Below are positions 1 through 35,599 of a stretch of DNA of 35,599 nucleotides, piece by piece (the first letter of the stretch is position 1; each line of letters begins with the position of its first letter). The stretch is from contig CANHBC010000011.1 of NCBI GenBank assembly GCA_947458835.1, forward strand, positions 1 through 35,599. Reading direction: 5' to 3'. Under the pieces are notes generated by a model. That model saw nothing but the letters and a program-made list of their open reading frames with translations, ran no database searches and was not told where the DNA came from. The stretch is from Betaproteobacteria bacterium. Its GTDB lineage: Bacteria > Pseudomonadota > Gammaproteobacteria > Burkholderiales > CAIKXV01. Position numbers and translations under genes: made by a program.

Positions 1-999
<999 letters not shown>

Positions 1000-1063
1000 C
1001 GGGGTTCTCCGGTTGAGAGGGGTGTGTCCAACGTGCAACGAAAATGGCTTCGGCTTGCCTTTA

Positions 1064-1079
1064 AGCAGGGTCCATGCCA
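1064..1079 (-). promoter_or_regulatory. sigma54 (-24/-12) promoter for porin-glnK
   Basis: Minus strand TGGCATGGACCCTGCT matches TGGCACR-N4-TTGCW with correct GG/GC spacing; about 65 nt upstream of the porin start. Confidence 0.72.
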
Positions 1080-1460
1080 GCAGAAAGCCCCGGCTTTGTC
1101 CGTACGTTGTCCCAGCGTTGTCATCCGGAAGGCATTGCCCGCCCGATTCCGTGCACCAATGCGGGGCATCAATGTTTGTTGATGCACTGCATCAGTGCCG
1201 GATCCTGGGGGTCGAGGCGGAGCGGTCCCGCCTCCCGCATCGTTCCGACTGTTCCGGGGGGGCGGGGGCGCGATTTCCCGGACGAATCCGGCGGCTGTTG
1301 CGATCGAGCAACAGCCGTGCATGTCGCCCCCGCCTCGCCGGCGGCGGAAACGCCCCCGAAACAGGGTTTTCCGGTGGCGTCGCCCTCGAGTGCCTTGCCT
1401 ATACTCGCGACATTGCCCTTTCCTTTGTCTCTTCCCTCCCTCCACTGCCGGAGCGCGTCG

Positions 1461-1739
1461 ATGATCAACCAGAGCACCCTCGATGACCTGTCGCGACGCC
1501 TGCGCGAACTGGTTGCCAGCAGCCCGGCGCAGGATGTCCAGCGCAACGTGCGCGCAGTGGTCGGCTCCGCCCTCCAGCGCATGGACCTCGTGACGCGCGA
1601 GGAATTCGACGTGCAGGCGGCGGTGCTGGCGCGTACCCGCGAGAAGCTCGAGGCGCTGGAAGCCCGCCTCGCCGTGCTGGAAGCCGGGGCAGGGGCGGCG
1701 GCGGCGAGCCCGGCGCGTCCGGTCGACCCGGCCGGCTGA
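1461..1739 (+). CDS. ubiK: UbiK family ubiquinone biosynthesis accessory factor (YqiC/BMFP domain)
   Basis: MINQSTLDDLSRRLRELVASSPAQDVQRNVRAVVGSALQRMDLVTREEFDVQAAVLARTREKLEALEARLAVLE: BMFP-type coiled-coil pattern; precedes yifB/comM. Confidence 0.88.
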   Translation: MINQSTLDDLSRRLRELVASSPAQDVQRNVRAVVGSALQRMDLVTREEFDVQAAVLARTREKLEALEARLAVLEAGAGAAAASPARPVDPAG

Positions 1740-1765
1740 ACGCCTCCGGAGTCCCGTGCCCTGCG

Positions 1766-1790
1766 GTAGCGCCAGCCTCCAGGCTGGCGC
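1766..1790. repeat. REP-like element: GTAG followed by palindrome GCGCCAGCCT-CC-AGGCTGGCGC
   Basis: Perfect 10-bp inverted repeat preceded by GTAG, in the ubiK-comM intergenic region. Confidence 0.5.
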
Positions 1791-1820
1791 GCGGCACCGC
1801 CACGTCCGGACCCCGCACAG

Positions 1821-3560
1821 ATGGACGATCCCGTCCCCCTTCCCCCCGCAACGGGTGCCAGCCCCCCCCTGGTCGTGCCGGATACGCCCGCAGGCACAGG
1901 GCCGGTGCGGTCCGTTGCGGCGCCGGTGGCCGTGCTGCGCAGTCGGGCGCTGATCGGCATGGAGGCGCCGCCGGTCAGCGTCGAGGTGTACCTCGCAAAC
2001 GGCCTGCCGTCGTTTGCGCTGGTCGGGCTGCCGGAAGCCGAGGTGCGCGAAGCGCGCGAGCGGGTACGCGCTGCGATCGCGAACAGCGGCTACGAATTTC
2101 CCGCGCGCCGGATCATCGTCAACCTGGCGCCGGCTGAACTGCCCAAGGAGAGCGGGCGCTTCGACCTGCCGATCGCGATCGGCATCCTCGTCGCTTCCGG
2201 ACAGCTGCGCCGTCCGCATTCGCCCGTCGGCGCTGGGGGCGGGGCCTGGCTGAACGCGCACGAGTTCGCCGGCGAACTGGCGCTGACCGGTGACCTGCGC
2301 CCGGTTCGCGGGGCGCTGGCAATGACCTGGTTCGCCGCGCGCGAGGGGCGTGCGTTCGTGCTCCCGGTCGCAAGCGCGCGGGAGGCTGCACTGGTCGAGG
2401 GCGCCCGGGTGCTGCCTGCAACCGACCTGGGCGCGGTCGTGCGCCATCTTTCGGGTGAGCGGCCGCTGGCCCCGGTCGAATGCGCGCGAGCCGTGGACCT
2501 CGACGACGGACGCGCGGACGGTAGCCGATCGCCCCGGGGCGTGGTCTTGATGGCGGGCCCTTCACCTGTCGCGGTCGTGCCGCCGGGCGGTGCCGATGGT
2601 CCCGCCACGGTCGAGGCCGCGCCCGACCTTTCCGATGTCTTCGGCCAGCCGCAGGCGCGGCGTGCGCTCGAACTGGCGGCAGCCGGCGGGCACAGCCTGC
2701 TGCTGGTCGGACCGCCCGGCACCGGCAAGACGATGCTGGCCTCCCGCCTGCCCGGACTGCTGCCGCCAATGACCGATGCCGAGGCGATCGAGTCCGCGGC
2801 GATGCAGTCGCTGGCCGACGGCGGCTTCGACGTACGCCGCTGGCGCCGCCGGCCTTTCCGGGCACCGCACCACACGGCCTCGGCTGTGGCGCTGGTCGGC
2901 GGTGGCAGCCTGCCTCGACCGGGCGAGATCTCGCTCGCCCTGCACGGTGTGCTCTTCCTGGACGAACTGACCGAGTTCGACCGTCGGGTGCTCGAAGTGC
3001 TGCGCGAGCCGCTGGAGAGCGGACGGATCACGATATCGCGCGCCACCCGGCAGGCCGAGTTCCCGGCCCGCTTCCAGTTCGTCGCCGCGATGAATCCCTG
3101 CCCGTGCGGCTACCTCGGCCATCCGTCGGCCCGATGCCAGTGCGGGCCGCTACAGATCGAACGCTACCGCCGCCGGCTGTCCGGGCCGTTGCTCGACCGC
3201 ATCGACGTCTCGCTCGAAGTGCCACCGGTTCCCGAGCGTGCCCTGCTGCAGGCCCCGCGCGGGGAGTCCAGCGCGACAGTGCGCGCGCGGGTCGTGCGGG
3301 CGAGGGCGCTGCAGCTGGCGCGCCAGGGGCGGCCGAACGCCCTGCTCGAGGCGGCCGACCTCGAGGCGCACTGCGCGCTGGATGCCGCCGGGCTGGCGCT
3401 GGTCCGGCGCGCACTCGACCGATTCTCGCTGTCGGCGCGTGCCTGGCAGCGCATCCGGCGCGTCGCGCGCACGATCGCCGACCTCGAAGGCGCGGGCGCG
3501 ATCGCCGCGGCGCATGTGGCCGAGGCGATACAGCTCCGGCGTTTCGACCGCGGCACCTGA
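1821..3560 (+). CDS. comM: YifB/ComM family Mg-chelatase-like AAA+ ATPase (start may be an internal GTG near AVLRSRALIG)
   Basis: VEVYLANGLPSFALVGLPEAEVREARERVRAAIANSGYEFPARRIIVNLAPAELPKESGRFDLPIA; Walker A GPPGTGKTM; MNPCPCGYLGH. Confidence 0.92.
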   Translation: MDDPVPLPPATGASPPLVVPDTPAGTGPVRSVAAPVAVLRSRALIGMEAPPVSVEVYLANGLPSFALVGLPEAEVREARERVRAAIANSGYEFPARRIIVNLAPAELPKESGRFDLPIAIGILVASGQLRRPHSPVGAGGGAWLNAHEFAGELALTGDLRPVRGALAMTWFAAREGRAFVLPVASAREAALVEGARVLPATDLGAVVRHLSGERPLAPVECARAVDLDDGRADGSRSPRGVVLMAGPSPVAVVPPGGADGPATVEAAPDLSDVFGQPQARRALELAAAGGHSLLLVGPPGTGKTMLASRLPGLLPPMTDAEAIESAAMQSLADGGFDVRRWRRRPFRAPHHTASAVALVGGGSLPRPGEISLALHGVLFLDELTEFDRRVLEVLREPLESGRITISRATRQAEFPARFQFVAAMNPCPCGYLGHPSARCQCGPLQIERYRRRLSGPLLDRIDVSLEVPPVPERALLQAPRGESSATVRARVVRARALQLARQGRPNALLEAADLEAHCALDAAGLALVRRALDRFSLSARAWQRIRRVARTIADLEGAGAIAAAHVAEAIQLRRFDRGT

Positions 3561-3607
3561 GGCCCGCGCGTCCTGCCGGCCGGTGCCCGTGGTGGTAGCC
3601 TCGGCGA

Positions 3608-3623
3608 GCGGGCGTTCGCCCGC
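3608..3623. terminator. Putative hairpin downstream of comM
   Basis: GCGGGCG-TT-CGCCCGC inverted repeat; no U-tract. Confidence 0.35.
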
Positions 3624-3652
3624 CGGATCCAGCCACACCCGACGAGTCCCCG

Positions 3653-4117
3653 ATGAACGATGAACTGCCACCGCGCGCTTCGCTCAAGCATGCACGCACC
3701 GATGCCGCCAACCCGGACTTCCGGGTGCGCTACCTGAACTCCGCCGACCTCTGGAGCGCGCCGCGCCTGACGCAGGTGGTCGACGTGCGCCACGCCCGCA
3801 TGATCTATCTGTCCGGCCAGGCGCCGGCCGATGCCGGGTACAAGGTGGCCAGCCAGGACTTCCGCGAGCAGATGCACAAGGTGTTCGACAACATCGAGGT
3901 CGCACTGGCGGTCGCGGGTGCCACGCTTGCCGACATCGTCAAGACCACCACCTACCTCACCGACCTCGCCCACCGTGATGCCATGCGTGAGGTGCGCGGC
4001 CAGAGGCTCGGCCACCTGCAAGCCCCGCCAGCGAACACCGCGCTGGTCGTGGCGAGCCTGATCGAGCCGGAGTTCCTGGTGGAGATCGACGTGGTCGCAG
4101 CGGTGCCGCTGCGCTGA
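3653..4117 (+). CDS. RidA/YjgF/UK114 family protein
   Basis: [58 protein letters not shown]...[14 protein letters not shown]. Confidence 0.88.
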
Positions 4118-4197
4118 GCACGCCGCGGCAGGCGGACCACCGGGCCGGCGGGGAAGCGCCGGGCAGGCAGGCGCGCACGCACCGGCCCCTGCTGCCG

Positions 4198-5376
4198 TTG
4201 CTGCTGGCCGGCCTGGCGACGATCGGGCCTTTCGCGATCGACACCTATCTGCCGTCGTTCCCGGCGATCGGGCGCGACTTCGCGGTCGACGAGCTGTACG
4301 TGCAGCAGACGCTGTCGGCCTATATGGGCTTCTTCGGCGTGATGACGCTGTTCCACGGGGCGCTGTCGGACTCGTTCGGCCGCCGGCCGGTGATCCTGCT
4401 CAACCTGCTGCTGTTCGTGGTCGCCTCGGTCGGCTGCGCGCTCGCGTCCAGCATCGATGCGCTGCTCGCCTGCCGGGCGCTGCAGGGGGTGTCCGCCGGT
4501 GCCGGCATTGTCGTCGGCCGGGCCATCATCCGCGACACCTACGACGGGCCGATGGCGCAGCGGCTGATGGCGCAGGTGACGATGCTGTTCAGCCTTGCTC
4601 CGGCGGTGGCACCGGTGATCGGTGGCCTGCTCGACATCGCGTTCGGCTGGCGCTCGATCTTCGTGTTCCTCATGGTGTTCGCGCTGCTGCTCTGGGCCGG
4701 CTGTGCCTGGAGCCTGCCGGAGACGCTGCCCCCGCAGGACCGCCAGCCGTTCCGCGCACGACCGCTGCTGGCGAGCTACCGGCAGGTGTTCGGCAGCCCG
4801 CGCTTCGCGATGCTTGCGCTGGCGGTGGCGTTCAACTTCGCCGGCTTCTTCATCTATGTCGTGTCCGCCCCGGCGGTGGTCTATCGCCACCTCGGCCTGT
4901 CGGCCACCGACTTCGCCTGGCTGTTCGTGCCCGGCATCAGCGGCGTGATGATCGGCGCCTGGCTGTCGGGGCGGCTCGCCGGCCGCGTGACGCCCGAGCG
5001 CACGGTGGCGCTGGGCTATGCGGTGATGACGGTTGCCGCGGTCGCGAGCGTCCTCTACCACCTGTCCTGGTCGCCGGGCGTGCCGTGGACCGTGCTGCCG
5101 CTGATGGTGTACTCGCTGGGCATGTCACTGGCGATGCCCAGCATCACCCTGCTGGCGCTGGACCTGTTCCCGCGCAACCGCGGCATGGCCGCCTCGGTGC
5201 AGGGCTTCACCCAGTCGATGTGCAACGCGCTGCTTGCAGGGGTGGTCTCGCCGCTGGTGGCCGGCACGCAGTTGTCCCTCGCCACGACCGCCGGGGTAGC
5301 GATGGTGCTGGGCGTGGCCTGCTGGCTCAACTACCTGCGGCTGGTGCGGCGCGACGGGGGCGTCACGACCGCGTGA
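4198..5376 (+). CDS. Bcr/CflA-type multidrug efflux MFS transporter (start uncertain; TTG at 4198 or upstream)
   Basis: [67 protein letters not shown]: Bcr/CflA signature motifs. Confidence 0.88.
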
Positions 5377-5504
5377 CGCGGCCAGACGACGCTCGGCACG
5401 CTGTACCCCGGCAGGGCGGCCCGGGGGTGCATGCTAGGATCGAAGGTTCGTCCAATCCACCGCCTGTGCGCCCGTGCGCCGGGCGAAAAGGATCCTTCCC
5501 CGCC

Positions 5505-8500
5505 ATGTCCCTTCCCGAATCCGAGATCTTCGACACCCTCCGCCACCAGCTTGCCCGGCGCATCCTGATCCTCGACGGAGCGATGGGCACGATGATCCAG
5601 CGCTACCGGCTCGGTGAGGCGGAGTATCGCGGCGAGCGCTTCGCCGATTTCGGGCACGACGTGAAGGGCAACAACGAGCTGCTCGTGCTGACCCAGCCGC
5701 ACGTGATCCAGGAGATCCACGAGCAATACCTCGCGGCCGGCGCGGACATCATCGAGACGAACACCTTCGGTGCGACCACCGTCGCCCAGGGCGACTACCA
5801 CATGGAACATCTCGTCCACGAGATGAACGTGGCCGCCGCACGGCTGGCGAAGGCCGCCTGCGCGAAGCACTCGACGCCCGAGCGGCCGCGCTTTGCCGCC
5901 GGCGCCTTCGGCCCGACCCCCAGGACCGCCTCGATCTCCCCCGACGTCAACGACCCGGGCGCACGCAACGTCACCTTCGACGAACTGGTCGCGGCCTACC
6001 TCCAGCAGGCCCGTGCGCTGGTCGAGGGTGGCGTCGACCTGTTCCTGGTCGAGACCATCTTCGACACGCTCAACGCTAAGGCTGCGCTGTTCGCGATCGA
6101 CGCCTTCTTCGAGGAGCATGGCTCACGCCTGCCGGTGATGATCTCCGGCACGGTCACCGATGCCTCCGGCCGCATCCTCTCGGGGCAGACGGTCGAGGCA
6201 TTCTGGAACTCGGTGCGCCACGCCAACCCGATCACCATCGGCCTGAACTGCGCGCTCGGCGCCACGCTGATGCGGCCTTACGTCGAAGAGCTGTCGAAGG
6301 TCTGCGACACGAACATCTGCATCTACCCGAACGCCGGCCTGCCCAACCCGATGAGCGACACCGGCTTCGACGAGACGCCCGACATCACCTCGTCGCTGGT
6401 ACGCGAGTTCGCCGAGAGCGGCTTCGTGAACATCGCCGGCGGCTGCTGCGGCACCACGCCCGACCACATCGGCGCGATCGCCCGCCAGCTCGAAGGCATC
6501 CGGCCACGCGCCATCCCTGCGCCCGACCGGAAGATGCGGCTGTCCGGCCTCGAGGCGTTCAACATCGACGAGTCGTCGCTGTTCGTGAACGTGGGCGAGC
6601 GCACCAACGTCACCGGCTCGAAGGCCTTCGCTCGGCTGATCCTGAACGAGCAGTACGACGACGCACTCGCGGTCGCCCGCCAGCAGGTCGAGAACGGCGC
6701 GCAGGTGATCGACATCAACATGGACGAGGCGATGCTCGATTCGAAGGCGGCGATGGTCCGCTTCCTGAACCTCGTCGCCTCCGAGCCTGATATCTCGCGC
6801 GTGCCGCTGATGATCGATTCCTCCAAGTGGGAAGTGATCGAGGCCGGCCTCAAGTGCGTCCAGGGCAAGCCGATCGTCAACTCCATCAGCATGAAGGAGG
6901 GCGAGGCCGAGTTCCTGCGCCAGGCGAAGCTCTGCCGGCGCTACGGCGCCGCAGTGATCGTCATGGCCTTCGACGAGAAGGGCCAGGCCGATACGTACGA
7001 GCGCAAGGTCGAGATCTGCGAGCGCGCCTACCGTCTGCTGGTCGACCGGGTCGGCTTCCCCCCGGAAGACATCGTGTTTGACCCCAACATCTTCGCGATC
7101 GCCACCGGCATCGAGGAGCACAACAACTACGGCGTCGACTTCATCCAGGCGACCAAGTGGATCCGCGACAACCTGCCGTTCGCGAAGGTGAGCGGGGGCG
7201 TGTCGAACGTGAGCTTCAGCTTCCGCGGCAACGACCCGGCGCGCGAGGCGATCCACACCGTGTTCCTGTACCACGCGATCCGCAACGGCATGACCATGGG
7301 CATCGTCAACGCCGGCATGGTCGGCGTCTACGATGACCTCGCGCCGGAACTGCGCGAGCGGGTCGAGGACGTCGTGCTCAACCGGCGTCCCGATGCCACC
7401 GAGCGGATGATCGAGTTCGCCGGCACGCTGAAGGCCGGCGGCGCGAAGCAGGAGCAGAGCCTCGAGTGGCGCGAGCAGGACGTCGATGCGCGGCTCGCGC
7501 ACGCGATGGTCCATGGCATCACCCAGTGGATCGTCGAGGACACCGAGGAAGCGCGCGCGCGCATCGCGGATCGTGGCGGCCGCCCGATCGAGGTGATCGA
7601 AGGCCCGCTGATGAACGGCATGAACATCGTGGGCGACCTGTTCGGCGCCGGCAAGATGTTCCTGCCGCAGGTGGTCAAGTCCGCGCGCGTGATGAAGCAG
7701 GCGGTCGCCCACCTCGTGCCCTACATCGAGGCCGAGAAGGCGCTGTCCGGCGACAGCAAGCCCAAGGGCAAGATCCTGATCGCCACCGTCAAGGGAGACG
7801 TGCACGACATCGGCAAGAACATCGTGTCGGTGGTGCTCCAGTGCAACAACTACGAGGTGGTGAACATGGGCGTGATGGTTCCCGCCCAGCAGATCCTCGA
7901 CAAGGCGCGCGAAGAGAAGGTCGACATCATCGGCCTGTCCGGCCTGATCACGCCGTCGCTGGAAGAGATGGGCCATGTCGCGCGCGAGATGGAACGGCAG
8001 GGCTTCACCCAGCCGCTGCTCATCGGCGGTGCGACTACCTCGCGCACGCACACGGCCGTGAAGATCGCACCGGGCTACACGCGCGGCCCGACCGTCTGGG
8101 TGCCGGATGCCTCGCGCAGCGTCGCGGTCTGCACCAACCTGCTGTCCGAGGACGAGGTCGTGCGCCGCACCTACCTCGACGAGCTGCGACAGGACCAGGA
8201 GAAAGTGCGCGAGCAGCACGCTAACAAGCGTGGCCCGGAGCTGATCCCGCTGGCGCGCGCCCGCGCCAACCTGCAGCCGTTCGACTGGCGAGCCTACGTG
8301 CCGCCCAGGCCCGGCTTCACCGGCGTGCGCCAGCTGAAGAACGCCGACCTCGCCGAGATCGCCCAGTACATCGACTGGGGTCCGTTCTTTCAGACGTGGG
8401 ACCTCGCCGGCCCGTACCCGAAGATCCTGGAGGACGAGGTCGTGGGCGAGGCCGCGCGCAACGTGTTCCGCGACGGCCAGGCGATGCTGAAGAAGGTGGT

Positions 8501-9236
8501 CGAGGGTCGCTGGCTCACCGCCAATGCGGTGTTGGCGCTGTACCCGGCCAACTCGGTCGGCGACGACATCGAGATCTACGCCGACGAGAATCGCGACCGC
8601 GTGCTCATGACCTGGCACAACCTGCGCCAGCAGAACCAGAAGCCCGATGGCAGGGCCAACCAGTGCCTGGCCGACTTCGTCGCGCCGAAGCAGAGCGGGA
8701 TCGCCGACTATGTCGGCGCCTTCGCCTGTACCGCCGGCATCGGCATCGACAAGCACCTCGCCGAGTTCGAGAAGCGCAACGACGACTACGGCTCGATCAT
8801 GCTCAAGGCGATCGCCGACCGGATGGCCGAGGCGTTCACCGAGATGCTGCACAAGCGCGTGCGCAAGGATTTCTGGGGCTACGCGAAGGACGAGGCGCTG
8901 AACAATGCGCAGCTGATCGCCGAGCAGTACCGCGGGATCCGCCCGGCGCCCGGCTATCCGGCCTGCCCGGACCATACCGAGAAGCCTGCGCTGTTCGAAC
9001 TGCTCGGCGCGCCGGAGGTCGGGATCACCCTGACCGAGAGTCACGCGATGATGCCGGCCTCCTCGGTCAGCGGCTTCTACCTGTCGCACCCGGACGCGCA
9101 GTACTTCGCCGTGGGCAAGCTCAACCGCGATCAGGTCGAAGACTACGCCAGGCGCAAGGGACAGCCCATCGGGGATGCGGAGCGCTGGCTGGCGCCGAAC
9201 CTCGGCTACGAACCGGCGCTGGTCAAGGCCGCCTGA
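5505..9236 (+). CDS. metH: Methionine synthase, cobalamin-dependent, full length
   Basis: Homocysteine-, pterin-, cobalamin- ([11 protein letters not shown]) and AdoMet-activation ([19 protein letters not shown]) domains in one ORF; start [32 protein letters not shown]. Confidence 0.97.
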
Positions 9237-9238
9237 GC

Positions 9239-9272
9239 CTGCTGCCGGGCCGCATGGGCGGCCCGGCAGCAG
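9239..9272. terminator. Strong hairpin between convergent metH and His-rich gene
   Basis: Perfect 15-bp stem CTGCTGCCGGGCCGC-ATGG-GCGGCCCGGCAGCAG. Confidence 0.65.
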
Positions 9273-9283
9273 CCGGCACTGCA

Positions 9284-9868
9284 CTACATCGCAGCCGGTG
9301 CTGCTGGTGCGGTCGGCGCCGCGGGCGAGGGTACCGGCCCTGCCTGTCCGCGCGGATCGGCATGCATGCCTTCACGCATGCCGCCGCGCATGGCTCCACC
9401 GTGGCCGTGATGCCGTTCGCGCGGATGCATCACGGGCAGCGTGACGCCGCGCTCCTTCGCGCGCTGCTCCAGTTCCGCGCGGCGGCTGGCCATCAGTTGC
9501 GCCCGCTGTTCCGGCGTCGCCGCACGCATCTTCTCGCGGAACGCGGTGCGCTCCTCCGGGGTGGTCAGCTTGTCCATTGCGGCGCGCCGTGCCTGGCGGT
9601 CCGCGTCGGCCATGCGCTCGTTGCCATGGCGGCCTGCATGCCGACCGCCGTGCCCGCGATGTTCCCCGTGCCCGGCTCGCGGGCCGTGGGTGCCGTCCGC
9701 GTGGTGCCGTCCGCGCGGCCCGTGTCGGCCCTGGGCGGATGGCGGCGAGACAGACGGATCATCGGGTGCGCTGGGGAAGGGAGCTTGCGCATGGGCGAGG
9801 GCGATCGATGCGCCCAGCGCGATTCCGATGCCGGTGGTGGCGAGCAGCGATTTCAGGGTGGTCTTCAT
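9284..9868 (-). CDS. Secreted His-rich protein with LTxxQ/Spy-like helical core
   Basis: Signal peptide MKTTLKSLLATTGIGIALGASIALAHAQA; HGPRGRHHADGTHGPRAGHGEHRGHGGRHAGRHG; LTTPEERTAFREKMRAATPEQRAQLMASRRAELEQRAKERG. Confidence 0.65.
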   Translation of the reverse strand: MKTTLKSLLATTGIGIALGASIALAHAQAPFPSAPDDPSVSPPSAQGRHGPRGRHHADGTHGPRAGHGEHRGHGGRHAGRHGNERMADADRQARRAAMDKLTTPEERTAFREKMRAATPEQRAQLMASRRAELEQRAKERGVTLPVMHPRERHHGHGGAMRGGMREGMHADPRGQAGPVPSPAAPTAPAAPAAM

Positions 9869-10067
9869 CCGGGTTCTCCCGTCAGGTCGGACGCCAGGAA
9901 CATCCCGGCGCCACCCCTGCCGGTGCCCGGTCCTGGAATGGCCGTGACGGCAGGGTGTACGGTGCCCATTGCACCACCCTGATGTAAGCCAATGATGTCT
10001 GGCACCCGCACAGGTGTTTCAATCTGTAGCGTTCCGGTGCCCGGTCGACGGGCGAAGCGGGGACCGC

Positions 10068-11018
10068 TCAGCAGTCCGGGTCGGCGCTGTTGCGGGCGTC
10101 CGTCTCCGGTACATCCACCTCCACCTCCTCCGCCGCCGCCTGCGCGGTCGGTGCGGCGAGCATCGCTGCGCGCGAGGCTGGCGTCTCCAGGCTGATGCGA
10201 CCGAGCGCCCCACTGCGGTAGTCGTTGAGCAGCGCGAGCGCTGCCTTCTCGCGGTCCGGGACGCCACCCTTGAGCACGAAGCCGCGCCGGGCGGCGATCG
10301 CGTCGATCAGCGCCGGGCCGTCCATTCCCGCCGGGTCGAAACGGTAGCGCGCCCGCAGCAGGCTGGGGTAGCGCGCGGCCAGCCGTTCGCCGAGGAAGTT
10401 CGCCACCTCCTCGTCGATGTACGCATTGACCCCGACCGCATGGCTCGCGGCGAGCATCAGGCCGTCGTCCGGGTGCTCGATGCGCGGCCAGAGCAGGCCA
10501 GGGGTGTCGAACAGCACCAACTGGTCGGACACGTCGATCCGTTGCTGGCTCTTGGTCACCGCCGGCTCGTCGCCGACGTTGGCCACCCGGCGCCGGGCCA
10601 GCGCATTGATCAGAGTCGACTTGCCGACGTTCGGTATCCCCATCACCATCAGGCGCAGGGGCTTGAGCGCGTTGTCCCGGTGAGGGGCGAGTTCCAGCGC
10701 GAGCCGGGGCAGCTTGGCCACGTCCGAGGGCTTGCGGCAGCTCAGCGCCACCGCCTTCACACGGTCGCCCTTCGCGGCGGCATCGACCAGCGCGCGCATC
10801 CAGGCGGCAGTCGCCTGCGGGTCGGCAAGGTCCGCCTTGTTCAGTACCTTCAGGCAGGGGCGCTGCCGGTGCCGGCGCAGCGCGTCGATCATCGGGTTGC
10901 TGCTGGCGCCAGGCAGGCGGGCATCGACCACCTCGACCACGAGGTCTACCTTGGCCAGCGTCTCCGCAGCCTTCTTGCGGGCGCTGGCCATGTGGCCTGG
11001 GAACCATCCGATCGACAT
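10068..11018 (-). CDS. rbgA: Ribosome biogenesis GTPase YlqF/RbgA
   Basis: MSIGWFPGHMASARKK; circularly permuted GTPase motifs NKADL, GIPNVGKSTLIN, DTPGLL. Confidence 0.93.
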   Translation of the reverse strand: MSIGWFPGHMASARKKAAETLAKVDLVVEVVDARLPGASSNPMIDALRRHRQRPCLKVLNKADLADPQATAAWMRALVDAAAKGDRVKAVALSCRKPSDVAKLPRLALELAPHRDNALKPLRLMVMGIPNVGKSTLINALARRRVANVGDEPAVTKSQQRIDVSDQLVLFDTPGLLWPRIEHPDDGLMLAASHAVGVNAYIDEEVANFLGERLAARYPSLLRARYRFDPAGMDGPALIDAIAARRGFVLKGGVPDREKAALALLNDYRSGALGRISLETPASRAAMLAAPTAQAAAEEVEVDVPETDARNSADPDC

Positions 11019-11194
11019 TGCTGGACCTGCTTTCCTGTGGGCGACCCGGACGCGAGCCTATCATTGAGTATCATCGTCGCCCAACCGACGCCCGGGATGG
11101 GCGCGCACGAGCCGACATCGGCATCGGCACCGCGTCCAGAGCGGGGCGGCCGAAGCAGATGTCCAGTATCTGTCAAACGGGAGACGCATACGCA

Positions 11195-11692
11195 ATGAAG
11201 TCGCTGGAACTGATGGTCGAACGCATCATCCTCGCCAGCCGCTGGATCCTGGTCGTCTTCCTGCTGGGGCTCGCGGCCGCGCTGGGCGTCTATGCGGTGT
11301 CGTTCCTGTACAAGTTCGCCAAGGTCGCCGAGGGGATATTCACGCTCACCGACGCGGAGATGATCCTCGCCATGCTGGCGATGATCGATTCCGCGCTGGT
11401 CGCCAGCCTGATCGTGATGGTGATGATCTCCAGCTACGAGAATTTCGTCAGCCGCTTCGACAGGGGCGGCGAGGACGTATCGTTCCTCGGCAAGCTCAAT
11501 GCCGGCAGCCTGAAGATCAAGGTCGCCTCCTCGATCGTGGCGATCTCGTCGATCCACCTTCTGCAGATATTCCTGAACTCCCCACATTACGATAACGAGA
11601 AGATAATGTGGGCCACGATCGTGCACCTTGCGTTCGTGGCTTCGGCGCTGATCCTCGGCTACCTCGAGCAGATCATGTCGAAGCTCAAGTAG
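11195..11692 (+). CDS. TIGR00645/YqhA family integral membrane protein
   Basis: MKSLELMVERIILASRWILVVFLLGLAAALGVYAVSFLYKF ... DSALVASLIVMVMISSYENFVSRFD ... ISSIHLLQIFLN. Confidence 0.88.
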   Translation: MKSLELMVERIILASRWILVVFLLGLAAALGVYAVSFLYKFAKVAEGIFTLTDAEMILAMLAMIDSALVASLIVMVMISSYENFVSRFDRGGEDVSFLGKLNAGSLKIKVASSIVAISSIHLLQIFLNSPHYDNEKIMWATIVHLAFVASALILGYLEQIMSKLK

Positions 11693-11705
11693 CCAGCCCC
11701 GGGCC

Positions 11706-11726
11706 GGCAGCAATGGCATCGCTGCC
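11706..11726. terminator. Putative hairpin downstream of YqhA-like gene
   Basis: GGCAGC-AATGGCATC-GCTGCC. Confidence 0.3.
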
Positions 11727-11759
11727 CCGGACAGTGGGCAGACCCAAGGAGGAAACACC

Positions 11760-12719
11760 ATGCAACCACGCAGCCTTGCAGCCGTAGTGCTGCTCGCCGT
11801 CGCCGCGCTGCCGGCCGCGGCACAGAGCGACTACCCGAACCGGACGATCCGCCTGATCACGCCGGCCGCGCCCGGGGGCACCACCGACATACTGTCCCGC
11901 CTCACTGCGGCCAAGCTCACCGAGACCCTGGGCCAGCAGGTGATCGTCGACAACCGTGCGAGCGCATCCGGCGTGAACGCCGGCGAGATCACCGCGCGCG
12001 CCGCGCCCGACGGATACACGCTGCTGCTTGTCTACCACCAGCACACCATCAACGCGGCGCTGAACGCGAAGCTGCCGTACCACCCGGTGAACGACTTTAC
12101 GCCGATCAGCCAGCTGACATCGGCCGGGCTGTTCCTGGTGGTCAACCCGTCCACCCCGGCGAAGACCCCTAAGGAATTCATCGACTGGACGCGCAGCCTG
12201 AAGAGTGGCATCAACTTCGGTTCGGCCGGCATCGGCAGCGGCGGCCACCTCGCCGGAGAGCTCTACAACCTGATGGCCGGGCTCAAGGCGCAACACATCC
12301 CCTACAAGGGCTCGGGCCCGGCGCTGGCCGACCTGGTCGGTGGCCAGTACCACTACAACTTCGCCGGCATGCAGGCGGCGCAGACGCTGGTGCGTGCGGG
12401 CCGCCTGCGCGGCATCGCGGTCACCACGCCGAAGCGTGTCGCCGCCATGCCCGACGTCCCGGCCATGGCCGAGGTGCTGCCCGGCTTCGAACTGGTCGGC
12501 TGGTATGGCATCGCCGGCCCGGCAAAGATGTCCAAGCCGCTGGTGACCCGCCTGAATGCAGAGCTGCTCAAGATGCTCGCGATGCCCGACGTGCGCGAGC
12601 GGATCATGGCCGATGGTTCGGAGCCCGTCGGCAATGATCCCGAGACCTTCCGCAGGTACATGCTCGCCGACATGATCAAGTGGGCGAAGCTGGTGAAGGA
12701 AAGCGGCGCGAAGCTCTGA
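11760..12719 (+). CDS. Bug family tripartite tricarboxylate transporter substrate-binding protein (1)
   Basis: Signal peptide, YPNRTIRLITPAAPGGTTDILSRLTAAKLTETLGQQVIVDNRASASG; strong RBS AAGGAGGAAACACCATG. Confidence 0.92.
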   Translation: MQPRSLAAVVLLAVAALPAAAQSDYPNRTIRLITPAAPGGTTDILSRLTAAKLTETLGQQVIVDNRASASGVNAGEITARAAPDGYTLLLVYHQHTINAALNAKLPYHPVNDFTPISQLTSAGLFLVVNPSTPAKTPKEFIDWTRSLKSGINFGSAGIGSGGHLAGELYNLMAGLKAQHIPYKGSGPALADLVGGQYHYNFAGMQAAQTLVRAGRLRGIAVTTPKRVAAMPDVPAMAEVLPGFELVGWYGIAGPAKMSKPLVTRLNAELLKMLAMPDVRERIMADGSEPVGNDPETFRRYMLADMIKWAKLVKESGAKL

Positions 12720-12752
12720 CCGCGGTCACGCTTCGCCGAAGCTGCGGCACGG

Positions 12753-12779
12753 GGGGGCGTCGGCAGGGCCGGCGCCCCC
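12753..12779. terminator. Hairpin between convergent Bug genes
   Basis: GGGGGCG...CGCCCCC, 13-nt loop. Confidence 0.4.
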
Positions 12780-12788
12780 TGCGGAGCC

Positions 12789-13787
12789 CTACAGCGGGTC
12801 GACCTTGATGCCGCCCTTGCGGATCACGTCGCCCCAGCGCTGCAGGTCCTTCCTGACCAGCGCGGCGACCTCGGTCGGATCGCCCCACTGGAATTCGATC
12901 GCCTGCGCGGCGAACTGCTCGCGGAGCGCGGGCGTCTCGACGATCTTCTTCAGCTCGGCGGTCAGCCGGTCCAGGATAGGCTGCGGGCTGCCGCGCCGGG
13001 CCAGTACGCTGAACCAGGTCGCTGCGTCGTAGCCGGGATAGCCCAGCTCGGCCACCGTCGGCACGTCCGGCATCGCGGAAAGGCGGCGCGCCGATGACAC
13101 GGCCAGCGCGCGCAGCTTGCCCGCCTTCACCTGCGGGATCGCGGTGATCGGCGGGTTGAACAGCACCTGCAGCTGGCCAGCCATCAGGTCCGGCAGGGCG
13201 GAGGCACCGCCCTTGTAAGGCACGTGGGTCATGCGCGTACCGGTCAGCGACATGAACCATTCGGTCGAGATATGCACCACGCCGCCGATGCCTGAGGAGC
13301 CGAAGTTCAGCTTGCCAGGGTTTGCGCGCGCGTAGTCGACCAGTTCGCGCACCGACTTCGCGGGCAGCTGAGGGTTGACCACGATCACCACCGGCGAGAA
13401 GCCGATCAGGCCGACCGGCGCGATGTCCTTTTCCGGGCTGTAGGGCAGCTTCGGGTAGAGCAGCGGGTTGAGCACCAGCCCGTTGAAGCCCTCGAGCATC
13501 AGCGTATACCCGTCGGCACCGGCGCGGCCGAGGATCTCGTAGGCGATGATCGTGTTGGCGCCCGGGCGGTTGTCGACCACCACGGGCTGGCCGAGCGCCT
13601 CGCCCATGCGCTGTGCGACCGAGCGCGCGAGCAGGTCAGTGACGCCGCCGGCGGAGAAGGGCACCAGCAGGCGCACCGGCTTTGCCGGCCAGGTCGGCTG
13701 GGCGTGGGCGGTGTGCGACGTGGCGGCGCCCGTGAGGGCGAAGATCGCCGCGACAGAAAGGCCAGCGGCAGCGGTGTTCGGTTTCAT
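12789..13787 (-). CDS. Bug family tripartite tricarboxylate transporter substrate-binding protein (2)
   Basis: WPAKPVRLLVPFSAGGVTDLLARSVAQRMGEALGQPVVVDNRPGANTIIAYEILGRAGADGYTL. Confidence 0.92.
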   Translation of the reverse strand: MKPNTAAAGLSVAAIFALTGAATSHTAHAQPTWPAKPVRLLVPFSAGGVTDLLARSVAQRMGEALGQPVVVDNRPGANTIIAYEILGRAGADGYTLMLEGFNGLVLNPLLYPKLPYSPEKDIAPVGLIGFSPVVIVVNPQLPAKSVRELVDYARANPGKLNFGSSGIGGVVHISTEWFMSLTGTRMTHVPYKGGASALPDLMAGQLQVLFNPPITAIPQVKAGKLRALAVSSARRLSAMPDVPTVAELGYPGYDAATWFSVLARRGSPQPILDRLTAELKKIVETPALREQFAAQAIEFQWGDPTEVAALVRKDLQRWGDVIRKGGIKVDPL

Positions 13788-14152
13788 CGGTTCTCCAGCG
13801 TTTCGATGGTCATCGCCAGCAGCGCGAACGACAGCGACTTGCCGTGCGTATCAAGGGCGAGCGAGGTGGTGACGCCGCTGCCGAGTGCATGCTCGCAGGT
13901 GAATTGCAGGGCGCACAGCTTCGGCAGCACATGGCGGCGGACCTCGCCATGCACGAGGTGTTCCAGGTGGGCGGCGACCGCTTCCGCGGTGACCCGCTCG
14001 ACCAGCAGCGGGAAGTCGTCCGCGCGGTAGGCGAACAGCGACAGTATCGAGGTGTCGCCCTTGTCCCCCGCGCGGCAGTGCGCGAGTTCGTGCAGCAGCC
14101 GGGTACCTCGCGATCGCTGCCCCGGGCTGCAGTCCGGTATGCGGGTCGTCAT
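13784..14152 (-). CDS. AtuA-associated small subunit/domain protein (AtuA-like C-terminal domain)
   Basis: LHELAHCRAGDKGDTSILSLFAYRADDFPLLVERVTAEAVAAHLEHLVHGEVRRHVLPKLCALQFTCEHALGSGVTTSLALDTHGKSLSFALL; 4-bp overlaps with both neighbours. Confidence 0.8.
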   Translation of the reverse strand: MTTRIPDCSPGQRSRGTRLLHELAHCRAGDKGDTSILSLFAYRADDFPLLVERVTAEAVAAHLEHLVHGEVRRHVLPKLCALQFTCEHALGSGVTTSLALDTHGKSLSFALLAMTIETLENR

Positions 14153-15534
14153 GGCGCGAGGTCGCCGGTGCCCGGGAGTGACGCGGGGCCTGCCGCCGCC
14201 GGCCGCCCGGTCGACAGCCGCACCACGCTGCTTCGTACCGCATCGCGCGGCATCAGCGTCGACACGATGCCCACGCGTTCCGAGACCCACCTGCGAGCGC
14301 CGCCGCCGCCGGCCGGGCCGTTGGTGTAGAGCGCCTCGACCTCCAGCCCGACGCGCTCGGCCAGCGCCCGGGCGTGGCCGCTGGCTACAGCGCGCAAACG
14401 CACTTCATACGGATCGCCAGCCAGTCCGAAGCAGGTCCGGTGCATCGAATCGATGCCGATCAGGTCGATGCGCAGGTCGGGCAGGTCGTGGTGCAGCCGC
14501 TCGTGGAGCACCGCGCTGGCAAGTTCGGCCCGCGCCCGGGCGTTCGGCCCCGCGTAGGAGATCTCCCCCTCGCCGATCCAGCCAGCCCGGTAACCCACGC
14601 TCACCTTCAGCGTGCCGGTGCGCGACAGGCCGTCGGCGTTCGAGACCCGGATGCGGTCCTCGCCGAGGTCGACCAGGTCGACCGTGCCGAGGTCGGCCAC
14701 GACGTCGGGGGTGACGTAGGCGGTCGGGTCGACCACCTCGTACAGCAGCTGTTCCTTCACGGTACGCATGGTGATCGCGCCACCGGTACCCGGCACCTTG
14801 CCGAGCGTGCCGTTGCCGTCGGGCTCGACATCGCAGAACGGGAAGCCGAGGTGGGCGAGGTCGCGCACGTCCTTGAAGCCGGGGTCGGCGAAGTAGCCGC
14901 CGGTGAGCTGTCCGGCGCATTCCAGCAGGTGGCCGATCACCGTGCCCCGTGCGAGCAGTTTCGGGTCGTCGAGCGGCCAGCCGAACGCATGCACCATCGG
15001 CGCGAGGAACAGCGACGGATCGGCCACCCGGCCGGTGATGATCACGTCGGCGCCGGTGGCGATCGCGGGCAGGATCGCGTCGGCGCCGAGGTAGGCGCTG
15101 GCGGAGATCAGGGGGCCGTACTCGCGCACCGGCTGGCCGGTCTCCAGGGTCGGTGCATCCGGATCGAGCCGGTCGAGCACGTCGTCGCCGGTCACCACGG
15201 CCACCTTCAGCGCCAGGCCGAGCTCCTGCGCGATCGCGACCACCGCGCGGCCGGCGGCGATCGGATTGGCGGCGCCCAGGTTGCTGATCATCCGGCAGCG
15301 GCTGCGCTTGAGCAGCGGCAGCAAGGCCACCATCCGTGCGCGCAGCAGCGGGTCGTAGCCCTGGTCCGGGTCAGCAAGGCGGCGCAGCTGCGCGGCAGCG
15401 ACGGTGCGCTCGGCCAGGCACTCCAGCACCAGCCAGTCGAGGCGTCCCTGGGCGGCGAGGATCACCGCCGGGTCGATCCGGTCGCCCTGGAAGCCCGCCC
15501 CGCAGCCGATGCGCAGGGTCCTAGGGCGCGGCAT
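14149..15534 (-). CDS. Acyclic terpene utilization AtuA family protein (DUF1446)
   Basis: IGCGAGFQGDRIDPA..., NLGAANPIAAG, ADVIITGRVADPSLFLAPMVHAFGW, GHLLECAGQLTGGYFADPGFKDV. Confidence 0.9.
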   Translation of the reverse strand: MPRPRTLRIGCGAGFQGDRIDPAVILAAQGRLDWLVLECLAERTVAAAQLRRLADPDQGYDPLLRARMVALLPLLKRSRCRMISNLGAANPIAAGRAVVAIAQELGLALKVAVVTGDDVLDRLDPDAPTLETGQPVREYGPLISASAYLGADAILPAIATGADVIITGRVADPSLFLAPMVHAFGWPLDDPKLLARGTVIGHLLECAGQLTGGYFADPGFKDVRDLAHLGFPFCDVEPDGNGTLGKVPGTGGAITMRTVKEQLLYEVVDPTAYVTPDVVADLGTVDLVDLGEDRIRVSNADGLSRTGTLKVSVGYRAGWIGEGEISYAGPNARARAELASAVLHERLHHDLPDLRIDLIGIDSMHRTCFGLAGDPYEVRLRAVASGHARALAERVGLEVEALYTNGPAGGGGARRWVSERVGIVSTLMPRDAVRSSVVRLSTGRPAAAGPASLPGTGDLAP

Positions 15535-15788
15535 GATCGGCGATCCGGGCGGGGCGGCAGCACATGGCGCGCATTGTGTGCGGCACCCGTGGGGCCGTCA
15601 ATCGTGCGGCCGGGGGGGGGCTCGGTCGCCGGGCGGGAGGCGACGGGCGGTGCTGTGGGACAATAGGGTTACACGTCGTCGGGGCAGGTGTGATCGGCGT
15701 TCGACGAGCGTCACCCGATGCCCGTCGCGCGACAGGCACCAGGCGGTGGCCAGCCCCTTCCGACTCGAACACTGACCGCCAAGGACAC

Positions 15789-17531
15789 ATGAACACCCGT
15801 CTCGCTCCGCTGCTGCAGCTCTGGCCCTTCGTCCAGCCCTACCGCAGGCGCGTGCTCATCGCACTCGTCGCGCTGCTGTTGGCGGCCGGTTCCATGCTTG
15901 CGATCCCGGCCGCCTTCCAGCGGCTGATCGACCATGGCTTCTCGCCGGACAACACCGGCGGCATCACCGGCTACTTCATCGCCCTGTTCGTGGTGGCGGT
16001 AGTCCTGGCGGCAGCTACCGGCACCCGCTTCTACCTGATGAGCTGGCTGGGCGAGCGGGTGAGCGCCGACCTGCGCAACGCGGTGTACGCGAACGTGATG
16101 CGCCTGTCGCCGCGGTTCTTCGAGACGATGCGCAGCGGCGAGATCCTGTCCCGGCTCACCGCCGACACCACGGCGGTTCAGACCGCGGTCGGCACCAGCT
16201 TCTCGATGGGCCTGCGCAACGGACTGCTGCTGGTCGGCGGGCTGGGCATGCTGGTGGTCACCAGCCCGCGACTGGCTGGCTACATCCTGGTGCTGATGAT
16301 CCTCGTCGTGCTGCCGCTCGTGGGATTCGGGCGGCGCGTACGCAAGCTGTCGCGGCTGAGCCAGGAGAAGCTCGCCGAGGCCTCGGCGATGGCCGGCGAG
16401 ACGCTCAACGCCGTGACCACCGTGCAGTCCTTCGCGCAGGAGGCGCGCGAGTCGCGGCGCTTCGGCACGGCGATCGAGCAGTCGTTCTCGGCCGCCCTGC
16501 GGCGCGCGCAGGCCACCGCCTCGCTGCTGCTGGCGGTGATCGTGATGGTGTTCGGGTCCATCGTGGTCGTGCTCTGGCTGGGCGCGCAGGACGTGCTCGC
16601 CGGCAGCATGAGCGCCGGGCAGCTCGCCGCGTTCGTGCTCTATGCGGTGGTGGCGGCCGGCTCGGTGAGCGCGCTGGCCGAGGTCTGGGGCGAACTGCAG
16701 CGCGCCTCGGGCGCGGTGGAGCGGCTGCTGGAACTGCTCAACGCGAAGTCCGAGATCACCGCGCCGGCGCTGCCCTCGGCGGCGCCGCTCGACCGCGGTT
16801 CGGTGCGCTTCGATCACGTGGGCTTCCGCTACCCGTCGCGGCTGGACGTCGCGGCGATCGCCGATGTCACCCTCGACATCGCACCCGGCGAGACGGTGGC
16901 CATCGTCGGTCCGTCCGGCGCCGGCAAGACCACGCTGTTTCAACTGCTGATGCGCTTCTACGACGTGACCAGCGGTCGCATCCTCGTCGACGGCGTGGAC
17001 ATCCGCGCGATCGACCTGCAGCGGCTGCGTACCCTGCTTGGCGTGGTCGCGCAGGACAGCGTGGTGTTCGCCGCCTCGGTGCGCGACAACATCCGCTATG
17101 GCGTGCCGGACGCCACCGAGAACGAGGTGCGCTCCGCCGCGCGGATGGCGGCGGTGGAGGAGTTCGTCGCCCGGCTGCCGGACGGCTACGACACTCACCT
17201 GGGCGAGCGCGGCGTACGGCTGTCCGGCGGGCAGCGGCAGCGGATCGCGATCGCGCGCGCGCTGCTCAAGGACCCGCCGATCCTGCTGCTGGACGAGGCC
17301 ACCAGCGCACTCGACTCCGAGAGCGAGGCGTTCGTGAAGGCCGCGATCGACCGAGCCGCGCAGGACCGCACGGTGCTGGTGATCGCGCACCGGCTGTCGA
17401 CCGTGCAGAGCGCTGACCGGATCGTGGTGCTGGACCAGGGGCGGATCCAGGCCGTCGGCACGCACGCCGAACTGATGGCTGGCAACGACCTCTATGCGAG
17501 GCTGGCAGAACTGCAGTTCGGCAACGCGTAG
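15789..17531 (+). CDS. ABC transporter, fused TMD-NBD (MsbA/BmrA-like exporter)
   Basis: TMD plus Walker A GPSGAGKTTLFQLL, signature LSGGQRQRIAIARALLKDPPILLLDEATSALD. Confidence 0.93.
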   Translation: MNTRLAPLLQLWPFVQPYRRRVLIALVALLLAAGSMLAIPAAFQRLIDHGFSPDNTGGITGYFIALFVVAVVLAAATGTRFYLMSWLGERVSADLRNAVYANVMRLSPRFFETMRSGEILSRLTADTTAVQTAVGTSFSMGLRNGLLLVGGLGMLVVTSPRLAGYILVLMILVVLPLVGFGRRVRKLSRLSQEKLAEASAMAGETLNAVTTVQSFAQEARESRRFGTAIEQSFSAALRRAQATASLLLAVIVMVFGSIVVVLWLGAQDVLAGSMSAGQLAAFVLYAVVAAGSVSALAEVWGELQRASGAVERLLELLNAKSEITAPALPSAAPLDRGSVRFDHVGFRYPSRLDVAAIADVTLDIAPGETVAIVGPSGAGKTTLFQLLMRFYDVTSGRILVDGVDIRAIDLQRLRTLLGVVAQDSVVFAASVRDNIRYGVPDATENEVRSAARMAAVEEFVARLPDGYDTHLGERGVRLSGGQRQRIAIARALLKDPPILLLDEATSALDSESEAFVKAAIDRAAQDRTVLVIAHRLSTVQSADRIVVLDQGRIQAVGTHAELMAGNDLYARLAELQFGNA

Positions 17532-17542
17532 GGCGCCACGCC

Positions 17543-17662
17543 GGGGTCAGGTCTTGCGTTTTGCGCAGTCGCGCGCGCTGGAGGTCACGCGCTTGGGGTC
17601 AGGTCTCGCGTTTTGCGGGGGGCGCCTGCGCCTGGCGCTTGGGGTCAGGTTTTGCGTTTTGC
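17543..17662 (+). repeat. Three direct copies of GGGGTCAGGTYTYGCGTTTTGC (17543-17564, 17595-17616, 17641-17662)
   Basis: 22-nt core repeated at spacings of 52 and 46 nt, nearly filling the 144-bp convergent intergenic region. Confidence 0.9.
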
Positions 17663-17675
17663 GGGGACGCCTGGA

Positions 17676-18011
17676 TCAGCCGCGGCCCGCGTCGGGCGTC
17701 ATCGCCCACCCGGGCAGGTCCCATCCGAGCAGTTCCGCCAGCCGGCAGGTTACCCACCCGGCCTCCGGTGCACTGACCACCGAGCCTTCCGCGAGCAGCC
17801 CGCGGTGGATGCGCTCCAGCACCATCTCCTCGGGAACGCCCAGGTCGAGCTTGCGCTGCGTTGCATGCTCGGTGAGCATCTGCGCCATGTCCTCGCACAG
17901 TTCGTAGCGCTCGGCGATCACCTGCCGTGGTTCGTTCGGCTTGCTCGACCCCTTCGGTATGAACAGATCGATGAACGGACGGGGGATGGTGAGCTGGTTG
18001 TCGTCGGTCAT
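17676..18011 (-). CDS. Small 'ATPase with chaperone activity'-like protein of unknown function
   Basis: MTDDNQLTIPRPFIDLFIPKGSSKPNEPRQVIAERYELCEDMAQMLTEHATQRKLDLGVPEEMVLERIHRGLL; resembles the proteobacterial family carrying this annotation; no Walker motif visible. Confidence 0.62.
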   Translation of the reverse strand: MTDDNQLTIPRPFIDLFIPKGSSKPNEPRQVIAERYELCEDMAQMLTEHATQRKLDLGVPEEMVLERIHRGLLAEGSVVSAPEAGWVTCRLAELLGWDLPGWAMTPDAGRG

Positions 18012-18166
18012 CTGCTGAGCATACCCGAGCCGTGTGCGGCTTCGACCTGCAGCGCTGCCCCGGGTCCCGACTCGTTGTCGGTCGAGACGGCGTCATGGGG
18101 CGTGCCGTCGCGCACGGCGTCGAACTGCTCAGGCGGGTCTGCCTTGTGGGTGCGGGCATGTTCCAT
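18008..18166 (-). CDS. Small hydrophilic ORF, 52 aa, translationally coupled to the downstream gene
   Basis: MEHARTHKADPPEQFDAVRDGTPHDAVSTDNESGPGAALQVEAAHGSGMLSR; GGAGGAACGCC before ATG; stop/start ATGA overlap with 17676-18011. Not in supplied ORF list (below length cutoff). Confidence 0.55.
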   Translation of the reverse strand: MEHARTHKADPPEQFDAVRDGTPHDAVSTDNESGPGAALQVEAAHGSGMLSR

Positions 18167-18217
18167 GGCGTTCCTCCGGTGGGTCCCTCGGAGGGCGCAT
18201 CGCCCGTACCCGCGCGG

Positions 18218-19171
18218 TCAGTCGGCCTTTGCTCCCGACAGCCTGACCAGCTTCGCGTACTTGTCCAGTTCGCGCAGGAAGAAGCGCTGGAACTCGGCTG
18301 GGCCGAGCGAGAGCGGCTCCAGCCCGTCGCGCTCGAACGCCGCGCGCATCTCGGGGCTCTGCATAGCCTTCAGTGTCTCGGCGTTGAGCCGGTCGACGAT
18401 CGGCTGCGGCATGCCGGCGGCTACGAACATGCCGAACCAGTTGTCGGTGTCGAAGCTGGGCAGGATGCTGTCCAGCGTGGGCAGCTGCGGCAGCAGTGCG
18501 GTCGGCTTCACCGTGGTGACGGCCAGCGCGCGCAGGCGCCCGGTCTTCAGGTGCGGCATCGCCACCACGGTCGCGAAGAAGCTCATGTCGACCTCGCCGC
18601 CGACGACCGCGCCGACGACCGCGCCGGCACCCTTGTACGGCACGTGCGTGACCTCGGCGCCGGTGAGCGAGGCGAACAGTACGCCAGCGAGGTGGCTGGT
18701 GGTGCCCATGCCGTTGGACCCGAAGTTGAGCCCGCCCTTGCGCTTCTTCAACAGCGCGACCAGCTCCTTCACGTTCTTCGCGGGTACCGACGGATGTACC
18801 ACCAGCAGCTGTGGGGAGGATACGACGCCGGTGACTGGCACCAGGTCCTTCAGCGGGTTGTAGCCCAGCTTCGTGTACAGGCTCGGGTTGACTGCCAGCG
18901 CGGCCGAGGAGAACAGCAGCGTGGCGCCATCTGCGGGTGCCTTGGCGACCAGCTCGGCACCGATGTTTCCGCCGGCTCCGGCACGGTTGTCGACGGAGAA
19001 GGGCTGGCCCATCGATTCGCCGTACTTCACCGCGAGCAGCCGCGCGACGATGTCGGTGACGCCGCCGGGCGCGAACGGCACGACGATGCGCACCGGCCTC
19101 GACGGCCAGCCCTGTGCGGCGGCAGTTGTCGGCACCAGCGCTATTAGCGCGAGCAATGCGACGATCTTCAT
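18218..19171 (-). CDS. Bug family tripartite tricarboxylate transporter substrate-binding protein (3)
   Basis: MKIVALLALIALVPTTAAAQGWPSRPVRIVVPFAPGGVTDIVARLLAVKYGESMGQPFSVDNRAGAGGNIGAELVAKAPADG. Confidence 0.92.
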   Translation of the reverse strand: MKIVALLALIALVPTTAAAQGWPSRPVRIVVPFAPGGVTDIVARLLAVKYGESMGQPFSVDNRAGAGGNIGAELVAKAPADGATLLFSSAALAVNPSLYTKLGYNPLKDLVPVTGVVSSPQLLVVHPSVPAKNVKELVALLKKRKGGLNFGSNGMGTTSHLAGVLFASLTGAEVTHVPYKGAGAVVGAVVGGEVDMSFFATVVAMPHLKTGRLRALAVTTVKPTALLPQLPTLDSILPSFDTDNWFGMFVAAGMPQPIVDRLNAETLKAMQSPEMRAAFERDGLEPLSLGPAEFQRFFLRELDKYAKLVRLSGAKAD

Positions 19172-19348
19172 CAGTCGAGGCCAGCCAGCCAGCCGTCGCG
19201 GGCCGAGGGTCAGCGGCAGCCGCAACGGATGCAGCACGAACGCCGGGGGCGCGGTCGATCCACGCATCGGGGTCTCCTCCTGTGTGCCGCCGGTGCGGGC
19301 TGTTCTGCGACACCCCTCTGATGCCCCGACGATTGACGCCAGCTTACC

Positions 19349-19590
19349 TCAGAACACCACCCCCAACTGCCAGGGCACGCATTCGTGGTCGCTGCTCCCG
19401 CCGTTGAGCACCACGCCGGGCGAGTGCTCGCCGACGGCGCGCCAGTCCCGCGCCGTCGGCGCCCGGCGAGCAGGGCAGCGCATGCAGGCTGGCATCGGTT
19501 GCGCACTGTCGGTGCCACCAGTCGATCCGCTCGAGCAGTGCCTGCGCGACAGCGGGCGTCGACGCGCGGCACCGGCTGCATGCAGGCCAG
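19349..19590 (-). pseudogene. Possible frameshifted gene remnant, family unknown
   Basis: Minus frames AVAQALLERIDWWHRQCATDASLHALPCSPGADGA and DWRAVGEHSPGVVLNGGSSDHECVPWQLGVVF* join if one G is removed from GCGGGAC. Confidence 0.35.
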
Positions 19591-19646
19591 TCTGGCACCG
19601 GAGCGGTGCCGTGCGTCCACGTGCTAGCATCGCAACGAAGAGAGCG

Positions 19647-20795
19647 ATGATCCACACAGTGAACCGCGGCCAGCAACGACAGCTCGACGACCGGCCCTCC
19701 AGGCGCACGCTCGCCCATGACGCACGGCTGGCTGCGCGCCAGGCGATGCGCCCGCTGTCGTTCAGCGTGCTGCGTCGGCTCGGCAGCGCCGGCTTCACCT
19801 CGGGTGCGCGGCTGGCCGGTGAACTGTCGGTGTCTCGTTCGACCATCTGGAAGGCGGTGCGCGACATCGAGCGCTCCGGTGTGGACGTCGAGCATGGGCT
19901 GGGACGTGGCTACCGGCTGTGCATGCCGGTCGACTTCATCGACGCGCAGCGGGTACAGGCGATGCTCGGACCAGCCGCGCGGGGGTTGTCGCTGACGGTG
20001 CTCGACCATTGCGAGTCGACCAACACGGCGCTGGCCCGGCAGGCGGAAGCGGATGCACCCCATGGCACGGTGCTGCTGGCTGAATGGCAGACTGCCGGCC
20101 GGGGACGGTTCGACCGACGTTGGTCCAGTGCGCCGGGTGCCGGGCTGACCTTCTCGGTCCTGTGGCGTTTCGACAAGGGAACGCCGCTCGCCGGCCTGAG
20201 CCTGGTGGTGGGGCTGGCGATCGCCGATGCCCTGCGCGTGCTCGGGCTGCGCGAGGTGCGCCTCAAGTGGCCGAACGACGTGCTCGTGCGGCGGCGCAAG
20301 CTCGCCGGGGTGCTGACCGAGATCCGCGGCGACATGCTCGGACCGTGCGCGGCGGTGATCGGCATCGGACTCAACGTGCGCCTGCCGCAGGCGACGCTGG
20401 ACGCGATCGACCAGCCGGCCACCGACCTCGCACGCAGCGGGCTGGAGAACCTCGACCGCAGCGCCATACTCGCAGCGGTACTGTCCGGTGTCGCTTCTGC
20501 GCTGGAGCGGTTCGGTCGCGACGGTTTCGCGCCCTTCCGGCGCGAGTGGCAGGCGCATTGCGCGAGCCTCCATCAGCCGGTGCGGGTGGCGCTGCCCGAT
20601 GGTGGCGTGGTGCGCGGGACGATGCTCGGCGTGGACACCCAGGGCGCGCTGCGCATCCAGGTCGCCGACGGCGAGACGCGGCGGGTGTTCAGCGGCGAAC
20701 TGTTCGAACCGTCCGCGGCGTCGGCCGGGCGCGCTGCGCGCACCAGGCGCGAGGGCTCCGGCGCGGCGCATGGTCGGCAGGCGGAGATCGAATGA
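19647..20795 (+). CDS. birA: Biotin--[acetyl-CoA-carboxylase] ligase / HTH repressor (BirA)
   Basis: N-terminal HTH (GARLAGELSVSRSTIWKAVRDIERSG), DHCESTNTAL, AEWQTAGRGRFDRRWSSAPGAGLTFSVLWRF, LKWPNDVLVRRRKLAGVLTE. Confidence 0.94.
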   Translation: MIHTVNRGQQRQLDDRPSRRTLAHDARLAARQAMRPLSFSVLRRLGSAGFTSGARLAGELSVSRSTIWKAVRDIERSGVDVEHGLGRGYRLCMPVDFIDAQRVQAMLGPAARGLSLTVLDHCESTNTALARQAEADAPHGTVLLAEWQTAGRGRFDRRWSSAPGAGLTFSVLWRFDKGTPLAGLSLVVGLAIADALRVLGLREVRLKWPNDVLVRRRKLAGVLTEIRGDMLGPCAAVIGIGLNVRLPQATLDAIDQPATDLARSGLENLDRSAILAAVLSGVASALERFGRDGFAPFRREWQAHCASLHQPVRVALPDGGVVRGTMLGVDTQGALRIQVADGETRRVFSGELFEPSAASAGRAARTRREGSGAAHGRQAEIE

Positions 20796-21604
20796 TCGTT
20801 GCGCTCGACCTCGGCAACACACGCGTGAAGTGGGCCGTCCATCCGGGCGGGACGCCGGTTGCCGACCGCATCCTGGGTAGCGGCGCCGTCGCCCCGGAGG
20901 CGATCGAGTCGCTGCCCGGGCACTGGTCGGCCTGGGGGCTGCCGGACGAGGTCGTGGCCTGCAGCGTCGCCGGGTCGGTCGCGGAGGCGGCGGTCGAGCG
21001 CATGGCGCACTCGCTGGCGGTGCCGCTGCGCCTGCTCCGCCCGGTCGCGCAGGCCGGCGGCGTGTCGAACCTGTACGGCGCACCAGCCTCGCTCGGGGCG
21101 GACCGCTGGGCGGCGCTGGTAGGCGCGCGCGCGCGCGTCGGCCCGGGTGTCCCGGCGCTGGTCGTGGATGCCGGTACCGCGATGACGGTGGATGCGTTGT
21201 CGGCCGACGGCCGTTTCCTCGGCGGGCTCATCGTGCCCGGCCATGACCTGATGTGCGCGTCGCTCGCGCGGGGCACGGCACGCCTGCCCTCCGCCTCCGG
21301 GCGCTACGTACCGTTTCCGCGCTCGACCGACGACGCGATCGTCAGCGGGGCGCTGCAGGCGATGGCTGGCGCGATCCTGCGTACGCGACAGGCGATGCTG
21401 GACGCGGGCGAGGGCGCGCCGGCGCTGCTGTTGACTGGCGGCAGCGCGCCGCTGCTGGCGCCGCTGCTGGAGGGGCTGGCCGTGCGGCAGGTACCCCTGC
21501 TGGTCCTGGAAGGAGTGCTGGTGCTTGCCGCCGAGGTTCGATCCGATGAGGCTGCCGGGGGATCGCCCGAGGCCGCGCAGCGCGTGGCTGGAGGGACACG
21601 ATGA
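20792..21604 (+). CDS. coaX: Type III pantothenate kinase
   Basis: MIVALDLGNTRVKWAV, SLGADRWAALVGAR, VVDAGTAMTVDAL, GGLIVPG; 4-bp overlap with birA. Confidence 0.95.
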   Translation: MIVALDLGNTRVKWAVHPGGTPVADRILGSGAVAPEAIESLPGHWSAWGLPDEVVACSVAGSVAEAAVERMAHSLAVPLRLLRPVAQAGGVSNLYGAPASLGADRWAALVGARARVGPGVPALVVDAGTAMTVDALSADGRFLGGLIVPGHDLMCASLARGTARLPSASGRYVPFPRSTDDAIVSGALQAMAGAILRTRQAMLDAGEGAPALLLTGGSAPLLAPLLEGLAVRQVPLLVLEGVLVLAAEVRSDEAAGGSPEAAQRVAGGTR

Positions 21605-22020
21605 TCCGCTGGCTCGTCGCTTCGCTGCTCATCGCGAACCTGCTGTTCGGTGCGCTGGTCGGCTTCGGCGATCCGGAGCGCAGCCCGGACGCCCAGATCC
21701 TCGAACTGCAGATGAACGCCGACAAGGTGCGGGTGGTGGGAGGCGGTCAGGACCAGCCGGCACCGCCGACCGGCGGCGCTCTGTCTTCTGCCTGCCTCGC
21801 GTGGGGACCGTTCAGCGCGGCCGATGCGTCGCGTGCGCGCGAACTGCTCGCCGGGCTCGTGTCGGCCGAGGCGGTCTACTCGCGCGAACTCGTGGCGCCA
21901 GGCGGTGGCATCCAGTGGCTGGTGCGCGAACCGGGCGAAGCGGTGATGACGAAGGTCCTCGAACTCAAGCAGGCGAACTTCCCCGACAGTGCCCTGGGCG
22001 CCATCGAGTGCCCCCGGTAG
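21601..22020 (+). CDS. SPOR-like domain protein, membrane anchored
   Basis: N-terminal TM MIRWLVASLLIANLLFGALVG; CLAWGPFSAADASRARELLAGL...; 4-bp overlap with coaX. Confidence 0.65.
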   Translation: MIRWLVASLLIANLLFGALVGFGDPERSPDAQILELQMNADKVRVVGGGQDQPAPPTGGALSSACLAWGPFSAADASRARELLAGLVSAEAVYSRELVAPGGGIQWLVREPGEAVMTKVLELKQANFPDSALGAIECPR

Positions 22021-22040
22021 TGACCGGCCTGCGTCGGTGG

Positions 22041-22058
22041 CCGGGCAGCTGCGCCCGG
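22041..22058. terminator. Putative hairpin after birA-coaX-SPOR operon
   Basis: CCGGGC-AGCTGC-GCCCGG. Confidence 0.35.
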
Positions 22059-22097
22059 AAGCGCAGGCCCGGGCACCGGAGCGGCGGACGACGGCCG

Positions 22098-22343
22098 TCA
22101 GGACTGGACTGAACGTGGCCGGAACAGCGCGACGACCTCCGGCGCGCAGGCGGTACTCATCTCGATCGCCTCGTCGCGCAGCCGCGCTTCCATCCGCGTC
22201 GGCGGCAGGGCGGGGTGGAACAGGTAGCCCTGCATCAGACCGCAGCCGCACGACAGCAGGAAGTCGCGCTGGCTGGGGATCTCCACGCCTTCGGCGACCA
22301 CTTCCGCGATGATCCGCCCGGTGCCGGACTCGCTGCTGCTCAT
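22098..22343 (-). pseudogene. C-terminal remnant of an EAL-domain protein
   Basis: RIIAEVVAEGVEIPSQRDFLLSCGCGLMQGYLFHPALPPTRMEARL resembles the last part of EAL domains (AEGVE...GYLF..P); the rest of the domain is absent. Confidence 0.68.
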
Positions 22344-22507
22344 GTCGTGACGCCTGACCGCGCAATCGCCGTCGAGGAAACGTGAGGGTACGGGAACGTG
22401 GGGTGGCTGCGGACGCGCTGGACAGGCCATGCGCTCGCCCATGGGGCCACTCGATGCGGTAAACCGACCGCGCGCGGCTGCGTTTTTCGTCGCAGGAGAT
22501 ACCCGTC

Positions 22508-22924
22508 ATGCTGCCTGACCCTGCACCGCCGAAGCGAGTTCGTGACCTGGATGTCGCGGCGATCACGGGCGCGGCGTACGCCAGGCCGTCGCGTGTTCCA
22601 GCAGCAGCCTTGTCCGGGCTGCGCGGCCTGCTCCTGGCAGCGGCACTGACTGCACTGGGCGCGGGCTGTGCGTCCGCGCCCAGCCAGCTTGGCCGCACCG
22701 AGCGGCTGCCCGAAGGCACGCTGCCGCCCTCGAAGGAGGTCGGGCCACCGGTCAACATCCAGCCCGCTCCGCTCGCCCGCGACGAGTACCGGGCCGTGCT
22801 GCGCGCACCCGTGCCTTTCCACTCGCCCTTCTATGGCCGCGGCTGGTACGGGCCGCGGTGCTTCGATCCCTACGGGTGCAACCACTGGCGTCCAGGCTTC
22901 GGGCTGCACTATCGCGTGTTCTGA
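22508..22924 (+). CDS. Putative lipoprotein of unknown function
   Basis: LLLAAALTALGAGCASAPSQ lipobox-like; start may be internal. Confidence 0.5.
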   Translation: MLPDPAPPKRVRDLDVAAITGAAYARPSRVPAAALSGLRGLLLAAALTALGAGCASAPSQLGRTERLPEGTLPPSKEVGPPVNIQPAPLARDEYRAVLRAPVPFHSPFYGRGWYGPRCFDPYGCNHWRPGFGLHYRVF

Positions 22925-22967
22925 TCCGGCACGGCCGCCCGGGTAGCCGGTCGGCCGTGCCTGGGCG

Positions 22968-23474
22968 CTAGAGGCGGCGGATCCGGTCCAGCAGCGCAGT
23001 GGTGGAGCGCTCGTGGACGAACGGGATGGACACCACCCGCCCGCCACGCGCGCGCACGCCCTCTCCGCCGACGATCTTCTCGACCGGCCAGTCGCCGCCC
23101 TTGACCAGCACCTGCGGTCCGATCGCCTCGATCAGTTCCAGCGGGGTGTCGGCGTCGAACCATGTCACGAGGTCGACGCACTCGAGCGCCGCCATCACCG
23201 CCATCCGGTCGGTGAGCGGGTTCACCGGGCGGTCGTCGCCTTTGCCGAGGCGACGCACCGAGGCGTCGCTGTTGAGTGCCACCACCAGCGATGCACCCAG
23301 GGCTCGCGCCTGTGCGAGGTAGGTCACGTGGCCCCGGTGCAGCAGGTCGAAGCAGCCATTGGTGAACACGACCGGATCGGGGAGCGCTGTCGCCCGTAGC
23401 GCAGCTTCCGCCGGTGCGCACAGCTTGCGCTCGAACGCGGGCACGGCCGGCACTGCCGCGGGCTCGGCCGGCAT
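22968..23474 (-). CDS. rfaE2: D-glycero-beta-D-manno-heptose 1-phosphate adenylyltransferase
   Basis: [82 protein letters not shown]. Confidence 0.93.
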
Positions 23475-23478
23475 CCGG

Positions 23479-24372
23479 TCAGGCCGCGGCGGGTGCAGAC
23501 ACGGACTCGCCGGCGGCGGCGTTGAGTGTCTTGCGGTAGCGGTTCAGCGCCTGCACGGTTTCGAAGCTCTGGCCGAGCAGCGTCGACAGCTTCTTCAGGA
23601 TCGAGCCGACCACCTTGCCTTCCCAGTCGCGGTCGAAGCGGATCTGCTGGTCGAGCCAGTGCTCCAGCCACGCGGGGTCGGGCAGGCGGCTCTGCACCGT
23701 GTCGTTCGGGAACAGGGCCTTGGCCACGTGCAGGTTGGTCGGATGCAGCGCCTGCCCGGTGCGGCCGGCCGATGCCATCAGGACACCGACCTTGGCGAAG
23801 GCGCGCCGCGCGTCGTCCCCGAGTCGCTCGATCGCCTGCTGCATGTAGCGGAGGTAGGCGCCGCCGTGGCGTGCCTCGTCATGCGACACCAGCCGGTAGA
23901 TATGCTGAATCACCGGTTCGGTGTGCCACTCGGCCGCGCACTGGTACCACTGGGTCAGCCGCAGTTCGCCGCAGAAGTGCAGCGTCAACGTCTCGAGGTA
24001 CGGTGCCGGGTCGAACTCGAAGCGCACCGCGTGCAGCTCCTCCTCGGTCGGCAGCAGGTCGGGGCGGAAGCGGCGCAGGTACTCCATCAGCACCAGCGAA
24101 TGCTTCTGCTCCTCGTAGAACCAGACCGACATGAACGCAGAGAAGTCGCTGTCGTGGCGGTTGTCGCGCAGGAACATCTCGGTGGCCGGCAGCGCCGACC
24201 ACTCGGTGATCGCGTTCATCTTGATCGTGCGCGCCTGCTCGTCGCTGAGCCGCGCGGGGTCGAACGAATCCCAGGGGATGTCCTCGGCCATGTTCCAGCG
24301 GACTTTCTCCAGCTGGCGGAAGATCTTCGGATAGAGCATCGGGAGGTTCAGTCGGAAAGTCGGGCCCGCCAT
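23479..24372 (-). CDS. Ferritin-like diiron protein, soluble acyl-ACP-desaturase-like
   Basis: Two ExxH motifs in helical context: [17 protein letters not shown] and [16 protein letters not shown], plus conserved-looking Glu in other helices; overlaps the litR 3' end by 25 bp. Confidence 0.72.
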
Positions 24373-25277
24373 TCGCCCAGGGCGGTGATGATCTGCTCAA
24401 GGCCGCGCAGCACTTCGATGCCTTCGCCCGGGGTGCGGGCACGCAGCATCGCATCGCCGCCGACCCACAGCGCGATGCGCGCCGGGAGCATCTCGCGCAG
24501 TTCACGGATGCTGCCAGTAGCCAGCCTCGCCGGGAAGGCTGCGCTGAACGAAATCGCGACGATGTCCACGTCATGCGCCAGCGCGGCGGCGACGATGTCG
24601 GTACCCGGGGTCTCGACCCCGAGCGGCACGCAGTAGACGCCCTCGAGCGTGAGCAGCGCCTCGGCCATGAGCAGCCCCATGCCGTGCTGCTCGCCCGGCA
24701 GGGTGGTGAGCAGCACGCGCGGCGAGTGACCGCGCAACTGGATGCTGGCGATCGCGTTGCGCAGCAGCCCCTGCATCTGTTCGGTGTACAGGTGCTCCTC
24801 GAACACGGCGATCTCGCCACGTACCCAGGCGTTGCCGATCGCGCGGTTCAGCGGCACGACGATGTCCAGCACGAAGGTGCGCAGGCCGTCGCGCAGCAGG
24901 TTCTGGGTCAGCCGCTGGCGCAGTTCGAGCGACTTGTGCGTGCGCACCAGGTTCATCAGTGCCTCGACGTCCGGGCTGTGCGCCGGACTCTCGGCTTCGT
25001 TGCAGAGCGCATTGAGCTCGTCGATCGACTTGCCGATGATCTTGCTCGGCCGGTGCCCCTGGTCGAGCAGGCGCTTGAGCAGGCGCAACTTGTCGACCTG
25101 ATCGGACGGGTAGATGCGCTCGCCGTGGGCATCGCGGTAGGGTTGCGGGAAGCCGTAGCGACGCTCCCAGACGCGCAGCGCGTCCTTGGACAGTCCGGTG
25201 TCACGTTCCACCGAGCTGATGTTGACCGGTGCGCGGTCGCCACCGATTTCTTCAGCGATCGAGTATTTCTTGTCCAT
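24348..25277 (-). CDS. litR: MerR-family transcriptional regulator with cobalamin-binding domain (CarH/LitR type)
   Basis: VNISSVERDTGLSKDALRVWERRYGFPQPYRDAHGERIYPSDQVDKLRLLKRLLDQGHRPSKIIG; W-VRGEIAVFE-EH (Wx9EH); GEQHGMG (ExHxxG). Confidence 0.9.
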   Translation of the reverse strand: MDKKYSIAEEIGGDRAPVNISSVERDTGLSKDALRVWERRYGFPQPYRDAHGERIYPSDQVDKLRLLKRLLDQGHRPSKIIGKSIDELNALCNEAESPAHSPDVEALMNLVRTHKSLELRQRLTQNLLRDGLRTFVLDIVVPLNRAIGNAWVRGEIAVFEEHLYTEQMQGLLRNAIASIQLRGHSPRVLLTTLPGEQHGMGLLMAEALLTLEGVYCVPLGVETPGTDIVAAALAHDVDIVAISFSAAFPARLATGSIRELREMLPARIALWVGGDAMLRARTPGEGIEVLRGLEQIITALGEWRARLSD

Positions 25278-25284
25278 GCTTCTG

Positions 25285-25313
25285 ATTAGACACCGGCACT
25301 GGGAATTGAACAA
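25285..25313 (-). promoter_or_regulatory. Predicted promoter of litR (-35 TTGTTC, 17-nt spacer, -10 TCTAAT)
   Basis: Minus strand TTGTTC AATTCCCAGTGCCGGTG TCTAAT, 7 nt before ATG. Confidence 0.45.
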
Positions 25314-25335
25314 TCTACCTGATGCGGGTGATACT
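25306..25335 (+). promoter_or_regulatory. Predicted promoter of the rightward cluster (-35 TTGAAC, 18-nt spacer, -10 GATACT)
   Basis: TTGAAC AATCTACCTGATGCGGGT GATACT; shares dyad ATTGAACAAT with the divergent -35. Confidence 0.4.
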
Positions 25336-25347
25336 GACTAGGACAAA

Positions 25348-25515
25348 ATGGTTGTATGGATGGGAAATTCCGAGCGGCATCCCGACCGGCGATCCAGGGG
25401 GCGCTTCCGTCCGGAGCGGCCGGTGCGACCGATCCGGATGGTCCGACCGATCCGGCCGGTCCGACCGCTGTCCCGGCCAGAGCGCCGGCTCCCGGGAGAC
25501 CGGCGCCGCGAATGA
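25348..25515 (+). CDS. Possible Arg/Pro-rich leader peptide (55 aa)
   Basis: AGGACAAA-ATG; MVVWMGNSERHPDRRSRGRFRPERPVRPIRMVRPIRPVRPLSRPERRLPGDRRRE; overlapped by other open frames. Confidence 0.2.
   Translation: MVVWMGNSERHPDRRSRGRFRPERPVRPIRMVRPIRPVRPLSRPERRLPGDRRRE
25427..25462. repeat. Two tandem 18-bp units GACCGATCCGG(AT/CC)GGTCC plus partial third
   Basis: GACCGATCCGGATGGTCC / GACCGATCCGGCCGGTCC / GACCGCTGTCC... Confidence 0.75.
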
Positions 25516-25614
25516 TGCAGCACAGTCGGTGCCCGCGCAAACGCGCTCGATTACCATCGCCGGTCACCCGGCGTCGGGTGCAGCAGTTCGTCATCACCAG
25601 AAGGATCCACGCGG

Positions 25615-27027
25615 GTGCACCAGACAACGATAGCAGTAGTGGGCTCCGGCATATCCGGACTGGCAGCCGCCTGGTTGCTGCGCGACCGGTACCGGGTCAC
25701 CCTGTTCGAGGGCAGCGACCGCCCGGGCGGCCATACCAACACCATCGACGTCGAAGTCGATGGTCTTCGCTTTCCGGTGGACACCGGCTTCCTGGTGTTC
25801 AACGAACGCACGTACCCGAACCTGATCGCCCTGTTCGACCTGGTCGGGGTGCCGTCGGTTACCAGTGACATGTCGTTCAGCGTCTGCGTCGATTCGCCCC
25901 GTCTGGAATGGGCCGGTACCTCGGTCGCTTCGCTGTTCGCGCAGAAGCGCAACCTGCTGAGGCCGCGTTTCTGGGGGATGCTCGCGGACATCCTGCGATT
26001 CAACCGCGAGGCGCCCGCTTTCGTCGAACCCGATCCGGCCCGTCCGATGGACCTCGGCACCTGGCTCGAGCGCGGCCGGTACGGGCGCGCATTCCGCGAC
26101 TGGTACCTGCTGCCGATGGCCGCGGCGATCTGGTCCTGCCCGGTCGATTCCATGCGGGCCTTCCCGGTGGCGAGCTTCATCCGCTTCTTCGTCAACCACG
26201 GGCTGCTGCAGGTCACCCGCAGGCCGCGGTGGATGACGGTCACCGGCGGCGGCCGGGAGTACGTGCGCAGGCTGTGCGCCGACCTGCCGGACGTACGCCT
26301 GTCCAGTCCAGTGGAACGCGTACGCCGGCTCGCCCAGGGCGTGGAGGTCACCGCAGGCGGCCGGGTCGAGCGCTTCGACCAGGTGGTGCTCGCCTGCCAC
26401 AGCGACCAGGCGCTTGCCGCGCTGGCCGACCCGTCGCCGGACGAGTCGGCGTTGCTCGGCGCAGTGCGCTACCAGCCCAACGTTGCGTGGCTGCACACCG
26501 ACGCTTCGTTCCTGCCGCGGTCGAAAGTGGCCTGGGCTGCGTGGAATTACGCCGGTGGCGGCGCACCGGACCGCACCGGTGCCGATTCACCGGCGGCGGT
26601 CGGTGCGGCCGCGCCCGGCCCGACCGATGCCTGCGGCTCGGTCAGCGTGACCTACCTGATCAACCGCCTGCAGCCGCTGCCGACCGCGACGCCGGTGATG
26701 GTCACGCTGAACCCGCATCGGCCGGTCGATCCCGCACAGGTGATCCGGCGCATCGAATACGCGCATCCGATGCTCGACGCGCCGGCACTCGCCGCCCAGC
26801 AGAGACTGCCGCCCATCCAGGGCGTCAACCGCACCTGGTACTGCGGGGCCTGGACCGGCTACGGCTTCCACGAAGACGGGTTGAAGTCGGCGATCGCGGT
26901 GGCCGAAGGGCTGGGCGTGCTGGCACCGTGGGCGCCTGCCGTGCCTGCCGGTGAGCCGGCGTCGGTGCCGGCGTCGGACATCGCCGGGGTGCCGGCCGAA
27001 CGCCCGGCCGTGGCGACGGCCGGATGA
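25615..27027 (+). CDS. FAD/NAD(P)-binding oxidoreductase (flavin amine-oxidase-like)
   Basis: GTG start with AGAAGGA RBS; TIAVVGSGISGLAAAWLLRDRYRVTLFEGSDRPGGHTNTIDVEVDGLRFPVDTGFLVFNERTYPNL. Confidence 0.9.
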   Translation: MHQTTIAVVGSGISGLAAAWLLRDRYRVTLFEGSDRPGGHTNTIDVEVDGLRFPVDTGFLVFNERTYPNLIALFDLVGVPSVTSDMSFSVCVDSPRLEWAGTSVASLFAQKRNLLRPRFWGMLADILRFNREAPAFVEPDPARPMDLGTWLERGRYGRAFRDWYLLPMAAAIWSCPVDSMRAFPVASFIRFFVNHGLLQVTRRPRWMTVTGGGREYVRRLCADLPDVRLSSPVERVRRLAQGVEVTAGGRVERFDQVVLACHSDQALAALADPSPDESALLGAVRYQPNVAWLHTDASFLPRSKVAWAAWNYAGGGAPDRTGADSPAAVGAAAPGPTDACGSVSVTYLINRLQPLPTATPVMVTLNPHRPVDPAQVIRRIEYAHPMLDAPALAAQQRLPPIQGVNRTWYCGAWTGYGFHEDGLKSAIAVAEGLGVLAPWAPAVPAGEPASVPASDIAGVPAERPAVATAG

Positions 27028-27911
27028 CTGCGGCGGCTGCGGGCGGCGGTTGCGCACCGTTGGGACGGAGGGCGACGGGTTCCGCCGCGTGGTCGCCGGC
27101 GATCTGCAGCGGCTCGGTGATCCATCGTCGATTCACACCGGTCGCCCACGCGTTCCGCTACCCGGCGTTCTTCCTGCGGTTGCCGCTGACCTGGCTCGAT
27201 GGCGGGCCCGAGGCGGGCCGTCCCCGGCTGTTCAGCGTCGACCGCTTCAACCTGTTCAGCCTGATGCGCCGCGACTACGGTCCGCGCGACGGCTCGGCGC
27301 TCGCACCGTGGATCCGCGGGCTGCTGCTGGACAACGACCTGCCGCAGGCCGATGGCGAGGTGGTGCTCTACACCCTGCCGCGCGTGCTCGGCCATGCATT
27401 CAATCCGGTCAGCTTCTGGATGTGCCACGACCGGGCCGGACGGTTGCGTGCGGTCCTGTGCGAGGTCAGCAACACCTTCGGCGAGCGCCACAACTACCTG
27501 GTGGCCCGCCCCGATGGCGGCGCGATCGGCACCGGGATGGCGCTGCAGGCGCGCAAGGTATTCCATGTGTCGCCCTTCTTTCCGGTGGACGGCGAGTACG
27601 TTTTCCGGTTCCATGCGGATCAGGCGCGTTGCCTGTTCAGGATCGACTACCAGTGCGTCGGCGTGCCGCAGCTCGAGACGTCCCTGTCGGGCGCGGCTGC
27701 ACGGCCGACCGACTTCGGGCTGCTGAGCGCCTTCCTGAGGCTGCCGTGGCTGATGGCCGGGGTGATCGTGCGCATCCACCTGCAGGCGTTCAGGCTGTGG
27801 TTGAAGGGCGCGGTCTTCCATCGCAAGCCGCTGCCGCCGGTCGAGCCGACGACGCGCTCGGCGACGGCGGGTTCCGACGGGTTACACCAGAAAGGTTCCA
27901 CGAATGACTGA
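27024..27911 (+). CDS. DUF1365 family protein
   Basis: SVIHRRFTPVAHAFRYPAFFLRLPL...LGHAFNPVSFWMCHDRAGRLRAVLCEVSNTFGERHNYLV...ARKVFHVSPFFPVDGEYVFRF. Confidence 0.92.
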   Translation: MTAAAAGGGCAPLGRRATGSAAWSPAICSGSVIHRRFTPVAHAFRYPAFFLRLPLTWLDGGPEAGRPRLFSVDRFNLFSLMRRDYGPRDGSALAPWIRGLLLDNDLPQADGEVVLYTLPRVLGHAFNPVSFWMCHDRAGRLRAVLCEVSNTFGERHNYLVARPDGGAIGTGMALQARKVFHVSPFFPVDGEYVFRFHADQARCLFRIDYQCVGVPQLETSLSGAAARPTDFGLLSAFLRLPWLMAGVIVRIHLQAFRLWLKGAVFHRKPLPPVEPTTRSATAGSDGLHQKGSTND

Positions 27912-29181
27912 AGTCACTGTCGAGCAGTCGCGCGAAGGCGATGCGCGGCCGGTCACCGACCAGGAGACGATACGGCGCATCCGCGCAGCCATGCCTCCGG
28001 CTGGCCAGCTGTTCATCCGCGTGCTCGACCAGTTGCGCGTCGGACGCCTCGACCTGGTGACGCCCGAGGGCGAATGGCTGTCCTTTGGTGGAAGCGAATC
28101 CGGTCCCCACGCCACGCTCACGCTGCGCACGTGGCGTGCCGCCGAGGACATCCTGCGCACCGCCGATATCGGGCTGGCCGAGGCATACATGGCCGGCGAC
28201 TGCGACATCGACCGGCCGGCAGACCTGCTGACGGTGGCGCTGCTCAACCAGCGGCATATCGAGCGCGCCTTCTACGGCCACTGGCTTGCGGTGCTCTGGT
28301 ACCGGCTGCGCCACTGGTCGCGGGCGAACACGCGCTCGGGCAGCCGCCGCAACATCGTGGCCCACTACGACCTGGGCAACGAGTTCTACCAGTTGTGGCT
28401 CGACCCGACCATGAGCTATTCGTCGGCCTGGTTCGACGGCAACCTGACCCAGCCGCTGGAGCGCGCGCAGCAGGCGAAGTACGAGCGCATCCTCGACCGC
28501 CTCGGGGCCAGGGCCGGCGACCATATCCTCGAGATCGGCTGTGGCTGGGGTGGATTCGCCGAGGTAGCCGCGCGGCGCGGCTGCAGGGTGCGCGGCATCA
28601 CGCTGTCTCCCGCCCAGCTGGAGCATGCGCGGGCGCGCATGGCCTCGGCCGGGCTGTCGGGTCTGGTCGAGCTGTCGTACACCGACTACCGCGACATCGG
28701 GGGGCAGTACGACCACGTGGTATCGATCGAGATGTACGAGGCGGTGGGCGAGCGGTTCTGGCCGGCCTACTTCAAGGCGATCCGCGACCGCCTGAAGCCG
28801 GGCGGGCGGGCGGTGATCCAGGGCATCACGATCCACGACGAGGTGTTCGGACGCTACCGGCGCGGCACGGACTTCATCCAGCAGTACGTTTTCCCCGGCG
28901 GCATGCTCGCATCTGAGGGCGCGTTCGCCAGGGCCTGCGCCCGCGCCGGCCTGCGGCAGCACCCGAGCGCCTCGTTCGGTCGCGACTATGCCGAGACGCT
29001 GCGCCGCTGGCTCAAGGCATTCACCGAGGCTGAGCCGCGGGTGCGCTCGCTCGGGTTCGACGACCGCTTCATCCGCATGTGGCGGTTCTACCTCTGCTAC
29101 TGCGAGGCGGGCTTCGACGCCGGACGCACGGACGTGCTGCAGTTCGAGCTGTCGCGACCGGCCGACGGGGCGGTGCGGTGA
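27904..29181 (+). CDS. Cyclopropane-fatty-acyl-phospholipid synthase-like SAM methyltransferase
   Basis: NIVAHYDLGNEFYQLWLDPTMSYSSAWF, ILEIGCGWGGFAEVAA, GITLSPAQLEHA, SIEMYEAVGERFWPAYF. Confidence 0.94.
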   Translation: MTEVTVEQSREGDARPVTDQETIRRIRAAMPPAGQLFIRVLDQLRVGRLDLVTPEGEWLSFGGSESGPHATLTLRTWRAAEDILRTADIGLAEAYMAGDCDIDRPADLLTVALLNQRHIERAFYGHWLAVLWYRLRHWSRANTRSGSRRNIVAHYDLGNEFYQLWLDPTMSYSSAWFDGNLTQPLERAQQAKYERILDRLGARAGDHILEIGCGWGGFAEVAARRGCRVRGITLSPAQLEHARARMASAGLSGLVELSYTDYRDIGGQYDHVVSIEMYEAVGERFWPAYFKAIRDRLKPGGRAVIQGITIHDEVFGRYRRGTDFIQQYVFPGGMLASEGAFARACARAGLRQHPSASFGRDYAETLRRWLKAFTEAEPRVRSLGFDDRFIRMWRFYLCYCEAGFDAGRTDVLQFELSRPADGAVR

Positions 29182-29795
29182 TGGCCGCCCCGTCGGCCGG
29201 TCGGCGCAGGCTGCTCGGGCTGGGCGGTGCGCTGGCGTTGCGCGGACCATCGGCGGCAGCCGCGGTGCTACCCGCATCGGCGGCCGCGCTCGCACCGCGC
29301 GGGGCGGCAGCGGCCACGGTGCACCACTTGCTGGCGAAGCTGCCGTCGGCGGTCGTCGCGCAGGCGGGTGAACTGCATCGGCTGGGCGCGGGCACGATGC
29401 GCTGGTTCGGCCTGCATGTGTACGACGCGGCGCTGTGGGTGCGCGAGTCTGCCTGGGATCCGGCCGACACCTTCGCGCTCGACATCGTCTATGCGCGCGA
29501 CATCGCGGGCAAGGCGCTCGCCGAGAGCAGCATCACCGAGATGAAGCGGGTGGGCTTCACCGACGAGGCCCAGCATGCGCGCTGGCTGCCGGCGATGGTG
29601 CGCATGTTCCCCGATGTCGGGCGCGGCGACCGCCTGGTCGGCCTCAACCTGAAGTCGGGCGCCATGTTCTTCAACCAGGACCGGGTCCTCGGCATCGTCG
29701 ACGACCCGGTATTCGCGCGCGCCTTCTTCGCCATCTGGCTCGATCCGCGCACGCGTGAATCGGCGCTGCGCAACCGCCTGCTCGGCAAGGCGTGA
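29181..29795 (+). CDS. Chalcone-isomerase-like family protein, signal/Tat-like N-terminus
   Basis: RRRLLGLGGALAL N-terminus; GAGTMRWFGLHVYDAALWVRESAWDPADTFALDIVYARDIAGKALAESSITEMKRVG. Confidence 0.82.
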   Translation: MAAPSAGRRRLLGLGGALALRGPSAAAAVLPASAAALAPRGAAAATVHHLLAKLPSAVVAQAGELHRLGAGTMRWFGLHVYDAALWVRESAWDPADTFALDIVYARDIAGKALAESSITEMKRVGFTDEAQHARWLPAMVRMFPDVGRGDRLVGLNLKSGAMFFNQDRVLGIVDDPVFARAFFAIWLDPRTRESALRNRLLGKA

Positions 29796-31102
29796 GCGTG
29801 GCCGCTGCGGTGCCTTCCCGGCAGGCCGGCCCGGGGCGGCTGGCGCCGTCCCGGCTGCTGGCGTACAGCCTGTTCAGCGTGCCGCTCCTGATGACGGCAC
29901 TGCCGATCAACATCCTGCTGCCGGCGTTCTACAGCGAGCGCACCGGGCTGTCGCTGGCGCTGATCGGCATCGTGTTCTTCTTCACCCGCCTGCTGGACGC
30001 GGTCGTGGACCCGCTGCTGGGGGCCTGGGTCGATGCGCAGAAGCAGCGCGCGTCCTACCTGCCCCCGGTGCTGATCGGCGCGCCGTTGCTGGCGCTCGGT
30101 TTCGTGCTGCTGCTGCTGCCGCCGGCGGGGCTGGGCGAGGCGGCCAGCGCGGTATGGCTCGCCGCCACGCTGGCCACCACCTACGTCGGCTATTCCCTGG
30201 CCATCGTCGCCTACCAGGCGTGGGGTTCGGAACTCGCGCAGGACGACGCCGGGCGTGCACGGGTGACGGGTGGCCGCGAGGGCGCGGGACTCGTCGGCGT
30301 GCTGCTCGGCGCGGTGCTGCCGCAGGTTTTCGGCTTCACGGTACTCGTGGGCGTGTTCGCTGCCCTGCTGCTGCTGGCGGTACTGGTGCTCGCGCGCGGC
30401 GCGCCGAGGCCTGCGCGGCGCCCGCTGGCAGGGCCCACGGTCGGCGCGACGCGTGCCAACCCGTTCACCGCGTTCGTGGTGCCCCTGACGAGCGGCCGGT
30501 TCCGCTGGCTGCTGCTGGTGTTCGCCCTCAACGCGATCGCGCCCTCGATCACCGCGACCGTGTTCCAGTTCTTCGTCGCCGACCGGCTGGGGCTCGCCGC
30601 CTACACGCCAGCCTTCCTCGCGCTCTACTTCATCGCCGGTGCGGCCAGCATGCCGCTCTGGATGAAGCTGGCGACCCGGTACAGCCTGCATGTGGTCTGG
30701 CTGATCGGCATGGTGGCCTCGGTGGCGGCCTTCGTGTGGGCGTACTGGCTGGGGCCGGGGGCGGCCGCAGGCTTCGCCGCGATCTGCGTGCTGTCGGGAC
30801 TGGCCTTTGGCGCCGACCTCGCGCTGCCGCCGGCGCTGCTCGCGCGGGTGGTCGAGGCCAACGGCCACGGCGGGCAGCGCGAGGGCGCGTACTTCGGCCT
30901 GTGGAACTTCGTGAACAAGCTCACGCTCGCAGTGGCCGGCGGCATCGCGCTGCCGCTGCTCGAAGGACTGGGCTACGTTGCCGGTGCACAGGATCCCGCC
31001 GCGCTCTCGGCGCTTGCCGTCACCTATGCGCTGGTGCCCTGCGCACTCAAGCTCGCCGCGGCCGCGCTGCTCTGGTCCGCCTGGCGCAACGCCCGTTTCT
31101 GA
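29792..31102 (+). CDS. MFS transporter (GPH/MFS_2-like)
   Basis: GTG start; LMTALPINILLPAFYSERTGLSLALIGIVFFFTRLLDAVVDPLLGAWVDAQKQR. Confidence 0.85.
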   Translation: MSVAAAVPSRQAGPGRLAPSRLLAYSLFSVPLLMTALPINILLPAFYSERTGLSLALIGIVFFFTRLLDAVVDPLLGAWVDAQKQRASYLPPVLIGAPLLALGFVLLLLPPAGLGEAASAVWLAATLATTYVGYSLAIVAYQAWGSELAQDDAGRARVTGGREGAGLVGVLLGAVLPQVFGFTVLVGVFAALLLLAVLVLARGAPRPARRPLAGPTVGATRANPFTAFVVPLTSGRFRWLLLVFALNAIAPSITATVFQFFVADRLGLAAYTPAFLALYFIAGAASMPLWMKLATRYSLHVVWLIGMVASVAAFVWAYWLGPGAAAGFAAICVLSGLAFGADLALPPALLARVVEANGHGGQREGAYFGLWNFVNKLTLAVAGGIALPLLEGLGYVAGAQDPAALSALAVTYALVPCALKLAAAALLWSAWRNARF

Positions 31103-31121
31103 ACTCGCCAACCCGGAGGTC

Positions 31122-31700
31122 ATGATGATCGCTGCAATCCCTGGTGCATCGATGCGCGCGCGCCTGCTGCACGCGCTGCGCGCGCTGTCCGCCGCCGTCC
31201 TGGTAGCCGCCTCGCTGGCCGGTTGTGCCTCGGTGGAGCCCCAGGCGTACTCCGCCGAGAAGCCGGTGCTCGATCTGAAGGAATACTTCAACGGCACGCT
31301 GGTCGGCCATGGCATGTTCCAGAGTCGATCGGGCAAGGTCGAGCGCCGCTTCGTGGTGACCATCGACGCCCGGTGGGAAGGCGACGTCGGGACGCTCGAC
31401 GAGCGGTTCGTCTGGTCTGACGGCGAGAAACAGCGCCGGGTGTGGACCCTCACCCGCACCGGTGAGGGCACCTACACCGGCACCGCCGATGACGTGGTCG
31501 GTACCGCGCAGGGGCGCGCCGCGGGCAATGCGCTGTACTGGACCTACACGCTGGCGCTGCCGGTGTCCGGCCGTACCTGGCATGTGCGCTTCGACGACTG
31601 GATGTACCTGATCGACGACAAGGTGATGCTCAACACGGCGGTGATGAGCAAGTGGGGCATCCGCCTCGGCCAGGTCACCCTGAGCTTCAACCGCAAATGA
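31122..31700 (+). CDS. DUF3833 lipoprotein
   Basis: Lipobox LAGCAS; VLDLKEYFNGTLVGHGMFQSRSGKVERRFVVTIDARWEGDVGTLDERFVWSDGEKQRRVWTLTR. Confidence 0.9.
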   Translation: MMIAAIPGASMRARLLHALRALSAAVLVAASLAGCASVEPQAYSAEKPVLDLKEYFNGTLVGHGMFQSRSGKVERRFVVTIDARWEGDVGTLDERFVWSDGEKQRRVWTLTRTGEGTYTGTADDVVGTAQGRAAGNALYWTYTLALPVSGRTWHVRFDDWMYLIDDKVMLNTAVMSKWGIRLGQVTLSFNRK

Positions 31701-32161
31701 ATATCGCTGGCCTGCTGCGCGATGCACCGCCGGCGGCGTTCTGGCCGGGCGTGGCCGGGCTGCTGCCGTTCCTTGCCTGCGCGCTGCTGCCGCTGGTCAC
31801 CGGACCGCAGTGGCATCCGCTGGCACAGCAGGCGCTGGTCGGCTACGGCGCGCTGATCCTGACGTTCGTCGGCGCGGTCCACTGGGGTATCGCCCTCATG
31901 GCGCCCGGCCACCCCGCTGCCGCACGCGGCCATGCCTGGTCGGTGGTCCCCGCCTTGTGGGCATGGCTCGCGCTGTTCCCGCCGTTCATCCCGGCGATCG
32001 GCCTGCTGGCCGCCGGGTTCATCGTGCAGCTCGCGATGGACTGTCGCTTCGCGGCCGCCCTGCGCCTGCCTGCGTGGTACCTTGCGCTCCGGTTGGTCCT
32101 GACCGCGGGCGTTCTGCTGTCGCTGCTGGCCGCATCCCTCGCCGTGGCGTTTGCCGGCTGA
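31697..32161 (+). CDS. DUF3429 family membrane protein
   Basis: PGVAGLLPFLACALLPLV...YGALILTFVGAVHWGIAL; 4-bp overlap with DUF3833. Confidence 0.85.
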   Translation: MNIAGLLRDAPPAAFWPGVAGLLPFLACALLPLVTGPQWHPLAQQALVGYGALILTFVGAVHWGIALMAPGHPAAARGHAWSVVPALWAWLALFPPFIPAIGLLAAGFIVQLAMDCRFAAALRLPAWYLALRLVLTAGVLLSLLAASLAVAFAG

Positions 32162-32228
32162 ACCGGAAGCGGCAGGCCCGGACGCCTACACCACCATCCC
32201 TCCACGTACCCGGCCCTCGCACACTGCC

Positions 32229-33005
32229 ATGTTGAATGCCCCCATCCGGGACTGGAAAGGCAGGCGCGTCTGGCTGATCGGCGCCAGCAGCGGCATCGGC
32301 CACGCACTGGCGAAGGCGTTGATCGCGCGCGGTGCGAAGGTCGCGGTGTCCGCGCGCAACGGCGCGGCACTGCACGAGCTCGCGGCCACCACCCGGCCAG
32401 CCAACGTGCTGCCGTTGCCGCTCGATGCAACCCGCGTCGACCAGCTCGAGGCGGCCCTGCGCGAGATGACCGACGCCTGGGGCGGCATCGACGTCGCGCT
32501 GCTGCTCCAGGGCACGCATGAGCCGGTGCGCGCCTGGACGCTCGACTCGGCGGTCGCGCACCGGCTGGTCGACACCAACCTGCTGTCGGTGATCGATGCA
32601 CTGTCGGTGGTCCTGCCAACGATGCTGCGCCAGGGTAGCGGTGGCATCGCCATCTGCTCGTCGGTAGCCGGCTACCGCGGGCTGCCGACCAGCCTGGTGT
32701 ACGGCGCGACCAAGGCGGCGCTGATCAATCTGGCCGAGACGCTTTACATGGACCTCTCGCCGCGCGGCATCGGCGTGTGGATCGTCAATCCCGGCTTCGT
32801 GAAGACGCCGCTCACCGACCGCAACGAGTTCCCGATGCCGGCGCTGATCAGCGCCGAGGAAGCTGCGGGGCACATCCTCGACGGACTGGCCAGCGGCCGC
32901 TTCGAGATCCACTTCCCGAAGCGCTTCACCCGGTGGATGAAGCTGCTGCGGCTGCTGCCCTACGGGCTGTACTTCAGGCTGGTGCGGCGCTTCACCGGAT
33001 TGTGA
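32229..33005 (+). CDS. Short-chain dehydrogenase/reductase
   Basis: VWLIGASSGIGHALAKALIARGAKVAVSARN; YGATK active site; VNPGFVKTPLTDRN. Confidence 0.93.
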   Translation: MLNAPIRDWKGRRVWLIGASSGIGHALAKALIARGAKVAVSARNGAALHELAATTRPANVLPLPLDATRVDQLEAALREMTDAWGGIDVALLLQGTHEPVRAWTLDSAVAHRLVDTNLLSVIDALSVVLPTMLRQGSGGIAICSSVAGYRGLPTSLVYGATKAALINLAETLYMDLSPRGIGVWIVNPGFVKTPLTDRNEFPMPALISAEEAAGHILDGLASGRFEIHFPKRFTRWMKLLRLLPYGLYFRLVRRFTGL

Positions 33006-33042
33006 ACGAGACGACCGCTGGCCGGAACGAGGGACCGACACG

Positions 33043-33474
33043 ATGGACACCCGTGCAGCACTGGCGCGCCTCGAGGCGCTCTACGCCGGACTGACGCCAG
33101 AGCGCACCGGCGAACTCCACCAGGCCTACTCGGCCGATGCGTACTTCCGCGACCCGTTCAACGAGGTGCGCGGGCCGGCGGCGATCGAGCGCATCTTCGT
33201 CCACATGTTCAGCCAGGTCGATTCGCCGCGCTTCGTGATCCTCGAACGTGCGGTGGACGGTGACACTGCATGGCTGACCTGGGACCTCGAGTACCGCGCC
33301 CGGCCGGGCGCGCCGCTGCGCAGGATCCACGGTGCGTCGCAACTGCGATTCGATGCCGACGGCCGGGTCCGCCACCACCGTGACTACTGGGATGCCGCCG
33401 GTGAACTGTACGAAACCCTGCCGTTGCTGGGCGGGGTACTGCGGATGCTCAGGAAACGGCTCGCCGCACGCTGA
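33043..33474 (+). CDS. NTF2/SnoaL-like family protein
   Basis: LHQAYSADAYFRDPFNEVRGPAAIERIFVHMFSQVDSPRFVILERAVDGDTAWLTWDLEYR. Confidence 0.87.
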   Translation: MDTRAALARLEALYAGLTPERTGELHQAYSADAYFRDPFNEVRGPAAIERIFVHMFSQVDSPRFVILERAVDGDTAWLTWDLEYRARPGAPLRRIHGASQLRFDADGRVRHHRDYWDAAGELYETLPLLGGVLRMLRKRLAAR

Positions 33475-33486
33475 GCATCCGCGGGC

Positions 33487-34793
<1,307 letters not shown>

Positions 34794-35156
34794 TCAGACG
34801 CCTGGCTGGAACGCGTCGCGGATCCATTCCAGTCGGCCGGCCTCGATCAGCACGACATCGAACCGGCAGGGTCTGTCGGCGCAGCGCATCACCAGCCGGT
34901 ACAGTTCGGCCGTGCGTGCCAGCCGCATCTGCTTGGCGGGCGTAATGCTCGCCGCAGCGCCGCCGAAGGCGGACGAGGCGCGCCGGCGGACCTCGACGAA
35001 CACGATCGTGCCGTCCCGGTCGCGCGCGACGAGGTCGAGTTCCCCGGCCCTGCAGCGCCAGTTGCGCGCCAGCAGCTGCAGTCCGGCCTGCTCAAGGTGG
35101 GCTGCCGCGCGATCCTCGCCCTCGCTGCCATCGACCTGCCGGGTGGTGCGTGCCAT
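34794..35156 (-). CDS. yraN: YraN/UPF0102 family endonuclease-like protein
   Basis: GEDRAAAHLEQAGLQLLARNWRCRAGELDLVARDRDGTIVFVEVRRRASSAFGGAAASITPAKQMRLARTAELYR. Confidence 0.92.
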   Translation of the reverse strand: MARTTRQVDGSEGEDRAAAHLEQAGLQLLARNWRCRAGELDLVARDRDGTIVFVEVRRRASSAFGGAAASITPAKQMRLARTAELYRLVMRCADRPCRFDVVLIEAGRLEWIRDAFQPGV

Positions 35157-35168
35157 CGCCGTGCCGGG

Positions 35169-35599
35169 CTACCGCCTGTCGGTGCCGGTGACCAGCTGCC
35201 CTTGCCACAGCTGTGCGGGTGCCGGCTCGCGTACCAGCCAGTTGCCACGCTCCAGCGTGATGCGACCGGTCACGCCGTCCAGCGACAGGCCGTGTGGCAC
35301 GCCGCGCTCTAGCGCGACTTCGGCCAGGCGATAGGCGTCTATGCCCAGCGCGTAGAGGCGCTCGTTCTCCGGGGCGAGGGCGGGCTGGCTGCGTGGGTAG
35401 ACCATCACCGCCGGGTGGTCTGGTTCGAGCAGCCAGGGCATGTCCAGCAGGCGGGTACCGTTCAGGTCGAGATTCGCGTTCGGGTCGATCGGCCCCGACC
35501 AGAGCTGGGAGGTCGCATAGGTTGGCAGCTGGGTGTCCAGGAACGGTCGCACGGTGCGCGCGGTGGCCAGGTCGGCGGCGATGAACACCATGTCCGCGC
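35169..35599 (-). CDS. lpoA: Penicillin-binding protein activator LpoA-like, C-terminal part (5' truncated)
   Basis: DMVFIAADLATARTVRPFLDTQLPTYATSQLWSG...LNGTRLLDMPWLLEP; next to yraN. Confidence 0.85.
   Translation of the reverse strand, partial: ADMVFIAADLATARTVRPFLDTQLPTYATSQLWSGPIDPNANLDLNGTRLLDMPWLLEPDHPAVMVYPRSQPALAPENERLYALGIDAYRLAEVALERGVPHGLSLDGVTGRITLERGNWLVREPAPAQLWQGQLVTGTDRR

Follow-up and report, generated by a model that had tools for sequence, protein, structure and literature searches.

CarH operators, known from Thermus, Bacillus megaterium and the Myxococcales, consist of three to four tandem direct repeats at one place. They have TnnACA half-sites in an 11-bp step, with the -35 TTGACA inside a repeat, and in some myxobacteria they are expected to control divergent promoters (PMC9304148). 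The half-site, the 11-bp step and a -35 TTGACA within a half-site are common to those operators and the ones predicted in relatives of the window. In place of a tandem array, these have two 13-bp palindromes that flank a shared -10 at a distance of 6 or 7 helical turns, and a single further repeat. Class II LitR proteins, as PplR1 and PmlR2 of Pseudomonas, are likewise MerR/B12-type repressors, whose sites cover the -35 and the vicinity of the start (PMC9758184). Their operators read T(G/A)TACA-N12-TGTA(C/T)A and a LOV protein takes part in control, whereas the candidate operator here is TTGTCYWRGACAA and the regulator carries AdoCbl motifs. A third likeness, of the relatives' layout, is with the symmetric -10 bidirectional promoters of Warman, Grainger and colleagues, for example acrA/acrR and soxS/soxR, which also have overlapping -10s, predicted starts 18 bp apart and a flanking regulator gene (PMC12825309). 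Unlike in acrA/acrR-type promoters, both outward -35s here appear to coincide with half-sites for a repressor whose own gene flanks the promoter, and the rightward half seems decayed in the window, i.e., the whole stretch of 35,599 nucleotides analysed (contig CANHBC010000011.1).

In the window, litR is divergent from an operon starting with a FAD-dependent amine-oxidase-like gene (Table 1). Beyond the CMAS-type methyltransferase, the operon continues with Chalcone_3, MFS_2 and DUF3833 genes (Pfam). The same divergent pair was found in 10 congeneric genomes, with litR identities of 81–96%. The litR start codon is the ATG at 25277 (GTG in one congener), and the sequence upstream of it is variable. 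The G + C content was ~0.45 at 25250-25349, versus ~0.60–0.77 in the flanks, an AT-rich dip that the sequence-only reading had rightly noticed.

Several other features were recognized around these genes. Downstream of litR and overlapping its end, a minus-strand gene (23479-24372) had weak similarity to FA_desaturase_2/AurF, a possible di-iron oxidase, and was followed by a cytidylyltransferase-like gene (22968-23474, minus). The three genes possibly form one autoregulated operon. The rightward operon has a predicted leader of ~270 nt (25343-25614), GC-rich and variable in length among congeners, with short GACCGATCCGG-like repeats at ~25426-25470. One locus, L037 (CAMDXD010000269.1), is titled Bordetella parapertussis, yet its litR was 92% identical to that of the window. 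It clusters with the environmental betaproteobacterial MAGs that make up the window's genus, and the name looks like a mislabel.

Table 1 Predicted genes, operators and promoter elements of the litR region, in positions of the window.
Feature	Position	Strand	Description
litR	24348..25277	minus	Pfam MerR_1 + B12-binding_2 + B12-binding; CarH/LitR family
First gene of divergent operon	25615..27027	plus	FAD-dependent amine-oxidase-like protein (Pfam)
DUF1365 gene	27024-27911	plus	second in divergent operon (Pfam)
CMAS-type methyltransferase gene	27904-29181	plus	after DUF1365 (Pfam)
Putative distal LitR-type operator TTGTCCTAGTCAG	25346-25334	minus	11/13 to TTGTCYWRGACAA; homologous to the palindrome of the distant loci
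Predicted litR -35, TAGTCA	25340-25335	minus	inside distal operator, in the place of the relatives' T[AG]GACA; 17 bp from -10
Predicted litR -10, TAGATT	25317-25312	minus	no change at A25312, T25316 or A25317 across all 11 congeners, amid variable sequence
Candidate proximal half-site, TAGACA	25287-25292	plus	CarH-type TnnACA; ancestral rightward -35; TGTC on minus
Candidate proximal palindrome right arm, GGACAA	25270-25275	minus	litR codons 1–3; identical in 10/11 congeners
Predicted rightward -10, GATACT	25330-25335	plus	GATACT in 8/11, GATAAT in 2/11 congeners; predicted start ~25342, inside distal operator
Putative ancestral rightward -10 remnant, CAATCT	25311-25316	plus	overlaps litR -10 by 5 bases; homologous to the relatives' shared -10
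Shared dyad of the sequence-only reading, ATTGAACAAT	25305..25314		judged a chance match: least conserved 10-mer, shuffle-level dyad number

All three domains of LitR scored above the Pfam cut-offs. The nearest solved structure was CarH of Thermus (E ~2e-29), and W-x9-EH and ExHxxG (GxxW, EH, GxxH) were kept, as GNAWVRGEIAVFEEH and GEQHGMG aligned to Thermus CarH. Because of this proximity and the kept motifs, a fair reading of the protein is an AdoCbl-type LitR. The NCBIfam CarH equivalog gave 136.6 bits, under its cut-off of 400. It is rather improbable that this LitR acts independently of AdoCbl through a partner protein. Such modes of action exist, with the class II LitR PmlR2 acting through a LOV partner (PMC9758184) and CarA working without B12 (PMC8156234), but here the AdoCbl motifs are intact, the B12-binding domains exceed their cut-offs and the class II operator TGTACA-N12-TGTACA is absent. 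By reading the sequence, the class II consensus T(G/A)TACA-N12-TGTA(C/T)A was not found in 25260-25360 either.

We compared the sequences preceding litR in 41 homologues from outside the genus (40–59% identity), all read in the litR sense. From this comparison come the predicted operator sequences, their spacing and the promoter-like positions. The 13-bp palindrome TTGTCYWRGACAA stood out upstream of these distant betaproteobacterial litR genes. Over all loci, genus included, 62 positions matched TTGTCCWRGACAA at 12–13 of 13 bases, against an expectation of 0.05 in Markov shuffles. The loci share descent, so that their counts are not independent, and most of those scored had also served to derive the consensus. 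Two palindrome copies were present in 31 of the 41 distant loci, spaced by 62–64 bp in 26 and by 73–74 bp in five, which is nearly 6 or 7 turns of the helix. An extra half-site, TGTCAA, lay upstream of the proximal copy, in most cases at 10–12 bp. In the 74-bp-spaced loci possessing it, the distance to the proximal palindrome was 21–22 bp.

Two further observations concern individual relatives. In L042, L043 and L046-L048, only a few bases separate the litR ATG from the preceding right half of the proximal palindrome (CAGGACAA), which could also serve as the ribosome-binding site of litR. A third match to the palindrome or its complement (12/13) was found ~130–190 bp upstream of the distal operator in L042-L044, L046-L050 and L053; some of these may be coding.

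In the 31 distant loci, the distal palindrome has T[AG]GACA or a variant of it as its right half, and a -10 follows at a spacing of exactly 17 bp. TANNNT occurs at this offset in 68% of these loci and A..T in 90%, other offsets giving little. We took the pair as the litR promoter, the half-site being its -35. On the opposite strand, the extra half-site reads TTGACA, the presumed rightward -35, with 17–18 bp to a rightward -10. The latter overlapped the litR -10 by five of its six bases in 27 of the 31 loci. Given a five-base overlap, the second -10 has its A and its T by necessity, and therefore the sixth base is the informative one. The rightward T at -12 was present in 23 of the 26 loci with a rightward -35 half-site and in none of the five without (tallied by eye; Fisher p 0.0003, only indicative, since the loci are related). 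The predicted divergent starts lie 18 bp apart, the commonest start distance at Escherichia coli bidirectional promoters (PMC12825309).

In the window, the distal operator had 94% identity in 11 congeners, within the top 1% of segments, and was kept in 10 of these congeners. It overlies the predicted litR -35 and the end of the rightward -10. Its strong half has an A instead of the T at the first position of TnnACA, and GACAA at 25342-25346 was invariant. The litR transcription start is predicted at ~25305. On the proximal side, the TAGACA half-site had 97% identity and occupies the same place as the relatives' TTGACA, the reverse complement of TGTCAA. The right arm GGACAA is also coding, and its conservation is therefore ambiguous. 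The left arm is degenerate (GAAGCA), and the proximal operator no longer has its middle half-site. The proximal operator lies 64 bp from the centre of the distal one, and the distance from GGACAA to TGTC is as in the relatives. In place of CarH-type tandem repeats, the window has one near-palindrome and two half-sites. Of the TnnACA half-sites in 11-bp register, it has the one at 25287-25292. Altogether, the positions constrained in congeners were TTAGACA 25286-25292, A25312, T25316, A25317, C25318, GATA 25330-25333 and 25334-25346.

For the rightward promoter there are two candidates. The operators may be as proposed, with the operon still transcribed from the ancestral promoter (TAGACA 25287-25292, N18, CAATCT 25311-25316, start ~25323) and GATA 25330-25333 conserved for another reason. 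TNGACA is invariant in the genus and homologous to the relatives' element, and TAGACA with the overlapping downstream hexamer was the sole promoter-like match in a 2-kb scan. Nevertheless, CAATCT has only 2 of 6 bases of the -10 consensus and none of the 11 congeners retains its T at -12, while GATACT or GATAAT is kept in 10 of the 11. We regard this alternative as doubtful, though worth keeping in mind. A shift of the rightward start to ~25342 is preferred because the T at -12 is lost genus-wide and the GATACT/GATAAT hexamer is kept. GATA 25330-25333 is explained neither by the operator nor by the litR -35. No conserved -35 for this -10 was found in the 11 congeners.

The sequence-only reading had already picked GATACT as the rightward -10, a choice which the congeners bear out (lost in one of 11). 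The rest of its model had LitR on ATTGAACAAT, holding two back-to-back -35s, and a second dyad at 25343-25355. All the strings it named exist: TTGAAC (25306-25311, plus), TTGTTC (25308-25313, minus), ATTGAACAAT, GATACT, TCTAAT (25285-25290, minus) and ACAAAATGGTTGT (25343-25355), and TTGAAC-N18-GATACT matches the promoter consensus at 8 of 12 bases. Yet the 78-bp tract had two 4+4 dyads (spacer 0–8), with 1.43 expected from dinucleotide shuffles and 40% of the shuffles reaching two; the dyads are therefore not singled out by sequence alone. Promoter-like pairs of at least 8/12 numbered four, versus 1.26 in shuffles, 4% of which reached four. At 39% identity across 11 congeners, ATTGAACAAT was conserved less than any other 10-mer in the non-coding stretch, which speaks against a control site there. 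Neither -35 was conserved, including TTGAAC for the rightward promoter. For the minus promoter, TTGTTC has 3 of 6 bases of TTGACA and TCTAAT is without the key A at -11, and the conserved litR promoter lies elsewhere. In the relatives both -35s are in other places and the geometry is reversed, with the -35s outside and the -10s overlapping. The second dyad had average conservation (65% in 11 congeners) and a right arm that was not distinguished; its left arm owes its conservation to another element, the distal operator, of which it forms one half, and the dyad is a misreading of that half. As a whole, this model is extremely improbable. A comparison with about fifty relatives, such as it had suggested, showed another conserved layout, in which the predicted LitR sites coincide with elements of the two opposing promoters. 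A leaderless litR mRNA from TCTAAT was also considered, since this hexamer stands at a constant distance from the ATG throughout the genus. It was dropped, as the invariant core is the half-site GACA, TCTAAT has no A at -11 and the relatives' -10 falls at 25317-25312.

To search independently of litR, we mined 399 genomes of the order for two trimmed palindromes 60–76 bp apart. Matches were found in eight genomes, and in none with the reversed control. All eight places adjoin a litR homologue (42–54% identity). G020 and G091 (its sequence being that of L046) were already in the discovery set; the other six were new. Overlapping -10s were present in all eight and a perfect TTGACA at the expected place in seven. 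The genes opposite litR varied, including the FAD operon, folE2 and glutathione peroxidase. These results bear on whether another regulator binds the operators, litR being a mere neighbour. The operators are predictions from sequence, and the exact palindrome occurs in 4 of 48 genomes without litR (69 genomes outside the genus). Against this, the paired palindromes adjoin litR in 8 of 8 places although the opposite gene varies, and the half-site and 11-bp step match known CarH operators, making a different regulator highly improbable.

Away from the litR promoter, the exact palindrome was found in 8 of 21 litR-bearing genomes, versus the 4 of 48 others (p 0.005). A wider LitR regulon is not claimed, as these were mostly single palindrome sites near unrelated genes. 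Within the window's genus no convincing other targets were found, the palindrome search giving matches below control counts. Extra copies of ACTGACTAGGACAA recurred at one place, the intergenic region that separates a rhodanese-like gene from a TetR-type regulator, and were otherwise below control level. There, at L083 near 1503 (G000:C33:15153-15165), TTGTCCTAGTCAA was the only other exact match to TTGTCCWRGWCAR in the window's genome among the matches listed. It recurs in four congeners (G002, G003, G007 and G010) and may be a second LitR target, part of a TetR operator, or chance.

We consider it likely that the litR/operon intergenic region carries two LitR operators through which dark AdoCbl-LitR would block both directions, and that the rightward start has probably moved. 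The distal operator (25334-25346) would cover the litR -35 together with the end and start site of the rightward -10, and of the proximal one (25270-25292) only two half-sites would remain, around the start codon of litR. With AdoCbl bound, LitR on both operators would block RNA polymerase in both directions in the dark; in the light, AdoCbl would be destroyed, LitR would leave and both promoters would be freed. From CarH biology we infer LitR binding, its dependence on light and AdoCbl, and repression; the start sites are predictions. The layout would descend from a bidirectional promoter that is common across the Betaproteobacteria and has overlapping -10s, each of its -35s being a LitR half-site. 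Its rightward half appears partly decayed in the window's genus, initiation having probably moved to GATACT 25330-25335. Counting against this explanation, the window's sites are weaker than those of its relatives (distal 11/13, proximal left arm lost), GATACT has no conserved -35 to go with it and the genus yielded no other convincing LitR targets. The earlier idea that LitR sits over promoter elements and silences both directions, including its own gene, fits the comparative evidence, but the site and geometry given for it do not: dual dark silencing with autoregulation is plausible via 25334-25346 and 25270-25292, not via 25305-25314.

In the papers searched we found no earlier description of this operator; most subscription papers lay outside the search, and novelty is not proven. 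Those papers gave no operator for the betaproteobacterial LitR group, and the analysis provides a predicted sequence and layout of one. A 2026 paper stated that nothing had been known about the control of bidirectional promoters (PMC12825309), and this locus type would be a naturally occurring, conserved case in which a repressor is positioned to govern the two directions of such a promoter. With evenly balanced confidence, we propose that a single symmetric bidirectional promoter serves both litR and its divergent light-stress genes across the Betaproteobacteria. Its -35s would be half-sites of the B12 light repressor and its operators would lie 6 or 7 helical turns apart, so that one photoreceptor assembly would switch regulator and target together. 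The window's genus would then show such a promoter being rebuilt, its rightward start moved into the operator. The prediction is base-precise, and the layout could yield a compact two-way light switch.
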